Origin: an uncultured Prevotellaceae bacterium
Lineage (GTDB): Bacteria > Bacteroidota > Bacteroidia > Bacteroidales > Bacteroidaceae
NCBI GenBank assembly: GCA_900315095.1
Contig: OMXS01000003.1
Coordinates: 1 to 64,000, forward strand
Direction of reading: 5' to 3'
Length of the DNA stretch: 64,000 bases
Within the stretch, counting starts at the first letter, position 1, and each line of letters starts with the position of its first letter. Below the pieces are notes generated by a model. The model was not told the DNA's origin and did not search any database. It saw only the letters and a program-made list of their open reading frames with translations. Shown piece by piece: positions 1-64,000 of the stretch. The translations under genes were made by a program, and so were the position numbers.

Positions 1-84
1 TTGATTACTATAGCCAAACAACAGAGGTAAGGTTGCCTTCTGTCCGAATGCTTCCCTGAAATTTTGTATAAACTGCTTTACCAT
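1..84 (-). CDS. DUF169-like protein, N-terminal fragment cut by window edge
   Basis: An ATG on the minus strand (82-84) opens a frame that stays open for 28 codons to the left edge. The visible start reads MVKQFIQNFREAFGQKATLP and continues LLFGYSNQ. This resembles the N-terminus of DUF169 (COG2043) proteins, which begin with a short helix followed by a segment of the type 'aPIAFWYSD'. A promoter-like -7 box lies about 30 nt upstream, which supports this start. Only the first 28 residues are visible, so the family call is tentative; the function of DUF169 proteins is not established. Confidence 0.5.
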   Translation of the reverse strand, partial: MVKQFIQNFREAFGQKATLPLLFGYSNQ

Positions 85-115
85 AAATTCCGATTTATCT
101 ATCTATTAATTTCTG

Positions 116-123
116 CAAAAGTA
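116..123 (-). promoter_or_regulatory. Bacteroidota -7 box for the left-edge gene
   Basis: Read on the minus strand this is TACTTTTG, a full match to TAnnTTTG, ending about 31 nt before the ATG at 84. No good TTTG is found 19-20 nt further upstream, so the call rests on the -7 box alone. Confidence 0.4.
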
Positions 124-125
124 GA

Positions 126-149
126 TAAAAACTCGACTTATGCGAGTCT
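126..149 (-). terminator. Rho-independent terminator after mfd
   Basis: On the minus strand the stem actcg/cgagt (131-135 and 143-147) is followed by a run of T, about 25 nt after the mfd stop codon. The stem is short. Confidence 0.5.
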
Positions 150-173
150 TTGGGGATATTAAGTCATGCCGTT

Positions 174-3100
174 TCAGAGTTTCTCTATCTCGCGGAGAAT
201 GGTGACGGCCTGGGTGACTGAGGTGACGCTGCTGATGACCATCGAGCGCTTGGGTGTCTCGCGCAGACGGCAGCGACGCAGGTTAGCGGTCATAAAGTTG
301 AGCATCTTCTCGAACGTGCGACTCTGGAAGTAAGGGCTCATGGTGTTGGTGGGATAATAGAGAATCATCTGTCCTTGCTTCAGCATTATCTTCTCACAGC
401 CCAGTCGTCTGCCGATTCTTCGCAACGCCACCACCTGTAGCAGTTCCTCACCCTCGCGGGGCACAGGACCGAAGCGGTCGATGAGGTTGGCGCGGTAGCG
501 TTTCAGGTCGTCGTCGTTCTTTATAAGGTCTAGTTCGCGATAGAGCAGCATGCGTTCTGATGATGATGGCACATAAGGGTCGGGGAAATACATCTCGAGG
601 TCGCTCTCGATGCTGCAGTCGGCAACCCAGTATGAAAGTCCCCCAAGACTCTCCCCCGTCCCCTCCCTGCTAGGGAGGGGCGCAGAATGTTTCGAGTTCT
701 GATTCTTTTGTGTTCCGTTTTCTTGAGAGCGATTACCCCCTTCCCTCTCAGGGAGGGGACGGGGGAGAGTCTGCTCCTCCTCATTCCTCAGTTCCACCAT
801 CGCCTCGGTGAGAATCTTCTGGTAAGTCTCGTAGCCCAGGTCCTCCATAAATCCGCTTTGCTCGGCACCGAGAAGGTTGCCTGCACCGCGGATGTCGAGG
901 TCTTGCATTGAGAGATTGAAGCCGCTGCCCAGTTCTGAGAATGTCTCGAGAGCCTCGAGTCGGCGTCGTGCATCCTGTGTGAGCGCCGAGAGCGGCGGAG
1001 CGAGGAGGTAGCAGAACGCCTTCTTGTTGCTGCGCCCCACGCGTCCGCGCATCTGGTGCAGGTCGGAGAGTCCGAAGCGGTGGGCGTCGTTGATGATTAT
1101 GGTGTTGGCGTTCGAGATGTCGATGCCGTTCTCCACGATTGTCGTTGACAGCAGCACGTCGTAGTCGTAGTTCATAAATCCCATCACGGTCTTCTCCAGT
1201 TCCTCCGGCTTCATCTGTCCGTGACCTATGGCGATGCGTGCGTCGGGGATGTATTTGTTTATGAGATGTGCTATCTCTGTGAGACCGTTGATGCGGTCGT
1301 TGACGAAGAACACCTGTCCGTTGCGGCTCATCTCGAAGTTTATTGCGTCGATAATCACCTCCTTGTCGAAGGTGTGCACCTCCGTCTGCACGGGGAATCG
1401 GTTTGGGGGCGGTGTTTGTATGATGCTCATGTCGCGCGCTCCCATCAGCGAGAACTGCAGCGTTCGTGGTATGGGCGTTGCGCTCATCGTTAGTGTGTCC
1501 ACGTTGGTCTTCATCTTGCGCAGCCGTTCTTTCACCGCCACTCCAAACTTCTGCTCCTCGTCGATGATGAGCAGACCGAGGTCCTTGAACTTCACCGACT
1601 TCCCTATGAGTTTATGCGTGCCTATGATGATGTCGATGCGGCCGTTCTCAAGGTCGTCGAGCACCTGCCTGGTCTGCTTTGCCGAGCGTGCGCGCGACAG
1701 GTAGTCCACCCTTACGGGCATCCCCTGCAGACGGCTCTTGAATGTCTGGAAATGCTGATATGCCAGCACCGTTGTGGGCACCATCACCGCCACCTGCTTC
1801 GAGTCGCATGCTGCCTTGAAGGCGGCGCGCACCGCCACCTCGGTCTTACCGAATCCCACGTCGCCGCAGACGAGACGGTCCATAGGGCGCGGTGCCTCCA
1901 TGTCGGCCTTCACATCATTGGTGGCTTTCAGTTGGTCGGGAGTGTCCTCATAGAGGAAGCTTGCCTCCAGCTCGTTCTGCATGAACGAGTCGGCAGAGAA
2001 CGCGAATCCCCGCTCGCGTCGTCGGGCGGCATACAGTTTTATAAGGTCGCGTGCGATGTCCTTTATCTTCTTCTTGGTGCGCTCCTTCAGTCGGTCCCAC
2101 GCTCCCGTTCCTAGAGTGGAGAGGCGTGGCGGCTTGTCGGTGTCGCTGCGGCGGTATTTGCTTATCTTGTATAGCGAGTGAATGGACACGTCCACCTTGT
2201 CGTTGTTCTGGTATACTATGCGGATGGCCTCCTGATAACTGTCGCCTGTAGGTGTGCGCACCAGTCCTGCGAACTTGCCCACGCCGAAGTCAACATGCAC
2301 CACATAGTCGCCGATCTCCATCTCCTGCAGCTCTTTCATGGTGAGAGCCATCTTGCCTGCGCGTGCAGCGTCTGACTTTAGGCTGTAGCGGTGGAAACGG
2401 TCGAAAATCTGATGGTCGGTGAACATGCACAGACGCAGGGTGTTGTCTGCGAAACCCTCGTGAATGGTGGGACTTACGGGTGTGAAGGGGTCGCTGACAA
2501 TCTCCTTGAGTCGCTCCTGCTGTTTCTTGCTGTCCGCGAGGATGAATATCCGATACCCTTTCAGCGTGTAGTCCTCGAGCGTTTGCTTCAGCAGGTCGAA
2601 GTTCTTGTGCAACAGCGGCTGCGGCGAAAAGTCGAACTTCAGCGTTGCCGCAGGAACGCCTGTGGGCTTCGTGCCGAACTCTATGCGTCGAAACTGCAGT
2701 GCATCCTCGGTGAACAGCGTGCCGGGACACAGCATCTGATCTGCCTTCATCTGCTGCATCAGCGTCTGCTGCTCCATCTCGGTGAGTCCCTCCATACGCT
2801 CTGTCAGCGCCTGAGAGGAGAATCCCTCGCGGTAAATGCGGTCGATTACCTCGCGAACGAAGAGGAAGTCCTTCATCGCAATGATGGTGTCTTGTGGCAG
2901 GAACTGCAGGAAAGGTGTCTTCTCGCTGCTCAGCGTTGCCACCTCTGGCACTATGCGTATGTTCTGCTTGCGGTCGCGCGACAACTGGCTCTGCACCTCA
3001 AAGGTGCGTATGGAGTCTATCTCGTCGCCGAAGAAGTCGATGCGGTAAGGATATTCGCTGCTGTAACTGAACACGTCCACGATGCTTCCGCGCGCAGCAT

Positions 3101-3632
3101 ACTGTCCTGGCTCATAGACATAGTCCACCTCGGTGAAGCCGAAGTCGCGCATCTCGTGGCGCAACAGCGTCACATCTATTGTCTGCCCCACCTTCAGCGA
3201 GATGCTCCTCTCGTCGAGAACCTTCTTCGAGACCACCAGTTCAGCGATTGCCGAGGGCTCGCTCACGATGTATAGGGGACTCGACGGGTTCTGCAGCCGT
3301 GTGAGCACCTCTGTGCGGAGAATCTCGTTTGCTGCGTCCTTCTGTCCGTATTTCACCTGACGGCGGTAGGAAGAGGGGAAATAGAACACCGTCTCGGTGC
3401 CCATCATCTGCTTCAGGTCGTTGTAGAAATATGCCGCCTCGTCGGCATCTTGCAGTATGAAAAGTATTGTCTTTGGCGACTTCAACGCCGCAGCGGCGAA
3501 CATCATCGGCGCGGCAGAAGCCAATAGTCCTTGCAGGAAAACGGTCTCCGAGGATTTGTCTTCCAGTATGTGTGCCAGCGCAGCCACTTGCTTCGACTTG
3601 GCATATTCACCCAATAAGTCTTTTATCTCCAT
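174..3632 (-). CDS. mfd: Transcription-repair coupling factor Mfd
   Basis: Mfd is the ATP-driven translocase that removes RNA polymerase stalled at DNA lesions and recruits UvrA. The 1152-aa length fits the family. The N-terminal third is UvrB-like. A CarD/RID-type RNAP-interaction segment starts near residue 427 (MKELQEMEIGDYVVHVDFG). Walker A (GDVGFGKTEV) is near residue 587 and the DEEQ box near 690, followed by SATPIPRTL and the RecG/TRG-like C-terminal half. The odd feature is a low-complexity insertion at about residues 953-996 (LPRPLPEREGG ... PLPSREGTGESLGG). It is encoded by an inverted-repeat element in the DNA and interrupts the segment between the helicase core and the C-terminal domain without breaking the frame. 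The start is supported by a -7 box just upstream. Confidence 0.97.
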   Translation of the reverse strand: MEIKDLLGEYAKSKQVAALAHILEDKSSETVFLQGLLASAAPMMFAAAALKSPKTILFILQDADEAAYFYNDLKQMMGTETVFYFPSSYRRQVKYGQKDAANEILRTEVLTRLQNPSSPLYIVSEPSAIAELVVSKKVLDERSISLKVGQTIDVTLLRHEMRDFGFTEVDYVYEPGQYAARGSIVDVFSYSSEYPYRIDFFGDEIDSIRTFEVQSQLSRDRKQNIRIVPEVATLSSEKTPFLQFLPQDTIIAMKDFLFVREVIDRIYREGFSSQALTERMEGLTEMEQQTLMQQMKADQMLCPGTLFTEDALQFRRIEFGTKPTGVPAATLKFDFSPQPLLHKNFDLLKQTLEDYTLKGYRIFILADSKKQQERLKEIVSDPFTPVSPTIHEGFADNTLRLCMFTDHQIFDRFHRYSLKSDAARAGKMALTMKELQEMEIGDYVVHVDFGVGKFAGLVRTPTGDSYQEAIRIVYQNNDKVDVSIHSLYKISKYRRSDTDKPPRLSTLGTGAWDRLKERTKKKIKDIARDLIKLYAARRRERGFAFSADSFMQNELEASFLYEDTPDQLKATNDVKADMEAPRPMDRLVCGDVGFGKTEVAVRAAFKAACDSKQVAVMVPTTVLAYQHFQTFKSRLQGMPVRVDYLSRARSAKQTRQVLDDLENGRIDIIIGTHKLIGKSVKFKDLGLLIIDEEQKFGVAVKERLRKMKTNVDTLTMSATPIPRTLQFSLMGARDMSIIQTPPPNRFPVQTEVHTFDKEVIIDAINFEMSRNGQVFFVNDRINGLTEIAHLINKYIPDARIAIGHGQMKPEELEKTVMGFMNYDYDVLLSTTIVENGIDISNANTIIINDAHRFGLSDLHQMRGRVGRSNKKAFCYLLAPPLSALTQDARRRLEALETFSELGSGFNLSMQDLDIRGAGNLLGAEQSGFMEDLGYETYQKILTEAMVELRNEEEQTLPRPLPEREGGNRSQENGTQKNQNSKHSAPLPSREGTGESLGGLSYWVADCSIESDLEMYFPDPYVPSSSERMLLYRELDLIKNDDDLKRYRANLIDRFGPVPREGEELLQVVALRRIGRRLGCEKIMLKQGQMILYYPTNTMSPYFQSRTFEKMLNFMTANLRRCRLRETPKRSMVISSVTSVTQAVTILREIEKL
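646..772. repeat. REPIN/MITE-like inverted-repeat element inserted in frame in mfd
   Basis: The first and last 23 bp (646-668 and 750-772) are perfect reverse complements, starting agactctcccccgtcccctc. Each arm is followed inwards by a second, shorter palindrome of the type ccctccctg/cagggaggg. Total length is 127 bp. The element is read through as part of Mfd. Confidence 0.85.
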
Positions 3633-3648
3633 TGTATCAATGTCGGTG

Positions 3649-3680
3649 CAAAGTTAATGGAAAATATCAAGATACTGAAA
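3649..3680 (-). promoter_or_regulatory. mfd promoter
   Basis: On the minus strand, TTTC, 20 nt, then TAACTTTG (3649-3656), with the predicted RNA start a few nt before the mfd ATG. One base off the TTTG/TAnnTTTG consensus. Confidence 0.6.
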
Positions 3681-3682
3681 CT

Positions 3683-3734
3683 TAAAAGATAAAAAAGAAA
3701 AGAATTGACGAGCATTTTCCATATGCTCGTCAAT
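3683..3734 (-). terminator. Terminator after the 371-aa secreted protein gene
   Basis: A 12-bp perfect stem (3704-3715 with 3723-3734, attgacgagcat) is followed on the minus strand by a T-rich run (ttcttttctttttt). Confidence 0.75.
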
Positions 3735-3773
3735 AATATAGGTGTTATAGAAAGGTTATCATTGGCCAATGAA

Positions 3774-4889
3774 TCACTTTTGGACTTCGCCGTATTTATT
3801 CAGGAGGGATTCATATCGGGCGCGGGGGCTCGAGTCGTAGGCTTCACGGAAAAAATCGAGATGATATTGCCTGGTAGTTTTGTCCCTGCCGGTCATGCGG
3901 AGCGTTTCGTCGATGAAGTTATACGAGTTTTCATCGTCATAGGCCATAAGTGCAAGGTAGAAGAGGCGTATGCGATAGTAGTCATAATGGATGCGTGACA
4001 CCTCGTAGTCGCGCACTTTACGGAGCGCAGGGAGAAATGCGGGGTCGGGCCATATGGCTACCGCTTCAAGACCTTCGTTGGTTCTGCCCTTGGGACCACT
4101 TCTCACATGTTCTTTGTCAAGTCCCTTGGAGTATTCTAACAAACACTCGATGACAGCCGCTTTATCAGCCTCGCGTCGATAGCGGCATAGGTTCGGCAGG
4201 GCATCTGCATAACCTTCGTCATAATACATTTGGTGCAGACGGTCGTAGTAGCGTTCTTCTGCGGGCAGATTCTTGAGAATCGTATTCAACCGGTCAATAT
4301 GCAGCAAGTTGGGAGTAAAGAAGAGCACACTGTCAAGGGTGACACTGTCTTTCTGCGAAAAGATTCTGCGAAAATCAGTTACGGTGTTTTTTTTTACGAA
4401 GGTTTCATAGAGATGCGGATACGCCTTCATCAGTTCGGGCTGGCTGCGGAGAAGGCTGTCAATCATAATACTGTCCCTGAGACTCTGGAAATCCCAATGC
4501 TCAGTCAGAACATCTACCATATAGTTGGCAACGTTGCTGCGGTAAATGACGTCGCAGGACTGCATGCGGAATCTCGTCGTGTCTCGAAGTGAGCTGTAAA
4601 GGATATCGCGGTATCGACTGTCACCGCGAGCCACCAACAGTCTGAACGCCGCGGCACGCGCGGCACCGTTGCGATGACTGCGGGCCAGTGCCACGAGGTC
4701 GTCATTGGAGGACACACTATCAAGATGTTCCTGCAGTCTCCATGCCCTAGGCGTGCCGCCCCAGCCGTTATTGTCATAAAGCGAGACACTTGTCAGACTG
4801 TCTGCGATGAGCACTGCCTTGGCGTTCTGTGCAAATGCTGCTGTGACAAGACTGAGCATTGCCACACAAAAAATCAACCGCTTTTTCAT
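3774..4889 (-). CDS. Secreted hypothetical protein, possibly helical-repeat
   Basis: A 371-aa protein with a clear Sec signal peptide (MKKRLIFCVAMLSLVTAAFA, cleavage likely after AFA). The mature part is rich in helix-type segments and short repeats of the form 'AAFRLLVARGDSRYRDILYSSLRD', suggesting a HEAT-like periplasmic protein. No catalytic motif is visible. It has its own terminator and lies about 35 nt downstream of trxB on the same strand, so it may be cotranscribed with trxB. Function is unknown. Confidence 0.8.
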   Translation of the reverse strand: MKKRLIFCVAMLSLVTAAFAQNAKAVLIADSLTSVSLYDNNGWGGTPRAWRLQEHLDSVSSNDDLVALARSHRNGAARAAAFRLLVARGDSRYRDILYSSLRDTTRFRMQSCDVIYRSNVANYMVDVLTEHWDFQSLRDSIMIDSLLRSQPELMKAYPHLYETFVKKNTVTDFRRIFSQKDSVTLDSVLFFTPNLLHIDRLNTILKNLPAEERYYDRLHQMYYDEGYADALPNLCRYRREADKAAVIECLLEYSKGLDKEHVRSGPKGRTNEGLEAVAIWPDPAFLPALRKVRDYEVSRIHYDYYRIRLFYLALMAYDDENSYNFIDETLRMTGRDKTTRQYHLDFFREAYDSSPRARYESLLNKYGEVQK

Positions 4890-4924
4890 GTTCTATGTCC
4901 TTTCTTGAAAAGCCTTATTGTGAA

Positions 4925-5857
4925 TTAAAGTGTCTGCAGATAGCGTTCTGCCTCGAGTGCCGCCTTGCAGCCTGTTCCGGCAGCGACTACAGCCTGACGG
5001 TAGGTGGGGTCGCACACGTCACCTGCTGCAAAGAGTCCTGGGGTGCGCGTCTGTTGTGTTGTGCCGATGGTCTTGATATATCCCACCTCATCGGTGTCAA
5101 CCCACTTGCGGAACACATCGCTGTTAGGTTTGTGGCCTATAGCGAGGAAGAAACCGTCGATGGCAACGTCATAATGCTGCTCGTCGGCCTCACCTTTACG
5201 CTTTACTACATGCATACCTTCAACGCCGTTCTCGCCGTAAAGCCCTGTGGCGTTGTGCTCGAAGAGTATCTCGATGTTCTCGGCAGCCATCACTCGCTCC
5301 TGCATTATCTTGGAAGCGCGGAGGAATGGCTTGCGAACAACGAGGTAAACCTTACGGCATAGTTGCGACAGATAGAGTGCATCCTCGCACGCGGTGTCGC
5401 CGCCTCCCACAACGGCTGTAACCTTCTTGCGGTAGAAGAAACCGTCGCATGTGGCGCAGGCAGACACTCCCTGTCCGTTGTATTTCTGCTCGTCGGGAAG
5501 TCCGAGATACTTTGCCGATGCTCCTGTGGCTATGATTACGGTGTCGGCCTCAATCTTGTCGCCCTCATCAAGGGTGATTATTGCAGGACGGGTGCTGAAG
5601 TCCACGTCGGTGACGATGCCCGGAATGACTTGCGCTCCGAAACGTTCTGCCTGCTGCTGCATCTCCATCATCATCTGGTTAGCATCCACTCCGTCGGGAT
5701 AACCGGGGAAATTCTCAACGATTGTTGTCTGTGTCAACTGTCCACCCATTTGCGGACCGCACACTACGATGGGGCTAAGGTTAGCCCTGCCTGCATAAAT
5801 GGCAGCGGTGTATCCTGCTGGCCCGCTGCCTATTATTAAGCACTTTGTTTTGTTCAT
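4925..5857 (-). CDS. trxB: Thioredoxin reductase (NADPH)
   Basis: TrxB reduces thioredoxin with NADPH and is a core cytoplasmic thiol-redox enzyme. The 310-aa length is typical of the bacterial low-Mr class. Visible motifs are the FAD-binding GSGPAGYTAAIYAGRA near the N-terminus, the redox CxxC in ACATCDGFFYRKK (around residue 135), the NADPH-binding VVGGGDTACEDALYL just after it, and the C-terminal FAD motif GLFAAGDVCDPTYRQ. It lies next to a glutathione peroxidase, another thiol-dependent enzyme. Confidence 0.96.
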   Translation of the reverse strand: MNKTKCLIIGSGPAGYTAAIYAGRANLSPIVVCGPQMGGQLTQTTIVENFPGYPDGVDANQMMMEMQQQAERFGAQVIPGIVTDVDFSTRPAIITLDEGDKIEADTVIIATGASAKYLGLPDEQKYNGQGVSACATCDGFFYRKKVTAVVGGGDTACEDALYLSQLCRKVYLVVRKPFLRASKIMQERVMAAENIEILFEHNATGLYGENGVEGMHVVKRKGEADEQHYDVAIDGFFLAIGHKPNSDVFRKWVDTDEVGYIKTIGTTQQTRTPGLFAAGDVCDPTYRQAVVAAGTGCKAALEAERYLQTL

Positions 5858-5870
5858 GATATAAATGTAA

Positions 5871-5952
5871 TCCCCCTGCGTTCTTGAGCGGAACGAGTCT
5901 TGACGGCCGTTTGTGCCGAAAACTCTTTCCCTTCAGAAGGGCAGGGGGCATG
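5871..5952. repeat. Imperfect inverted repeat between trxB and gpx
   Basis: Arms atccccctgc (start) and gcagggggcat (end) flank about 60 nt that contains the further palindrome cccttcagaaggg. It could act as a weak terminator after the peroxidase gene or be a palindromic repeat relative. Confidence 0.4.
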
Positions 5953-5959
5953 TATGATT

Positions 5960-6508
5960 TTAAAGAAGTTCTGAAATCTGTTTGTCGATGTTTTCGATAC
6001 TCTCGGTAGGTTCGAAGCGAGCCACTACCTGTCCTTTCTTATTAATAAGGAATTTAGTGAAGTTCCATTTGATGTCCGCCTTTTCCTTGTAGTCGGGGTC
6101 TGCCTCGCTGAGCATCTTGTCGAGTACGGGAGCGATAGGATGTGACATATCCCAACCAGCAAAGCCCTTCTGTTCCTTGAGGAACTTGAACAAAGGATCG
6201 GCATCGTCTCCGTTCACCTTAACCTTCTTGAAACGTGGGAACTCGGTGCCGTAGGTCAGCTTGCAGAAACTGTGGATGCTCTCGTCGGTTCCGGGAGCCT
6301 GCTGTCCAAACTGGTTGCAGGGGAAGTCGAGGATAGCGAATCCCTGACTGTGGTATTTCTCATAGAGTTTTTCCAGTTCTTCATACTGCGGTGTGAATCC
6401 GCACTTTGTTGCAGTGTTAACGATGAGCAGCACTTCGTTTGCATACTCTTTCAGCGACACGATGCCGCCCTTTCTGTCTTTGACAGAGAAATCATAGATT
6501 GTCTTCAT
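5960..6508 (-). CDS. Glutathione peroxidase family thiol peroxidase
   Basis: Reduces hydroperoxides; bacterial cysteine forms mostly use thioredoxin, which fits the neighbouring trxB. The 182-aa protein begins MKTIYDFSVKDRKG. It has the peroxidatic Cys at residue 36 in NTATKCGFTPQYEELE (Cys in place of selenocysteine), the second signature FPCNQFGQQAPG, and the WNFTKFLI motif. No signal peptide is seen, so it is probably cytoplasmic. It has a good promoter of its own. Confidence 0.93.
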   Translation of the reverse strand: MKTIYDFSVKDRKGGIVSLKEYANEVLLIVNTATKCGFTPQYEELEKLYEKYHSQGFAILDFPCNQFGQQAPGTDESIHSFCKLTYGTEFPRFKKVKVNGDDADPLFKFLKEQKGFAGWDMSHPIAPVLDKMLSEADPDYKEKADIKWNFTKFLINKKGQVVARFEPTESIENIDKQISELL

Positions 6509-6545
6509 TTTCTAAATGTAATTGATTGCAATAAGAATTACAATG

Positions 6546-6575
6546 CAAAGATAAGAAAAAAATCAGTATTCTCAA
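6546..6575 (-). promoter_or_regulatory. Promoter of the glutathione peroxidase gene
   Basis: Minus strand: TTG, 19 nt, TATCTTTG (6546-6553), about 38 nt before the ATG. Confidence 0.6.
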
Positions 6576-6637
6576 CATTTACTAATCAGTTTAGGTTTTT
6601 TTAAGAGACAATTCCTAATTCCAAACTCGATACTAAA

Positions 6638-6690
6638 AGCCTCTCCCCAAAGAAAAGCCCCCACCACACCTCCCCCCAATAGGGGAGGCT
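6638..6690. repeat. C/G-rich inverted repeat in intergenic region
   Basis: agcctctcccc at the start pairs with aggggaggct at the end; the composition resembles the arms of the element inside mfd. The 320-bp gap from 6509 to 6830 holds this repeat and two promoters, with no coding region. Confidence 0.4.
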
Positions 6691-6801
6691 ATGAAACACA
6701 TAACATGCACAGGACCACTATAACCCATAACCTCCTAACTCTTCCAATAGGGTTTTCTCCCGCTCAAATATGGTTATTCCTATTCCTTTTTCGGGAAAAA
6801 G

Positions 6802-6833
6802 TTTGTGTTTAGTATGTAAAATGCTTATCTTTG
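6802..6833 (+). promoter_or_regulatory. Promoter of the 205-aa lipoprotein gene
   Basis: TTTG (6802-6805), 20 nt, TATCTTTG (6826-6833): a full consensus match. It overlaps an upstream ATG at 6831, so that ATG cannot be the translation start. Confidence 0.75.
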
Positions 6834-6863
6834 CACCAGAAAACCAATAAAACAAATACGAAT

Positions 6864-7481
6864 ATGAAAAAGTTTACATCTACAATCACGATGATTCTGC
6901 TCGCAATGATGGCTTTTACATTCACTTCTTGCGAGGATGAAGAAATAGCACAGGATCTTGCAGGCAGCGAAGGAAGAATATGGCAAGGCACGATAAGCAA
7001 GTATTACAATGACCGCTGGGGTCTTTCTGGCGACCACTATCGTACGGTGATTGAGTTTGTTGGTGATCCTTGGCACTGGACAAAAGGCACAGGCTATGAG
7101 GTGGATTACGATTTGAACGACCCGTATGGCAGCTATTGGTACAGCGAGTTCGACTGGAGGGTTGACCACAAGGTTATCACTCTGCGCTATGCTGACACAG
7201 ATTACAAGCCTGTTTACATCTCCGATTATTATCTTACAAACAATCGTTTTGAGGGTTACATGGATGATGGTACAAATAGTGAGATAAAGTTCAGCCTCTA
7301 TATGATTAAAGATTTCAACTGGGATTATTATAATAATTATAGTTATTATGATGGATTCTATCTCGCTCCTCGCAGGATGGCAGCAGCCAAAGAGGCACCA
7401 TCAGAGAATGATATCGCTCCATCGGAGACGGTTAAGTTCTCAAGCAAGGGTGCTTTTGCAAAGAAGCAAGCGGCTGAATAA
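6864..7481 (+). CDS. Lipoprotein of unknown function
   Basis: A 205-aa protein from ATG 6864, chosen because a frame extension to 6831 would start inside the promoter -7 box. The signal peptide is MKKFTSTITMILLAMMAFTF followed by TSCED, a lipobox with acidic residues after Cys, typical of surface-exposed Bacteroidota lipoproteins. The mature region is rich in Tyr, Trp and Asp (a beta-rich lipocalin-like fold is plausible), for example IWQGTISKYYNDRWG and YGSYWYSEFDWRVD. The tail is Ala/Lys-rich. No family recognised. A strong terminator follows. Confidence 0.85.
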   Translation: MKKFTSTITMILLAMMAFTFTSCEDEEIAQDLAGSEGRIWQGTISKYYNDRWGLSGDHYRTVIEFVGDPWHWTKGTGYEVDYDLNDPYGSYWYSEFDWRVDHKVITLRYADTDYKPVYISDYYLTNNRFEGYMDDGTNSEIKFSLYMIKDFNWDYYNNYSYYDGFYLAPRRMAAAKEAPSENDIAPSETVKFSSKGAFAKKQAAE

Positions 7482-7513
7482 AAATAGTTTCACTAACGTA
7501 TTAATAACAAAAT

Positions 7514-7547
7514 CGGCACGGGATGTATGTTCCGTGCCGTTATTGTT
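7514..7547 (+). terminator. Terminator between convergent genes
   Basis: Perfect 8-bp G+C-rich stem cggcacgg/ccgtgccg (7514-7521, 7532-7539) followed by ttattgttt. Confidence 0.8.
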
Positions 7548-7558
7548 TCAGGGGTATG

Positions 7559-8002
7559 TTATTCATCTGCCCAGTTGCTCTCGCCCTCTACTTTCTTCGC
7601 GTTGACGTTGAACTTTTGTCCTTTAGAGTTGACGAAGGTTCCTGTGATGCTGTTTGTTGTCCTTTGGATGTAGAATGTTCCTGTGTTCTTTCCCTTGATG
7701 TACTCTTTCCAGATGGCGTATCCGTTCTTCTCGCCTGAATATTCCAGATCGATGCTCTTGCCGTTGTTGGTGTTTACGGTGGTGTAACGGTAAGAGAAGA
7801 ACGGCTCGTCGGGCGATACGTGAAGGTTGGTGTAGGTGAACTCCACACCATATTGTCCTATGGAACCAGAATATACAATCACTCCACCGTTCACAGCCTC
7901 CACTTTCGGTGCTGTCTCGGTTGTGTTGGCGGCATTAGCGCTGCTTAATGACAACCCAAATGCTATTGACATAGCGATGAAAAGTTTTCCTGTTGTTTTC
8001 AT
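7559..8002 (-). CDS. Small secreted protein of unknown function
   Basis: A 147-aa protein with a Sec signal peptide (MKTTGKLFIAMSIAFGLSLS, then SANA). The mature part looks beta-rich (VIVYSGSIGQYGVEFTYTNL, GTFYIQRTTNSITGTFVNSKG). The gene begins only 19 nt after the ugd stop codon, so it is probably the last gene of the wzi-lipoprotein-ugd operon. That suggests a link to the cell surface, but no function can be read from the sequence. Confidence 0.8.
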   Translation of the reverse strand: MKTTGKLFIAMSIAFGLSLSSANAANTTETAPKVEAVNGGVIVYSGSIGQYGVEFTYTNLHVSPDEPFFSYRYTTVNTNNGKSIDLEYSGEKNGYAIWKEYIKGKNTGTFYIQRTTNSITGTFVNSKGQKFNVNAKKVEGESNWADE

Positions 8003-8021
8003 AATTGTTGGTTTTTAGATG

Positions 8022-9263
8022 TTAGTCGCGGCGGAATATGTCGCGGGTATATACTTTTTCTTTTACGTCATCGAGTGAGGTGTCGTAGCGGTTGGCTATG
8101 ATTGCGTTGCTCATCTGCTTGAATTTCGCAAGGTCGTTCACCACTTTGCTGCCGAAGAATGTGCTGCCGTCCTCTAGCGTAGGCTCGTAGATGATAACCT
8201 GTGCGCCCTTTGCCTTGATGCGTTTCATCACGCCTTGAATGCTCGACTGGCGGAAATTATCTGAGTTGCTCTTCATCGTGAGACGATAAACGCCCACCGT
8301 AACCGACCTCTCTTCTTGCGGACTGTAGTCGCCGCGGTTATAATAGTCGTAGTAGCCAGCCATCTTCAGCACGCGGTCTGCAATGAAATCCTTACGCGTG
8401 CGGTTGCTTTCCACAATCGCCTCGATGAGGTTTTCTGGTACATCACGATAGTTGGCAAGCAGTTGCTTGGTGTCTTTCGGCAGACAATAGCCGCCATATC
8501 CGAACGACGGATTGTTATACTGGTCGCCGATGCGGGGGTCGAGACACACACCTTTTATAATAGACTGGGTGTCGAGTCCTTTCATCTCGGCGTAAGTGTC
8601 CAGTTCGTTGAAGTAACTCACGCGCAGAGCCAGATAGGTGTTGGCGAAGAGTTTCACCGCTTCTGCTTCGGTAAGTCCCATGAAGAGCGTCTCAACGTTG
8701 GGCTTCAGCGCCGCCTCGCGCAGCAGCGATGCGAACTCATGAGCGGCAGCAACGAGACGTTCGTCGTCCATAACGGTGCCTACGATGATTCGCGAAGGAT
8801 AGAGGTTATCATATAAGGCACAGCTCTCGCGCAGGAATTCGGGTGCAAAGATGATATTCTCTGAGTTGTACTTGCGTCGCACGTTTTCTGTGAATCCCAC
8901 GGGGATGGTGCTCTTAATCACCATTATTGCATCGGGGTTCACCTTCAGCACCAACTTAATGACCGCCTCTACAGCCGAGGTGTCGAAGAAGTTCATGCGC
9001 GAGTCGTAGTTTGTTGGCGTTGCAATCACCACGAAATCAACATCCCTATATGCCTCTTCTGCATCGAGAGTCGCTTTGAGGTTAAGGTCTTTCGTAGTGA
9101 GATATTCCTCCAGTTCGCGGTCGACGATGGGCGACTGGCGGCGGTTCACCATATCCACCTTCTCCTTGATGACGTCAACTGCCGTCACCTGGTTGCGCTG
9201 TGAGAGCAACGTCGCTATAGAAAGTCCGACATATCCTGTGCCGGCAACAGCTATCTTTTTCAT
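8022..9263 (-). CDS. ugd: UDP-glucose 6-dehydrogenase family nucleotide-sugar dehydrogenase
   Basis: Oxidises UDP-glucose (or a related nucleotide sugar) to the uronic acid, a precursor for capsule or LPS. The start chosen is the Met of [20 protein letters not shown], where the NAD-binding GxGxxG sits at the very N-terminus. An upstream Met would overlap the previous gene. Other signatures are [15 protein letters not shown], [20 protein letters not shown], [20 protein letters not shown] and the catalytic-Cys segment [16 protein letters not shown]. About 413 aa, normal for the family. It is in an operon with a Wzi-like protein. Confidence 0.93.
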
Positions 9264-9273
9264 ACTCTGATGT

Positions 9274-9732
9274 TTACAGTTTTTCAAAGTGGATTCTCAG
9301 TTTGTCTGTAGAAAGTGTCATCTTCTTGCCCTTCAGTTCCTCGACTTTAAACGACTGTTCCAATCCTTCCAGTCCGAAAGGCTCAAGTTTCTCGGCATCC
9401 TCGAGTACAGGGTCGCCCTCGTTGCGGTTGTTGTAATATGGTTCATAAAGGCGCAGTATCGATGCTGAGTGCTCAAATCTCATCCAAATATTGTATGCGA
9501 GGTTGTCGCGGTCGCTCAGATTGATGAGTTTATGCTGTACTCCCCAGAACAACCGCTTCTGCGAGAGGTCTGCTGTGCCGCCTGTGGCTATGGTGTCAAC
9601 GGCGGTCATGTGCCAGTATCCGTCGAGTTTCCCGTTGCCTGATGTTTCTATGTCGCAGCTTGTCAGCACTCCCGTCAGGCACATCAAGAGTGCCGCAAGA
9701 GTTAAATATATGTTGCTTCTTTTCATCTTCAT
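9274..9732 (-). CDS. Lipocalin-like lipoprotein
   Basis: A 152-aa protein with a lipoprotein signal ([15 protein letters not shown]). After the Cys comes a segment of the type '[20 protein letters not shown]', the opening usual in Bacteroidales lipocalin-like/DUF5004-type lipoproteins. The gene is 2 nt from the wzi-like gene and 10 nt from ugd, so all are probably on one transcript. Function unknown. Confidence 0.8.
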
Positions 9733-9734
9733 CG

Positions 9735-11300
9735 TTATAGTTTAAAAAGTCCCGACTTTCTTATAGTTACCTGCACACCGTAGTTGTGCCCTAATATTCC
9801 GCCCATATCGGCACCGAAGGCACCGCTGACAGTCCATCCCTGCAGACGGTTGTCGAACTTATAGGCAGCCTCAGCCAGCACGCTGACGTTGTGGTGACGC
9901 TTGGTGTATGGGTCGTCGTAGGTTCCGAAGCCCTCCTGATAGGTTCCCAGAATGCGGTATGAGAGGTTTTCGTTAGGCTCGCCGCTTATTCCTAAGTGGA
10001 ACGCCATAAAGCGGTTATTTTTCACTTCCACCTTTCCGTCTTCGTTATAGATAGGCGAGCGGTATAGCGGGTTGCCCATTACCTGCCCCCAATGCTGCCA
10101 TCCTGGATAAATATGGTGGTTGTAGTAGTTGTCGCGTCCTGTCACTTGGTCTATGATATTCGGAGTATGGTCGTGATAGGTGGGGCCGCTTTGGTATCTC
10201 GAATATATGTACTCGAACACCAGACCGTTAAGCCAGTTGTTGTATTTGTAGTGGAAGTCGATACCCAAAAGCCAGTCTTTGAAGTCGTAGATGAACCATT
10301 TGTGATTGTCTCTCTTGTTCCATTCTTCGCCCTCCTTGTATCCTGCATTTGCTTGAAGCATAGCAGAATGATCCTCAAAGAACTTGTCGGCATACACTCC
10401 AAGTCGCCAGGCATCAGCGTCATAGTTGATGCGCAGCATCCAGGAACCAAGTATGTTGCCCTCTTCGTTCTTATATGTTGTCTCGCTGGCATCACCGCTT
10501 CCGTTAGGAAAGAGTGCGTGCCAATAGGCGCTAAGGCCTGTAGCGTTCTCTAGAACGTCGAAAGTTCCGTCGGCATTCGGCTTGTATCGCGTGCCTCCGA
10601 ACTGCGTTGCCATCTCCAGTCCTGCCTCTACGGAGAGCGGGAAGAATGCGTCCTCGTTGCCCACTTTCAGGTAACCCGCTTTGCTGTGATACAGCACTCC
10701 GTCAGTATATCGTTGCTGGCGTTTGGTGAAGTCGTGCTGCCAGTTGTTGTCGGTGTACTTTCCGTATGCGATGTGTCCTTTCAGGTGGAGCCATCCTCGG
10801 GTAAGAGGGACTGTCCAATATTCGGGCAGCGCCAGTCTCACTTGTGGCACAGGACGGGCATTGATGCCAAAAGTCTGCGAACCGCTCGACAACAGATTGT
10901 CCTTCATCTGCATAGGATAGTGCTTGCTTCCTATTGTAAGTGCTCCGCTCAGCCAACGCAGTTCGCCGTATGCTTGTTGCACAACGAACTTGCTGGTGTA
11001 GTTGAACGGCACCACAAGGTCAACGCCGTAGCCTATGCCCCAGCGTCTGCCTGAGTCCACACGCAACGGTCTTTCCACAGCCGCGCGCAGGTATCCGTTG
11101 TTCTTCTCCAAACTGCTCAAGCCGTGTTTGTTGGCATTGAGCCACAACGGAGTGGTGCCGCGCGAGAACGAGCCTTGCGCTTCCACCATATATCCTAGTC
11201 CGTGCAGCGGTTTCAGAGGTTCTTTCCTTTCTTCCTCTTGCGCCCAGATGGCGGTGGCGGTGAATGCCGCCAGCATGAGGGTAAATATCTTTTTCATCAT
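9735..11300 (-). CDS. Capsule assembly Wzi family outer-membrane protein
   Basis: Wzi-type proteins are outer-membrane beta-barrels that help attach capsule to the cell. This 521-aa protein has a signal peptide (MKKIFTLMLAAFTATAIWA). It has many alternating amphipathic strands with aromatic girdles, ending in a short strand 'NYGVQVTIRKSGLFKL' with a near-terminal aromatic/Leu. The N-terminal segment GYMVEAQGSFSRGTTPLWLN followed by ANKHGLSSLE is typical of the Bacteroidales Wzi-like family. Either of two adjacent Met codons may start it. It leads an operon with a lipoprotein, ugd and a secreted protein, consistent with a role in surface polysaccharide. Confidence 0.85.
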   Translation of the reverse strand: MMKKIFTLMLAAFTATAIWAQEEERKEPLKPLHGLGYMVEAQGSFSRGTTPLWLNANKHGLSSLEKNNGYLRAAVERPLRVDSGRRWGIGYGVDLVVPFNYTSKFVVQQAYGELRWLSGALTIGSKHYPMQMKDNLLSSGSQTFGINARPVPQVRLALPEYWTVPLTRGWLHLKGHIAYGKYTDNNWQHDFTKRQQRYTDGVLYHSKAGYLKVGNEDAFFPLSVEAGLEMATQFGGTRYKPNADGTFDVLENATGLSAYWHALFPNGSGDASETTYKNEEGNILGSWMLRINYDADAWRLGVYADKFFEDHSAMLQANAGYKEGEEWNKRDNHKWFIYDFKDWLLGIDFHYKYNNWLNGLVFEYIYSRYQSGPTYHDHTPNIIDQVTGRDNYYNHHIYPGWQHWGQVMGNPLYRSPIYNEDGKVEVKNNRFMAFHLGISGEPNENLSYRILGTYQEGFGTYDDPYTKRHHNVSVLAEAAYKFDNRLQGWTVSGAFGADMGGILGHNYGVQVTIRKSGLFKL

Positions 11301-11358
11301 AAATTCCGTGTTGCAGGTTTACACCTTATTAATAAATAACGCACGCAAGGCGTTTTTA

Positions 11359-11468
11359 GTATTATTCCACTCATATTTATTTGCATTCCCATTGATGGTC
11401 TTTCACATCCTCATTGATGGCCTTTTGCATTCTCATTGATGTCCTTTTACAATCCCAATGATACACAA
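11359..11468. repeat. Degenerate 22-bp tandem repeat array
   Basis: Five units with an exact 22-bp period, at 11359, 11381, 11403, 11425 and 11447. Each contains a core of the type ctcattgatg, for example tcacatcctcattgatggcc. The 415-bp gap between the divergent wzi-like gene and the next gene contains this array and a promoter, and no coding region that I can support. Related arrays occur elsewhere in the window. Confidence 0.75.
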
Positions 11469-11645
11469 ATGACATTCAAGATATCCCCTTTTAGAGTGAA
11501 AAAAGAAAGAAGTGTCGATTTGTTGTTTCTTATTTTTAAATCGTCAGAACCGCCAGTTTCAAGTCAATTTCAATGGTCTCTAATCCTCAAAAACGGCAAC
11601 AAGAATAACCTTTAGGGAAAATCCCGCGCGGAGTAGGGAAAATCC

Positions 11646-11677
11646 TTTGCGGGGGTTGATAATTTGTTGTTTCTTTG
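11646..11677 (+). promoter_or_regulatory. Promoter of the low-complexity secreted protein gene
   Basis: TTTG (11646-11649), 20 nt, TTTCTTTG (11670-11677), one base off the -7 consensus. Confidence 0.5.
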
Positions 11678-11715
11678 CAACGTAAAACATTACGAACAAT
11701 TAAAAACTTACAGAT

Positions 11716-12996
11716 ATGAAAAAGATAATCATCGCTCTTACAGCACTGTTGACAATGGCAGTAAATGCCAACGCTATGAGCTACGAGCAGGCTCGCCAGG
11801 AAGCGTTGTTCTTGACAGACAAGATGGCTTACGAACTGAACCTGACCGAGGATCAGTACGAAGCAGCGTATGAGATCAACCTCGACTATCTCATGAGTGT
11901 TGACACTCGCGACGATCTCTACGGCACATATTGGACACGCCGTAACCTCGACCTGAGCTACATACTCCTCGACTGGCAGTACAACGCTTATGTAGCAGCG
12001 TCTTACTTCTATCGTCCATTGTATTGGAGCGCAGGTTACTGGCACTTCGGAATCTATGCACGCTATCCGCACCGCTCATATTTCTACTTCGGATACCCGC
12101 ACTTCTGGTACACCTATCGTGGCGGCCACAGCTGGCATCACAACGGAGGCAGAAGCTGGTATCACGGACGTAACTGGGGTATGAGCCACAGAAACAGTCA
12201 CGGAGGACGTGGACACGGAATGCGCAACGGATACGATCGCGGTGACTATCGCAACCATAAGCCAGGCGGATATAGTGGACGCGGACGTGATCACAACAAC
12301 AATCACGGCAACTTCGACAACAGACGTGGGCATGATAACAACCGCAATCACGGCAACTTCGATAACAGACGCGGACACGACAACAACCGCAGTCGTGGCA
12401 ACATGGACAACGCCCGTATGCGTGACAACAACCGCAATCGTGGAAACATAGAAAGCGGACGTGTGCGCGACAACAACCGTAACGGCAATATTGACAACGG
12501 ACGCGGTCGTGACAATAATCGCAGCGGCAATTTCGACAACAACAACCGTCGCTTCGACAACTCTCGCTCTGGTTCAATCACAACACGTCGCGGCACCATA
12601 AATGCTGGTGAGCGCATGGAAAAGAGAGGTTCGATTGACAGGAACTCGTCAGTAAGACAGGAGCGCGTATTCGACCGCGCCAACACTTCTCGCGAGAGCA
12701 GCACCCGCTCTACAGCACGCGGAAGCTTCGAGCGCAGAAATAGCGGCAGCTCTTCAATGCAGAACCGTCCATCAGGAACCTTCTCACCAAGCCGCAGCTC
12801 ATCACCAAGCTCTAATCGCAGCAGTAGCAGCGGTTCGTTCGGAGGTGGCTCACGCGGAGGTTCTCACAGCTCTGGCTCGTTCGGAGGTGGTTCACGCGGA
12901 GGTTCTCACAGCTCTGGCTCGTTCGGAGGCGGTTCACGCGGAGGCGGTAGTCACGGTTCACACGGCGGTGGCGGTCACTTCGGAGGACGTAGATAA
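11716..12996 (+). CDS. Secreted low-complexity repeat protein (Asn/Arg/Gly-rich)
   Basis: A 426-aa protein with a Sec signal peptide (MKKIIIALTALLTMAVNANA). Residues 21-110 are ordered and contain LTEDQYEAAYEINLDYL, similar to the helical LTxxQ type found in CpxP-like periplasmic proteins. Then comes a Trp/Tyr/His-rich stretch. A repeat region follows of about six units of about 15 residues, such as HGNFDNRRGHDNNRN, with the DNA repeating too. The tail is Ser/Gly-rich and contains three units of SGSFGGGSRGGSH. The repeat part is very basic and probably disordered, suggesting binding to polyanions such as nucleic acid or LPS; this is inference. No family recognised. Confidence 0.85.
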   Translation: MKKIIIALTALLTMAVNANAMSYEQARQEALFLTDKMAYELNLTEDQYEAAYEINLDYLMSVDTRDDLYGTYWTRRNLDLSYILLDWQYNAYVAASYFYRPLYWSAGYWHFGIYARYPHRSYFYFGYPHFWYTYRGGHSWHHNGGRSWYHGRNWGMSHRNSHGGRGHGMRNGYDRGDYRNHKPGGYSGRGRDHNNNHGNFDNRRGHDNNRNHGNFDNRRGHDNNRSRGNMDNARMRDNNRNRGNIESGRVRDNNRNGNIDNGRGRDNNRSGNFDNNNRRFDNSRSGSITTRRGTINAGERMEKRGSIDRNSSVRQERVFDRANTSRESSTRSTARGSFERRNSGSSSMQNRPSGTFSPSRSSSPSSNRSSSSGSFGGGSRGGSHSSGSFGGGSRGGSHSSGSFGGGSRGGGSHGSHGGGGHFGGRR

Positions 12997-13130
12997 TAAT
13001 AAAAAAACTACAATATTTAAAGATCGCATTCATAAAAGATCTCTATAGGTGAAACATAAAGGTAAAAGTGATTTGATAACAAGGAACTCATAATAAAAGG
13101 ATAACACGACAGTCATTTTAAATAATCTGA

Positions 13131-13164
13131 GCGCCTCGCGATGTGAAATCGCGGGGCGTGTTTT
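13131..13164. terminator. Hairpin terminator between convergent genes
   Basis: gcctcgcgat pairs with atcgcggggc around a gtgaa loop, followed by gtgttttgtt on the plus strand. It can serve both convergent genes. Confidence 0.7.
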
Positions 13165-13165
13165 G

Positions 13166-13675
13166 TTATGGTATCATTAGGGTGCGCACTTCAGCGTTGC
13201 TCATGCGCTCCACCTCGCGCATCTGCTTGCCGAAGAACTGTGCCTGTATTGCCTTGTTTATTATTCCGTGACCTACGGCGAGAACAGTCTGCCCTTTGAA
13301 ATGTTCATTTATGAAGTCGATGAAACGCTGGGCGCGTTGCAAAAGTGCATCAAGACTCTCCACATCATCAGGGAACGGCACGCCTTTAAGGCCGGGAATG
13401 TATCGTCCGGTGAATGCTCCCCAGTCACGTTCGCGCAGCAGTGGGGTGGTGATTACTTCTGCATGATGCGGTTCGGCGATAATCCTGCATGTCTCGATGG
13501 AGCGGTTCAGGTCGCTCGCCACGAAGGCATCGATGCGGCGTTGTGCCATTTCGCCTGCTAGGCGTTGTGCCTGCTCGATGCCGCGAGGGTTCAGTTGTCC
13601 CTGCGTTTGTCCCTGCATAATCTGGTTCTCGTTGTCGAAAGTCTCGCCGTGTCTCACCAGTAGAAGTGTCGTCAT
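13166..13675 (-). CDS. Histidine phosphatase (phosphoglycerate mutase-like) family protein
   Basis: A 169-aa protein from the Met of MTTLLLVRHGETFDNENQIM, where RHGE is the catalytic phosphohistidine motif near the N-terminus. An upstream Met would overlap the -7 promoter box. Other family features are the SDLNRSIETCRII segment, the RERDWGAFTG segment with the catalytic acid, and VGHGIINKAI with the second active-site His. These enzymes act on small phosphorylated metabolites or phosphoproteins; the substrate here cannot be told from sequence. Confidence 0.9.
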   Translation of the reverse strand: MTTLLLVRHGETFDNENQIMQGQTQGQLNPRGIEQAQRLAGEMAQRRIDAFVASDLNRSIETCRIIAEPHHAEVITTPLLRERDWGAFTGRYIPGLKGVPFPDDVESLDALLQRAQRFIDFINEHFKGQTVLAVGHGIINKAIQAQFFGKQMREVERMSNAEVRTLMIP

Positions 13676-13701
13676 TATAGTCGTTTTTATTGTTCTGCGT
13701 G

Positions 13702-13709
13702 CAAAATTA
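13702..13709 (-). promoter_or_regulatory. -7 box of the histidine phosphatase gene
   Basis: TAATTTTG on the minus strand, 27 nt before the chosen ATG at 13675; it excludes the upstream in-frame Met at 13726. Confidence 0.55.
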
Positions 13710-13786
13710 CTAAAAAACGCGAGCATTTTATTCCTTGTGTAAGTGTTTTTTCTTGGTATATTCTTATCAAATAATAAAAAAAGTAT

Positions 13787-13794
13787 TACTTTTG
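13787..13794 (+). promoter_or_regulatory. -7 box of the DUF308 protein gene
   Basis: TACTTTTG, 28 nt before the ATG at 13823. The -33 region is A+T-rich with no clear TTTG. Confidence 0.5.
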
Positions 13795-13822
13795 CAGAAG
13801 AGAAACCTAAAACATTAACGAT

Positions 13823-14527
13823 ATGAAGATTATTCAGAGCAGTATTTTTCGCGCCATCGTAGCTATTGCTATGGGTGTGTTGTTAGTGAAAGATCCTTCG
13901 GGCACGCTTAGATGGATTACCATTCTGCTGGGCGTTTTGTTCCTTGTGATGGGTGTGATGTCGTGCATCAACTATTTCGTTCGCATCTTCCAGGAGCGCA
14001 AGGAGGCAGTAGAGATTGACGAAAAAGGGCGTCCCGTGCGCCGTAGTGCTTTCGGAAAGGGCCGTTCGTCGTTCCCGATGTCTAGTGTGGGCAGCGTTCT
14101 TTTCGGTCTTGTCCTTATCCTTCGTCCCGACCTTTTCGATGAGATTCTGATGTATATCCTTGGCGCTTTTATCATCGTTGGCGCCATCAACCAGTTCGTG
14201 AAGCTCGCTCTCATCAACCGCGTCGTGCGTGTTCATTGGCTGTTTTGGGTTCTTCCGACCATTCTTCTCATCGTCGGCGTTTGGCTGATAGTCAAGCCTT
14301 TCGAGGTTCTCGATACCACGATGTATGCTATCGGATGGTGTTTGCTGGTGCTCGGAGTGGTTGAGTGCATCACCGCAATTAAAGACTATGCAGCCAGCAA
14401 GAAGATTGCTGATGCTGAAGAGGTGATTGAGGAGGCTGAAGTAGTGACCGAAGAGGTTAAAGACGCAGCCGATGAAGCCGCTGAAGTGAAAGAAGAGGTA
14501 ACCGAAATAGTGGTAAAAGAGGAATAA
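13823..14527 (+). CDS. DUF308 (HdeD-like) integral membrane protein
   Basis: A 234-aa protein with about six hydrophobic segments arranged in pairs, for example ITILLGVLFLVMGVMSCINY, SVGSVLFGLVLIL, YILGAFIIVGAINQFVKLAL and LFWVLPTILLIVGVWLIV, then YAIGWCLLVLGVVECITAI. The repeating 'GxxxxxxGxxxxxxG' helices followed by a short link are typical of the DUF308/HdeD family. The C-terminal 45 residues are strongly acidic and repetitive (EEVIEEAEVVTEEVKDAADE), probably a cytoplasmic coiled or disordered tail. Role unknown; HdeD in E. coli is linked to acid resistance. Confidence 0.85.
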   Translation: MKIIQSSIFRAIVAIAMGVLLVKDPSGTLRWITILLGVLFLVMGVMSCINYFVRIFQERKEAVEIDEKGRPVRRSAFGKGRSSFPMSSVGSVLFGLVLILRPDLFDEILMYILGAFIIVGAINQFVKLALINRVVRVHWLFWVLPTILLIVGVWLIVKPFEVLDTTMYAIGWCLLVLGVVECITAIKDYAASKKIADAEEVIEEAEVVTEEVKDAADEAAEVKEEVTEIVVKEE

Positions 14528-14533
14528 AAAGAA

Positions 14534-14566
14534 TTGAGTTGGTGTGAACAAATCACACCAACTCAA
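14534..14566. terminator. Bidirectional terminator between DUF308 gene and dnaX
   Basis: A perfect 14-bp stem (14534-14547 with 14553-14566, ttgagttggtgtga) and a 5-nt loop. The dnaX stop codon (14553-14555) lies inside the right arm. Confidence 0.85.
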
Positions 14567-16343
14567 GGTTTAATAGCTTTTGCAACTTGGAAATTGCTGT
14601 GTTCTTATCGAGCATTTCCTTGTATAGTTCGCGTCGGGTGAGCGCTTTCCCGATTTCTTCATCTTTCGCCTTGCGTAGCGTTAGCGTGATGTCGTCGTTC
14701 TGAAGGTCACGGATGAGCGTTGCCTTAATGCTTCCCTTAATCTTGTTTATGTCTTCGAGGAGCAGTTCGTTGTCAACGACAACCTCGACGTTGGGGAACT
14801 CTGTGATGCGTGGTATCAAGTTCTTTATGCGTGCGGAGACGCCTGCCAGCTTCGCAGGCATGCGTTTGCACATAGCCAACCACACCCTGTGGAGGTCTTC
14901 TTCGTTGAAATTCTTGTGCTCACCAGTATCTTCTATCTTCACCTCTTCTACGAGGTAAGAGTTTCCTTCCGGCCCTTTGCTAAGTTTCTTGAAGGAGTTT
15001 CCGATGCCGCTTAGCTTTATAGTCTTGCGCGGTTCGGGTGTTTTAGGCGTCTCGGTGCTTGTAGAAGGCACCGTCTTTTGCGGTTTAGGAGCATGCAAAT
15101 CTTGAGGCACGCCGCTCTCGGATGTCTCTTTTCTCGTCTCACCAGCCGCGGCCACCTGCGCTGCCGCTTGCTTGGGCTGGCTTTGCTTCATTATTTTCTG
15201 GAACAGGGATTTTAATCTTCGGGGCTGGCGCCCCGCACCAGGCACATCCTCCTCTTGCGTTATCTGCGCCACCTCTATCAGCGTGAGTTCCACCAGCAGA
15301 CGCTTGTTTGAACTCTGCTTGTAGGTGACATCACATTGGTTCATTATCTTCAGAGCCTGATAGAGGAACTTAACAGGGCATCGCTGCGCCTGTTCTTTGT
15401 ACCGCTCTTCCAGTCGCTGGCTCGTCTCGAGCAATCCTACTGTCTGCGGGTCTTTAGCCATCAGCACATTGCGAACGTGCTTTGCGAGTCCTGTAATGAG
15501 ATTGCCGCCGTCGAAACCCTTTGCCAAAGCGTTGTTCAACAGCACCATAATGTCCGCCGCCTTGTTCTCTAAGGCAAGGTCGATGATGCGGAAATAGTTG
15601 TCGCTGTCTAGCACATTGAGGTCCTCAATTACCTTCTGGTAGGTGATATTCCCTTGACAGAACGACGCCGCTTGGTCGAAGATGCTCAGCGCATCGCGCA
15701 TTCCTCCGTCTGCTTTCTCGGCAATCACGGCCAACGCTTCTTCCTCGTAGGTGATTCCCTCCTTGTCGGCCACCATCTTAAGGTGGTCGATGGTGTTCTT
15801 CACCGTCATGCGTTCGAAGTCGTATATCTGGCAACGCGAGATGATAGTGGGCAGAATCTTGTGTTTCTCAGTTGTGGCGAGGATGAATATCACATGTGCA
15901 GGCGGTTCCTCGAGAGTCTTGAGGAAGGCATTGAATGCTTGCGTTGAGAGCATGTGCACCTCGTCGATTATAAACACTTTGTACTTTCCCACCTGCGGCG
16001 GAATGCGTGTCTGCTCCATCAGAGCCTTGATGTTCTCCACTGAGTTGTTGCTTGCGGCGTCGAGTTCAAAGATGTTGTAGGAGCGCTGTTCAATGAAAGC
16101 CTTGCAGCTCTCGCATTCCCCACATGCCTCACCTTCGGCCGTAGGGTTCTCGCAGTTGATAGCTTTCGCGAAGATGCGGGCGCATGTTGTCTTTCCCACT
16201 CCTCGCGGTCCGCAGAAGAGATAGGCATGAGCCAGTTTGCCACTCTTCACAGCATTCTTCAGCGTTGTCGTGAGTGCCTGCTGGCCTACCACCGTGTCGA
16301 ACGACATCGGACGGTATTTTCTTGCCGAAACGATATATTCCAT
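14553..16343 (-). CDS. dnaX: DNA polymerase III subunit gamma/tau
   Basis: Clamp-loader ATPase of the replicative polymerase. The 596-aa protein starts MEYIVSARKYRPMSFDTVVGQ. Walker A is GPRGVGKTT (residues 45-53), followed by zinc-binding cysteines in CENPTAEGEACGECESC, then the Walker B/DEVH segment VFIIDEVHMLSTQAFNA, and the sensor region FILATTEKHKILPTIISRC. The C-terminal part after residue 370 is variable and Pro/Gln-rich, then more ordered, as in tau forms. No slippery-sequence evidence for a gamma product was sought in detail. Confidence 0.96.
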   Translation of the reverse strand: MEYIVSARKYRPMSFDTVVGQQALTTTLKNAVKSGKLAHAYLFCGPRGVGKTTCARIFAKAINCENPTAEGEACGECESCKAFIEQRSYNIFELDAASNNSVENIKALMEQTRIPPQVGKYKVFIIDEVHMLSTQAFNAFLKTLEEPPAHVIFILATTEKHKILPTIISRCQIYDFERMTVKNTIDHLKMVADKEGITYEEEALAVIAEKADGGMRDALSIFDQAASFCQGNITYQKVIEDLNVLDSDNYFRIIDLALENKAADIMVLLNNALAKGFDGGNLITGLAKHVRNVLMAKDPQTVGLLETSQRLEERYKEQAQRCPVKFLYQALKIMNQCDVTYKQSSNKRLLVELTLIEVAQITQEEDVPGAGRQPRRLKSLFQKIMKQSQPKQAAAQVAAAGETRKETSESGVPQDLHAPKPQKTVPSTSTETPKTPEPRKTIKLSGIGNSFKKLSKGPEGNSYLVEEVKIEDTGEHKNFNEEDLHRVWLAMCKRMPAKLAGVSARIKNLIPRITEFPNVEVVVDNELLLEDINKIKGSIKATLIRDLQNDDITLTLRKAKDEEIGKALTRRELYKEMLDKNTAISKLQKLLNLELV

Positions 16344-16363
16344 TACTTTTTTATTGTTTAAAT

Positions 16364-16467
16364 GGAGTTAAGGAGTCAATGGAGTTGTGGAGTTAAGACA
16401 ACAGCATTGTTTGCTGGTTCCATTGCGGTGTCGTCTTAACTCCATAACTCCTTGACTCCATTACTCC
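16364..16467. repeat. Inverted repeat element, 'ggagttaagg' type, copy 1
   Basis: The left arm (16364-16399) starts ggagttaaggagtcaatgga. The right arm (16433-16467) begins gtcttaactccataactcc and is nearly its reverse complement. The spacer is about 33 nt. It lies between the divergently placed ends of dnaX and the M15 peptidase gene, overlapping the latter's stop codon. A second copy is at 38501-38615. Confidence 0.75.
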
Positions 16468-17345
16468 CTGTATTTTTCCATCAACAGTATCTCCGGGCGA
16501 TACTCGAAGTGCATAGTGTCGTAGTGATACCAGCGTCCGCCCCAGATGAAACCGTGCTTCTCGAAGATTTCCACAATCTCGTGCGGCATCTTGTTCTTGT
16601 AAGGCACGTTGTCGGTTTCTTTCGCACCGGGCTTTGCCCACAGCCAATAGGTCTTGTAGTTGCCGCCGATGTCGATGGTCATTCCATAGGAGTGGGCGCT
16701 CAGACGGTTTGCACCGCGCACCTGACGCCAGTAGAACGAGCCTTCAGATTTGAAATATGCCTTGAACTCTGGGTGCTTTGCCAACTCGTCGCGCACCGCC
16801 TTCAGGTGTTCTGCGGCACCGTTTACGGTGGTGAACAGCACGCTCTGCCCGAACCAAGGCACGCTTACGAGATGCTTGCGCACGGCTGCTGCCGAGTTGC
16901 CATACATCTTCTTGAAAAGCGCCTCGTTACGACTGCGCCCCGCATCTTGCTGGAATCCTGGTGTCCAGGAGTTGAGGTCGTACTTGAAAGCGAACATATC
17001 CTCGATGTCAGAATCGTCGAGCTTCTGCACGAAAGACTTCTGGCGACCGTCGTCATAGGTCATTTCGGTTCCGTCCTTGAAAAGGATTTTATTGTTGCTA
17101 TACCCTTTGATGAAGTCTGGATAGGCATCAATCAGAGCCTGTGCACCAGCAGGAATGTTTGCCTGCTGTGCCTCCTCTGCCTTTATTTCGGGTGTTGCAG
17201 CCTCCTGTTTCACGTTCTCCTGAGCGTCATTTGCTGCCTTTTGCGGCTCTTGAGTGTCTGGTTTGTTGTCCTTACAGCCCAAACCGACAGCAAACACCGA
17301 TGCCATCACCAGCGTTGCTGCCATAAGAGATAATATCTTTTTCAC
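16461..17345 (-). CDS. M15-family D-Ala-D-Ala carboxypeptidase-like lipoprotein
   Basis: A 294-aa protein with a lipoprotein-type signal (VMASVFAVGLGCKDN) and a linker rich in Ala/Glu/Gln up to about residue 65. The C-terminal half has the M15/VanY zinc-peptidase signatures: RLSAHSYGMTIDIGGN (the SxHxxGxAxD-type zinc and catalytic motif) and WYHYDTMHFEYRPE (the second zinc-ligand His). These enzymes trim peptidoglycan peptides. The lipid anchor suggests a location on the periplasmic face of the inner or outer membrane. The stop codon lies within an inverted repeat shared with dnaX upstream sequence. Confidence 0.88.
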   Translation of the reverse strand: MKKILSLMAATLVMASVFAVGLGCKDNKPDTQEPQKAANDAQENVKQEAATPEIKAEEAQQANIPAGAQALIDAYPDFIKGYSNNKILFKDGTEMTYDDGRQKSFVQKLDDSDIEDMFAFKYDLNSWTPGFQQDAGRSRNEALFKKMYGNSAAAVRKHLVSVPWFGQSVLFTTVNGAAEHLKAVRDELAKHPEFKAYFKSEGSFYWRQVRGANRLSAHSYGMTIDIGGNYKTYWLWAKPGAKETDNVPYKNKMPHEIVEIFEKHGFIWGGRWYHYDTMHFEYRPEILLMEKYRE

Positions 17346-17416
17346 GATGTTTGTATTATCTTATGATAAAGTATAGAAGTGCAGGATAAAAACTCCTGCA
17401 CGCCTTTAAATTCTTG

Positions 17417-17827
17417 TTACTCGTACTTATGTAAGAACGTGATGTTGTAGTTCTCGTATTTGTTGAACTCCCTTGCAGGAACCTCGTTGCGAGTAGGTCT
17501 GTACCACGACTGCGAGTTGAAGTAAGAGCGGAGCTGAGAGTCCTGGAAACGGCGGCCGTGACGTGCGTAGATAGAGTTCTTCAGCACGCGAATCTGACCT
17601 CTGTCCATGTATTGAATATCGCTATAAGATGCATAGCGTGTTGACAGCCAGTCGTACTGAGTCCCCCAAGCCACGTTGCTGTTGTAGTAATAGTTGTTTG
17701 GACGTGCCTTCTGTGTCTTGCGAGGGATTGACGGCACCTGTGCCTTTGCCTCGTTGATACCTGCCAGAGCCAATAATGCTGTCAGCATCATGACTACCAA
17801 TGTCTTGCGATTCTTTAAAATGTTCAT
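17417..17827 (-). CDS. Secreted YARHG-domain protein
   Basis: A 136-aa protein with a signal peptide (LVVMMLTALLALAGINEAKA). It contains a YARHG domain, recognised by LKNSIYARHGRRFQDSQLRSYF followed by SWYRPTRNEV. YARHG domains occur in extracellular or periplasmic proteins, often with other peptidoglycan-related domains, and their role is not well defined. It has its own -7 promoter box. Confidence 0.9.
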   Translation of the reverse strand: MNILKNRKTLVVMMLTALLALAGINEAKAQVPSIPRKTQKARPNNYYYNSNVAWGTQYDWLSTRYASYSDIQYMDRGQIRVLKNSIYARHGRRFQDSQLRSYFNSQSWYRPTRNEVPAREFNKYENYNITFLHKYE

Positions 17828-17876
17828 AGTCTTTAAGTTTTAAGAGTTTTGTGAAATGTGTGATTGGTTTAGGTTA

Positions 17877-17884
17877 CAAAGATA
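17877..17884 (-). promoter_or_regulatory. -7 box of the YARHG gene
   Basis: TATCTTTG on the minus strand, 50 nt before the ATG. Confidence 0.5.
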
Positions 17885-17969
17885 CAAAAAATTATCTTTC
17901 AACAATGCCATTTATCGTTTCTTAACAGTTTTTCTTTTGCTTCCGCGATGTCAGTTGTGTTTGGATGTG

Positions 17970-18078
17970 TGTTCATAAATGATTAGTGAGTGGCTCAGAA
18001 GTCATGAGTGAGGGTGTAAGAGGTATCTAATGAGGATGTAAAACATATCAAGTGACGGAACAATGTTATTAACTTTGT
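17970..18078. repeat. Degenerate 22-bp tandem repeat array (host side of the integration site)
   Basis: Cores agtgag, agtgag, aatgag and agtgac sit at 17985, 18007, 18029 and 18051, exactly 22 bp apart. The array runs into the left attachment repeat of the integrated element. The 170-bp stretch between YARHG promoter and integrase otherwise holds nothing coding. Confidence 0.75.
18058..18078. repeat. Left attachment-site repeat (attL core)
   Basis: 21-bp sequence beginning gaacaatgttattaacttt, repeated identically at 25356-25376. It sits 94 bp before the integrase start codon. Confidence 0.8.
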
Positions 18079-18171
18079 GTAAAAACAATATAAAATATTG
18101 ATATTGTGATACTTACATCATTTTAAGGTTTAAAAGTAGGTCAAAAAAGAACCTCAAAAAAGAACCGTAAA

Positions 18172-19788
18172 ATGGAAGCAAAAGCAGTAAATCAATTAGG
18201 AGTTTTTAACACTTCCCTAAATTTCAACCTTAGAGAGCCAAAGAAGAAGGCAAGCGTTATTTATGCCGTTGTCAAGGTGGGACAAAAGCAAGTTAAAATC
18301 CCGCTGAGGGAGAAAATTCTAACTTGTGCTTGGAATGCAAAGAAACAGGAATGCAACTATTTGCCCGCGCTCACACAGGCAGAAAATGCCCGCAACTTGG
18401 CAGTTAATGAGAAAATAAGTAATGTTAAATTTTGTTTTTACAAAAATTTTTTGTACCTTTGCAATATAGGGGATTGCGTGGAACAGATAAAAAACTACAT
18501 TGAGACGGCAACCCCGCATAACAATGAAACTAACTCTATGGGAAGACCTAAGGCAGCAACAACACTCATTAAAGAAGCCTTTGCAGAGTGGAAAGACAGA
18601 GGAACGGCAAAGGAGAGCACCGTAAATCAGAACAAAACCACCGTTAGCAAGTTTTGCAGATATATTTCAGAGGGCAAAAAGGCAGACAGCGCACGCAATT
18701 ATCTAACCTCAAAGGCAATCAAAGAGTGGGCGGATATGATGTGTGAGCAAGGCACTGCCGCACGCACCATTGATGAGAATTGTAAACTTATAACAAAACT
18801 CATTAATGACTACCTTAGCATCAAATATGACTTGGGGCGCGTGGTTTATAAAAATATCTCCCACAAGGTAGATGGAGGCAAACGCACTGAGGTAACAGTA
18901 GAGGAATTGCAGACGCTTGAAATGGCGCAAGACCTCAATGTTAAGGAAACGGAGGCAAAGGATTTATTTATGATGCAGTGCCTTACGGGTGTGCGCGTCT
19001 CAGACCTGCCCAAACTCTTTTCTAAGGACTTTACAGAGGGAACAGAGGACGGAGTTAAGACACTGACAATTGAAACAAAGAAAAATGAAATAAGCGCGTA
19101 TATTGTAGTAAATGAGAAAATAGAAACTCTTATGCAGAAGTATGAGGGTAAACGTTTTAAGCACTTGCAGCCAAAAGATGCAAAGTCATTTGAGGACAGA
19201 TATAACAGGGTATTGAGAGCGTTGTTTGCAAAGTGTGGCATTGAGAGGGAAATAACATATAAACAGCAACAGGGGAAAAAGGTTATAGAGGTAACGGGTA
19301 AATTATGCAACCTCATAACATCACACTTTGCCCGTCACACATTTATAACGCAGAAATGCCGTGAGGGGTGGAGTGCTGTCAAACTGAAGTTCTGCACAGG
19401 CCACACAAGTGACAAAATGATAACTGAGATATACTCACACTTGTCAAAGGCTGAGAATGATGACAAGAACAGGAAACAAGTAGTAGAAGAGTACAAGCGC
19501 GTGCAAGGTGTGGCAACACAGGAACAGAGCGCACAGGGCGCAACGGATATGATAAAGGAGAAAAAAAGCGTGTTGGCATTTCTTGGCGCGCCCGCTGATG
19601 AGTTTATAGACTGTGAAGATATTGACACCTTGGATAACCTCATTTTCCGCAAGTATGAGAAAAGACTATTTGCGCAAGGTGTGCCCGTGGAAAAGATAAA
19701 AGAGATATATAACGGTACTGGAACCGTTAAGGACAAAAAAAAGGTGTTGGACGCTCTGAAAAAGGAAATGGAAAACGCAAGTATCTAA
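18172..19788 (+). CDS. int: Tyrosine recombinase / integrase
   Basis: A 538-aa site-specific recombinase expected to integrate and excise the element. Residues about 10-80 look like the arm-type DNA-binding domain of Bacteroidota integrases (SVIYAVVKVGQKQVKIPLRE). A core-binding domain spans about 130-225 (TLIKEAFAEWKDRGTAKEST). Catalytic residues in order: Arg275 in CLTGVRVSDLPKL, His385-x-x-Arg388 in ITSHFARHTFITQ, His411 in CTGHTSDKM and Tyr421 in ITEIYSHLSK. The last 100 residues form a charged extension. It lies just inside the left attachment repeat. A perfect consensus promoter inside the gene (18431-18461) followed by an in-frame ATG at 18538 could give a shorter 416-aa form lacking the arm-binding domain. 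Confidence 0.95.
   Translation: MEAKAVNQLGVFNTSLNFNLREPKKKASVIYAVVKVGQKQVKIPLREKILTCAWNAKKQECNYLPALTQAENARNLAVNEKISNVKFCFYKNFLYLCNIGDCVEQIKNYIETATPHNNETNSMGRPKAATTLIKEAFAEWKDRGTAKESTVNQNKTTVSKFCRYISEGKKADSARNYLTSKAIKEWADMMCEQGTAARTIDENCKLITKLINDYLSIKYDLGRVVYKNISHKVDGGKRTEVTVEELQTLEMAQDLNVKETEAKDLFMMQCLTGVRVSDLPKLFSKDFTEGTEDGVKTLTIETKKNEISAYIVVNEKIETLMQKYEGKRFKHLQPKDAKSFEDRYNRVLRALFAKCGIEREITYKQQQGKKVIEVTGKLCNLITSHFARHTFITQKCREGWSAVKLKFCTGHTSDKMITEIYSHLSKAENDDKNRKQVVEEYKRVQGVATQEQSAQGATDMIKEKKSVLAFLGAPADEFIDCEDIDTLDNLIFRKYEKRLFAQGVPVEKIKEIYNGTGTVKDKKKVLDALKKEMENASI
18431..18461 (+). promoter_or_regulatory. Consensus promoter inside the integrase gene
   Basis: TTTG (18431-18434), exactly 19 nt, TACCTTTG (18454-18461). 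An in-frame ATG (MGRPKAATTLIKEAF) follows at 18538. Confidence 0.55.
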
Positions 19789-19954
19789 GGGACTTAACAA
19801 GGACTTTGACAACACCATTTTAAGGGCATTGGGGACATTAAAAACTCAGTGCCTTATATTTTTATTTCAGATTTTCAATAACTCAACAGGGGGCATTTTA
19901 TGGGGTGTTTCACGGGGAGAAAAAAGTGTCATTGAGATTTTTTTTATTAAAAAG

Positions 19955-19984
19955 TGATACTTTTTGAAAGTTAGGTATATTTAT
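19955..19984 (+). promoter_or_regulatory. Element promoter/operator, copy 1
   Basis: 30 bp (tgatactttttgaaagttag, then gtatatttat) identical to 22949-22978. It lies about 30 nt before the ATG of the 55-aa gene. The gap 19789-20015 contains nothing else recognisable. Confidence 0.6.
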
Positions 19985-20015
19985 TAATAAATAAGAATTC
20001 TAACTAATAAGATAT

Positions 20016-20183
20016 ATGGTAAAAGGTACAAGGCATAACGCAGAAACACTCCATAAAATAAGTAAGGGGGTAAAAAAGTATTATGAGAATGAAACACCCT
20101 ATCAGCGGGAGTTAAGAATAAGCAAGCTAAAGCAGAGAAAGTTTATTGAGAAGACTCTATATGAGAAATATATGAGTAAGTAA
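20016..20183 (+). CDS. Small basic protein (55 aa) of unknown function
   Basis: The frame opens with MVKGTRHNAETLHKISKGVK and ends with YEKYMSK. It is rich in Lys/Arg (predicted DNA- or RNA-binding) and probably helical. It follows the 30-bp promoter-like repeat and is closed by a hairpin with a T-run. Its position between integrase and replication gene would suit an excisionase or regulator, but no helix-turn-helix match is obvious, so this is inference. Confidence 0.6.
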   Translation: MVKGTRHNAETLHKISKGVKKYYENETPYQRELRISKLKQRKFIEKTLYEKYMSK

Positions 20184-20211
20184 CTAAGTTAAAATTTCAT
20201 ATTATTATTAT

Positions 20212-20298
20212 GTGAGACGGGACGCATTGCAAGGCGGTTGGTACTTGTTTTCCCCTAAATGTTTTCAGGCATCATTTGCCCGTCTCACTTTTCTTTTT
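20212..20298 (+). terminator. Long-loop hairpin with T-run (terminator or small RNA)
   Basis: Perfect 10-bp stem gtgagacggg (20212-20221) with cccgtctcac (20279-20288), a 57-nt loop, then ttttcttttt. Such a large loop is unusual for a simple terminator; it may be a short structured RNA in front of the replication gene. Confidence 0.55.
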
Positions 20299-20349
20299 AA
20301 CAATAAAAACGTTTGGGATTTGTAATAATTTTTATAAACATTTGGGATA

Positions 20350-21642
20350 ATGGAAAACACTTTTTTTTGCTCACTCTCAACGGAGAGCATTGAGGACAAA
20401 GACACAAGCATTTGGGGTTATTTGCGGTATGAGACGCGGGAAATAACTACAAGTGAACTTATGCGGGCTATTAAGGACAAACGCGCATTTGCGGGAGTAT
20501 TCAATAAGAGAGAATTCACGCAGAAGAACAAGCGCATTGAGAATTGGAAGCAAACTAACATCATACCCGTGGACTTTGACAACAGGAAAATGACGTTTGA
20601 TGAATTTGCAAAGATGACAGAGACAGCGGAACGGCTAAAGCCTACCATTATATATAACACTCAGAATGACGGGGTAAAGGGCAACAGGTACAGGGCATTA
20701 TATATATTGAACGCACCCGTTACAGAGGTTGAAACATATAAACGCTGTTATGATAAAATAGTGAGCCATTGGGAGAGAGTAACGGGAGAGAAAAACAAAG
20801 ACAATTGCGGGGGTGTTGTCACTCAAAGTTTTGCGGGTGCAAAGGACAAAGTTATTTATTATGGTGTCACCTATGACGTTAAAGACTTATTGGGGGACGG
20901 TGAGGAACACAGGCAGAGCGTTGAGCGCGCGCGCGCAGATATTGAGAGGACACCGTTTTTAAATGACTTTTTTAAGTTAAATGTTATTGAGGTTATTGAG
21001 AAGTATATTGGCATATATCCAAGCGTTGAGAGCACTCCGTTAACACAGGCAGATGAGGAACAGGCATTTATATTAATTCCTGATGATTATATGCAGATAA
21101 AGAGATATTGGTATCAGACAGAGGACGTTTTAAGGGGCAGCACATACACAGAAATAAGGAAGATAAGAGACGGAGAGCACAGGCGCAAGAAGTTGTTTAT
21201 AAATGCCATTATAAGACGCTTAATTATGCCCACAATTAGTTTTAATCACCTCCTTTTTAATCTCTTATATGAGTTTCATCATTATATGATTAATGACGGC
21301 AACACAATAACGCGGAAAGACATTTATAATATAGCACTGAGAGCATATAAAGCGGACTTGTCAATGTATGAGGAATTGAGAGAAAAACAGAAGAAACACA
21401 AGTTTATTGTTAACCCCGCATATTGCATAAAGTACGGCATCTCAAAGAACGCGGCAAAGCGCATTGCCATAATGCAGATGAATGATGCAAGGATAGGAGA
21501 ATGTTATGATTTTTTGAAAACAGAAAAAGAGAATTTGCAGATATTGCGGGACAACGGCATTAATATATCTCCAAGGACACTAAAAAGGTGGAAAGAAAGA
21601 AACGGGATAACAAAGAAACGGAATAATAAAATAATGAGTTAA
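20350..21642 (+). CDS. Primase/replication-initiator-like protein (VirE-N/BT4734-like)
   Basis: A 430-aa protein. The N-terminal about 180 residues resemble the primase-like domain of Bacteroidota mobile elements. A DxD pair lies in IIPVDFDNRKM (Asp75, Asp77). It is followed by KPTIIYNTQNDGVKGNRYRA and LYILNAPV, with later GGVVTQSFAGAKDKVIYYG. This order fits an archaeo-eukaryotic-type primase fold. The C-terminus (SPRTLKRWKERNGITKKRN) looks like a helix-turn-helix. Probable role: starting replication of the element at the adjacent repeat region. There is no helicase domain, so a host or helper helicase would be needed. Family assignment is moderate. Confidence 0.6.
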   Translation: MENTFFCSLSTESIEDKDTSIWGYLRYETREITTSELMRAIKDKRAFAGVFNKREFTQKNKRIENWKQTNIIPVDFDNRKMTFDEFAKMTETAERLKPTIIYNTQNDGVKGNRYRALYILNAPVTEVETYKRCYDKIVSHWERVTGEKNKDNCGGVVTQSFAGAKDKVIYYGVTYDVKDLLGDGEEHRQSVERARADIERTPFLNDFFKLNVIEVIEKYIGIYPSVESTPLTQADEEQAFILIPDDYMQIKRYWYQTEDVLRGSTYTEIRKIRDGEHRRKKLFINAIIRRLIMPTISFNHLLFNLLYEFHHYMINDGNTITRKDIYNIALRAYKADLSMYEELREKQKKHKFIVNPAYCIKYGISKNAAKRIAIMQMNDARIGECYDFLKTEKENLQILRDNGINISPRTLKRWKERNGITKKRNNKIMS

Positions 21643-21748
21643 CAGGGTAAGAGTTAATAAGATAATGAGATAACAGGTAACAGGATAATGAGTAAAAAAG
21701 ATAATAGGATAACGGGATAATGAGATATAGAGTTAACAGGGAACAGGG

Positions 21749-21813
21749 AAAAAAGTGCCATAGAGAATTATAAAGAGAAAAAAAAACATTATAGTTCTCA
21801 AAGGCACTTTTTT
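21749..21813 (+). ncRNA. Conserved hairpin H1
   Basis: Outer stem aaaagtgcc/ggcactttt, inner stem gagaattataa with ttatagttctc, A-rich loop, T-run after. Same architecture as H2 and H3. Confidence 0.65.
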
Positions 21814-22139
21814 GTTATGAGGATGGCCGGCAGAAAAAAACAAGTAACAGAGTATTGAGATAATAAATAATAAGATGATGATGTAACGGATAACGGAATA
21901 ATGAATAACGGGGATGACATTATATAAGACACACAGAGCGTTTTATTGTCATTGTCTTGTTACTTGTCAGCCAAAAAGAGATAATGCAACAGGGAGCGTT
22001 TAAGACACCTTGAACGGCATTAGTTTAGCATTTATTAACACTTGTAATGATATTAATTGAAAGTGTTGCAGAATAAGGGAAAAACGGAATAATGAGAAGA
22101 TAACAGGATAATGAGATAAAGAGTTAACAGGGGACAGGG

Positions 22140-22204
22140 AAAAAAGTATCATAGAGAATTATAAAGAAGAGAAAAACATTATAGTTCTTTGTGATACTTT
22201 TTTA
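22140..22204 (+). ncRNA. Conserved hairpin H2 (covarying copy)
   Basis: The outer stem is aaaagtatc/gatactttt, differing from H1/H3 at two base pairs with both sides changed. When G-U pairs are allowed the stem is continuous for over 20 bp on the plus-strand RNA. Confidence 0.7.
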
Positions 22205-22225
22205 TAAGAAACAGAGATAACAAGG

Positions 22226-22403
22226 TAATGAGATGTTGAGATAATGCAGTATTGAGGTAATGATGTAAGAGTAATAAGATAATGAGATAACAGGGTAAGA
22301 GTAATAAGATAATGAGATGTTGAGATAATGCAGTATTGAGGTAATGATGTAAGAGTAATAAGATAATGAGATAACAGGGTAAGAGTAATAAGATAATGAG
22401 ATG
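22226..22403. repeat. 84-bp perfect tandem duplication
   Basis: agatgttgagataatgcagt starts at 22231 and again at 22315; the units match over the whole 84-bp period. This indicates recent duplication inside the repeat region. Confidence 0.85.
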
Positions 22404-22417
22404 ACAGGTAACAGGAT

Positions 22418-22481
22418 AAAAAGTGCCATAGAGAATTATAAAGAGAGAGAAAAACATTATAGTTTTCAAAGGCACTTTTTT
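22418..22481 (+). ncRNA. Conserved hairpin H3
   Basis: Outer stem aaaagtgcc/ggcactttt as in H1, inner stem completed by G-U pairs, loop agagagagaaaaaca, T-run after. Confidence 0.65.
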
Positions 22482-22724
22482 GTTATGAGGATACCCGGAA
22501 GGAAAAACCTTGTTAAATGGCATAGATGAGAACGGGTAAAATTTGGGTTGTCAGAGTGCGTTTTAAATTGTCATTATAAGGCATTAATTAACCCCTCAAC
22601 TATCCATTGAAAAATCACTTTTTGTGTGAAAAGGGGTGGCGTTGGGGTTTCCTGTGTTTCATTTTTTTAATGACATAGGGGGGGAGTGTTGTAGAGTGTG
22701 GACGGTTGAGGTAACAGGCAAATA

Positions 22725-22890
22725 AAAAAGCCAACACCCCATATATAAGGTGTTGACTGATGCCGCTGTTACCCACACGGAAATAACAGCCCATATATAT
22801 ATAAACTTAGACTAAGGCATTTTTTAAAATGACTGCGTACCCGCTTGGTGTAGTTGTTTGTTGCTGAATGAGCACGCAGTCAAACCGTAG
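22725..22890 (+). ncRNA. Structured non-coding segment with three successive hairpins
   Basis: Stem 1: caacacc/ggtgttg (22732-22738, 22749-22755). Stem 2: gctgtta/taacagc (22765-22771, 22784-22790). Stem 3: tgactgcgt/acgcagtca (22830-22838, 22874-22882), followed by a ttttttg run. The segment lies between the origin-like repeats and the capsid operon promoter. Possible roles are a regulatory RNA, a single-strand origin or a packaging signal; none can be chosen from sequence. The rest of 22531-23020 shows nothing else. Confidence 0.5.
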
Positions 22891-22948
22891 TTTTTTGCAT
22901 TTATCTATATATAAATAGTCTGATACTTTAAAAAAAATTTCAAAAATC

Positions 22949-22978
22949 TGATACTTTTTGAAAGTTAGGTATATTTAT
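22949..22978 (+). promoter_or_regulatory. Element promoter/operator, copy 2 (capsid operon)
   Basis: 30 bp identical to 19955-19984, about 43 nt before the first ATG of the capsid operon. A partial copy (tgatacttta) is just upstream at 22921. Confidence 0.65.
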
Positions 22979-23020
22979 AATTAGAAGATAAAAATAACAT
23001 TTTAAAAAACACACGGAACA

Positions 23021-23221
23021 ATGGAACTAATAACAGCATTATTTGTCTGCGCGTACTCTTACATTTTATGTGAGTGCATTTTAAATGCCGTCAGGATAAC
23101 GGCGCAGTGCATAGAGAGTACAATTAACAATGAAAGGGAGGACACTAACAACACAGAAAATAACTTAGACAAAAACATTAATGACAATGAAAAGACAAAC
23201 AGAGACTTGGAAAAAGATTAA
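23021..23221 (+). CDS. Small single-pass membrane protein (66 aa)
   Basis: Begins MELITALFVCAYSYILCECI, one hydrophobic segment with three Cys in the first half of the protein. A hydrophilic Asn/Asp/Glu/Lys-rich tail follows. First frame after the 30-bp promoter repeat; its 3' end overlaps the HNH gene by about 35-40 nt. Function unknown. Confidence 0.5.
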   Translation: MELITALFVCAYSYILCECILNAVRITAQCIESTINNEREDTNNTENNLDKNINDNEKTNRDLEKD

Positions 23222-23717
23222 AGAGTACGGGGGTAAGTACTCAGTGAGTAACTTGGGTAGAATAAGGAACAACAGCACAAACAAGGAGCTAAAGACTTGC
23301 ATAAATGACTACGGTTACAACGTTGTGCAACTGTGTAAACAGGGACAACCGCAAACGCACTTGGTGCATAGATTGGTGGCAAAGGCATTTATCCCAAACA
23401 ATAAGGAGTTGCCGCAGATTAACCACAAGGATGAAGTAAAGACAAACAACAACGTCAATAACTTGGAGTGGTGCACGGCAAGTTATAATAAGAGGTACAG
23501 CAGCGCAAAACCCATAATGGGGGTTAAGTATGATGTTATTATAGCGTTGCCTTCACTTACAGACTGCACCCGCTTGGGGTTTAAGCCTTCCGCGTTGTCA
23601 GTGGCGGCAAACAATGGCGGCAGGGCATACGGCTTTACTTGGACTTATATTAACAAAGAGACGTATAATAATCTTAAAAAACTAATGAAACAGGACACAC
23701 ACATTATTGCAATATGA
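23181..23717 (+). CDS. HNH endonuclease with NUMOD4-type DNA-binding region
   Basis: A 178-aa protein. The N-terminal NUMOD4-like segment reads WKKIKEYGGKYSVSNLGRIR (residues 10-29). The HNH core is LVHRLVAKAFIPNN, then QINHKDEVKTNNNVNNLEWC (residues about 61-98). The C-terminal part (GFKPSALSVAANNGGRAYGF) resembles NUMOD1-like DNA-binding repeats. HNH proteins beside terminase genes are needed for DNA packaging cleavage in several HK97-like phages; a free-standing homing endonuclease is the alternative. A second Met at 23187 could also be the start. The stop overlaps the next gene's start (ATGA). Confidence 0.85.
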   Translation: MTMKRQTETWKKIKEYGGKYSVSNLGRIRNNSTNKELKTCINDYGYNVVQLCKQGQPQTHLVHRLVAKAFIPNNKELPQINHKDEVKTNNNVNNLEWCTASYNKRYSSAKPIMGVKYDVIIALPSLTDCTRLGFKPSALSVAANNGGRAYGFTWTYINKETYNNLKKLMKQDTHIIAI

Positions 23718-24052
23718 GGAACTTGAAGAGAAAAATAAATAACTATCTTATGACTCTGTACGGGGAAAAACAAGACGCTTGGGACATACCGCTAAATGAG
23801 TTTTTATATATGGAACAGGTGATGAGTGAGTTAAAAAAGGACATAAAGGACAACGGTATTTTTACCCTTGACAGATACCACCAAAAAAAGGTTAACCCCG
23901 CGTTAAAGACCTTTGCGGAACTATACCCCAAATATGCAAGCCTTATGGGGGAACTTGGGATAACACCAAAGGCATTTGCAAAGATAAGGGGCAAAGATAA
24001 CGGGGAAGAAGTGGATGAGTACATTATGAGCCTTACGGGAGAAAAAAAATAA
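23714..24052 (+). CDS. P27-like phage terminase small subunit
   Basis: A 112-aa helical protein. The segment VNPALKTFAELYPKYASLMG followed by ELGITPKAFAKI (residues 60-91) matches the P27-family small-terminase pattern, in which 'NP' and a long helix are followed by 'LGLTPxaRxkl'. The role would be to recognise the element's DNA and hand it to a large terminase, which is not encoded here. Translational coupling with the HNH gene (ATGA overlap) and the capsid gene 23 nt downstream match the HNH-TerS-capsid order of HK97-like phages. Shorter than many family members; the match is by eye. Confidence 0.6.
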   Translation: MRNLKRKINNYLMTLYGEKQDAWDIPLNEFLYMEQVMSELKKDIKDNGIFTLDRYHQKKVNPALKTFAELYPKYASLMGELGITPKAFAKIRGKDNGEEVDEYIMSLTGEKK

Positions 24053-24075
24053 CTAAGACAAAAAACAATTGAAAA

Positions 24076-24993
24076 ATGATTAAAACAGATGACAAATTAA
24101 ACCTGTTGGACGCTGTTAAGCGTTTGGCAAACAAAGAAGATTTTAACCTAAGACAGAAGCAGGCAAATGACAAGGCACTGAGAAAATTCAAGGAAATGGG
24201 AATAAGTAACGCAGGCGCGTTTAACTTTGAAATGCGCGCGGTGATGCCTAATGAAAACATTGTTGGCACTCACACAATGGGTTTTTACGGCAAAGGTGCA
24301 GAGGGTGACGTTTTGGACAAGGTGCTTTTCCTTGACAACTTGATGTGTAGCGCAAAGTTGCCGTTTATTGACATTAACGGTGTTGAGTGGTGTGATAATA
24401 TGCCCGTGACAGATGACAATGAGGTTATTAACACCGTGCTTAAACCCCACCGCCTTGCAACAAGTGTGACAATTTCACGGGAATACCTCAATAACGTTGA
24501 GCAGTACAATGATATGCTTTTGCAGTTGCTTGCTAACGCTGTTTATGGCAAACTTGTTGCTTCTATGTTTTCCGCAAGCGTTGGAACATCAATAAATCCG
24601 CGCGGTCTTTTTGGTGACTTGGAGCAAGTGAGTATCTCAAGCCTTGAGGACTTGACAGATTTACAATATGAGGGTGACAAGCAGATGACTAATAACGTAT
24701 GGGTTATTAGTCCAAAGGCAAAACAAGCCATTAATAAAATGGCATCCTACCCGCTTATTAATAACGGTGAACTACTTAACAACCCCGCTATTTGTTCAAG
24801 TAAGGCGCAGGATGGTTTAGTGGGTTATTTACCACTTGACTATGTTGCAGTTGGTCAGTGGGCTTGCGGGAGCATCACCATTGACAATATGTCAAGGGCA
24901 AAAGAGGGAGAAATAATTATATATATTGATTGTTACTTTGACTTTGCTAACCTTAACCCTAACTTTGTTAAGGTAGGTGTTATCTCAGAATAA
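24076..24993 (+). CDS. HK97-fold major capsid protein
   Basis: A 305-aa protein. LKPHRLATSVTISREYLNN (residues 122-140) matches the HK97-family spine-helix entry 'kp.rl.a.v.iSrelL.d'. It is followed by a long helix (MLLQLLANAVYGKL) and NPRGLFGDL, the usual 'P.Gl' loop. WVISPKAKQAINKM (209-222) corresponds to 'wvmnp.t...l'. The C-terminal VGQWACGSITIDNMSRAKEG (259-278) and YIDCYFDFANLNPNFVKVGV correspond to the P-domain end of phage capsid proteins. The N-terminal helical region before the fold is only about 45 residues and no maturation protease is encoded. Encapsulin is a remote alternative but does not fit the context. Confidence 0.85.
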   Translation: MIKTDDKLNLLDAVKRLANKEDFNLRQKQANDKALRKFKEMGISNAGAFNFEMRAVMPNENIVGTHTMGFYGKGAEGDVLDKVLFLDNLMCSAKLPFIDINGVEWCDNMPVTDDNEVINTVLKPHRLATSVTISREYLNNVEQYNDMLLQLLANAVYGKLVASMFSASVGTSINPRGLFGDLEQVSISSLEDLTDLQYEGDKQMTNNVWVISPKAKQAINKMASYPLINNGELLNNPAICSSKAQDGLVGYLPLDYVAVGQWACGSITIDNMSRAKEGEIIIYIDCYFDFANLNPNFVKVGVISE

Positions 24994-25014
24994 TAAAGTA
25001 AAAAAACAGACAAT

Positions 25015-25149
25015 ATGACACTAACTTATATGTTTAGGGGTGAAGTTGATTATATCATAAAACAGGACGGCACCATAATAAGAAACAATATTGACAAGGA
25101 CAAAATAATAGAAAGAGACTTAAAAGGCAGAGAGTTTTTTGATTTTTAG
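25015..25149 (+). CDS. 44-aa protein after the capsid gene
   Basis: The frame reads MTLTYMFRGEVDYIIKQDGT and ends REFFDF, 21 nt after the capsid stop and directly before the operon terminator. Mixed strand/helix composition, charged. Could be a small decoration or regulatory protein; no family recognised. Confidence 0.5.
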   Translation: MTLTYMFRGEVDYIIKQDGTIIRNNIDKDKIIERDLKGREFFDF

Positions 25150-25163
25150 TGTGTTGAGAGAGA

Positions 25164-25205
25164 GGAAAAAAGGGGTGAGAGTTGTTTATCTCACTCCTTT
25201 TTTGT
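25164..25205 (+). terminator. Terminator of the capsid operon
   Basis: A 15-bp stem (25166-25180 with 25189-25203) with one G-U pair; arms start aaaaaagg and end ccttttttg. Confidence 0.8.
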
Positions 25206-25333
25206 GTGTTAAGACAGGTTAAAGATTTGGAGGGTGTTTTTAATTGAGTTATCTTTGTAAAAAGAACAATAAAAATAACCCCTACTAAAAAATCTTATTA
25301 AGTGATTGAGTATTAACAAGTTAGCGTATTTTA

Positions 25334-25376
25334 GAACAAAGTTATTAACTTTGTTGAACAATGTTATTAACTTTGT
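25334..25376. repeat. Right attachment site (attR core and an adjoining imperfect copy)
   Basis: 25356-25376 is identical to attL. Another copy with one mismatch lies exactly 22 bp upstream (25334-25354), so the right end also shows the 22-bp repeat rhythm of the host array. Confidence 0.75.
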
Positions 25377-25409
25377 TCGCCCGTTTGCTACATATTGGAA
25401 ACTAAGGAG

Positions 25410-26840
25410 TTACGAATGACGTTTTTTGAGCATAGAACTTAGCCATAAACCAGCGAATGTCAGCATGCCGTTTAGCATCAGCAGTTCGTAGCCGAAATGG
25501 TAACCTGTGGCGGCACCAACCACTTTGTCGATGGCAAAGCAGAGGAGGGGAGAGGCTACGGCGATATAAGGCACGGCGCGGTTTGCGGGCATGCGGCGCG
25601 TGAGAAGCCCGAAAGCGAAAAGTCCGAGCAGAGGTCCGTAGGTGTAGGAACATAGCACGTAGATGGCGTCTATTACCGACGAGCTGCCCACGCTGTCAAC
25701 AGCGAGGATGATAACGGCGAAGATTGCCGCCATCAGGAGATGTACCTTGCGCCGCAACATTTCATCATCTTTACGCTCGCGAATGTCCACGCAGTAGCTT
25801 GTCGTCATTGCTGTTAGCGCCGAGTCTGCCGAACTAAACGATGCAGCCACTATTCCGATGGTGAAAAGCACCACAACCGTGCTTCCGAGACTGCCCGAAG
25901 CAGCAAACATAGGCAGTAGTTCGTCGCCCGTTTGGGGCAGAGCCACGCCTCTTTGTTGTGCCAGCAGAACGAGCAACACACCAAGAGACATGAAGAGAAG
26001 GTTGGCAGGCACGAAGGCAAGTCCATAGGTGCACATGTCTTTCTGAGCCTCGCGCAATGTCTTGCAAGTGAGGTTTTTCTGCATCATGTCTTGGTCGAGT
26101 CCTGTCATTACGATAACAATGAAGATGCCGCTAAAGAACTGTTTCCAGAAGTTTTGCCGCGACACCCAGTCGTCGAAGACAAACATGCGCGAGTGTTCGT
26201 CGGCTGATATCGCTTTGACAGCATCGCTGAAGCCAAAGCCAAGTTCTCCCATTACATTATATATAATAAGGAGTAGGGCGGTGAACATGCATAGTGTCTG
26301 GAATGTGTCTGTCCAAACGAGAGTCTTGATGCCGCCGCGACGGGTGTAGAACCATATTAGCGAGACCATCGCAATTACCGTGAAGGCGAACGGGAGGTGT
26401 AGAGGGGAGAGCACAAAGCGGTGGAGAATGATGCATACGACATAGAAACGGACCGCTGCACCAGTCATCTTCGACAGCAAGAAGAACCAGGATCCTGTCT
26501 TGTAAGCGCCTTTTCCCAGTCGCCGGTCAAGGTAGGTGTATATCGTGGTGAGGTTAAGTCGGTAATAAACGGGCAAAAGGATGAACGCTACGGCAATGTA
26601 GCCGAGGATGAAGCCGAGGCACGTCTGCAGATAGGTCATCTGCATCGTCATTACCATTCCTGGCACCGAGACGAACGTGATGCCCGAGATGCTGGCGCCA
26701 ATCATGCCGAACGCCACCATATACCAAGGCGAGCGGCGGTTGCCTCGAAAGAATGTATCGTTGTCGGCACGCCTTGATGTGAGCTTGCTGAACAGCATTA
26801 GCGCCCCGAAATATGCAAGAATAGTAAATAAAATTATCAT
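25410..26840 (-). CDS. Sodium:solute symporter family transporter
   Basis: A 476-aa protein with about 13 membrane segments, a normal size for the SSS family. Visible family features are RGNRRSPWYMVAFGMIGASI, with the early 'S.isgitF' stretch (SISGITFVSVPGMV), GLDQDMMQKNLTCKT and the sodium-site-like SFSSADSALTAMTTSYC segment. The substrate cannot be told. It is divergent from trpB with paired promoters, and its stop lies about 34 bp outside the right end of the integrated element, so the element sits just downstream of this gene. Confidence 0.92.
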   Translation of the reverse strand: MIILFTILAYFGALMLFSKLTSRRADNDTFFRGNRRSPWYMVAFGMIGASISGITFVSVPGMVMTMQMTYLQTCLGFILGYIAVAFILLPVYYRLNLTTIYTYLDRRLGKGAYKTGSWFFLLSKMTGAAVRFYVVCIILHRFVLSPLHLPFAFTVIAMVSLIWFYTRRGGIKTLVWTDTFQTLCMFTALLLIIYNVMGELGFGFSDAVKAISADEHSRMFVFDDWVSRQNFWKQFFSGIFIVIVMTGLDQDMMQKNLTCKTLREAQKDMCTYGLAFVPANLLFMSLGVLLVLLAQQRGVALPQTGDELLPMFAASGSLGSTVVVLFTIGIVAASFSSADSALTAMTTSYCVDIRERKDDEMLRRKVHLLMAAIFAVIILAVDSVGSSSVIDAIYVLCSYTYGPLLGLFAFGLLTRRMPANRAVPYIAVASPLLCFAIDKVVGAATGYHFGYELLMLNGMLTFAGLWLSSMLKKRHS

Positions 26841-26848
26841 ATTGACTG

Positions 26849-26856
26849 CAAAATTA
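26849..26856 (-). promoter_or_regulatory. -7 box of the symporter gene
   Basis: TAATTTTG on the minus strand, 9 nt before the ATG. The predicted leader is nearly absent. Confidence 0.4.
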
Positions 26857-26898
26857 CACTTTTTCAGTCAAATAGTTCGTGTTTTCATATAAAATAAT

Positions 26899-26906
26899 TA
26901 CATTTG
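26899..26906 (+). promoter_or_regulatory. -7 box of the TrpB2 gene
   Basis: TACATTTG with TTCG 19 nt upstream. Between it and the ATG, 26935-26990 contains a loose palindrome of the type gtttagga/tcctaaac. Confidence 0.5.
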
Positions 26907-27027
26907 CAGTTGAAAGAGAAATTTGTGAGTAGAAGTTTAAGAAGTTTAGGAGCGCATTTCTAAACTCTCGTATTCCTAAACTCCATAGATAAGAAATAAA
27001 GAACAGAAACAAATAAATATAACAACA

Positions 27028-28389
27028 ATGTCAAAGCAAAAGAAATTCATCTTGCAGGAAAGCGAGATTCCAACGCAGTGGTATAACATACAGGCTGATA
27101 TGGTGAACAAGCCCATGCCGCCGCTGAACCCTGCCACACACCAGCCCTTGAAGGCTGAAGACCTGTTCCCAATATTCGCTGAGGAGTGCTCACGACAGGA
27201 GCTCGACCAGACAAATGCGTGGATAGACATCCCCGAAGAAGTGCAGGATAAGTATCGTTTCTACCGCTCAACACCTCTCGTTCGTGCCTACGAACTGGAG
27301 AAAGCGCTGGACACTCCGGCACATATCTATTTCAAGAACGAGAGCACTAACCCGCTGGGTTCTCACAAGGTGAACTCCGCTCTGCCACAATGCTACTACT
27401 GCAAGCAGCAAGGTGTGACCAACGTTACTACCGAGACAGGTGCCGGACAATGGGGTGCCGCCCTTTCGTATGCCGCTCGTGTCTTCGGACTTGAGGCTGC
27501 TGTATATCAGGTGAAGATAACACTTCAGCAGAAACCTTACCGCTCTATCATGATGCGTACATTCGGCGCGACGGTCGAAGGCTCTCCTTCGATGTCTACA
27601 CGAGCAGGAAAGAACATCATCACTCGCGACCCGATGCACTCTGGCTCGCTTGGAACTGCAATCAGCGAGGCTATAGAACTTGCAATGAGCACGCCAAACT
27701 GTAAGTACACGCTCGGTTCTGTGCTCAGTCATGTTACGCTCCATCAGTCAATCATAGGCCTTGAGGCAGAGAAGCAGATGGAAATGGCGGGCGAATATCC
27801 CGATATGGTTATCGCTTGTTTCGGTGGCGGTAGCAACTTCGGAGGACTTGCTTTCCCGTTCCTTCGTCATAACATTCTCGACGGCAAGAACACGGAGTTC
27901 ATCGCTGCAGAGCCTGCAAGTTGCCCGAAACTGACGCGCGGTAAGTTCGAGTATGACTTCGGTGACGAGGCTGGTTACACACCTCTGCTGCCGATGTTCA
28001 CGCTTGGTCATGACTTCAAACCAGCTAATATCCACGCCGGTGGACTGCGCTATCATGGTGCAGGAACCATCGTTTCGCAGTTGTTGAAGGACAATATGAT
28101 GCGTGGTGTTGACATTCCTCAGCTTGAGTCGTTCGAGTCTGGAATGCTCTTTGCACGTACCGAGGGCATAATCCCTGCTCCAGAGAGTTGCCACGCCATA
28201 GCTGCAACTATCCGCGAGGCGCTGAAGTGCAAGGAGAGCGGTGAGGAGAAGGTCATCCTCTTCAACCTTTCCGGTCACGGCCTTATCGACATGCCATCTT
28301 ACGACTCGTTCATCAACGGCGACCTGCGCAACTACAACATCACCGATGAGGAGATAGCTAAGTCGCTCAGCACGGTGCCTAAGGTATAG
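27028..28389 (+). CDS. trpB: Tryptophan synthase beta chain, TrpB2 type
   Basis: PLP enzyme joining indole and serine to tryptophan. The 453-aa length with the extra N-terminal region and the sequence TNPLGSHKVNSA (PLP Lys114) mark the TrpB2 subgroup, longer than the about 400-aa TrpB1. Other motifs are ETGAGQWGAALSYAA, CFGGGSNFGG (phosphate-binding) and ILFNLSGHGLIDM. There is no trpA or other trp gene nearby. TrpB2 proteins can be a second copy that scavenges indole or uses serine alone, so this is an indole-salvage candidate. A strong terminator follows directly. Confidence 0.93.
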   Translation: MSKQKKFILQESEIPTQWYNIQADMVNKPMPPLNPATHQPLKAEDLFPIFAEECSRQELDQTNAWIDIPEEVQDKYRFYRSTPLVRAYELEKALDTPAHIYFKNESTNPLGSHKVNSALPQCYYCKQQGVTNVTTETGAGQWGAALSYAARVFGLEAAVYQVKITLQQKPYRSIMMRTFGATVEGSPSMSTRAGKNIITRDPMHSGSLGTAISEAIELAMSTPNCKYTLGSVLSHVTLHQSIIGLEAEKQMEMAGEYPDMVIACFGGGSNFGGLAFPFLRHNILDGKNTEFIAAEPASCPKLTRGKFEYDFGDEAGYTPLLPMFTLGHDFKPANIHAGGLRYHGAGTIVSQLLKDNMMRGVDIPQLESFESGMLFARTEGIIPAPESCHAIAATIREALKCKESGEEKVILFNLSGHGLIDMPSYDSFINGDLRNYNITDEEIAKSLSTVPKV

Positions 28390-28412
28390 ATTTAGATGTT
28401 TAGAATAATATA

Positions 28413-28453
28413 AAATGCAGGAGCTTAGACATAAGAACTAAGCTCCTGCATTT
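28413..28453. terminator. Bidirectional terminator between trpB and udk
   Basis: Perfect 16-bp stem (28413-28428 with 28438-28453, aaatgcaggagcttag) with A- and T-runs. Confidence 0.9.
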
Positions 28454-28478
28454 TTATATTATGGTATATACTTTCTGT

Positions 28479-29102
28479 TTAACCTTCTTCCACGTCGGGA
28501 ACGATGCCCTCGATGTACTTGCATAGAATGCCAATGCCCTTCAGGTTCTCGCCTCCTTGCGGTATGATGATGTCGGCGTACTTCTTTGTTGGCTCAATGA
28601 ACTGCTCGTGCATTGGCTTTAGCACCTTCAAGTAACGGTCAATAACCATATCAACGGTACGTCCGCGCTCCAGCACATCGCGCTGGATATTGCGTATCAG
28701 ACGCTCGTCGTCGTCGGTATCAACATATATTTTAAGGTCCATCATTTCGCGCAACTTGCGGTTAATGAGAGTCATGATGCCTTCGATGATAATCACAGGC
28801 TTCGGCTCCACATGTACCGTTTCCTTCAAACGGTTGCTTATTATATAAGAATATGTGGGTTGTTCGATGGCTTTTCCTGCCCGCAACTCGTTCACTTGCT
28901 TGATGAGCAGTTTCCAGTCGAATGCGTCTGGGTGGTCGAAGTTTATGGCGCGGCGCTCCTCGTCGGTCATTCCTGTAGTGTCGTTGTAGTAAGAATCGAG
29001 CGGCACAACTGCCACATAATGCGGTGGAAGGGCAGCAGCCAGCTTCTTCACCACCGTGGTTTTTCCTGAGCCGGTACCTCCGGCAATTCCAATTATTGTC
29101 AT
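28479..29102 (-). CDS. udk: Uridine kinase
   Basis: Phosphorylates uridine and cytidine in pyrimidine salvage. A 207-aa protein with Walker A at the N-terminus (IGIAGGTGSGKTTVVKKLA), the segment VVPLDSYYNDTTGMTDEERR, FDHPDAFDWKLL and PVIIIEGIMTL typical of the family. It is the last gene of an operon with a UDG-like protein and a secreted EEP-family enzyme, which is consistent with use of nucleosides taken from outside. Confidence 0.94.
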   Translation of the reverse strand: MTIIGIAGGTGSGKTTVVKKLAAALPPHYVAVVPLDSYYNDTTGMTDEERRAINFDHPDAFDWKLLIKQVNELRAGKAIEQPTYSYIISNRLKETVHVEPKPVIIIEGIMTLINRKLREMMDLKIYVDTDDDERLIRNIQRDVLERGRTVDMVIDRYLKVLKPMHEQFIEPTKKYADIIIPQGGENLKGIGILCKYIEGIVPDVEEG

Positions 29103-29132
29103 ATAGTGATTAGTTTGATTTTTCTTGATGAG

Positions 29133-29717
29133 TTATATTCTTGCTTCTCTGTTTGTCTTAAGCAGCACTCTTTCATATATTTCCGCCTTTCTGTCCACCT
29201 TCATGGGGTATGCTCGCGAACTGCTCGGCATGCGCCACAGCCGCAATTCCTTACCATAGAACTCGAATGTCACGCTTTCTCCCACCTTCGGTTGCGCTAT
29301 CTTGAAATGCTCGGTGAAAAGGTCTGTCGCCTTTTGTCCTGTTGTCACCACGCCCTCCAGCATAGGCATTCGCTTCAAGAGACTGTCAAGGTCGGTGGGA
29401 GTAACCACTTCAAGGTCTTTGTCCGATGCTGTGTTCTGCGTTCGTATCACCTTTGTTGCCGTGTCATAGAGAGCGATGCCTTCCCTGTTGAGTAGCTTTA
29501 TAATCTCCTCGCGACGGAAAGTGCGTGCCTCGTTGTCCACGAAATGGTCTTTGTCACTAAAGAACACTAGCCCGAAGATGCGCCACATGTCGTTCTGGAA
29601 GTTGGGGTAAAAGAAATCCATCGACCAACGATGACGTGCCGGAGGGAAACTGCCGAGCATCAGCAGTCGTGCCCCTTCGGGAATGAACGGTTGCAGAGGA
29701 TGGCTCTCGATGTCCAT
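29133..29717 (-). CDS. Uracil-DNA glycosylase superfamily protein
   Basis: A 194-aa protein of the UDG/MUG-like superfamily. Visible are LLMLGSFPPARHRW (the motif A region, 'GxxPg' type), the substrate pocket NDMWRIFGLVFF segment, and LWRMPSSSRAYPM near the C-terminus, corresponding to motif B (H/S-PSxxR). Likely a DNA base-excision or an uncharacterised glycosylase role in the cytoplasm. The gene is 5 nt after the EEP gene and 30 nt before udk. Confidence 0.8.
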   Translation of the reverse strand: MDIESHPLQPFIPEGARLLMLGSFPPARHRWSMDFFYPNFQNDMWRIFGLVFFSDKDHFVDNEARTFRREEIIKLLNREGIALYDTATKVIRTQNTASDKDLEVVTPTDLDSLLKRMPMLEGVVTTGQKATDLFTEHFKIAQPKVGESVTFEFYGKELRLWRMPSSSRAYPMKVDRKAEIYERVLLKTNREARI

Positions 29718-29722
29718 TCTGC

Positions 29723-30760
29723 CTATTTCTCCTTTATCAGATATATTGCCACAGGCAAGTGGTCAGAGTATCCGTCGAGCCATACGCCGCTGGCATGTGT
29801 ACGTTTCGGTGTTCCCTTATATCGTCCCTCGCGCTGCAACAGGTAGTCGCGCCGCTGTATCTTGTGGTTAAGGAACGTCAGTTTAGAGAAGTCTTTTTTG
29901 TCGATACCAGTCAAGAGGTTTGGCGTGAAGACTATCTGGTCAAAGAGGTTCCACGAACCTTGGTAACTCAGAGTGCCTTGTCCCTTCTTTGCCAACGTGT
30001 TATACCACGGGTTATATAGGTCGTTAGGTCCTACGTCTTTCATCTCTGCCTTTGCTCCCAGTTCGTCTTTCATGCTTCGGTCCATAGGGTCGTCGTTCAT
30101 ATCTCCCATGACGAATATTTTCATATTAGGGTCTTCGCGCAGCAGAGAATCCTTCACCACGCGCACCTGTCGTCCTGCCGACTCCCTATAGAAAGACTCG
30201 CTGAAGCGGCTGGGCCAGTGGCACACGATGACTCCTATGTTCTCGTCGGCGAGTGTTCCGGTTACTGTTAGGAATCCACGCGTCATGAACGTACTGTCCT
30301 TTGCCAGTTCTGGCACGTATGGTATCAGTTTCACGTCTTTTACGGTGAAGAATGCCGGGTTATAGAGCATTGCGCAATCGACACCGCGGCGGTCTGGACC
30401 TTCCACGTGTACATATTTATATCCCCTAACGTAAAGTGGGCCTTGTGCAATGAGGTCATCGAGGACCTTAGCGTTCTCCACCTCCGAAAGACCGATGATA
30501 GAGCATCCGATGTCTGGCAACATGTCGGTTCCCATGTCGGCAAGTGCTCGTGCCATGTTTCTCAACTTGTGGGTATATTTCATCTCTCCCCATCGGTTTG
30601 CTCCAGTAGGAAGATACTCATAGTCGTTCTTCCCTTCGTCGTGACAGGTGTCGAAGAGGTTCTCCTGGTTGTAGAATCCCACGCCATAGACATAGAATTT
30701 CTTTTGTCCGAAGGCAAGAACTGCCATGCAGCATAGCAAGATTGTTAAGAGTTTCTTCAT
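29723..30760 (-). CDS. Secreted endonuclease/exonuclease/phosphatase (EEP) family protein
   Basis: A 345-aa protein with a signal peptide (LTILLCCMAVLAFG). EEP fold signatures: GFYNQENLFDT with the first Glu/Asn pair, IIGLSEVENAKVLDDL, IGVIVCHWPSR, KIFVMGDMNDDPMD (the GDxN(D)D metal/nucleophile motif), and GYSDHLPVAIYL with the C-terminal SDH motif. The signal peptide places it in periplasm or outside. Such proteins cleave nucleic acids or phosphodiesters. Leads an operon with a UDG-like protein and udk, and has a duplicated promoter. Confidence 0.88.
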   Translation of the reverse strand: MKKLLTILLCCMAVLAFGQKKFYVYGVGFYNQENLFDTCHDEGKNDYEYLPTGANRWGEMKYTHKLRNMARALADMGTDMLPDIGCSIIGLSEVENAKVLDDLIAQGPLYVRGYKYVHVEGPDRRGVDCAMLYNPAFFTVKDVKLIPYVPELAKDSTFMTRGFLTVTGTLADENIGVIVCHWPSRFSESFYRESAGRQVRVVKDSLLREDPNMKIFVMGDMNDDPMDRSMKDELGAKAEMKDVGPNDLYNPWYNTLAKKGQGTLSYQGSWNLFDQIVFTPNLLTGIDKKDFSKLTFLNHKIQRRDYLLQREGRYKGTPKRTHASGVWLDGYSDHLPVAIYLIKEK

Positions 30761-30814
30761 AATCTATATGGTTCTTCGTGATTGTTTAAAGTTAATAATG
30801 TGTTACTTCGAGGG

Positions 30815-30949
30815 CAAAGTTACGAAAAGTCGAGTGCAAAACAAAAGAAAATCATTCTTTTTTTTGCCGAGACAGAGTAAGTTCTCGACTTTCGTCGCAA
30901 AGTTACGAAAAGTCGAGTGTAAATCAAAAGAAAAATCGTTCTTTTTTGT
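30815..30949 (-). promoter_or_regulatory. Tandemly duplicated promoter of the EEP-udk operon
   Basis: Two direct repeats of about 50 bp (from 30814 and from 30897). Each contains on the minus strand TTTG, exactly 19 nt, TAACTTTG: 30842-30845/30815-30822 and 30925-30928/30898-30905. The remainder of the 347-bp intergenic region holds the divergent TonB-receptor promoter and nothing else seen. Confidence 0.7.
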
Positions 30950-31042
30950 TGAACAATCTTATTTTATTATGTAAAATGACATTTTGCTGACCAATCCAAC
31001 AGAAATTACTTTTCTATAGGATAACATTTTTTATTCATTTGT

Positions 31043-31073
31043 TTTGTGTTTATAATTTTTTCAGTTACCTTTG
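31043..31073 (+). promoter_or_regulatory. Promoter of the TonB-receptor operon
   Basis: TTTG (31043-31046), 19 nt, TACCTTTG (31066-31073): full consensus, 34 nt before the ATG. Confidence 0.8.
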
Positions 31074-31107
31074 TACCCAAAGAACAATCAATAAACCTTA
31101 AAACGAA

Positions 31108-33669
31108 ATGCAAAAAAAACTGAAACTTGCTGTGATTGCCCTGTGCTATGCTTCGTTGGCGTGTGCCCAGACGGAAGAGACACAGGCGCAAAAAGCCGCT
31201 ACGATGGACGAGTCGGCATTCACATTCACCGAGGCTCAGTTGGGCGATAATGATGACATGTCGCAGAATGTGACTATTATCAGCTCCAACAACAACCTCT
31301 TTGCAAACAGCGTCGGTTTCCTTTTCTCTCCTGTGAGATTCCGCTATCGTTCGTTCAGCCAGAAGTATAACGACGTTCATGTGAACGGAGTGCTTCTCAA
31401 CGATATGGAGACAGGACAGTTCAGATTCTCCCAGGTGGGTGGGCTTAACCAGATGACCCGCAACGCAGACAACGTGCTGGCATTCGAGAATGGAAGCTTC
31501 GACATGTCGAACATGGGCGGAAGTGTAAACTACAACTTCCGTGCTTCAAACTTCGCCGCAGGCCACAGGTTGGCTCTGAGCGCTGCAAACCGCAACTACA
31601 CGCTGCGTGGTATGTACACCTACAGCTCTGGATTGACGCGCAAGGGATGGGCCGTGACCGCCAATGTAACCTACCGCTGGGCCAACCGCGGATATGTTGA
31701 GGGCACGTTCTACAACGCACTCTCATACTTCCTCGGCGTCGAGAAGATTTGGGGCAACCACCACTTATCTCTGGCCACATGGGGTAACCCGACGGAACGC
31801 TCCACACAGGGCGCTTCCACAGATGAGGCTTACTGGATGGCGAACAACCAATACTATAATCCTTATTGGGGTTATCAGAACGGCGAGAAACGCAACTCAC
31901 GCGTTGTGAACGACTTCGCGCCGTCGGCAATAATGACCTGGGACTGGCAAATCAACGACGACATTAAGCTGACAACATCGTTGTTCGGCAGGTTGTCTTG
32001 GTATAAGAGCACCAAGCTGAACTACAACAACAGCGATAACCCGCAGCCAGACTACTGGAAACTGATGCCGAGCAGCTATTATAACGTGTTCGACGAGACC
32101 GACGAGATGAACCGTTCGGCTGCAGCAGTGGCCAACTGGTACTCGGCATACAATGCGTTCAAGGGCTCGGAGGCTAACCGACAGATAAACTTCGACCAAC
32201 TCATCTACTCGAACAAGCAGGCAGCAAAGCAAGGTCAGGACGCTATGTACTTCATCCAGGCAAAGCACAACGACGCTATGACGCTCACCCTTTCTTCTGC
32301 CCTGAACATACTGACCGACGATGTGAGCAGCTGGAACCTCGGTGTGATGTTTGCCACAAACCGCGCACGCCACTACCAGACGATGGAGGACATGCTTGGC
32401 GCAACGATATTCCACAATATCAACACCTACGCTCTGGGCAACTATCCTGAGAATGACCCACGCATACAGTACGACCTCAACAACCCCAACGGCGAGATTA
32501 AGGAAGGCGACAAGTTCGGTTACGACTATAACATCGACGTGAACAAGGCGTATTTCTGGACCAACTACAGCACAGACTTCGGACAGTTCCACGCTAACGT
32601 AGCGGCTCGTGCCGGCGGCGTTGACATGCAGCGCAAGGGCAATATGCGCAACGGTATGGCGCCAGAATTCTCTTACGGCAAGAGCGGCACAGCTCACTTC
32701 GGAGAGATGGGAACAAAGGGAAGCCTTACCTTTGATGCTGGTCGCGGACATGTATTCGCCGCAGGTCTGGGATATGAGTGGCGCGCGCCGCTCGCTACTA
32801 CAGCCTTTGCAGCACCAGAAATCAGCAACGACTTCGTGTCAGGACTTAAAGACGAGCACATCTTCAGCAGCGAGCTGTCTTATCAGTATCATAACTCATG
32901 GCTGCATGTTAACCTCAACGGATACTACAGCCGACTGACTCACGTCACAGAGTGGCAGAACTTCTACTTCGACGATATCAACTCTTTCTCTTACGTATCG
33001 CTTACAGGACTGAAGAAAGAGTACTATGGAGTGGAGCTCGGAGCTAAAATAAAACTCATGTCTTCGTTAGACCTTAATCTTATAGGCACCTACGGCGAGG
33101 GCAAGAACATCAACGACGCTCGCGTGAGATATATGAACTCTACTAAGGCAACATACACTACAGAAAAAGCCTATGTGAGAGGAATGCACGAGGCAGGCAC
33201 ACCGCTTACCGCGCTTTCTGCCGGATTGAGTTACCACAACCGTGGATGGTTCATCGACCTCAACTGCAACTACTACGACCGCATCTACCTCTCCTACTCT
33301 CCATGCTACCGCTACGAGAGCACATTGAGCTATCGCCAGCAGCTCGAAGGCAATGTCTTCGACAATCAGGGCAACCTCATTGAGGAGTCAATAGAGCAGA
33401 CCAAAGGTCACGGCGGATTTATGGTTGACGGTTCTATCGGCCGCTTCATCCGCATGAAGAAGGGTCGCAGCCTCAGCATCAACCTGATGGTGACCAACAT
33501 TCTCAACAACACTCGTCTTGTCACAGGCGGTTTCGAACAGAGCCGAAGCGACTATACAGGAGCAAACACCGACAACGTGAAGAACCGTGTTTACAAGTTC
33601 TCACAGAACCCGAAGAAGTACTACGCCTTCGGAGCAAACGGCATGCTTAACCTCACTTATAAATTCTAA
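31108..33669 (+). CDS. TonB-dependent receptor-like outer-membrane protein
   Basis: An 853-aa protein with a signal peptide (LAVIALCYASLACA). A plug-like region with YNDVHVNGVLLNDMETGQ and GGLNQMTRNADNVL is followed by a large beta-barrel with many alternating aromatic strands, ending in a terminal aromatic (LNLTYKF). No carboxypeptidase-like N-terminal domain and no clear SusC features, so not a classical glycan PUL receptor. It is followed at 20 nt by a DUF5689 lipoprotein and then an OB-fold repeat lipoprotein. Together with nearby nucleases, a nucleic-acid or nucleotide substrate is a reasonable but unproven guess. Confidence 0.88.
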   Translation: MQKKLKLAVIALCYASLACAQTEETQAQKAATMDESAFTFTEAQLGDNDDMSQNVTIISSNNNLFANSVGFLFSPVRFRYRSFSQKYNDVHVNGVLLNDMETGQFRFSQVGGLNQMTRNADNVLAFENGSFDMSNMGGSVNYNFRASNFAAGHRLALSAANRNYTLRGMYTYSSGLTRKGWAVTANVTYRWANRGYVEGTFYNALSYFLGVEKIWGNHHLSLATWGNPTERSTQGASTDEAYWMANNQYYNPYWGYQNGEKRNSRVVNDFAPSAIMTWDWQINDDIKLTTSLFGRLSWYKSTKLNYNNSDNPQPDYWKLMPSSYYNVFDETDEMNRSAAAVANWYSAYNAFKGSEANRQINFDQLIYSNKQAAKQGQDAMYFIQAKHNDAMTLTLSSALNILTDDVSSWNLGVMFATNRARHYQTMEDMLGATIFHNINTYALGNYPENDPRIQYDLNNPNGEIKEGDKFGYDYNIDVNKAYFWTNYSTDFGQFHANVAARAGGVDMQRKGNMRNGMAPEFSYGKSGTAHFGEMGTKGSLTFDAGRGHVFAAGLGYEWRAPLATTAFAAPEISNDFVSGLKDEHIFSSELSYQYHNSWLHVNLNGYYSRLTHVTEWQNFYFDDINSFSYVSLTGLKKEYYGVELGAKIKLMSSLDLNLIGTYGEGKNINDARVRYMNSTKATYTTEKAYVRGMHEAGTPLTALSAGLSYHNRGWFIDLNCNYYDRIYLSYSPCYRYESTLSYRQQLEGNVFDNQGNLIEESIEQTKGHGGFMVDGSIGRFIRMKKGRSLSINLMVTNILNNTRLVTGGFEQSRSDYTGANTDNVKNRVYKFSQNPKKYYAFGANGMLNLTYKF

Positions 33670-33689
33670 CAACCACAAATTGCAGGAAA

Positions 33690-34607
33690 ATGAAAACATT
33701 ATCATATCTTTTGACGGCTGCACTCTGCTTGGGCATGACGGCATGTATGGACAAAGACTACGACGAACCTGATTTCAGCAATGGTGCTCCATACGGCAAC
33801 AACAACATAGAGGCAACCAACGTGGTTACTATAAAGCAGTTGAAGGAGAAGTACAAGACTCCTATGACTACCGACTTCCGCGATGGCGACTCCTTCCAGG
33901 AGGTGACCGAGAACTGCCAGATACGTGGTTACGTTACGGCTAACGACGTTTCGGGAAACATCTATAATGAGGTGGCTATTCAGGACGAGACAGGTGCCAT
34001 ACTGATAGAGATTCAGCAGGGCGGCCTCTACGGTTATCTGCCTGTTGGAGCTGAGATTCTTGTTGAATTGAAGGGGCTTTGCGTGGGCAACTACCGCATG
34101 CAGCCACAGATAGGAATGCCATCAAAGGTTTCTCAGGGAAACAATGCCGGCAAGGACCAACTAGGCAAAATCTCGCGCAAATTGTGGCAGGATCATTTCC
34201 GCATAACAGGAAACACTATGATTATAGAGCCTGAGGTGTTTGTTGAAGGACAGACACGTGCAGACTGGAATGCACTTGACGACGGCGGAAAGTTGGCTCG
34301 TATGGTGAACGTAACGTTCAATAAAGGCAACTATTATAACGGCACTACCACTATTCCGCTGCCTTATGATGACAACGCGCAGTTTGCAAATCCCGACTTT
34401 AACAACTCTGTTTCTTGGTTCTTCAATGGACTGCCGCAGACCATAATGCTCTATAATAGCAGTTATGCAGATTTCGCAGCCCAGAAACTTCCTAAGGGTA
34501 TGGTTACCATTACAGGCATACTGAAGCGCTACAACGACTCTTGGGAAATGGTGATGCGCGACATCAACGACATTTCTACTTTTGATTTTGTTGATAATAA
34601 CTTTTAA
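33690..34607 (+). CDS. DUF5689-containing lipoprotein
   Basis: A 305-aa lipoprotein (signal LLTAALCLGMTACMDKD). The first half has the DUF5689 arrangement: VVTIKQLKEKYKT near the N-terminus, QIRGYVTANDVSGNIYNEVA, and IQDETGAILIEIQQGGLYGY with GAEILVELKGLCVGNYR. This is an OB-fold-like strand pattern. In Bacteroidota such lipoproteins usually pair with a TonB receptor, as here. Likely exposed on the outer membrane as the ligand-binding partner; ligand unknown. Confidence 0.85.
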   Translation: MKTLSYLLTAALCLGMTACMDKDYDEPDFSNGAPYGNNNIEATNVVTIKQLKEKYKTPMTTDFRDGDSFQEVTENCQIRGYVTANDVSGNIYNEVAIQDETGAILIEIQQGGLYGYLPVGAEILVELKGLCVGNYRMQPQIGMPSKVSQGNNAGKDQLGKISRKLWQDHFRITGNTMIIEPEVFVEGQTRADWNALDDGGKLARMVNVTFNKGNYYNGTTTIPLPYDDNAQFANPDFNNSVSWFFNGLPQTIMLYNSSYADFAAQKLPKGMVTITGILKRYNDSWEMVMRDINDISTFDFVDNNF

Positions 34608-34650
34608 GTCGTAAGATAAATATACAAGGAAATAAAAAAACAAACATATC

Positions 34651-36360
34651 ATGAAGAAAATAATCTATTCTGTGATGATGTTCGCTATTGCGGCATTCAC
34701 ACTAACAAGTTGCGAGGATGTTCCCGCACCGTATGGATTCCCAGAGGAGTCCGGCGGTAAGGAAATAATACCTATTGGAGACCCCGAGGGTACAGGAGCA
34801 CAGGAAGACCCGTATAACGTTGCTGCTGCTCTGACTAGAGTAAACGCAATGGCTGACGGAGAAACGACAGAAGAAATCTATGTGAAGGGTATCATCTCCA
34901 CCATCAGCGAGGTGAACGTGGAGACCGGTAGCGCCATATACTTCATCTCTGACGACGGCACAACCGCCCACGAGTTGCAGGTATATCGCGGCAGGTATCT
35001 CGGCGGTGCCAAGTTCACCGAAGAAGGTCAGATAAAGGTAGGTGACGAGGTCATCGTGAAGGGAAAATGCAAGAACTTCAAGGGCAACACCCCAGAGTTC
35101 GATACAGGCAGCGAGATTTACATGCTCAACGGCGTGATGGCAGAAGTTGTTCCTATGGACGATCCAAAGGGAACAGGCGTGCAGAACGACCCGTACAACG
35201 TGGCTGCTGCCCTGAATCTCATCAATCCTATGCCTGACGGCCAAATGACAGACGAGATTTATGTTGAGGGTATCGTGTCAACCATCCAAGAGGTAAGTGT
35301 GCAGAACGGCAACGCTACATACTTCATTTCTGACAACGGTTCACCAAACAACGAACTGGAGATTTATCGCGGCAAGTATCTCGGCGGAAAGGCATTCACC
35401 TCTGAAGACCAGTTGAAAGTTGGCGACAAGGTGATTGTGAAAGGTAAGTGCAAGAACTTCAAGGGCAATACGCCAGAGTTCGACACAGGAAGCATCATTT
35501 ACATGATTAATGGCGAAGTGGCAGTAGAGAAGCCTATGGCCGACCCAACAGGAACGGGAACACAAACCGACCCATATAATGTTGCTGCTGCCCTGAACCT
35601 CATCACTCCTATGGCCGACGGCCAACTGACAGATGAAATCTATGTGAAGGGTATTATCTCTAAGATACAAGAGGTGAGCGTGCAGAACGGTAACGCTACT
35701 TACTTCATCTCCGACGACGGATCAGAAGACAACCAGTTGGAGGTTTATCGCGGCAAGTATCTTAATGGAGCAGACTTCACTTCTGCAAGCCAGATAAAGG
35801 TAGGCGACGTGGTAATCGTCAAGGGTAAGTGTAAGAACTTCAAGGGCAACACCCCAGAGTTTGATTTTGGAAATGTGCTGTATTCTCTCAACGGACAGAC
35901 CGAGGGCGGCGACACACCAGGACAGGATGGCAACATAACCAAGACTGTGGATGGTAGCGTCATTACAATTACCGACAACTCTGTTACCGCTACTGCGGGA
36001 GTAGTTGAGTTAGTTGACCTTTCACAGCAAGATGCTCTGGGATGGGAAGATAAGCAGGCAGAAAACCTTGTTGTAAATACTAACATGGGTACTGTATCCT
36101 TCGAGAAGGGTGAGGGTAGAAATGCACCAGCCTACTATCCGCCTGTTGTTCGTATGTATGCAAAGAACTACTTCACGGCAGGTGGCGGCAATATGAAGGT
36201 TGCCAAGATAGTGATTACTTGTGATGGTAGCTACACCGGAAACCAGACTCTTTATGCTGAGGCTGACGGCACACTCATGACCGTTTACAACGAACATTCG
36301 TCAAATTCGGGTGGTACACAGCTGCGCATCAAGACGATAGAAATCTATTACGGAGAGTAA
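34651..36360 (+). CDS. Lipoprotein with three tandem OB-fold-like repeats
   Basis: A 569-aa lipoprotein (signal MFAIAAFTLTSCEDVPAPYG). Three near-identical repeats of about 123 aa start DPEGTGAQEDPYNVAAAL, DPKGTGVQNDPYNVAAAL and DPTGTGTQTDPYNVAAAL. Each contains 'EIYVKGIISTI', 'YFISDDGS' and KGKCKNFKGNTPEFD, an OB-like pattern similar to DUF6359/DUF5689 modules. Repeat identity is high in DNA as well. A C-terminal domain of about 150 aa (from ITKTVDGSVITITDN) looks beta-rich. Third gene of the TonB-receptor operon; probably a surface binding protein whose repeats raise avidity. Confidence 0.85.
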   Translation: MKKIIYSVMMFAIAAFTLTSCEDVPAPYGFPEESGGKEIIPIGDPEGTGAQEDPYNVAAALTRVNAMADGETTEEIYVKGIISTISEVNVETGSAIYFISDDGTTAHELQVYRGRYLGGAKFTEEGQIKVGDEVIVKGKCKNFKGNTPEFDTGSEIYMLNGVMAEVVPMDDPKGTGVQNDPYNVAAALNLINPMPDGQMTDEIYVEGIVSTIQEVSVQNGNATYFISDNGSPNNELEIYRGKYLGGKAFTSEDQLKVGDKVIVKGKCKNFKGNTPEFDTGSIIYMINGEVAVEKPMADPTGTGTQTDPYNVAAALNLITPMADGQLTDEIYVKGIISKIQEVSVQNGNATYFISDDGSEDNQLEVYRGKYLNGADFTSASQIKVGDVVIVKGKCKNFKGNTPEFDFGNVLYSLNGQTEGGDTPGQDGNITKTVDGSVITITDNSVTATAGVVELVDLSQQDALGWEDKQAENLVVNTNMGTVSFEKGEGRNAPAYYPPVVRMYAKNYFTAGGGNMKVAKIVITCDGSYTGNQTLYAEADGTLMTVYNEHSSNSGGTQLRIKTIEIYYGE

Positions 36361-36375
36361 AAAACTCCTGAAATA

Positions 36376-36407
36376 TTTGGCGGGTTGCGAAATTCTTTGT
36401 AATTTTG
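36376..36407 (+). promoter_or_regulatory. Promoter of the L31 gene
   Basis: TTTG (36376-36379), 20 nt, TAATTTTG (36400-36407). Confidence 0.75.
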
Positions 36408-36466
36408 CAGCCCGTTACGTTTGTGCGGAATTTTATTAATCAAAACAATATAACAATTTAAACGAA

Positions 36467-36724
36467 ATGAAAAAAGGTATTCATCCCGAAAACTATCGCC
36501 CCGTCGTATTCAAGGATATGTCCAACGGCGATATGTTCCTGTCAAAATCTACATGCAAGGCTACAGAGACAGTAGAATTTGAAGGAGAGACTTACCCTGT
36601 GGTAAAGTTGGAAATCTCAAGCACTTCTCATCCGTTCTATACAGGTAAGAGCAAGCTCGTCGATACAGCAGGTCGCGTTGACCGCTTCATGAGCCGTTAC
36701 GCTAAGAGCACTTCCAAGAAATAA
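36467..36724 (+). CDS. rpmE2: 50S ribosomal protein L31 type B
   Basis: An 85-aa ribosomal protein beginning [20 protein letters not shown]. It has the type B extension and lacks the CxxC zinc motif of type A L31. [24 protein letters not shown] is the conserved core. Own promoter and terminator, so a single-gene transcript. Type B forms are often the zinc-independent paralogue, but in Bacteroidota this is commonly the only L31. Confidence 0.95.
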
Positions 36725-36757
36725 TATATACCTTATTATATATTACTGAAGAATTAT

Positions 36758-36803
36758 AGCGCGTTAGAGTGTAGTTGCATATGCACTCCAACGCGCTTTA
36801 TTT
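36758..36803 (+). terminator. Terminator after the L31 gene
   Basis: agcgcgtt and gagtg pair with cactc and aacgcgct (36758-36797), followed by ttatttg. Confidence 0.75.
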
Positions 36804-37128
36804 GTGACAATTCTTATTACAGCAAGGCCAATAATATGTGACAATTGTGCCTTTTTTGCACCCGAAAAACACATCAAGTGACCCATTTGGTCGCATAATT
36901 CATAGTTTTTTTACCTGAACACAAGAATTTAACATTGGCTAAATTGACGGAAAGTGCAGGAATTCTAATCGGAACAAGTGGCTTTTGTATGTCTTTTGAT
37001 GCTTTTTAAGGAAGAAAAATGCAGTTGTTTTTACCTTTTGAAGACTTTTACATTGCTGGTGTAACGTGGTATGTTTGTTGTATTTCATTGTAAATCAGCC
37101 TTTTAGACAAAATATTGAATGTGCGAGT

Positions 37129-37293
37129 GTTACAGTTACAGCGTTACAGTTGTTTTTAAAGGCACTCCCCAACTCTTCTTTTATACTATATATATTATAT
37201 ATATTATTGATTATTAAGTAGTTATAAGTAATAGGGGAGGCGTTGTGGATGTGCATAGTACCTTTTTTAAAACTGTAACGCTGTAACTGTAAC
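37129..37293. repeat. Perfect 23-bp inverted repeat pair
   Basis: gttacagttacagcgttaca (37129 on) and its exact complement ending at 37293 flank a 119-bp A+T-rich spacer. The 790-bp region 36804-37600 holds this pair, a degenerate 22-bp repeat array and a promoter; I see no gene in it. Confidence 0.75.
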
Positions 37294-37344
37294 GCAAGGT
37301 CGGTTGTTCACTCACTTTCCTCTACTAGGCCATCATGTGCTTTT

Positions 37345-37445
37345 TAGGGAGTGATAAGGGTCTAATTACTCACTCACTTGTGCCTCCTTAGCACCTCATT
37401 TATATACATCTGAGCACTTCACGAGCGTTTCTCGCCCACCAGTTG
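37345..37445. repeat. Degenerate 22-bp repeats
   Basis: On the minus strand, units with cores such as aagtgagtgag, aaatgaggtg and gaagtgctc occur at about 22-bp spacing. Weaker than the other arrays. Confidence 0.4.
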
Positions 37446-37523
37446 CCTTTCCTCATGAGAGACGGGAACGTAGTAAAATGTCTTTTTTTATTGTTATTAT
37501 GGGAATAATAAATATTTTTTCTT

Positions 37524-37531
37524 TATCTTTG
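37524..37531 (+). promoter_or_regulatory. -7 box of the nuclease gene
   Basis: TATCTTTG, about 70 nt before the chosen ATG; the -33 region is not clear. Confidence 0.45.
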
Positions 37532-37600
37532 CCGTGCAATACGATTAAATAACATCTGACAATTGTTCGCAATACAATGTCACTAAACTTTAATACTATT

Positions 37601-38494
37601 ATGACTAACAAGAAAATACTAGCACTTATGTTTACCGCAACGCTCATGCTGGCTGGTTGTGGTGGAGATGATGACGATCCTATACCTAGTGGAAAAAGCA
37701 ATAACAATAAGAATGTGGTGAAAGCCGGTGTCCCTGCAGAGGTGACACGACTGGAGTTCCCGCGTCTTCGCGAGATAGGGAATAATATCGTGGTGGTACA
37801 CAAGACAAGCGACTCTTATAGCGATGGTGTCAACTATTCCATTGAATGGGACATAGAGAAGAAGTCACAGCGTTGGACTTGCTATCAAATGATGGCTGGA
37901 TATAAGGTTTCAGGTGTAACTCGTTACGATGGAGACCCAAAGTATCCTTTTGACGAAGACCTTCCCTCATACGACTATTATAGTCAGGATTACTTCTGGG
38001 GTTCGGGCTTTGACCATGGGCACATTTGTCCTCAAGCTGATAGGCAATATTCTAAGCTCGCTAATTATCAGACTTTCTATCTTACAAATATGCAACCTCA
38101 GCGTAATGCTTTTAATGCAGGTATCTGGAAAAAACTTGAGGAAAGAATTCGCAATGCTTGGGTTCCTTCTAACTCTACAGATGTTCTTTACGTTTGCAAA
38201 GGGGGTACTATAGACAATGAAAACCAGATAATAACACGCATAAGCGGCCGACTTATCGTACCGAAATACTTCTTCTGTGCGTTGCTATTGAAAAATTCAA
38301 GTGGCTATAGAGCTGTTGGTTTCTGGATGGAACATCTTAATGAAGACAGAAGTGAAGACAACCTTAAGAACTATGCTATGAGTATTGACGAACTGGAGCA
38401 ACGCACGGGCATAGACTTCTTCTGCAACCTCCCCGATGACATCGAGTCAGACGTTGAGGCTAGTTATGCTGCAAATGCGTGGGGATTGAAGTAG
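37601..38494 (+). CDS. DNA/RNA non-specific endonuclease (NUC1 family) lipoprotein
   Basis: A 297-aa protein from the Met of MTNKKILALMFTATLMLAGC, chosen because it starts a proper lipoprotein signal; an upstream in-frame Met at 37577 adds 8 residues. The catalytic beta-beta-alpha-metal motif is GFDHGHICPQADRQ (D138-H-G-H141), where the family usually has DRGH. The metal-binding Asn is in LTNMQPQRNAFNAGIWKKLE. It would degrade DNA and RNA outside the inner membrane, probably on the cell surface. It lies downstream of a TonB receptor/OB-fold lipoprotein operon. Confidence 0.9.
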   Translation: MTNKKILALMFTATLMLAGCGGDDDDPIPSGKSNNNKNVVKAGVPAEVTRLEFPRLREIGNNIVVVHKTSDSYSDGVNYSIEWDIEKKSQRWTCYQMMAGYKVSGVTRYDGDPKYPFDEDLPSYDYYSQDYFWGSGFDHGHICPQADRQYSKLANYQTFYLTNMQPQRNAFNAGIWKKLEERIRNAWVPSNSTDVLYVCKGGTIDNENQIITRISGRLIVPKYFFCALLLKNSSGYRAVGFWMEHLNEDRSEDNLKNYAMSIDELEQRTGIDFFCNLPDDIESDVEASYAANAWGLK

Positions 38495-38500
38495 GTTTTT

Positions 38501-38615
38501 GGAGTTAAGGAGTTAGGGAGTTAAGGAGTTAAGACAACAGCAATTATTCACAGAGAACGATTCAAAAGACTCTGTATTCAGAACATTTGTCTTAACTCCC
38601 TAACTCCTTAACTCC
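38501..38615. repeat. Inverted repeat element, 'ggagttaagg' type, copy 2
   Basis: Left arm 38501-38536 (ggagttaaggagttagggag...) and right arm 38588-38615 are near-perfect complements, spacer about 50 nt. Arms closely match those at 16364-16467 while the spacer differs. Confidence 0.75.
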
Positions 38616-38626
38616 TATAAATATAA

Positions 38627-39730
38627 TCAGAATACATGTGCCGACCCGCCCTTCTTCTTTATGCTGTAGTTTATAAAGAGATGGAAGAGGGAGTAAATTG
38701 CGATGTCGGTAATGACAATCACGGTGATGTTGGTGAACTGGTACATAAGGAAGTTTATTGCCAGGAAAGCCAGCGCAAGACACAATATCGTTATCAGCGT
38801 GACATGAGGCGTCAGTCCTAAGCGCAACAACTTATGATGGATATGGTTCTTGTCGGCACGTAGTGGCGAATAATGGTTTCTCATGCGCAGCAATGACACA
38901 CGGAACACATCGAATGTTGGTACAAGAAGGAGGGTGAAAGCCAACAACAGCTCGTCGCTGCTCGACTGGAGCACCGACGAGTTTTTCATTACAAGTTTCA
39001 GTCCAAGAAACGCCAGCAGAAAGCCGATGGATAGCGAGCCGGTGTCGCCCATGAATATCTTGCGGTTATTCTTTTCGTCGCCGAAGATGTTGAAATAGAG
39101 GTAGGCAAGCAGAATACCTATCAGGGCGCAGATGATGATGACGTAGTACCACAGTTGCCAGTAGCCGTACGACACGGCAAAACCGCAGAGGATAATTACC
39201 GTCAACCCGCCCGAAAGACCATCGATGCCGTCGATAAGGTTTATAGCATTCGAGATGAAAGTCACCGTGATTACCGTCAGCGGAGCGCCGATATAGAATG
39301 GTATCTCGTAGATACCGAAGAGTCCGTAGAGGTTGTTCATCCATAGTCCTGCCAGCGGCAGCATCGAGGCAGCAATCAGTTGCACCACCAGTTTCACCAC
39401 GGCGTTAAGGTCGAAGAGGTCGTCGATGATGCCTATAATGTATATTGCGGTCACTCCGAACAGGAAATAAATGGTCCAGAGACTGAGCGTCACCGTTGTC
39501 GTTCCTTCTATTCTTGCGAAGAGAAAGGCAATGAGACAGCCGATAAGCACGCTTGGCAGAAACACTATTCCTCCCAGTCGTGGCACCGCGTTCTTGTGAA
39601 TCTTCCTTTGGTTTGGTATGTCGTAAATGCCGTTTTTCTTGCAAAAGTCAAGCACGACGGGAATTGTTATGAATCCGCATGCGCATGCTGCAATTAAGGC
39701 GATGATAGAGTAAACAATATGTATGTTCAT
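38627..39730 (-). CDS. MraY/WecA-family undecaprenyl-phosphate sugar-1-phosphate transferase
   Basis: A 367-aa integral membrane protein with about ten helices. Family motifs are present: PNQRKIHKNAVPRLGGIVF, GIIDDLFDLNAVVKL (catalytic DD), NAINLIDGIDGLSGGLTVI (the NxxNxxDGxDGL motif), KIFMGDTGSLSIGFLLAFLG and LRADKNHIHHKLL (the HxxHH-type C-terminal loop). The loop and RKIHK place it in the WecA/TagO side rather than MraY. It starts a lipid-linked glycan and sits beside a polysaccharide locus. Confidence 0.9.
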   Translation of the reverse strand: MNIHIVYSIIALIAACACGFITIPVVLDFCKKNGIYDIPNQRKIHKNAVPRLGGIVFLPSVLIGCLIAFLFARIEGTTTVTLSLWTIYFLFGVTAIYIIGIIDDLFDLNAVVKLVVQLIAASMLPLAGLWMNNLYGLFGIYEIPFYIGAPLTVITVTFISNAINLIDGIDGLSGGLTVIILCGFAVSYGYWQLWYYVIIICALIGILLAYLYFNIFGDEKNNRKIFMGDTGSLSIGFLLAFLGLKLVMKNSSVLQSSSDELLLAFTLLLVPTFDVFRVSLLRMRNHYSPLRADKNHIHHKLLRLGLTPHVTLITILCLALAFLAINFLMYQFTNITVIVITDIAIYSLFHLFINYSIKKKGGSAHVF

Positions 39731-39815
39731 GGTTGCTTCTTACACGTTAGTCGAGTGGTATCATTTATATAACACCTAAACGCCTTAATTATTGCATGAG
39801 AAAGATTGAAATTAT

Positions 39816-39846
39816 TTTGTGCAATAGAAATAATGTAGTAATTTTG
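39816..39846 (+). promoter_or_regulatory. Promoter of the cytidylyltransferase-like gene
   Basis: TTTG (39816-39819), 19 nt, TAATTTTG (39839-39846), 17 nt before the ATG. Confidence 0.75.
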
Positions 39847-39863
39847 CACCAAAATTCAATCAG

Positions 39864-40268
39864 ATGAAGAGAGTATTTACTGTTGGTGTCTATGATTTGC
39901 TGCACATCGGGCATGTGGAGTTGTTCCGTCGCGCCAGAGAGATTGGCGACCATCTCACCGTTGCCGTGCAAAGTTCGGACGTTGTGCTGAAGTACAAGCC
40001 AGATAGCAAACTCGTCTATAATACTGAGGAACGTATGTATATGGTCAAGTCTGTGAGATATGTCGACCGTGTGGTGGAGTATCGTGATGTTGACAAGATT
40101 GTAGAGCAGGTAGATTTCGACGTGTTTGCTGTTGGTCCCGACCAGAATCATGAGGGATTCCAACGCGCCATGAAGTGGTGCCGTGAGCATGGACGCGAAG
40201 TCGTAGTGTTGCCTCGCACCGAGGGCATCTCATCTTCATGGCTGAAGGAGAGAATACAAAGCATGTAG
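39864..40268 (+). CDS. Adenylyl-/cytidylyltransferase (TagD/GCT-like)
   Basis: A 134-aa nucleotidyltransferase. KRVFTVGVYDLLHIGHVELF carries the HxGH active-site motif, and RTEGISSSWLKERI carries the ISSSxL(K) second motif. The size and form are like glycerol-3-phosphate or choline/ethanolamine-phosphate cytidylyltransferases. The nearby LicD-family protein on the other strand would use a CDP-activated polar head group, so this enzyme is a plausible supplier. Which substrate is activated cannot be told. Confidence 0.85.
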   Translation: MKRVFTVGVYDLLHIGHVELFRRAREIGDHLTVAVQSSDVVLKYKPDSKLVYNTEERMYMVKSVRYVDRVVEYRDVDKIVEQVDFDVFAVGPDQNHEGFQRAMKWCREHGREVVVLPRTEGISSSWLKERIQSM

Positions 40269-40295
40269 GCTTTTATATTCTCTTGATTTCCAAGA

Positions 40296-40378
40296 CATAT
40301 AAAGTGACTTGACTATGTTATTAACTTTGTTGAACAAAGTTATTAAGATAGTCGAACAAAGTTAATAACATAGTTAAG
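40296..40378. repeat. 22-bp repeat array with att-like units
   Basis: Units with gttattaactttgttgaaca, then gttattaagatagtcgaaca and gttaataacatagt recur at a 22-bp step. The sequence acatataaagtgacttgact followed by atgttattaactttgt closely parallels the left junction of the integrated element. Located between two convergent genes. Confidence 0.7.
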
Positions 40379-40392
40379 CCATTAAACATCTT

Positions 40393-41502
40393 TCAAAAGC
40401 TGAAAGATATCTCTTCGCGTTTTGTTCCGTCAACTTTGACAGTTGAGCCGAGTCTTTTTATGGTTAACTTTCGGTTCTTGAAGTCGACGATATTCATGTT
40501 TATGGTGAACGAGTGCGGCCCGTTTGCGGATTTTATAAGGTCGTTGAATTCGCTCCCTGTGCGGTATCCGCCGTATGCGACGAGCGAGAGGAGTTGACGA
40601 GGGTAGTCCTTTAGATGTTCCACCATGTCCCAGTGAGCATGCCCTCCGAAGTAGGCTATGAAGTTGTCGTGTGCCCCTTGGAAGTCGGTTGTCACCGTTA
40701 CTTTATCCAGATAGTTGGCATTCATGTATTCCTTTGCTTGCAGGTTCTCTCCTGTAAGGTATGCCTCCACGATGTCGGGGATAATAAGAGTGTTGTAAAC
40801 TCCTACGTAGTCGTAACAGTTCGGGTAGTCTTTTGCATAGATAGAGATGAAGTCATTGGTTGAGTTGATGTCTCGTTGTCCCACCATAGCATTGCCGAAC
40901 CCTTCATGAATCATTATTATTATGCCGTCGAAATCGTATGAGTCTTTAAGCGTCTGAATGAGCCAGTCTATCTGTTCCTGTGTAAGAATGGACGGCGACT
41001 CGCGCTCCTTCGGGCTGTAATGGTCAATTTGCCATTGGTCGATGCCTATAACCCTGAGGGAATACCCTGCTTTATAGAAGTCACGATGCCAGTAGTTGCA
41101 TGTCTTTGAGCCGAAGACTACGTTGTTGATGTCCTGCATGGGGTCGAGCATATGCGTGCGGAAATTGTTTTCCCCGCCGTCGTCGTATGCATCGTGGTTA
41201 CCGGGAATCATGAGGAATGGTTTGGTGCATCTTTTCAGCATGCTTTTCATCTCAGCCGTTGCGATGATGTCTCCCGAGAGGAGTCCGAAGGAGCAGTCGG
41301 TCATTTTAAGATATCCGCATGCTGGTTCAAGACTTCTGTCTGAGCCGTGTGTGTCTGATATATGGAGGAAAGCTATCTCGTCCTCGGCTATTAATATAGG
41401 TTCAATGTCGAGTGATTCCTCAACATCGAATGTCTCCAGATTGTTGCATGCGTATAATGGCGCAACAAATAGGATTAGTAGCAGATAGATATGTTTTTTC
41501 AT
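40393..41502 (-). CDS. Calcineurin-like metallophosphoesterase lipoprotein
   Basis: A 369-aa protein with a lipoprotein signal (LLILFVAPLYACNNL). Metallophosphoesterase motifs in order: FLHISDTHGSDRS (DxH), FGLLSGDII (GD), FLMIPGNHDAYDD (GNHD/E), IIMIHEGFGNAM, and AYFGGHAHWDMVEH (GHxH). Probably acts on a phosphodiester or phosphomonoester in the cell envelope. It is the last gene after licD in the polysaccharide region (31-nt gap), so may process a phosphorylated head group; inference. Confidence 0.87.
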   Translation of the reverse strand: MKKHIYLLLILFVAPLYACNNLETFDVEESLDIEPILIAEDEIAFLHISDTHGSDRSLEPACGYLKMTDCSFGLLSGDIIATAEMKSMLKRCTKPFLMIPGNHDAYDDGGENNFRTHMLDPMQDINNVVFGSKTCNYWHRDFYKAGYSLRVIGIDQWQIDHYSPKERESPSILTQEQIDWLIQTLKDSYDFDGIIIMIHEGFGNAMVGQRDINSTNDFISIYAKDYPNCYDYVGVYNTLIIPDIVEAYLTGENLQAKEYMNANYLDKVTVTTDFQGAHDNFIAYFGGHAHWDMVEHLKDYPRQLLSLVAYGGYRTGSEFNDLIKSANGPHSFTINMNIVDFKNRKLTIKRLGSTVKVDGTKREEISFSF

Positions 41503-41533
41503 TATTAATTATCAATTGTCGATTATCAATTAT

Positions 41534-42328
41534 TTAGTATTTCCCAAAGTCTATTTTTGTCAGATGTTTCAGTTTGCGTTCCTCTTCTGGGGGCAGTTGC
41601 ATGTAGTTCCCGAATGTTGTTGTGAGGTATGAATCGTACTCGGCGGGCACGGGAAGCATGGTGTCTTCAAACTCTACTCGCTTTGGAGTGCCAAACACCT
41701 CGCGCCGGAAGATGCACTTCTTGAAACGTTTCGACTCGTAGAAACTGGCAATGTATGCAGTATTCTTGTCGTTATATAGTTCCGACTGCCATTCGAAGAA
41801 TCTTCTAATAAAGCCGATGTTCTGCGGGAATGCCGATGCCATAAAGAGCTTCTTCTTCCACCCAGCACTCTTGTATGTACGTTTACTCATTAGATAGCAC
41901 ACTCGATACTTGGCGCATGCATATTGCCAGAACTGTAGCAAACGATTGCTGGACGTGTTGTCCATTTTAAACACATCAACGAAGATGCCCCTTTGTCGTT
42001 CGTCCTTGACGTATGCCTCGCGCTCGCCGAAGCATGTGCCTATGAGTTTTATCTTAGTGTAGTTGAGTGGCCAGTCTTTCAGTCCTTCCTGCACATAGTA
42101 TTTCTCGGGGTCGAGTTGCTCTCGGCATACCTTAATGAAACGCTCGTAGTTGTCGAAGGTCATCATTATGTCAAGGTCATCGTCCCAAGGGATGAACCCT
42201 TTGTGTCTTATTGCCCCGATGGCGGAGCCGCCATTGAGGTAGTAGTCTATGTTGTTTCGACGGCAGATGTCGTCGATGTCCTTCATTATCTGCATTATCA
42301 CCAGTTGCAGGTGCCTAAGTTCTGTCAT
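41534..42328 (-). CDS. LicD-family phosphotransferase
   Basis: LicD-family proteins transfer phosphorylcholine or similar phospho-groups to surface glycans. This 264-aa protein has the signatures NIDYYLNGGSAIGAIRHKGF and IPWDDDLDIMMTFDNYERF, the nucleotidyltransferase-fold GS...DDDxD motif. The C-terminal part TMLPVPAEYDSYLTTTFGNY also fits the family. In one direction with the glycosyltransferases of the polysaccharide operon. Confidence 0.92.
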   Translation of the reverse strand: MTELRHLQLVIMQIMKDIDDICRRNNIDYYLNGGSAIGAIRHKGFIPWDDDLDIMMTFDNYERFIKVCREQLDPEKYYVQEGLKDWPLNYTKIKLIGTCFGEREAYVKDERQRGIFVDVFKMDNTSSNRLLQFWQYACAKYRVCYLMSKRTYKSAGWKKKLFMASAFPQNIGFIRRFFEWQSELYNDKNTAYIASFYESKRFKKCIFRREVFGTPKRVEFEDTMLPVPAEYDSYLTTTFGNYMQLPPEEERKLKHLTKIDFGKY

Positions 42329-42354
42329 ATTGTTTAACTTTGAGTTTCTAACTC

Positions 42355-43224
42355 CTAACTCTTAACTCCCTTTATTCCGTCCCTTATTCCTCGCGCTATG
42401 TTCTTGATATATGCAAGTCGGTCGGGACCTCCGATGACATAGTAACCAATCTTGAGTACATACTTCACGCCGTTTTTCCTTAGCCATCGGCGCGGCACAT
42501 ATTTCTTTCGCAGCAACCATATGAAGTTACGGTACTGATAGTACATGCGGTAGGGTGGTGTGATGTGTATAGAGCGCTTGCCCACGGTTTTCGACCCTAT
42601 GCCTAGTATGTGGTTCATCTGTATGTCGTAGTCGTAGAAAAATCTTGCACCTACCTTGTCAGCGGCACGCCAGCACCATTCGCAATCCACAGCATCGATG
42701 AATAGTTGTTCCCACATCATTCCCACCTCGTCGAACATCTTGAGATTTATAAGCGACATGGAACTCATCGTGTGTATCACTTCAAGGAAGCGGTGGTCGT
42801 CGATGTTGAGGCTCCTTATCTGCGCGATGCTGTAAGAAATGGTCTTATTCGTGAAATGATTGATTCCTATCGGAGCCACCGCACCTACCTTTATACCTTC
42901 TTTGTCGAGGCATTGCCACGATGTGAGCAAGCGGCTTACGGTATCCTTTTCTGGCATCGTGTCCTGGTCGATGAACAAGATGAAGTCGAAGCCTGCCTCC
43001 TTAAAGTGGTGTATTCCTACGTTCTGCGCTTTTGCTATGCCGTAATTACCGCCCAACGAGATGTATTCTACATTTGCCTTTCCTTCGAACATGGTTTCTG
43101 CGGTGCCATTGTCAGAATTGTCAATGGCGCAGATGGCATCCACCTGTGGCAATAGTAGTTCCACCACATTCCGTGTTCTCGCTACATCAGGGTTATACAA
43201 TACAAGAATTGCTCCTATCTTCAT
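42355..43224 (-). CDS. Family 2 glycosyltransferase (rhamnosyltransferase-like)
   Basis: The start is set at the Met of MKIGAILVLYNPDVARTRNV; an upstream Met would be encoded by a simple-sequence repeat (gaacattgaac) in the intergenic space. GT-A signatures: LVLYNPD, VDAICAIDNSDNG, GIAKAQNVGIHHFKEAGFDF, FILFIDQDTMPEKD (DxD-like), and the C-terminal YYQYRNFIWLLRKKYVP, typical of rhamnosyltransferases of the RfbF/WbbL-like group. 289 aa. Confidence 0.9.
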   Translation of the reverse strand: MKIGAILVLYNPDVARTRNVVELLLPQVDAICAIDNSDNGTAETMFEGKANVEYISLGGNYGIAKAQNVGIHHFKEAGFDFILFIDQDTMPEKDTVSRLLTSWQCLDKEGIKVGAVAPIGINHFTNKTISYSIAQIRSLNIDDHRFLEVIHTMSSMSLINLKMFDEVGMMWEQLFIDAVDCEWCWRAADKVGARFFYDYDIQMNHILGIGSKTVGKRSIHITPPYRMYYQYRNFIWLLRKKYVPRRWLRKNGVKYVLKIGYYVIGGPDRLAYIKNIARGIRDGIKGVKS

Positions 43225-43262
43225 TGAACTTTGAACATTGAACATTGAACTTTGAACATTCT
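43225..43262. repeat. Simple heptamer repeat (gaacatt/gaacttt)
   Basis: Five units in a row between two glycosyltransferase genes. It creates an artificial N-terminal extension of the downstream frame. Confidence 0.7.
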
Positions 43263-43269
43263 TTCACTC

Positions 43270-44121
43270 CTAATTCCTAACTCCATCCCAAATTCCTTTT
43301 GCCATATATTTCCAGCACTTGCATCCATCCTTCACCAGGAAAGGAAAGTAGCAAAACCTGAGGGTCTGTTTAATTCCCATACGCAATTTCCAGTCACCTG
43401 GCACATACGAACGGCGCAGTAGCCATTGGTAGTTGCGGTACTGGTAATAGTAGCGGAACGGGGCAGAGATGCTGACGTTTATCTTTCCGAAATGCAGTTC
43501 GCCGCGTCCCACCTTATGGTTTATGGAGAGCGCCTTTGTTGTTCCGCATTCGTAGCCCATTGCATTTGCTCGCCAGCACCAGTCGAAGTCTACATAGTCG
43601 ATGAACATCCGTGAGTTGTTCACGCCCACTTTCTCTATAGCCTCGCGGCTCATGCAACTGCCCGAGGATATTATCTCGCGGCGATGCGTGAAGCGCTCGT
43701 TGCTGTTGTCAGGATGGAATACGCTCTGATACGCCTCGTTCGTCTCCTTGTTTATTATTGTAGGTCCGAGCAGGGCCAGTTTCATGTGCGTCTTTGATAT
43801 GTCGGCAAACTCCTCGGCAATCTTTTCGGGGTAATCGGGTGCGAGACGACTGTCCTGATCGATGAACACCACAAACTGGGTGTTGTTGTTTTTCAATGCC
43901 TCCGCAATGCCCTTGTTCTGTGCTTCAGCAATACCAAGATTCTCGTTGCTCGCAATATATTTGAACCTTGAGAACATACTGCTTTCGCATGATGGACTGC
44001 TGGAATTGTCAACCACCACACCGTCGTATCGCTCAGAAAGCATCTGTGCGTGCTTGATGTCTTCTTCAATAGGGTTATAGAAGACCATCACGATGAATAT
44101 GTTGGACGAGACGGTGTTCAT
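43270..44121 (-). CDS. Family 2 glycosyltransferase (rhamnosyltransferase-like)
   Basis: A 283-aa paralogue of the neighbour at 42355-43224: FIVMVFYNPIEEDIKHA, GVVVDNSSSPSCES, NLGIAEAQNKGIAEAL, FVVFIDQDSRLAPDYPE (DxD-like), FIDYVDFDWCWRANAMGYEC and YYQYRNYQWLLRRSYVPGDW. The start overlaps the end of the Wzz-Wzy gene by 4 nt (ATGA), indicating translational coupling. Acceptor and donor unknown. Confidence 0.9.
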   Translation of the reverse strand: MNTVSSNIFIVMVFYNPIEEDIKHAQMLSERYDGVVVDNSSSPSCESSMFSRFKYIASNENLGIAEAQNKGIAEALKNNNTQFVVFIDQDSRLAPDYPEKIAEEFADISKTHMKLALLGPTIINKETNEAYQSVFHPDNSNERFTHRREIISSGSCMSREAIEKVGVNNSRMFIDYVDFDWCWRANAMGYECGTTKALSINHKVGRGELHFGKINVSISAPFRYYYQYRNYQWLLRRSYVPGDWKLRMGIKQTLRFCYFPFLVKDGCKCWKYMAKGIWDGVRN

Positions 44122-46268
44122 GCAGGCTTGAATTTCATGTTAAGTCTTAGCGTCTGCTGCTGTATGAGCATGGTGAACAGCGCAAACTGCATCACCATAA
44201 CGATGTTCATGAAGATGTTCTCCTGGAAGAACTGCAGCACTAGTACATAGACAAAATATGTGTAAATGCAGCGGCAGATGCCGTTGCCGTTCTTATACAT
44301 GCGGTAAAGGAATCCCGTGACTGTGCCGTAAAGCATGGCAAAGAACGCCACTCCGCGATATGAGAAGTCCTGGAAGAATGGTTGGAAGATGGTGTAAACG
44401 TTAGTTGGCAGCGGCACATATACGAAGTCCTGAGTCTTGATATTTATCTCGAAGTTGCCGAATCCCCATTGATTGAGCAACAGGTAAGGCACTTGGAAGG
44501 TGTGTGAGCCCACCTGTGTAGTGATGTCCTGCGCCACTCTTCCGAAGGCAACAGATGGGGAAAGAATGTAAATGGCGAAGAAGTTGAGTAGTGTGCTGTC
44601 GTTGTTTTCCAAGGACGCAAGACTTCCTGAGCGAAGCACATTGATGATGAAGAAGAGCAGAATGACTGCAGCACCTGATAAACCGATGGTGCGCAGTTTG
44701 ATTCTCTTTTTCTGGTACATCACAAATAGGGTTACGAGGATGATGAAGAACAGCATTCCCTTCTCCATGATGGCAAAGGCACTCATGAATGTGGCGGCAA
44801 AGATGGTGGCGAGTTTCCATTTCGGAATCTTTGGATATTGCCACAGACCGCTCACGAGAAGCACTTGGTTCATGATGTATGAGTAACTAAGAAATCCGTG
44901 GCTCTCGTCGCCGAATACAGCCAGCAGACGTATGTTGTTGAGCATGTCGGCAGGGTCGAACATCGCCACTACCTGCAGAATCTCGTAGAGATAGAGTGGG
45001 GTGATAATCATAGATATGACATACATGGTGTTGAACGCAAGCATGCTGATGTCTATGTCCTTCGCCTTGGTCTCTGCGGTATTGCCCGAACTTGGCATGA
45101 GGTAGTAGGTTGCCACAGAACATACGATAAAGATAATGAGCCATGATGTAACGCATATATAAAACTGGTCACTCAAAGGATAGAGCAGGTCCTTCTGGAA
45201 CTGGAACATTACAATTATTGCAATCCATACCGCAAGTGTGATAACCCAAGGTGAGAAGGGGTCAAGCAGCGAGTTGAGGTTGTGCCTGAACTTATAAGTG
45301 CGTGACAATACCCACCACGTTGTGATGATGAAGGCTATGGTGAGAAGTGCTAAAACCCATATAATGGTGTTAGGAGAATAAGGTTTAACGGGTGTTGTCA
45401 CGTCTTTAAGAACCGTGAAAGGTTGCTGTACCGACTGCGCGCGAGCAAGGAAATGGTAGTATTGCTGGCAAGCGTAGTTATATCGACTGAAAGCGTCGCT
45501 CACTTCTTTTCTCAGATTGTCCAACTCCGTCTGTTGGCCAGCAAGGATAGCATCTTGGTTGGCGTCGGCATAGCTGGCATACTGGTCGAATGCCTCGTGA
45601 TAGCGTCTTCCTGTCTCTGCTCTTTGATTCAAGGCGTTTAGAGTCAGCTTGTCGGTAAACCTTTGCTTGTATGAAACCACCTGCTCGTGAAGATACTTAT
45701 GCACGGCCTCCACGATAACAACTGCTACTTCAGGGTCGTTGTCGGTTACCTGCAACATTACAGTCTGGTATTTTGCCGATACCTTATATTTAATGTTGTC
45801 GTTGATAACACCGTAGATGTATTCTTCTTCGTTCTCATCTCCGAGAAGATTTTCTATCAAGTGCAAAGCCTTGTTCCACCATGCTTCCTTATGGTTCTTT
45901 AGCAGATAGTGGTAATAATCGATGTTGCCGTAGGTTGGGATATGAGTCTTCGCTATGGCCTTATCAAATTCTGGTGCTTCGATGATTTGAGAGTAAATCT
46001 CTGGGTCGTTAATTCCCTTGTCTATAGAAGGGTCTTTAGGGAGCCATGCTGACATCGGGTCTTTACCCACAGAAATGTCCATCTCGGTGTTTTCATCCAC
46101 TATAGTTATCTCGGCAGCATATCTGTTTGGTGATGATATGCCTATGACAATAGCAACAACGACAGCCGCGGAGCATGCGATAGCGTATGCCCGCCAATGC
46201 TTGGCACATTGTATAACAATGTCCCAGAACTCGAATCCCTGGTTCTTGTTCTTCTGGCTGTCTTGCAT
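44118..46268 (-). CDS. Fused Wzz-like chain-length and Wzy-like polymerase protein
   Basis: A single 716-aa frame. Residues 1-325 are Wzz-like: cytoplasmic start, TM1 at about 29-48 (AIACSAAVVVAIVIGIS), a large periplasmic part with coiled coil (RRYHEAFDQYASYADANQDA), then the proline-rich VTTPVKPYSPNTIIWVLALL with TM2. Residues 335-716 have about ten membrane segments with the features of oligosaccharide repeat-unit polymerases, including LLAVFGDESHGFLSYSYIMN, MEKGMLFFIILVTLF and LPTNVYTIFQPFFQDFSYRG. Polymerase and chain-length control are normally separate proteins. The frame has no break at the junction. Another Wzz-like gene lies 7 nt upstream. Confidence 0.85.
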   Translation of the reverse strand: MQDSQKNKNQGFEFWDIVIQCAKHWRAYAIACSAAVVVAIVIGISSPNRYAAEITIVDENTEMDISVGKDPMSAWLPKDPSIDKGINDPEIYSQIIEAPEFDKAIAKTHIPTYGNIDYYHYLLKNHKEAWWNKALHLIENLLGDENEEEYIYGVINDNIKYKVSAKYQTVMLQVTDNDPEVAVVIVEAVHKYLHEQVVSYKQRFTDKLTLNALNQRAETGRRYHEAFDQYASYADANQDAILAGQQTELDNLRKEVSDAFSRYNYACQQYYHFLARAQSVQQPFTVLKDVTTPVKPYSPNTIIWVLALLTIAFIITTWWVLSRTYKFRHNLNSLLDPFSPWVITLAVWIAIIVMFQFQKDLLYPLSDQFYICVTSWLIIFIVCSVATYYLMPSSGNTAETKAKDIDISMLAFNTMYVISMIITPLYLYEILQVVAMFDPADMLNNIRLLAVFGDESHGFLSYSYIMNQVLLVSGLWQYPKIPKWKLATIFAATFMSAFAIMEKGMLFFIILVTLFVMYQKKRIKLRTIGLSGAAVILLFFIINVLRSGSLASLENNDSTLLNFFAIYILSPSVAFGRVAQDITTQVGSHTFQVPYLLLNQWGFGNFEINIKTQDFVYVPLPTNVYTIFQPFFQDFSYRGVAFFAMLYGTVTGFLYRMYKNGNGICRCIYTYFVYVLVLQFFQENIFMNIVMVMQFALFTMLIQQQTLRLNMKFKPA

Positions 46269-46275
46269 TATCTGC

Positions 46276-47352
46276 TTAGTCGATGTTCAGATGGATAATC
46301 TGCTTGTAGTTCTTTATTGCGAGATACGACATCCTTATGAATACGGCAAGGAACAATGCCGTTAGAAGGATGGTCAGTTTTGACTTGTTGCTGTGCTTGA
46401 AGGGCATCGTAGCCGATTGAATCACGGTGAAGGCTGGTGTGCGTTCCTGCAGTTTTGTGCGTGACAGTTGCAACTGACTTGCCACCTGTGTGTAGATGTT
46501 ATACTTCAACTGCATCTCGTTTTCGAGATCTTCCTGCTTCATGCGGAATGTAGCGAGTTGCAGGTCTTGGTTGGCATCGCTATATGAGGCATAGCGTTGG
46601 CGTGCCTTGTCGTAGTCTGTCTTGGCGTCTGTGAACAGCTTCTCCATGTATTTCACGTCATTGCGCGCCTTGTTGGTGCGGTATTGCGTGATGTAATACT
46701 GCAGTTTCTCTTTCGCCGAGTCGGCAAGGATGGTGGAGATGTATGGGTCTTGAGCCGTTGCGGAGATGGTGATTACCTTTGTTTTCTTGTCCACCGTGCA
46801 CTTGATGTTGCTGCCTATGTCGTTGGCAATGTCATACTGTTTTTTCGTCAGCCGCTTCGGGTTAATCTCTCCTTTTTTCGTTGGTACGCTGTCGTTGCCC
46901 GACTTCAGAAGGCTTGAGGCGCAACTCTTCATAAGGTTGAAGGGGTAGAGCATCCACGAAACCTTTTGCTTGGTGTCGAGATAGTCGTAGTAGCTGGTGT
47001 TAATCTCACCGTTCAGCGACTTCACCTTAGTACTGAACATGCTAACCTGGAAGTCCTTCGAGCTCATCAGGTCGGGGTAAATCTCCGGGTAGATGGCATC
47101 GTAACCGCCACCCATCTCAAGGTTCACTCCCACCATTGAAGCAAGAGAGGAAATGCCAGACGTAAGATTATTGCCTGATGACGACTCCGGTGCCAGCGTC
47201 ACGCTTGAAGTATAGATGCGTGGAATGGTGAAGGCATAGACAATGGAAATGATTCCGAAAACGATGCACCATATCATGAGCGTTTTCTTGTCGTCTTTAG
47301 CCAGTTTCAACAGAGCTAAGAGATCAACCTCTATTCTTTTCTTCTCGTTCAT
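46276..47352 (-). CDS. Wzz-like polysaccharide chain-length/co-polymerase protein
   Basis: A 358-aa protein: short cytoplasmic N-terminus, TM1 (LMIWCIVFGIISIVYAFTIP), periplasmic region with IYTSSVTLAPESSSGNNLTS and a long coiled coil (DAKTDYDKARQRYASYSDAN), ending with TPAFTVIQSATMPFKHSNKS and TM2. No Wzc-type tyrosine-kinase domain or Tyr-rich tail, so it is of the Wzz rather than Wzc class. Coupled in the operon with a glycosyltransferase upstream and the Wzz-Wzy fusion downstream; gaps are under 15 nt. Confidence 0.9.
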   Translation of the reverse strand: MNEKKRIEVDLLALLKLAKDDKKTLMIWCIVFGIISIVYAFTIPRIYTSSVTLAPESSSGNNLTSGISSLASMVGVNLEMGGGYDAIYPEIYPDLMSSKDFQVSMFSTKVKSLNGEINTSYYDYLDTKQKVSWMLYPFNLMKSCASSLLKSGNDSVPTKKGEINPKRLTKKQYDIANDIGSNIKCTVDKKTKVITISATAQDPYISTILADSAKEKLQYYITQYRTNKARNDVKYMEKLFTDAKTDYDKARQRYASYSDANQDLQLATFRMKQEDLENEMQLKYNIYTQVASQLQLSRTKLQERTPAFTVIQSATMPFKHSNKSKLTILLTALFLAVFIRMSYLAIKNYKQIIHLNID

Positions 47353-47361
47353 GTCCTGTTT

Positions 47362-48201
47362 TTATTTAAGGGTAAGTGTTTTATATTTGTATTTCAGTTT
47401 ATAGTATAAGAATTTCAGCGGCGAGCCATATCCAAGCGACGAAAGCATCTGGTAGCGCTTCTTGTTTGCTTGCCAAACACTCTGCAACTTGCCTAGTTTC
47501 TCCCATGCAATGCCATTTTTGCTGCTAATGGCGCCGAAGGTGTTGCCTCCGTGTTGCCGATAGAGAATGGTTTGTGTCATAAGTGCCTCTGCCTTGCCTC
47601 CGTTTCTTAGCACACATAGGGTAATCCACTCGTCGTGCATGTTGGCTAAAGGGGCGGGATAGACAACTGACCGTTTTGCTTTCTCGTTGAACATCATGGT
47701 ACATCCGGTGGTGAAGGGTGTCGCGGCACAGTCGGCGAAAGTGTGCAGAAACTGTGGATGAATGCCAGAGTAGTTGAAGAACGATGATGCTTTCATCTTT
47801 AAGTCCTTGTCAACCACTTGAAGGTCGGTGAACACAACTAGCGGTTTGTCGGGGTATGACTCCTCCAAGTTTGTCATATAAGCGCGAGTCTTCGCCACTT
47901 TTTCTGGCAACCATACATCATCTTGGTCGCATAACATGTAGTAGTCGGCATCTACGGAAAACATCATTTTGAAGAAGTTCTCCTTTGCTCCGTTGCCGCC
48001 GGGGAAGTCCATCACCACGATGTTGTCATGTGTTTCGGCGTATTTGTTGATGATTTCCTGAGTATGGTCTTTAGAACCATCGTCATGAATATAGAGAGTC
48101 CAGTCGCTGTCGGTCTGTGCCAACAGAGAATCTATTTGCTCGGCAACATATTGCTCGCCGTTGTAGGTTGCCATCAATATGGCAGTCTTTTTGTCGCTCA
48201 T
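47362..48201 (-). CDS. Family 2 glycosyltransferase
   Basis: A 279-aa GT-A enzyme: AILMATYNGEQYVAEQIDSL, WTLYIHDDGSKDHTQEI, YMLCDQDDVWLPEKV (the DQDD signature of rhamnosyltransferase-like GT2), and a C-terminal basic region. Lies between the flippase and Wzz genes in the polysaccharide operon. Confidence 0.92.
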   Translation of the reverse strand: MSDKKTAILMATYNGEQYVAEQIDSLLAQTDSDWTLYIHDDGSKDHTQEIINKYAETHDNIVVMDFPGGNGAKENFFKMMFSVDADYYMLCDQDDVWLPEKVAKTRAYMTNLEESYPDKPLVVFTDLQVVDKDLKMKASSFFNYSGIHPQFLHTFADCAATPFTTGCTMMFNEKAKRSVVYPAPLANMHDEWITLCVLRNGGKAEALMTQTILYRQHGGNTFGAISSKNGIAWEKLGKLQSVWQANKKRYQMLSSLGYGSPLKFLYYKLKYKYKTLTLK

Positions 48202-48217
48202 AGATGTTCTTTCTTAC

Positions 48218-49579
48218 TTATTCTTTCCAGATTCCTCTGGCTGTCTTGTTCATAATCTTACTGAATTGTATCTTGTTCACGATGAGTCCTGGTATATTCA
48301 CAAGTATCATCACAGCCACAATGCTATAAATGCTCTTATATATCGAGGTGCTCACTATTGCTAACGGTATGAAAAGCACAGCAGCGGCCACCGTCATTAT
48401 CATCTGAAGCCGTAACGCACCGAAACCATTGAGAAAATTAGAGTAACTCATGCTGTAAATAAGTACGTTCACGTAAACGGCAACCATTACCGTGAGGAGC
48501 AAAGGTATTTCAACCTTGTTTCCAACAGAAACCTCAATCCACAGATGATAGACAAAGCCTGAGGCAATGGTCATTATAATTGTGAGTGCTGTCAGCAACA
48601 CCATCATTATGTTAAGACGATGTTTTGAACGGCGTATCCAGTCGTAATCGTTGCGCTCGAAGGCATCCGTCGTTGCCGACCAATATGGGGTGCAGATGAT
48701 GGAGAACGCCAAAAGCACGATGGTGAAATAGCGGTAAACTATCTGGTAAGGCGTCACAAGTGCCGGCGTTAGCAACTTTGAGATGAGCAGGTTTGATGTC
48801 CAGAAGAGCAGAACACTAGCTATCTGAAGCAAGAAAAACTTCACCCCGAGATTGAACACTTCCTTTATTGTCTCAATATTGAACGCCTTATATGATGGTG
48901 CCAGTTCGCGGTATTTATAGAAAAATGTGTAAGGATAAGCCAAAAGATAAACCACGAGTGGTGACATCGTGTAGATTATTGCAATATGCATAAGCGAGTG
49001 ACTGCCACTTCGGTAAACCCAATATGTCAGCAGTAGCGCCAGCGTCTGGCCGCACGTCACCAGCAGGTTGTTTACAACGGGCAACTGCAATCCCATGTAG
49101 AAGTTGCCGATAAACTTGAAAATGAACGTGGAAGAGATAAAAAGCAACGCCACGATAATAACATTGTCGAGGTCGGTTATTATCGAATTGTCAACATTCA
49201 ATATGGAATAGACGTTGCAAATCTTTATCAGAAACACCAGCAGCAACGTCACGGGAATGATGATGAAGATGAGCATGAAGAAAGTGCTCGACACCATTTC
49301 GCGTGCCTTTTCCTTGTCGTCGTGGGCAAGATAAGTGGCAAGTTTGTTGCGCAGACCATTGCCAAGACCAATGTCAAACTGGTTGATCCATACCAGTATT
49401 GAACTGATGGTGAGCCACACACCGTTTTTATAATCGCCAAGACAATTCAGCGTGATGGGAACAAGTAGAAATTCGACAAGTCCAGACCAGCCCTTAACAA
49501 GGAAAGACAGAATGATGTTCTTTCTTATTAAGGAGGTACGCTTGCTGGAAATGCTTGTATCTTTTTCTTTCTCGTTCAT
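48218..49579 (-). CDS. wzx: Polysaccharide flippase (Wzx-like)
   Basis: A 453-aa protein with about 12-14 membrane segments of the MATE/MOP type, starting NIILSFLVKGWSGLVEFLLV and LTISSILVWINQFDIGLGNG-LRNKLATYLA. It would flip the lipid-linked repeat unit to the periplasm. Presence of this gene and the Wzy-like domain makes the locus a Wzx/Wzy-type pathway. Confidence 0.9.
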   Translation of the reverse strand: MNEKEKDTSISSKRTSLIRKNIILSFLVKGWSGLVEFLLVPITLNCLGDYKNGVWLTISSILVWINQFDIGLGNGLRNKLATYLAHDDKEKAREMVSSTFFMLIFIIIPVTLLLVFLIKICNVYSILNVDNSIITDLDNVIIVALLFISSTFIFKFIGNFYMGLQLPVVNNLLVTCGQTLALLLTYWVYRSGSHSLMHIAIIYTMSPLVVYLLAYPYTFFYKYRELAPSYKAFNIETIKEVFNLGVKFFLLQIASVLLFWTSNLLISKLLTPALVTPYQIVYRYFTIVLLAFSIICTPYWSATTDAFERNDYDWIRRSKHRLNIMMVLLTALTIIMTIASGFVYHLWIEVSVGNKVEIPLLLTVMVAVYVNVLIYSMSYSNFLNGFGALRLQMIMTVAAAVLFIPLAIVSTSIYKSIYSIVAVMILVNIPGLIVNKIQFSKIMNKTARGIWKE

Positions 49580-49605
49580 GTACCCTCTTCCTCTTTGCCT
49601 TATTC

Positions 49606-50445
49606 TTATTGCTTGTTGCGCAGCATGTGCTGGTAGGTGAATGTTCGCAGCCTGTTGGGGAAGACATATTGCACGAGGCCTCTCACGATGCCGTTATAAA
49701 CAAGGCGCGGATAGGTGATGATGCCTTCGCGACGCATGTACTTGAATATCTCCATGTGGTCTTTGTAGTAGTTACCGCCGCTGCGACGAGCAAACTGACT
49801 TCTGCCCGAACGAACATTTACCACCACCTCTGGTATGTTGCGGAACTTACAGCCGGTCTTTATCATGCGTGCCCACAGATAATAGTCCTCCTGACGGTAT
49901 TTGCTGTTGTAGTTTCCCGCTTTCAGAAGGTCGGCTTTCTTGAAGATTACCGTGACGTGGTTAACACCGCAGCGCGACTTCATGAAGTTCTTTATCCCTG
50001 AATCGTCAAGTGGCAACACGCGCTTGTCCATGATGTTATCTGGTGTCCCCTCGAACTCGGTTATCATTCCGCCTACGATGCTCAGTTCTGAGTCTTCGTC
50101 AAAGCATTTCATCTGCTTCTCGAAACGGTAGGGAAGTGCGAGGTCGTCAGCATCCATACGTGCAATGTAGTCATAATGGCAGTTTTCAACCGCCAGTCGT
50201 AGTGATGCACCAAGTCCGTTATTCTCTTTCTGTGGCAGGAAGATAATGTCTATTCCTTCTTGTTTAGCCACGTTCTTGGTGTCTTCAATGACTTTTACAC
50301 ACTCATCGCTTATCGGTCCATCGCCCACAATGACAATCTCGTTGGGCTTAAGTGTTTGGTATATGACACTTTTCAACGCATCTCCCAGATATTCTGGGAC
50401 ATCGTTCTTGTAAACTGCCATTGCGATTGAAAATGCCTTTGCCAT
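49606..50445 (-). CDS. Family 2 glycosyltransferase (AmsE-like)
   Basis: A 279-aa enzyme: SIAMAVYKNDVPEYLGDALK, SVIYQTLKPNEIVIVGDGPI, LPQKENNGLGASLRLAVENC and YIARMDADDLALPYRFEKQM (MDADD). This set of motifs is typical of the amylovoran AmsE-like GT2 group, often galactosyltransferases. Ten nt downstream of the export gene. Confidence 0.92.
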   Translation of the reverse strand: MAKAFSIAMAVYKNDVPEYLGDALKSVIYQTLKPNEIVIVGDGPISDECVKVIEDTKNVAKQEGIDIIFLPQKENNGLGASLRLAVENCHYDYIARMDADDLALPYRFEKQMKCFDEDSELSIVGGMITEFEGTPDNIMDKRVLPLDDSGIKNFMKSRCGVNHVTVIFKKADLLKAGNYNSKYRQEDYYLWARMIKTGCKFRNIPEVVVNVRSGRSQFARRSGGNYYKDHMEIFKYMRREGIITYPRLVYNGIVRGLVQYVFPNRLRTFTYQHMLRNKQ

Positions 50446-50454
50446 AACACTTAT

Positions 50455-52977
50455 TTACTTGATTATGTTAGCCAATGTGGCGATGATGGTGGCAAATGAC
50501 GCCACGCTCGATGCTATTGAGAGTGTTTGTGCAAGCATGCGTGGGTCGCGTTCTGCCTTGCTTGGCACGAATATCTCGCAACCAGGTTCTGGCTTGGCGT
50601 TATGTGCCACACGTGCCACCTTACCGTTCATATATATAATAAAGGTGTGACTCTTTTTGGCGCGGTTGCCCCATCCACCAGCTTGGTCGATGTAGTATCC
50701 TGCCTTCTTTCCTTTCTGGTAACCAACGGTGTTGGGGTACATCACATCACCGCTTATCTTCACCGTACTGGTGTATTGTGGCACTATGAGACGGTCGCCC
50801 TCGCGCAGCACGATATCCTCATCGCATCCAGGCTGTGCCAATGCTTTGTTGAGTTCTATACCGACGTAATAAACGTCACCGATGTCAATTTTCTTAACGT
50901 CGATAGTATCTTTGCTGCCACTCTGCGTCTTTGCCATTTTCAACAAAGCCTCGGTGCGCATACGCTCCTCTGGCGTAAACCTGCGTTCCAGTCGAGCGCC
51001 CTTAGTGTAGGCTCGGTCGTTCACTCCACCAGCAGCCTTGATGAGGTCGCTCAGTCGCTGGTTCTTGCGCTCCAATGTATAGGTACCGCTAAACATCACC
51101 TCGCCTTCGACAATTACATTCTGTTGCTGGTAGAATCCTGGACTCTTGCGGACATACACCTCATCAAATGGCATTAGTGTGAATCCTGGTTCTCCATCGA
51201 TAACAAAACCGTCTTTAAGAGCAAAACTATAAGTGCGTGCTATGATAGAGTCTGTTTGGAATGCCTTAGGATTGCTTACACGGCGAGCCACATCCACCTT
51301 CACCGTAGATGCTGTCTGCTTCAGTCCTCCCGCTTGCAGCACGAAGTCTTCAAGAGTCTCATTTTCGGCGTATTTATAAACGCCTGGATACTGCACCTCA
51401 CCATGTATGGTTATGGTTTGCTCCTCCATCATTTCCTGTTTCGTCGGTATAAAGAGCACATCGTTGGGTTTCAGAGCAAGGTCGGGTACTGTTCCCTTCA
51501 TAATTCCGTCGATGTCGACGGCAATCACTTGCAGCGTACGGTCTTCCTTCATGCGGTGCATCACGGCATGTGCTGTGAATGCCTCCTCAGTTACGCCTTC
51601 ACAACTCTCGAGCAACTCGCGCACGGTAGTTATGTTGCCGCCCACCTGATACATGCCAGGACGGAATACAGCACCCTTCACTTCTACCATGTTAGCAAAG
51701 CGGGGCAGAATGGAGTCAACGCTTACAGAGTCTTCGTCTGCAAGATGGAAAGAACTCATGTCGAACTCGTCAACATTATAAACAGAGAACTCGCGACCGG
51801 TCTTACGCACCAGTCTTACTGACTTAGTATAGGCATCGCCTGTGAATCCTCCAGCATATTTCAATAGAGTGCCAACGCTCTCGTTGCGGCGCATTTCGTA
51901 GAACATTGGGCGCTTAACCTTACCTGTGATGTTCACTAAGCAGTCGTAAGGTCCTACAACAATAACATCGTTCTCGGCAAGGCGCACATTGCCAGTCAGT
52001 TTGCCGTTCAGGATGTAGTCATAAATGTCAACTGTCGATATGAGTTGGCTATTTCTATAAACCTTGATGTTACGCAGGGTACCGAGGTCGTTCACTCCGC
52101 CAGCCATATATAAGGCATGGAACACAGATGCAAATGCAGACAGCGTGTAGGTGCCAGGTGCCTTTACCTCGCCCATCACGTTAACCATAATGGTGCGCGT
52201 CTGGCCGACTGTGAGTCTTATCTGACTGCTGCTGTAGCGCGAACCAAGTGTGGAGCGAAGATGTGCATTAGCCTGGGAAACTGTCATGCCAGATACTTGT
52301 ACAGGTCCGAAACCTTCTATCGTTACTGTTCCGTCGGGGCTCACCGTGCTCTGAACAGTCTTCTGCGAAGCACCATAGATGTCGATAAACACGGCATCGC
52401 CAGGACCCAGACGGTAGTTTTGCGGTGTGGCAATGTTCATGTTTGGCTCGAATGTGAGCATCTTGTTGTTAAAGATGTCACGTCCGAACACCTTGCGCTT
52501 GCCACTCTCCTCATATAGCATTTCAAGAGAGTCGGGCAACATATAACCCACTTGGTCATTGATAGTCACAAAGTCCTCGTCTGCCTCATTGTATGTGTGG
52601 CGTGCTTCGCGAGCGCTTTGCATTCTCTGCGATGTTCCTCGCTGAGCCTCCAAGCGTCTCCTCTGCATCTCCTGAGCATCCATCTCCTTTGTGTCGCCGT
52701 TGTTTACTCGCATTCGTGAAGTGGCACTAGTACCGTCATCTACGGTTCCCAAACCCTGATTTTTCTGCATGCGGTCATAGGTGTTCTTCACACGGCGAAT
52801 CTGGTTGATGTCAACACCGCGCTGCATCAGTTTCGTCACTATCTGTGCCTGAGAAGTACCCCTCTCATATTCCTTAAGCACGAATTGCATAACCTGCTCG
52901 TCTGTCATTGACGACTGGGCAAATGATCCAATGGAACAAAAGCCCAACAAGAATGCTATAATCAGTAATTTCTTCAT
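50455..52977 (-). CDS. Wza-like polysaccharide export protein with several SLBB domains
   Basis: An 840-aa outer-membrane export protein with a signal peptide (LLIIAFLLGFCSIGSFA). After a Gln/Arg-rich N-terminal part (to about residue 155) comes the Poly_export domain (NYRLGPGDAVFIDIYGASQK, TVSPDGTVTIEGFGPVQVSG). Then come at least five SLBB repeats (for example IMVNVMGEVKAPGTYTLSAF, TITIHGEVQYPGVYKYAENE, VIVEGEVMFSGTYTLERKNQ). A C-terminal membrane segment ends it. Much longer than E. coli Wza (379 aa) because of the extra SLBB repeats. Typical of Bacteroidota. Confidence 0.92.
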   Translation of the reverse strand: MKKLLIIAFLLGFCSIGSFAQSSMTDEQVMQFVLKEYERGTSQAQIVTKLMQRGVDINQIRRVKNTYDRMQKNQGLGTVDDGTSATSRMRVNNGDTKEMDAQEMQRRRLEAQRGTSQRMQSAREARHTYNEADEDFVTINDQVGYMLPDSLEMLYEESGKRKVFGRDIFNNKMLTFEPNMNIATPQNYRLGPGDAVFIDIYGASQKTVQSTVSPDGTVTIEGFGPVQVSGMTVSQANAHLRSTLGSRYSSSQIRLTVGQTRTIMVNVMGEVKAPGTYTLSAFASVFHALYMAGGVNDLGTLRNIKVYRNSQLISTVDIYDYILNGKLTGNVRLAENDVIVVGPYDCLVNITGKVKRPMFYEMRRNESVGTLLKYAGGFTGDAYTKSVRLVRKTGREFSVYNVDEFDMSSFHLADEDSVSVDSILPRFANMVEVKGAVFRPGMYQVGGNITTVRELLESCEGVTEEAFTAHAVMHRMKEDRTLQVIAVDIDGIMKGTVPDLALKPNDVLFIPTKQEMMEEQTITIHGEVQYPGVYKYAENETLEDFVLQAGGLKQTASTVKVDVARRVSNPKAFQTDSIIARTYSFALKDGFVIDGEPGFTLMPFDEVYVRKSPGFYQQQNVIVEGEVMFSGTYTLERKNQRLSDLIKAAGGVNDRAYTKGARLERRFTPEERMRTEALLKMAKTQSGSKDTIDVKKIDIGDVYYVGIELNKALAQPGCDEDIVLREGDRLIVPQYTSTVKISGDVMYPNTVGYQKGKKAGYYIDQAGGWGNRAKKSHTFIIYMNGKVARVAHNAKPEPGCEIFVPSKAERDPRMLAQTLSIASSVASFATIIATLANIIK

Positions 52978-52980
52978 AAT

Positions 52981-53631
52981 CTAAAATTTTTTACCGCTCA
53001 CAATGCTCAGTGCCGTGTTCATCATTATCTTGAAGTCTCCCATAAGCGAGCGAGTCTCCAGATAGTGAATGTCCATTTCAAGGCGTTTCAGCATTTTCTC
53101 CATAGTGTCAGTATATCCGTTATAGAGTGTTGCCTCAGAGGTAAGCCCGGGGCGCATCTCATAGATGATAGGGTAGCGGTTGTCGAGTTCCATTATCTTC
53201 TCGATGAAGAAACGGCGCTCGGGACGCGGCCCCACTATAGACATGTCACCGCAGAGCACATTCCACAGTTGAGGCAGTTCGTCGAGATGATGCTCCCGAA
53301 GAAAACGCTCAAGGCCTGTAGATGCTACGCCCTCGGCATGCGGCACCAGTTGGGGACCATTTTTCTCTGTGTCCTTGCTCATGGTGCGGAACTTGTATAT
53401 AGTGAAAGGCTTGCCGCCTTTGCCTATCCTTTCCTGACTGAAGATGGCAGGACCGTTGTGCTGCAACTTCAGCATTATGACAAGTGCCAATATGAGAGGC
53501 CAAAGAAAGAACAATGCCGTTGCAGACCCTGTGATGTCGATAATTCGTTTGACGGCTCGCTGAGCCGCATTCATCGCATCATGGCTATTAGGCATGTCAA
53601 TTCTCTTTTTCTCCATTTGGTTATGGTACAC
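52981..53631 (-). CDS. Undecaprenyl-phosphate sugar phosphotransferase (bacterial sugar transferase)
   Basis: A 216-aa monotopic enzyme (PglC-like core only): VKRIIDITGSATALFFLWPL membrane re-entrant helix, FSQERIGKGGKPFTIYKFRT, HLDELPQLWNVLCGDMSIVG-PRPERRFF and YEMRPGLTSEATLYNG. Starts polysaccharide synthesis by moving a sugar-phosphate to the lipid carrier. First gene of the operon reading 53.6 to 40.4 kb. The start could also be Met6 (53616); both lie within the transcript predicted from the promoter at 53672. Confidence 0.92.
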   Translation of the reverse strand: MYHNQMEKKRIDMPNSHDAMNAAQRAVKRIIDITGSATALFFLWPLILALVIMLKLQHNGPAIFSQERIGKGGKPFTIYKFRTMSKDTEKNGPQLVPHAEGVASTGLERFLREHHLDELPQLWNVLCGDMSIVGPRPERRFFIEKIMELDNRYPIIYEMRPGLTSEATLYNGYTDTMEKMLKRLEMDIHYLETRSLMGDFKIMMNTALSIVSGKKF

Positions 53632-53671
53632 TTATCCTATATATAATAACACAATTTCCGTTAAAATGTTG

Positions 53672-53679
53672 CAAAGGTA
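53672..53679 (-). promoter_or_regulatory. -7 box of the polysaccharide operon
   Basis: TACCTTTG on the minus strand, about 40 nt before the first gene. -33 box weak. Confidence 0.55.
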
Positions 53680-53796
53680 CACATATTTTTTTTATTATTG
53701 TGGTTAATGCCCTTATTTTTGCTCTTCATGGGTTGTTAAATGCTTGTATTTTGCCATCAGCAAATCAGTAATAGACGTTTGTTGCACTCCCATTAT

Positions 53797-53933
53797 ATAC
53801 CTTTTGGTATCTCGTTTGTATACCTTTTGGCATCTCACTTATATATCTTTTGGTATCTCACTTATATACCTTTTGACATCTCACTTATATATCTTTGGAG
53901 TCTCATTTATGTATCATTGGCACCCCACCGACC
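53797..53933. repeat. 23-bp tandem repeat array
   Basis: Six units starting at 53797, 53820, 53843, 53866, 53889 and 53911, of the type ataccttttggcatctcact. The 410-bp gap between the polysaccharide operon and ssrA contains this array and two promoters. Confidence 0.85.
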
Positions 53934-53997
53934 TATTCTTCATTCCTGATTGCATATAAGATAATGATTGAGAAAGGTTAAAATATCTGCCGAATTA

Positions 53998-54028
53998 TTT
54001 GCAAGTTCAGAAAAAATGTATACCTTTG
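53998..54028 (+). promoter_or_regulatory. ssrA promoter
   Basis: TTTG (53998-54001), 19 nt, TACCTTTG (54021-54028), 14 nt before the RNA 5' end. Confidence 0.8.
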
Positions 54029-54042
54029 CCGCGCAATACTCT

Positions 54043-54440
54043 GGGGTTGACTGGATTTGACAGCAGGCTGGAGTGGTACGTAAGCACGCGGAGCGTTGGC
54101 TGGTGGCTCCTAAATCCCAATGGTCATCAAATTTATCTGGCAACAACAACTATGCTCTCGCTGCCTAAACGAAGTACAGTAGTTTACTGGCTTAATTCCG
54201 TCACTAGGTGATGGAACGAGACATCGCTCAAAAGCCGTCGTCCCGAGGCTCTTTGGTTTAGCGGTGCAGCAAAATCGGGAATAGTCAGGCAATGCCTCGG
54301 TTGCATGATGAGATTTAGAGGATAAGGCAGTGGTTGGTGGTCCAGGTCTTGCCGCTGCACGAAAACCGAAGGCTGGAATAAGCGTGTAGAAAGCGTATGG
54401 TTTCCCTGTTTGGACGCGGGTTCGACTCCCGCCAGCTCCA
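54043..54440 (+). ncRNA. ssrA: Transfer-messenger RNA (tmRNA)
   Basis: Rescues stalled ribosomes and tags incomplete proteins. The 5' end ggggttgactggatttgaca and the 3' end gttcgactcccgccagctcc form the tRNA-like domain (7-bp acceptor with G-U pairs, T-arm with GTTCGACTC). The tag frame encodes GNNNYALAA (54139-54165) then TAA, matching the Bacteroidota tag type ending ALAA. The CCA end is not encoded. Followed by a terminator and then a second partial copy of the 3' end. Confidence 0.96.
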
Positions 54441-54444
54441 CTTT

Positions 54445-54473
54445 AAAAGCGCACCTTGTGGTGCGTTTTTTTT
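54445..54473 (+). terminator. ssrA terminator
   Basis: cgcacc/ggtgcg stem (54450-54455, 54460-54465) and a run of eight T. Confidence 0.85.
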
Positions 54474-54549
54474 GTTGCGCTGCCATTATTCTCCCCGCGT
54501 GCGGGTTCTTTTAGTCACTTCGTTTTGTAAAAGCGACCAAGGTCGAGCG

Positions 54550-54598
54550 CGACTCCCGCCAGCTCCACCTTAAAAGCGCACAATGAAGTGCGCTTTTG
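54550..54598 (+). repeat. Duplicated 3' end of ssrA with terminator
   Basis: 32 bp (54550-54581) match 54423-54454 with one mismatch, covering T-arm, acceptor strand and start of the terminator. A second hairpin (gcgcac/gtgcgc) with a T-run follows. The duplication of an RNA-gene 3' end is the usual trace of an integrative element at ssrA. Confidence 0.8.
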
Positions 54599-54704
54599 TC
54601 ATATATGTACATATGAAAAGGCAAAAGGTTATGTGCTGTATGCTAAATAATTGAAAAACATTAAATATGTACTTTGAAAGAATGGCAATATGAGGAAAAA
54701 TGAT

Positions 54705-54712
54705 TAGTTTTG
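54705..54712 (+). promoter_or_regulatory. -7 box of the PheC-like lipoprotein gene
   Basis: TAGTTTTG; a frame extension starting at 54710 would begin inside it, so the start is set at 54740. Confidence 0.5.
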
Positions 54713-54739
54713 CAGCCGAAAATAAAAAGAATACTAAGA

Positions 54740-55912
54740 ATGAGAGACAAAGTATATAGATTTAGGCAGTTTATGGTTGCTGCCATCATGATAGTTTGCG
54801 GCTTAACGGTGCTGTCGGCGTGTCAAAAGGATGATAACCAAGACCGCGTTACGGCGATTTCAGATGCTGTGTGGGCGTATAGTCAGGCTAATCCTGACGG
54901 TTTTACTCTTGACATACGCTCGATGACGGTGCCAAAGGAGGGCATAGCTGTTAGTTATGCTGCCACTCAGGGCAGTCATTCGCGTGACAAACTCGACTTC
55001 GTGGTAAGGCATGCGCTTCAGCACGACGGTTATGTGGGTGGTTGGCAGAATCCTGAAAATGGTCTATATTATTTCGACAGCACACGACTGTTCCCCGAAG
55101 ATAAACTTGCTGATGCATTAAAGTTCGGTAGGGATAACGGCCAGTATTCCGCATTCGTGCTTTCTCTGTTTGCAGATGTTCCAGTAAATGGTAAAATTGC
55201 TGAGATTGTTGAACGTGGCACATTGCTTGTTGGCACGACGGGAGACTATCGCCCGTTGTCTTTCTGTGAGCCCGAGACAGGGAAATATTGGGGATTCGGC
55301 ATTGAAATGGCGGAAGAGATTGCCCGACGGTTGGGTGTTGCGACGTCGTTCGTGAAGACCTCGTGGCCAACGCTTACTGCTGATGTTCTTGCCGACCCAC
55401 AGACATTTGACTTTGCCATCGGCGGTATTACCATTACTGACACCCGACGTGAGACGATGTTGATGAGTGACGGTTATCTTGCCAATGGAAAAACTATATT
55501 GTGCCGTGCAAATGATAGCGATAAATACAAGTCGCTGGAAGACATTAATCGTCCGGAAGTCACGGTAATGGTAAATCCTGGAGGACTAAATGAGAAGTTT
55601 GCCAACGAGAACCTTCCAAATGCAACTATCGTGGTGCATGAAAAGAATGAAGAGATACCTTCTCTTATCGCAGAAGGACAGGCTGACGTTATGATTACAG
55701 AGATAACCGAGGCACCATACTATGTGAAAAATGACTCGCGACTTGCTGCGCCGTTGTTGGACAATCCATTCACTCACGGAGAGATAGGTGTACTGATGCG
55801 AAAGGGACAAGACGACCTGTTGCAAATGGTAAATGCGATTATCGGACAAATGAAGAGTGACGGCTCGCTGCGTCGCTTGCATGAGAAGTATGGTCTTTCC
55901 TATGGCTTCTAA
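54740..55912 (+). CDS. PheC-like periplasmic binding protein/dehydratase lipoprotein with extra N-terminal domain
   Basis: A 390-aa lipoprotein (signal MVAAIMIVCGLTVLSACQKD). Residues about 30-150 form a separate domain containing RDKLDFVVRHALQHDGYVGG and WQNPENGLYYFDSTRLFPED, whose family I cannot name. From about 155 there is a solute-binding (SBP3) fold closest to cyclohexadienyl/prephenate dehydratase PheC: GTTGDYRPLSFCEPETGKYW, FVKTSWPTLTADVLADPQTF, FAIGGITITDTRRETMLMS, VMVNPGGLNEKFANENL and ADVMITEITEAPYYVK. PheC makes phenylpyruvate from prephenate. Which activity is kept here is unknown. Confidence 0.85.
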   Translation: MRDKVYRFRQFMVAAIMIVCGLTVLSACQKDDNQDRVTAISDAVWAYSQANPDGFTLDIRSMTVPKEGIAVSYAATQGSHSRDKLDFVVRHALQHDGYVGGWQNPENGLYYFDSTRLFPEDKLADALKFGRDNGQYSAFVLSLFADVPVNGKIAEIVERGTLLVGTTGDYRPLSFCEPETGKYWGFGIEMAEEIARRLGVATSFVKTSWPTLTADVLADPQTFDFAIGGITITDTRRETMLMSDGYLANGKTILCRANDSDKYKSLEDINRPEVTVMVNPGGLNEKFANENLPNATIVVHEKNEEIPSLIAEGQADVMITEITEAPYYVKNDSRLAAPLLDNPFTHGEIGVLMRKGQDDLLQMVNAIIGQMKSDGSLRRLHEKYGLSYGF

Positions 55913-55992
55913 TTATTTTGTGTTTTGTCTCTAATTCATTATAATATGTAAATAATGAGTATTTTGGGGTTGGGTTATAGGAAATAATGATG

Positions 55993-56000
55993 TACCTTTG
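55993..56000 (+). promoter_or_regulatory. -7 box of the first CotH gene
   Basis: TACCTTTG, 29 nt before the ATG. Confidence 0.55.
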
Positions 56001-56029
56001 CAGCAGTAAATCATATTAAACTATAAATC

Positions 56030-58519
56030 ATGAAGAAAACTTTACTCATGTCTCTTGCCGTACTCGGTCTTTCGACGCAGGCAAAAGCACAATTAGTTAT
56101 TAACGAAATCATGCAATCGAACATCGACTGCATAATGGATGACCTTAACGAGTTCCCCGATTCCTGGGTGGAACTATATAACAGCGGTGATACACCCGTT
56201 AATCTCGCTGACTATAAGATAGGCAGTAAGAAAAGTGCTAGCAAAGCATGGCAACTGCCAAACAAGACGGTAAATGCCCATGATTACGTGGTGATTTTCT
56301 GTGACAAAGAGGAAAACGGTCTCCATACTAGTTTCCGCCTGGAGTCTGACGATGCAGGCAGCGTCTATCTGTTCAAAGGTGACGAAACAGTAGGAAAAGA
56401 GGACTATGTTGCTATGCCCGCACCAAACATCGCCTACGGACGCAAGACTGATGGTGGTGATGAATGGGGCTATCAGGCTACACCAACACCAGGGGCAGCC
56501 AACTGCGGCACTACCTATACTGATGTTCTTGGTTCACCTGTGTTCAGCGCCGAGGGCAAAGTATACACCACTAGTAAGAATATAAGACTCACAATTAGTG
56601 TTCCAGAGGATGCTCCAGAGGGAACAGTAATCAGATACACCACAAACGGTAGCGAGCCGACAGCGACCAGTACGCTTTATTCGTCACCAATAATGATAAA
56701 CAGCGCTAATCGCGTGATACGTGCGAAACTATTCTGCGATGGTTATCTGTCCCCCATATCTACGACACAGTCATACATCTTCCTTGGTCGTGACTTTACT
56801 CTCCCCGTCATTTCCATCGTTACCGACGATCGTTATTTGAACGATGCTGCCATCGGTATCATTGCGAACAACCCCAACAAGGAAAACAAGCACGACTGGC
56901 GCCGACCAATCAACTTTGAATACTTTGACAACGCGGGTACAGAAAGTGCTCTCAATCAACTATGCGAGACACGTGTGGCTGGAGGACAGTCGCGTGAGCA
57001 CGCCCTGAAGACGCTGGTGGTTTATGCCAATAAGCGATTTGGAACGAAACGTCTTGAATATGAGTTCTTCCCCGAACAGAAACCGGGTATTACAGAATTC
57101 AAGAGCCTCATGCTGCGTAATGCAGGCAACGACTTCGGTGGACTTTACATGCGTGATGCTATCATCCAGCGCGTAATGGGACAAAATGCTGATCTCGACT
57201 GGCAAGCATGGCAACCAACTGTAGTATTTATAAATGGAGAGTATAAGGGAATGTTGAACATCCGCGAACGTTCAAACGATGACAACATATTCTCGAACTA
57301 CAAGAACAATAAGGGTAAAGGACTTGAGGATATCGACATGGTCGAAATCTCACAGGAAAACTCACAGATGGTGGAGGAACTAAAGGTAGGAACATGGGAC
57401 AACTATAATGCCTTCAAGGCCTTCTTCCACGAGAGCGGACACTCTATGGCCGAATATTCCAGTCTCATGGACTGCAATGAGTTTATCAACATCATGGCAA
57501 TGAACCTTTATTATGGCAACCTCGACTTCCCAGGCAACAACCTCGTTGTGTGGAGACCAATAGCCGATGACGGAAAATGGAGATGGATTGCAAAAGACAC
57601 CGACTTCGGACTTGGACTCTACGGTCGTCCTGCCGATTACAACACCATCGCATGGATTAATAACCCCAACTACGACCAAAACAATGCGTGGGCCAATACT
57701 AGTGAGGCTACGATGCTCTTCCGCAATCTGATGGAAGACCCTGACTTTAAACGCGAGTTCATTGACCGCTGTGCCATTTACATGGGTGACTTCTTGAACG
57801 AAAGTGGAACACGTGAGATATGGGACCCGATGGCAGATCTCGTTAAGCCTGAACTCATACAGCACCGCAATCTCTATTCATGGAGTTGGTGGGGTCCAGA
57901 ACAGGACATCCAGAATGAAATCAACAATGCCCGCAACTGGCTCAGCCAGCGCACCAATAATTTCTATACACATCTGAAGAACTACTATAACCTCGGTACG
58001 CTTACCAATATGACTGTAAACAAGGATCTTTCTGAAGCTGATGCCAAGGATATCCCGTTCTATTTCAATGGTGTGAAGTTGACTAAGGGCGTGTTCGACG
58101 GCAAGTTCTTCCAAAACCGCTCAGTCACTCTTGAGGGAACGGCAGAAAATGGTAAGAAAGTTGTTGGATGGACGGTGACTAAAACGGTGTCTGGCAACAC
58201 TACAACGACACAGGTTGACGGTTCGCAGTATGCGTTCACTATGCCTGCATGTACAAAGTTACAGATAAATGCTATCACGGGAATTGATACAGGTATCAAT
58301 GATGTAGAGTCGGCTGTATGGGCTTGGAACTATGCAAACGGTACACTTTCTGTCAATGATGTCGCAGCAGGCATCCGTGTAAGTCTGTATGACCTCAGCG
58401 GTATTCTCATTGATCAGAAGACAGCAACGGGCGCACGCCTCTCTTTCTCAGTTCCTTCAAACCGCGTTTATGTGTTGAAAGTGGGAAATGATAAAGGAGT
58501 AAAGATTGTAGTGGAGTAG
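56030..58519 (+). CDS. Secreted CotH-type protein with lamin-tail domain, paralogue 1
   Basis: An 829-aa protein: signal peptide (MKKTLLMSLAVLGLSTQAKA), lamin-tail-like domain at about 22-150 (LVINEIMQSNIDCIMDDLNE, DSWVELYNSGDTPVNLADYK). A chitobiase C-terminal-like domain follows at about 165-250 (VIRYTTNGSEPTATSTLYSS). The CotH kinase-like domain lies at about 330-640 (FKSLMLRNAGNDFGGLYMRD, FINGEYKGMLNIRERSNDDN, WRWIAKDTDFGLGLYG). A type IX-like C-terminal sorting domain (VSLYDLSGILIDQKTATGAR ... VYVLKVGNDKGVKIVVE) ends it. CotH is a spore-coat kinase in Bacillus; the bacterial surface versions have unknown substrates. Tandem with a close paralogue. Confidence 0.9.
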   Translation: MKKTLLMSLAVLGLSTQAKAQLVINEIMQSNIDCIMDDLNEFPDSWVELYNSGDTPVNLADYKIGSKKSASKAWQLPNKTVNAHDYVVIFCDKEENGLHTSFRLESDDAGSVYLFKGDETVGKEDYVAMPAPNIAYGRKTDGGDEWGYQATPTPGAANCGTTYTDVLGSPVFSAEGKVYTTSKNIRLTISVPEDAPEGTVIRYTTNGSEPTATSTLYSSPIMINSANRVIRAKLFCDGYLSPISTTQSYIFLGRDFTLPVISIVTDDRYLNDAAIGIIANNPNKENKHDWRRPINFEYFDNAGTESALNQLCETRVAGGQSREHALKTLVVYANKRFGTKRLEYEFFPEQKPGITEFKSLMLRNAGNDFGGLYMRDAIIQRVMGQNADLDWQAWQPTVVFINGEYKGMLNIRERSNDDNIFSNYKNNKGKGLEDIDMVEISQENSQMVEELKVGTWDNYNAFKAFFHESGHSMAEYSSLMDCNEFINIMAMNLYYGNLDFPGNNLVVWRPIADDGKWRWIAKDTDFGLGLYGRPADYNTIAWINNPNYDQNNAWANTSEATMLFRNLMEDPDFKREFIDRCAIYMGDFLNESGTREIWDPMADLVKPELIQHRNLYSWSWWGPEQDIQNEINNARNWLSQRTNNFYTHLKNYYNLGTLTNMTVNKDLSEADAKDIPFYFNGVKLTKGVFDGKFFQNRSVTLEGTAENGKKVVGWTVTKTVSGNTTTTQVDGSQYAFTMPACTKLQINAITGIDTGINDVESAVWAWNYANGTLSVNDVAAGIRVSLYDLSGILIDQKTATGARLSFSVPSNRVYVLKVGNDKGVKIVVE

Positions 58520-58550
58520 TTCCACTTATCTTCCCTTAAGGGGTTTTAAT

Positions 58551-58607
58551 AACAAACAAGTGAGCGTTGGACAGGATATTTTTCCTTTCAACGCTTATTT
58601 GTTTGCT
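58551..58607 (+). terminator. Terminator between CotH paralogues
   Basis: caaacaagtgagcgttg pairs with caacgcttatttgtttg (one mismatch); an inner T-run lies in the loop. Confidence 0.6.
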
Positions 58608-58711
58608 ATGGAATACAATTGGACAACTTTCCTAAGCGTCTCTAAACCATTTAGAAATGCTTTTTTGATATTTTTAAGAAGTCATATATAATTGAGATTA
58701 ATAAAAAGATG

Positions 58712-58719
58712 TATCTTTG
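58712..58719 (+). promoter_or_regulatory. -7 box of the second CotH gene
   Basis: TATCTTTG; it lies inside an upstream frame extension starting at 58692, so translation begins at 58776. Confidence 0.6.
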
Positions 58720-58775
58720 CAACCGAAGACACTGATGTCTGTTGTGTAAGGCTAAGAATCTCAAAACTACTAAAT

Positions 58776-61226
58776 ATGAAAAAAACGTTACTCTTTTCTA
58801 TTACATTGCTTGGACTTTCCTTTCAGGCAAATGCCCAATTGGTTATAAATGAGATTATGCAGTCGAACATTGACTGCATAATGGATGATTTAAACGAGTT
58901 CCCCGACTCGTGGGTGGAACTGTACAATCCCGGTACATCTTCTGAAAATCTTAGTCAATATAAGATAGGTCTTAAGAATGATGTAGATGCAGCATGGGCT
59001 CTTCCTTCATATACTGTGCCAGCAAATGGACATGTAATTATATACTGTGATAAGGAAGCAACGGGAATGCATGCTGATTTCCGCCTTGACTCAGGAAAGG
59101 GTAAACTGTTCCTGTTTAAGGCTGGCGCTGTAACAGACAAATTTGACGATATCAAGAAACAGCCTGCACCTAACATTGCATATGGTAGAAAGACTGATGG
59201 CGCAAGTGAATTAGGTTATCAGTTGAGACCGACGCCAAATGCAGCAAACTGTGGCACGCTGGCAGAAACAGTGTTGGGCGACCCAGTGTTCAGCGTAAAA
59301 GGAAGTGTGTTCACAAGTAACCAGACAGTTTCTCTGACACTTAGCCTTCCTGATGATGCACCAGAAGGTACGCAGATAAGATATACTCTGGATGGAAGTG
59401 AACCAACTGTAAGAAGCCCGAAGTATTCAAATCCACTTACTTTCAACTCCACCAGTGTGATCCGTGCTAAACTGTTCTGTAGCGGTTGCATCTCGCCACG
59501 TTCTAAGACGGAGTCATATATCTTCCACGGGCGTGCTCAGGATATGATGGTGATTTCTATAGTCACCGACGACAAGTATCTTTATGACCCGCAAATAGGT
59601 ATCTATGTGGAAGGAAATTATCAGAGCGGAAAGAAGAACTATGAGTTTGACTGGCGTCGCCCTATAAACATCGAGATGTTCGAGAACTCAGGAGAGCCAA
59701 GCATCATCAACCAACTTTGCGAGGCACGCATACAGGGTGGTGCAACACGTAGCAACGAAAGGAAATCACTCGCCGTTTATGCCAATAAGCGCTTCGGTAC
59801 CAACCGCTTCAGTTATGAGTTCTTCCCTACACAGAAACCAGGTCTGACGGAATTCAAGTCTATCGTGCTGCGTAACTCAGGAAACGACTTCCACTATTTG
59901 TATATGCGTGATGCTGTGATACAAAGGTCTATGGCATTACGCCAGGACCTTGACTGGCAGGCATGGCGGCCGTCGATAGTATATATCAACGGAGAGTACA
60001 CGGGAATGCTGAACATACGTGAACGCTCTAACGAGGATAATATCTACACAAACTATAACAAACTGGAGGATATAGACCTGATAGAGAACTGGACAGATCT
60101 GAAAGAGGGCACAATGGACAACTGGAACGAGTTTGCTGCCTTCTACAACGAACACGGACATACTATGGCAGAGTATGCTGAGCGCATGGACTGCATCGAG
60201 TTCATTAACCTCATGGCAATGAACATGTATTACAACAATCAGGACTTCCCAGGTAACAACATTGTGGCATGGCGTCCTATTGCTGATGGTGGAAAGTGGC
60301 GCTGGATTGCCAAGGACACCGACTTCGGGCTGGGACTTTATGAATCTCCGGCAACATACAACACCATCGAGTGGATGTATAACAACGCATATGACCCCGA
60401 CCGCAGTTGGGGTAACACCTACGAGGCTACACGACTGTTCCGTCGACTTATGGAGGATGCTGACTTCAAGAGGGAGTTCATCGACCGCTGTGCCATCTAT
60501 ATGGGCGACTTCATGAACTATGCAGGCACACATGAGGTGTGGGATCCTATGTATGAGATGATAAAAAATGAATATCCTCATCATCGCTATCTGATAAACC
60601 AATGGTGGCCTAACTATCAGGATGAGATGAACAGTATTAACGATTGGCTGAACCAGCGCACTGACGTTTTCTACACACATCTGAAGAACTACTATAACCT
60701 CGGTACGCTTACCAATATGACGGTAAATAAGGATCTTTCTGAAGCTGATGCCAAGGATATCCCGTTCTATTTCAATGGTGTGAATTTGACAAAGGGCGTT
60801 TTCGATGGTAAGTTCTTCCAGAACCGTTCGGTTACTCTTGAAGGAACTGCTGCCAACGGAAAGAAAGTGGTAGGTTGGACAGTAGAGAAGACCGTATCAG
60901 GAAATACAACGACAACGCAGGTGGATGGCTCACAATATGCTTTTTCTATGCCTTCGTGTACAATGCTGAAGATAAATGCTATTATGGGTATAGACACAGG
61001 CATTAATGATGTGGAGCCTGCAGTATGGACCTGGCAGTATGCAGACGGTACACTTTCTGTCGATGATGTCACAGCGGGTACTCGCGTAAGTTTGTATGAT
61101 ATCAGCGGTATCCTCGTTGGTCAGCAGACTGCAACGGGCACACGCCTTTCTTTCTCTGTTCCTTCAAATCGTGTTTATGTGTTGAAGGTCGGAGATGAAG
61201 CAGGAATGAAATTATTTGTTGAGTGA
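58776..61226 (+). CDS. Secreted CotH-type protein with lamin-tail domain, paralogue 2
   Basis: An 816-aa paralogue with the same architecture: signal peptide MKKTLLFSITLLGLSFQANA, lamin-tail (LVINEIMQSNIDCIMDDLNE identical to paralogue 1), chitobiase-like domain (IRYTLDGSEPTVRSPKYSNP), CotH domain (FKSIVLRNSGNDFHYLYMRD, WRWIAKDTDFGLGLYE) and C-terminal sorting domain (VYVLKVGDEAGMKLFVE). Identity is highest at both ends, including DNA around 60673-60785 versus 57966-58078, and lower in the middle. Own promoter. Confidence 0.9.
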   Translation: MKKTLLFSITLLGLSFQANAQLVINEIMQSNIDCIMDDLNEFPDSWVELYNPGTSSENLSQYKIGLKNDVDAAWALPSYTVPANGHVIIYCDKEATGMHADFRLDSGKGKLFLFKAGAVTDKFDDIKKQPAPNIAYGRKTDGASELGYQLRPTPNAANCGTLAETVLGDPVFSVKGSVFTSNQTVSLTLSLPDDAPEGTQIRYTLDGSEPTVRSPKYSNPLTFNSTSVIRAKLFCSGCISPRSKTESYIFHGRAQDMMVISIVTDDKYLYDPQIGIYVEGNYQSGKKNYEFDWRRPINIEMFENSGEPSIINQLCEARIQGGATRSNERKSLAVYANKRFGTNRFSYEFFPTQKPGLTEFKSIVLRNSGNDFHYLYMRDAVIQRSMALRQDLDWQAWRPSIVYINGEYTGMLNIRERSNEDNIYTNYNKLEDIDLIENWTDLKEGTMDNWNEFAAFYNEHGHTMAEYAERMDCIEFINLMAMNMYYNNQDFPGNNIVAWRPIADGGKWRWIAKDTDFGLGLYESPATYNTIEWMYNNAYDPDRSWGNTYEATRLFRRLMEDADFKREFIDRCAIYMGDFMNYAGTHEVWDPMYEMIKNEYPHHRYLINQWWPNYQDEMNSINDWLNQRTDVFYTHLKNYYNLGTLTNMTVNKDLSEADAKDIPFYFNGVNLTKGVFDGKFFQNRSVTLEGTAANGKKVVGWTVEKTVSGNTTTTQVDGSQYAFSMPSCTMLKINAIMGIDTGINDVEPAVWTWQYADGTLSVDDVTAGTRVSLYDISGILVGQQTATGTRLSFSVPSNRVYVLKVGDEAGMKLFVE

Positions 61227-61236
61227 TTAGTGTTGT

Positions 61237-61339
61237 CGGGCGCACACGGTGGTACGCCCCTACAAGGAAATGGATATTGTAAAAATTAACAACATAAAGT
61301 ATTTATAACATAGTAGGGGCGTACCACCGTGTGCGCCCG
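61237..61339. repeat. REP-type inverted repeat (REPIN-like) next to the RAYT gene
   Basis: Perfect 27-bp arms (61237-61263, starting cgggcgcacacggtggtacg, and 61313-61339) around a 49-nt A+T-rich spacer. Each arm has its own hairpin gggcg/cgccc. Confidence 0.9.
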
Positions 61340-61350
61340 TTTTATAAATT

Positions 61351-61890
61351 ATGTCACAATCCTCCGATTACCCTAGGCGTAAGAATATTCGACTCCATGG
61401 GTATGATTATTCCATACCTGCCAATTATTTCATAACCATAGTAATACAAGATCGCAAATGTCTGCTCGGAAACATAAGTAACGGGAAGATGGTACTAAGC
61501 GAAGTTGGTGAAATGGTACGTAAAACATTAAAGGATGTTACTGATAAATTCGAGAATTCTGAAATTCCTCATTATGTGATAATGCCAAATCATATTCATT
61601 TTATCATTCAGAATACAGGTGGAGATAGAATCAATGAAATTGTTAGATGGATGAAGAGTCTTTCTACGAATAGGTATCTAAATGGTTTAAGGGGGAGAGG
61701 ATGCTCACATGCTAACAATAAACTATGGCAACGTAATTATTTTGATCACATTATTCGGAACCAACACTCTTACGATTATATAGCTAATTACATTTTTACA
61801 AATCCGCAACGTTGGAAATATGACAAGTTAAATATCGATTGCGTTGAGGAACCAGATGACATCAACTTAAGAATAAGAATGTTAGAATAG
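61351..61890 (+). CDS. REP-associated tyrosine transposase (RAYT, IS200-like Y1)
   Basis: A 179-aa Y1 transposase. The HUH motif is in YVIMPNHIHFIIQN, the catalytic Tyr in LWQRNYFDHIIRNQHSYDYI. The N-terminal RRKNIRLHGYDYSIPANYFI and the phrase 'NYIFTNPQRW' are usual for RAYTs. Single gene, no second orf (tnpB), directly after a REP-type inverted repeat, which fits RAYT/REPIN organisation. More A+T-rich than neighbours, a sign of transfer. Confidence 0.92.
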   Translation: MSQSSDYPRRKNIRLHGYDYSIPANYFITIVIQDRKCLLGNISNGKMVLSEVGEMVRKTLKDVTDKFENSEIPHYVIMPNHIHFIIQNTGGDRINEIVRWMKSLSTNRYLNGLRGRGCSHANNKLWQRNYFDHIIRNQHSYDYIANYIFTNPQRWKYDKLNIDCVEEPDDINLRIRMLE

Positions 61891-61924
61891 ATGTATATTA
61901 TCTTGTTTATACCCGTTATACATA

Positions 61925-61959
61925 AAAATAGGTCTTGGAAATCATCCAAGACCTATTTT
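61925..61959. terminator. Bidirectional terminator between RAYT and C10 protease genes
   Basis: Perfect 15-bp stem aaaataggtcttgga/tccaagacctatttt. Confidence 0.9.
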
Positions 61960-61983
61960 GTATCTATTATTGAGCTGTCTCGT

Positions 61984-64000
61984 TTAACGCTCAACAATAA
62001 CTTTCTTGCCTTCTATGATGTAGATTCCAGCAGGAAGGTCGCTGAGTGATGTGGCATTGCGACGTACCAACTGACCTTGAACATTATAGATGTTGTGTGG
62101 CTCGTCATTGCTGATTCTGATACCCTTGATATCATTCACTACTGCAACACCGTCGATGATGAGTTTGCCAGGGATATACTTAATCTTGTAGTTCTGTGCC
62201 TCGCCGCCGCTTATGGTAAGAACATACTCGCCTTCTGGGCTATCAAATGTAGCATTGCTTGTAACGGTAGGCAGGGTAGTGAACACACTCTCGTCCTCGC
62301 CGTTTACAAATCCCTCGTAGTGGAGAACGAACTCTGGATCTTCCTCATACTGCTTGCGTGTAGCATCCTCAACGGTAACCTTGAGCGGTGCGCCGGTAAT
62401 AATGAGATAACCCTCCTCGAATGTCACGTCAGGAGCATCGATTGTGCCTGCAGAGATATGGATTGGATATCTTCCAACAGGAGAATCAGGTGTAGCATCT
62501 GTATAAATCTCAGGTGTTCCTGATACGAAGTCGCCGAAGAGTTGATAGCCGAATGACGGATTCTCTTCACCATACTTGCGTGCTGCGTTGCGTGGTTTAA
62601 TGGTAGTACCATACTCCTTTACATTAAGTAAATCTTTCCAACCATAAGCCTTGCTATAGAGGTCCTTTGTTCCTGCTGGTACAAACAGCTTGCATGAAGA
62701 TGCGCTAATGCCTTCGAATGCTGAAGCGCCTACTGTTGGTGGAGTGCGGCTTTCTGAGCGCAGTTGTGACAGGCCAGAGCAGTTGAGCATAACCTCGCGT
62801 CCCATTTCGGTAACTGTTTCAGGAACAATGACCTTGGTCAACTTAGAGCATCCTGCCATAGCGTATGCATGAACCTTTGTCACGGTGCTTGGAATTGTAT
62901 ATTCACCTCTTGCTATTGGTGTCATAGCGATGAGTTCGGTGCCGTCGTTGTTGAAGATAGCATTCTCAACAACGGTATAGTTCTGTCCTTCGGTTTCCTC
63001 AGGCATCTGCAGTTCTGTCATGCGGTTGAGCAGAGCCAATGCACCGTCGCCGTAGTTCTTTATTGTCTTAGGCAACTTCAGCGAGCGCAGGTTGCTTGCC
63101 TTGTAGAATGCCTTGTAAGGCAGTTCGTCGTCGGCTGTGGTATAGGTGATGCCGTTCTCTACGAGATACGGGTTGCCACCAGCCACGATGCGCGCCTCTG
63201 AGAGGTCGAGCGAGAACATCTTTCCTTTGGTCTTATTGCCTTCGCTGTCAACTCCAGCCATCTCGCGCAGCAGTTTGAGGTCGCTACTGTTGATATCACC
63301 TGTAATCTTCAACTCGCCTGTTACGAGACGGTCTTCCTCAGCAATCTGATTTGACAGAGTGCCCGGAGTGGCAAGAGTAAGGTCCTTAGTCTGTAAGTCA
63401 ACAGGCGCGCCGCCTTCGATACCGATGACCATGTCCTGATAGTATTTCCACTCGTAGCTGTCAACATCGAGCAGGTCAACGTCATAGTAGCCGTCGCCAT
63501 CACCGCTCCATCCCCAGTTAACACTTACCAGTCCGTTTTCGTCATATCCGTCGAATACGAACTCATGTCCCACTGAGCCAAACCAACTTGATGACACACC
63601 GCCGTACATCAAGGGGCGACCTTCGCTCAGTTCCTTGAAGATGAGACCCATCCAGTCCTCAGTAGAGAGGCCAGAATCGTTGCGGTCGTAGAATGTTGCT
63701 GTCTCAATGCCGAAGTTGCGGCGCAGACCGTCGGCTGCCAGATTGGTGTATGTACCTGAACCGTCCAGCGCATATTCCATGTCTGATGCCACACCACAGT
63801 GATAGCTGAGCAGAGCCACAGCTTTTGCTTGCTCTTCGGTGTACTGCCCTGCGATGTATTGGTCGAGCATGTTGTCATAGTCGTAGAATGCCTCCTCGAA
63901 GTTCACGGTGTATGTTCCATTTCCTCCCTGCTGTTCCACGGTCACCGAGTGGGTGCCGATACCAGTAGTAGGATATTTGTTGTGAGCCAGCACCTGTGCC
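61984..64000 (-). CDS. C10-family (streptopain-like) cysteine protease with LRR and MBG domains, cut by window edge
   Basis: The frame is open to the right edge; the first visible residues (AQVLAHNKYPTTG) correspond to the segment just after the catalytic Cys of C10 proteases, so the true start lies outside. The catalytic His is in GSVGHEFVFDGYDENGLVSV-NWGWSGDGDGYY. Then follow BspA-like leucine-rich units (LRSLKLPKTIKNYGDGALAL, CSKLTKVIVPETVTEMGREV), two MBG-type domains (YGEENPSFGYQLFGDFVSG) and a C-terminal sorting-type end (IYNVQGQLVRRNATSLSDLP ... GIYIIEGKKVIVER). A secreted or surface protease, possibly exported by the type IX system. Confidence 0.9.
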   Translation of the reverse strand, partial: AQVLAHNKYPTTGIGTHSVTVEQQGGNGTYTVNFEEAFYDYDNMLDQYIAGQYTEEQAKAVALLSYHCGVASDMEYALDGSGTYTNLAADGLRRNFGIETATFYDRNDSGLSTEDWMGLIFKELSEGRPLMYGGVSSSWFGSVGHEFVFDGYDENGLVSVNWGWSGDGDGYYDVDLLDVDSYEWKYYQDMVIGIEGGAPVDLQTKDLTLATPGTLSNQIAEEDRLVTGELKITGDINSSDLKLLREMAGVDSEGNKTKGKMFSLDLSEARIVAGGNPYLVENGITYTTADDELPYKAFYKASNLRSLKLPKTIKNYGDGALALLNRMTELQMPEETEGQNYTVVENAIFNNDGTELIAMTPIARGEYTIPSTVTKVHAYAMAGCSKLTKVIVPETVTEMGREVMLNCSGLSQLRSESRTPPTVGASAFEGISASSCKLFVPAGTKDLYSKAYGWKDLLNVKEYGTTIKPRNAARKYGEENPSFGYQLFGDFVSGTPEIYTDATPDSPVGRYPIHISAGTIDAPDVTFEEGYLIITGAPLKVTVEDATRKQYEEDPEFVLHYEGFVNGEDESVFTTLPTVTSNATFDSPEGEYVLTISGGEAQNYKIKYIPGKLIIDGVAVVNDIKGIRISNDEPHNIYNVQGQLVRRNATSLSDLPAGIYIIEGKKVIVER

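Follow-up and report, generated by a model that had tools for sequence, protein, structure and literature searches.

The 64,000-nucleotide stretch of contig OMXS01000003.1 analysed here (the window) carries, at positions 18058–25376, an inserted, integrated element of 7.3 kb, designated W, in a Prevotella-like bacterium. W contains a single shell-protein gene and a single DNA-recognition gene of a virus, and since a related element in another species has the same set, W is probably a phage parasite that reshapes the particle of a helper for its own carriage. On balance, and with moderate confidence, we read W as a Bacteroidales phage satellite that, by analogy with the staphylococcal protein Ccm, would remodel the capsid of a putative helper and redirect packaging through its own TerS.

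Extent and gene content of the element

A 21-bp direct repeat, GAACAATGTTATTAACTTTGT, is present at both ends of W (18058–18078 and 25356–25376), with a near-copy immediately 5′ of the right-hand one (25334–25355); all features described here lie on the forward strand. The left repeat (18058–18078, attL side) corresponds to one copy of a host repeat, near-palindromic and 22 bp long, and the right end (25334–25378, attR side) comprises two such units in tandem, of which at least one derives from the host array. Allowing up to three mismatches, the window holds five such units against 0.00 expected (100 shuffles), and because two of the five sit in a second host array (40311–40375), the unit is a host repeat and not purely a signature of the element. 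As the 21-bp repeats are themselves part of an array of these host units, W ends on the right at either 25334 or 25356. The insertion point lies between YARHG and symporter genes, and in two relatives of the same genus (G423 and G439; loci L058 and L059) these genes adjoin, with four and three repeat units (counted by eye), respectively, and no element. The repeats and this empty site bear out the original prediction of an integrated element with 21-bp repeats. GC content is 0.376 in W versus 0.496 in the flanks.

The integrase, Rep-like, NUMOD4-HNH, TerS, and MCP genes of W are all open. The tyrosine integrase (538 aa; 18172–19788; PF00589, 2.1e-11) is followed by a 56-bp block (19949–20004) that precedes orf55 and rep and is 80% identical to a second copy (22943–22998) ahead of orf66, HNH, TerS, and MCP; both blocks are promoter-like in sequence and may serve as promoters. 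The first contains, at 19955, the motif TGATACTT, which was chosen after viewing the sequence and occurs six times in W versus 0.26 expected (1 of 500 shuffles was as high), but is not found in the related elements L030 or L051. The small basic protein orf55 (20016–20183) has a homologue in L030 (phmmer 1.2e-5, small set). The Rep-like protein (430 aa; 20350–21642) is homologous to the Rep of L030 and to Reps at loci without a TerS or MCP match, and has a putative role in replication. It had been called primase-like, a label that finds no backing in Pfam, PHROG, or NCBIfam (no match under 0.05), with BT4734-like_N and DnaB_C occurring only in the L051 Rep. Among solved structures it matches only Toll-like receptor chains (E 0.6–0.9, taken as chance), and its structure model is partial (mean pLDDT 63.3). 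A repeat-rich stretch (21617–22485), which begins inside the 3′ end of rep and is then non-coding, has no match in Rfam and contains three strong hairpins (21745–21817, 22136–22207, and 22414–22485); it is a candidate replication origin. Two further small proteins, orf66 (23021–23221; none under 0.1) and orf44 (25015–25149), have no family match. The NUMOD4-HNH endonuclease (178 aa; 23181–23717; Pfam NUMOD4 1.2e-13, HNH_3 5.7e-8) is 37.5% identical over 144 aa to an HNH protein in phage record L055 that adjoins the integrase there and is not next to TerS, which lessens the weight that the original prediction had placed on this gene.

The P27-type TerS (112 aa; 23714–24052) matches PF05119 at 6.5e-7 (30.1 bits, above the cut-off of 24.7), a phage-only profile at 2.5e-9, and NCBIfam TIGR01558 at 6.5e-6 (26.1 bits, under the cut-off of 45.6); it has no match among solved structures. 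The HK97-type MCP homologue (305 aa; 24076–24993) matches PF05065 at 3.2e-10 (40.3 bits, above the cut-off of 24.2), a phage-only profile at 1.6e-24, and NCBIfam TIGR01554 at 8.4e-5 (21.9 bits, under the cut-off of 27.5). Its match to the phage-only profile spans positions 86–393 of 406, which is the whole mature part, and as the match starts only at position 86, with an MCP alignment in agreement, the protein lacks the N-terminal delta (scaffold) domain. Both phage-only profiles replaced an earlier profile that contained W and L030 themselves and gave circular matches; the L008 MCP (272 aa) is in the phage-only profile and was left out of the trees, L050 was excluded from profiles and trees, and the broken MCP of L007 was removed by a filter. 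In the structure check that had been proposed for the capsid call, the MCP alignment profile does match solved capsid proteins (8gta, 9.6e-10; 6b0x, 0.0037), with two short matches of similar score to the non-capsids 4y6c (8.1e-4) and 4y6w (0.023). The AlphaFold model of the MCP (mean pLDDT 42.6; three sequences in the alignment) is too poor for use. The predicted complement of intact integrase, HNH, TerS, and HK97-like capsid genes within 7.3 kb therefore stands, with its reading frames open and Pfam cut-offs passed.

Related elements, phage-type loci, and the search for remnants

Two related elements can be compared with W. L030, the sister element, comes from a different species of the same genus and has homologous integrase (35% identical), orf55, Rep, and MCP (38% identical) as well as a TerS (phage-only profile 6.7e-6; Pfam 5.6e-4, under the cut-off), and it presents the same reduced gene set in a different gene order and strand. 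The TerS proteins of W and L030 have no direct phmmer match to each other up to E 1. L051 is a third element, with an integrase, a NUMOD3 protein at the place matching orf55 of W, a different replication protein (BT4734-like_N and DnaB_C), and a divergent MCP; no TerS candidate ORF is supported there by the phage-only profile. In size the three are alike (W 7.3 kb, L030 8.3 kb, L051 8.3 kb). Their MCPs group together in a single clade that excludes 13 other MCPs (support 98/98), with L051 on a long branch; W and L030 are sisters in the MCP tree (100/100, L051 left out) and in the integrase tree (98/97), where L051 is not firmly grouped with them (55/51). GC3 of int, rep, and mcp is uniform within each element (W 0.43–0.47, L030 0.33–0.35, L051 0.41–0.43), unlike that of the two host genes flanking W (0.63 and 0.65), and these modules have therefore probably travelled together for long.

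Genes related to those of W also occur in phages: L055/L056 (IMGVR_UViG_2630968845_000002) has a related integrase, HNH, Rep, TerS, and MCP, L046 (G695) a related TerS and MCP, and L033 a related integrase and MCP. Gene names in phage loci were mostly given by eye from ORF lists, with Pfam for some only; portal PF04860 is present in the L055 and L033 records, a protease–MCP fusion in L055 and L046, and the TerL genes of these phages and the L046 portal were recognised by eye, whereas none of these was found in W. The MCP of W is 22%–31% identical to the aligned phage MCPs. Phages of this kind are perhaps the helper type, those of L055 and L046 having the nearest TerS seen. A six-frame search with 337 ORFs from 16 phage-type loci matched only int, rep, HNH, TerS, and MCP in W, only int, rep, and MCP in L030, and only int and MCP in L051; no gene or remnant of portal, TerL, protease, connector, or tail was found in any of the three by this search, whose reach is limited in that short diverged remnants could escape it and that it missed L030's own TerS. 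TerS and MCP are accordingly the only recognisable particle genes of W, as had been claimed. Judged by its sequence, W is not a simple decayed prophage, because no remnants of portal, TerL, protease, or tail genes were found by this search of limited reach and a sister element has the same set; the decayed-prophage test set out in advance thus went in favour of the original prediction.

Wider searches returned few further loci. Among genome contigs, W MCP alone gave zero matches and the MCP alignment one, L032, at the same place as L030; a 3.6-kb locus (L111, in G941) has an MCP at a contig end. L007–L009 are further MCP loci. The plasmid collection held no MCP match, and the phage collection a single one, the unannotated faecal record L010, in which ORFs resembling TerL, portal, and protease genes were recognised by eye; the L051 MCP was unmatched there. 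In IMG/VR, no relative was confirmed by MCP, so there is no sign there of packaged element DNA; Rep scans gave none confirmed, and the integrase and Rep alignments retrieved only L033, L034/L113, and L114, all of them phage records, with neither MCP nor TerS matched in L114. Across 250 genomes of the genus, the integrase profile matched eight at 1e-20, including that of W and G574; in the other six, neither MCP nor TerS was found by profile in the available DNA (L098–L100 end at contig ends). Seven Rep loci (L021–L027) likewise showed no TerS or MCP match by phmmer with the window proteins only, three of them ending at contig ends. Portal family PF04860 was found neither in the single host genome nor in the two genomes of the other elements (G574 is 50% complete), and TerL family PF03354 was not found in the host genome; these searches thus yielded no resident helper from either family.

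Comparison with known satellites

The closest precedent for W is Ccm of SaPIbov5, a single capsid-protein homologue that is incorporated into the helper capsid, makes it smaller, and redirects capsid assembly on its own (PMC8569155). The original prediction, which compared W only with cf-PICIs, missed this precedent; for a single MCP homologue, Ccm is a closer parallel than the putative capsid of W's own that had been predicted. Like W, this cos-type SaPI has a lone homologue of an HK97-type phage capsid protein, with no protease identified in the island (PMC8569155); cos-type SaPIs also carry the cos site of their helper. Ccm has a cleaved N-terminal delta domain (residues 1–87 of 355), which W MCP lacks, and its SaPI group encodes no TerS (PMC8569155), whereas W has one; the host groups also differ (Staphylococcus versus Bacteroidales). 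Among the MCP profile matches to solved structures, no entry named Ccm appears up to E 10, in a set that may be without a Ccm chain. Pac-type SaPIs resemble W in having their own TerS gene and a capsid-size factor, but this is CpmA/CpmB there and a coat-protein homologue in W, where packaging redirection is putative (PMC8569155).

Cf-PICIs (PMC10690885 and PMC13230959) likewise have genes for MCP, TerS, and an HNH protein and are thought to need a helper; the TerL, portal, protease, and connectors that define them were not found in W by the six-frame search, and W falls outside their definition. W is smaller (7.3 kb versus a cf-PICI average of 14 kb; PMC10803314), and its HNH protein is of the NUMOD4 type, unlike theirs. 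PICMIs are likewise very small islands with an integrase and a replication gene, and, as described in PMC10803314 (int, alpA, primase, fis site), they differ from W, which has no AlpA match, is not at fis, and has packaging and capsid genes. In general terms W agrees with a phage satellite, being integrated, with an integrase and a gene of presumed replication role, and with an incomplete set of particle genes. Some VEIMEs and tycheposons combine an integrase with a small number of head or packaging genes of phages, and these satellites could thus have a similar gene set, which may lower the novelty of W. Both are marine satellites named in PMC11389934. Searches of open-access literature listings showed no paper on a Bacteroidota phage satellite encoding capsid genes.

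Proposed exploitation of a helper and competing explanations

On infection by, or induction of, a helper phage that may resemble L055 or L046, W would excise and then be replicated by Rep from the repeat-rich region. From the second copy of the block preceding rep, orf66, HNH, TerS, and MCP would be expressed; the W TerS would take the place of the helper's DNA-recognition subunit and bring W DNA to the helper's large terminase, while the delta-less MCP homologue would join the helper MCP in the procapsid and alter capsid size in a Ccm-like manner, with portal, protease, large terminase, and tail supplied by the helper. This reading is supported by the empty site in two relatives, the intact TerS and MCP matched by phage-only profiles, the sister set of L030 and third element L051 with their similar sizes, the MCP and integrase trees, the shared GC3, the few gene types matched in the three elements by the six-frame search, the block that precedes both orf55-rep and the capsid operon, the recurrence of TGATACTT in W, and the Ccm precedent. 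Counting against it are the failure to find a resident portal or TerL of the families searched or an MCP relative in IMG/VR, the delta domain that Ccm has and W MCP does not, the mutually unmatched TerS proteins of W and L030, the TerS not found in L051, the limited reach of the remnant search, the post hoc choice of TGATACTT and its absence from L030 and L051, and the six integrase-bearing genomes of the genus without MCP or TerS in the available DNA. More tentatively, there may be a Bacteroidota satellite family whose whole hijack kit is a TerS plus a delta-less, pre-matured coat that would need no protease and would co-assemble with, or cap, the helper shell via the helper's delta domains; we know of no description of capsid piracy by such a route.

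W could instead, as in the original prediction, be a minimal capsid-forming satellite whose shell is made wholly of its own MCP, the helper giving portal, protease, TerL, and tail. The coverage of the entire mature part of the phage profile fits this, as does the separate clade of the three MCPs, cf-PICI capsids also forming their own clade (PMC11389934). The explanation is nevertheless unlikely: the delta domain is absent, the six-frame search gave no protease, portal, or connector match, and a shell so dissimilar to phage MCPs would have to accept a foreign portal and connectors. It is rather less probable again that W is an interference island, its TerS and MCP acting as decoys that disrupt helper assembly and shield the host cell, with transfer by another route or free of particles; related integrases and Reps at loci without TerS or MCP matches, and the lack of an MCP relative in IMG/VR, would suit such an island, but two lineages retain TerS alongside MCP, which argues for packaging, and the three elements are alike in size.

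The integrases that occur without a TerS or MCP match in the available DNA (six of the eight integrase genomes), and the Reps that do so, also fit capture of a functionless HNH-TerS-MCP cargo from a phage by an integrative element. We consider this improbable: W and L030 both have unbroken TerS and MCP genes although their MCPs are 38% identical, a divergence at which stop codons would be expected in neutral genes, and the two elements are sisters in both gene trees, with composition shared across their modules. Loss of TerL, portal, protease, and tail from a prophage might be argued from the related genes in phages L055, L046, and L033, and decay of this kind is illustrated by L110, where MCP, protease-like, and tape-measure-like ORFs have no portal or TerL nearby (by eye). 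Such an origin is very improbable for W, whose main ORFs are intact, in which the search, within its limited reach, found no remnants, and whose reduced set recurs in another species in another gene order and strand. If the favoured reading of W as a satellite with Ccm-like capsid remodelling is true, lone capsid-protein homologues exist as satellite weapons beyond staphylococci, and a delta-less coat allows a direct test of how the delta domain contributes to the control of capsid size.

Insertion site and limits

The element is an AT-rich insert, with a GC content of 0.376 in 18058-25376 against 0.496 in the flanks, and a copy of the 21-bp direct repeat claimed in the original prediction is present at both ends. 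The empty insertion site that the same prediction proposed looking for is seen in two relatives of the same genus (G423 and G439), in which the genes for a YARHG protein (93% and 85% identical, respectively, to that of the window) and a symporter adjoin without the element. By reading of the sequences, these empty sites hold four 22-bp repeat units in G423 and three in G439. A second array of the same near-palindromic repeat lies at 40310-40375, distant from the element, and the repeat seems to be dispersed in the host. The units at the empty sites and the further array indicate that the element entered a host array already there; hence, its right end is not fixed by the repeats alone and falls at 25334 or 25356.

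The sister element from another species, L030, is bounded at about 7445 and 15674 by copies of the TCAGTGAAATTGCTGA repeat, with more 22-bp units after the right copy, and a third small element, L051, at about 8645 and 16886 by copies of a near-palindrome with TAATTTACTTTGT. In each of the three cases, the element thus lies within or next to near-palindromic repeats, a shape that the related integrases seem to target. The repeat-based limits give sizes of 7.3 kb for the window element and 8.3 kb for each of the other two.

Gene content and relatives

The integrase, HNH, small terminase (TerS), and major capsid protein (MCP) of the window each score above the Pfam cut-off, and NCBIfam models match TerS and MCP below cut-off; none of the Pfam, PHROG, and NCBIfam families matches the Rep-like protein below 0.05. 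Profiles made only from phage proteins (13 MCPs and 8 TerS; E-values scaled to 20,000 sequences, filters off) match the MCPs of the window element (1.6e-24), L030 (3.9e-48), and L051 (1.3e-4), as well as TerS in the window (2.5e-9) and L030 (6.7e-6). The TerS profile gives no candidate in L051, and the window and L030 TerS proteins do not match each other directly.

The window MCP, whose gene is separated from TerS by only 23 bases, begins at the point corresponding to the start of the mature phage protein. Profile positions 1-85, which form the N-terminal delta-type extension in phages such as L033, are absent, and a six-frame search finds no protease in any of the three elements. A coat protein without delta domain, portal, or protease would be unlikely to build a particle alone. 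The MCP open reading frame (ORF) of one phage, L006, is equally short, with a delta-like ORF just upstream in the same frame; this ORF, within 10500-11000 of that locus, is parted from the MCP by a stop codon, which points to a naturally split gene or to a lesion.

Four MCP searches with overlapping genome samples, the own genome counted in each, match 4 of 400 family genomes, 3 of 300 genus genomes, 10 of 399 genus genomes (two-row profile), and 6 of 252 order genomes (three-row profile). Among the MCP loci read, a sorting that leaves out L007-L009, G941, G985, and G1025, three proved to be small elements that carry no further particle genes: those of the window, G574 (L030), and G722 (L051). 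Loci in G163 (L006), G601, G695, G421, G641, G270, G587, G401, and G900 are phage- or prophage-like by eye, with portal- or TerL-like ORFs. L030, also found as JAFPME010000002.1 of the cattle rumen MAG Prevotella sp. RGIG1270, retains integrase, orf55, Rep, TerS, and MCP. Its gene order and strand differ from those of the window element, with TerS-MCP on the opposite strand beside the integrase. Rep relatives occur in 9 of 301 family genomes, own genome included, and none of the seven Rep loci fetched besides the own one contains an ORF matching the window TerS or MCP by phmmer. Loci L022-L024 and L095-L097 carry a related integrase and/or Rep with no TerS or MCP match, and several contain what by eye is a serine-recombinase-like ORF.

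Satellite or decayed prophage

The original prediction tied the alternative of a decayed prophage to remnants of portal, TerL, or tail genes. To look for these, all three elements were searched in six frames with 337 ORFs of at least 70 aa, mechanically picked from 16 phage-type loci (E 1e-3). The only matches are integrase, rep, HNH, TerS, and MCP in the window; integrase, rep, and MCP in L030; and integrase and MCP in L051. No such remnants were found, and this origin is considered very unlikely; however, the TerS of L030 itself went undetected in the search, which could therefore overlook short, diverged remnants. The window element and L030 are sisters in both the MCP (100/100) and integrase (98/97) trees, and the three MCPs fall in one clade (98/98), with L051 on a long branch; placement of the L051 integrase is not firm (55/51). 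As a contrast case, L110 (G843) looks like a decayed prophage at 6812-10486, with tape-measure-like and protease-like ORFs, a 329-aa MCP, and no TerL or portal nearby.

In its gene set, the window element, a probable satellite, is unlike both capsid-forming satellites (cf-PICIs) and Ccm islands, a comparison that does not extend to marine VEIMEs and tycheposons. As defined in PMC10690885 and PMC13230959, cf-PICIs encode portal, protease, connectors, and TerL, none of which the six-frame search finds here. Ccm satellites (PMC8569155) have a coat protein with a delta domain and no TerS, whereas the window element has TerS and no delta domain. No capsid-carrying satellite of Bacteroidota was found in the open-access literature searched, mostly by listings.

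Packaging, helper, and putative control signals

In outline, the element would operate like known satellites. Ccm, the lone capsid homologue of SaPIbov5, is described in PMC8569155 as incorporated alongside the helper coat protein, in the pentamers of the helper capsid, and as sufficient, among the island's proteins, to redirect assembly; the same text gives TerS plus a capsid factor as the pac-SaPI kit. According to PMC12409344 (2025), satellites other than cf-PICIs rely for packaging on proteins made by the phage, to which they usually add one or two redirecting proteins of their own. On these precedents, the favoured reading is a Ccm-like remodeller combined with TerS redirection: the MCP homologue would remodel the helper capsid in the style of Ccm, and TerS would redirect packaging. 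We infer the whole path from induction to transfer. The HNH, listed among the genes in the original prediction, is assigned no packaging role because it is of the NUMOD4 type and its homologue in the phage locus L055 adjoins an integrase.

No PF04860 portal was found in the own genome, G722, or G574 (50% complete), and in the own genome no PF03354 TerL was found and the sole PF05065 match is the window MCP; thus, these families give no sign of a resident helper prophage. Among the TerS proteins compared, the nearest are those of the phage loci L055 and L046.

A 56-bp block occurs in two copies, 80% identical, directly 5′ of orf55-rep and of orf66-HNH-TerS-MCP. This block and a repeat-rich stretch may serve in regulation and replication. 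The latter, at 21617-22485, combines iteron-like repeats with three copies of a strong hairpin at 21745-21817, 22136-22207, and 22414-22485 (RNA z-scores of -8.4, -9.8, and -5.9, respectively), which match no Rfam family and may be part of an origin or of transcription control. Hairpins 1 and 3 pair GUGCC with GGCAC, whereas hairpin 2 pairs GUAUC with GAUAC, amounting to two compensatory changes. The motif TGATACTT, chosen post hoc from the sequence, occurs six times in the element against 0.26 expected, a count as high being reached in 1 of 500 shuffles; neither the L030 nor the L051 stretch contains it. Elsewhere in the window, a tmRNA gene lies at 54043-54441, with the tag GNNNYALAA.
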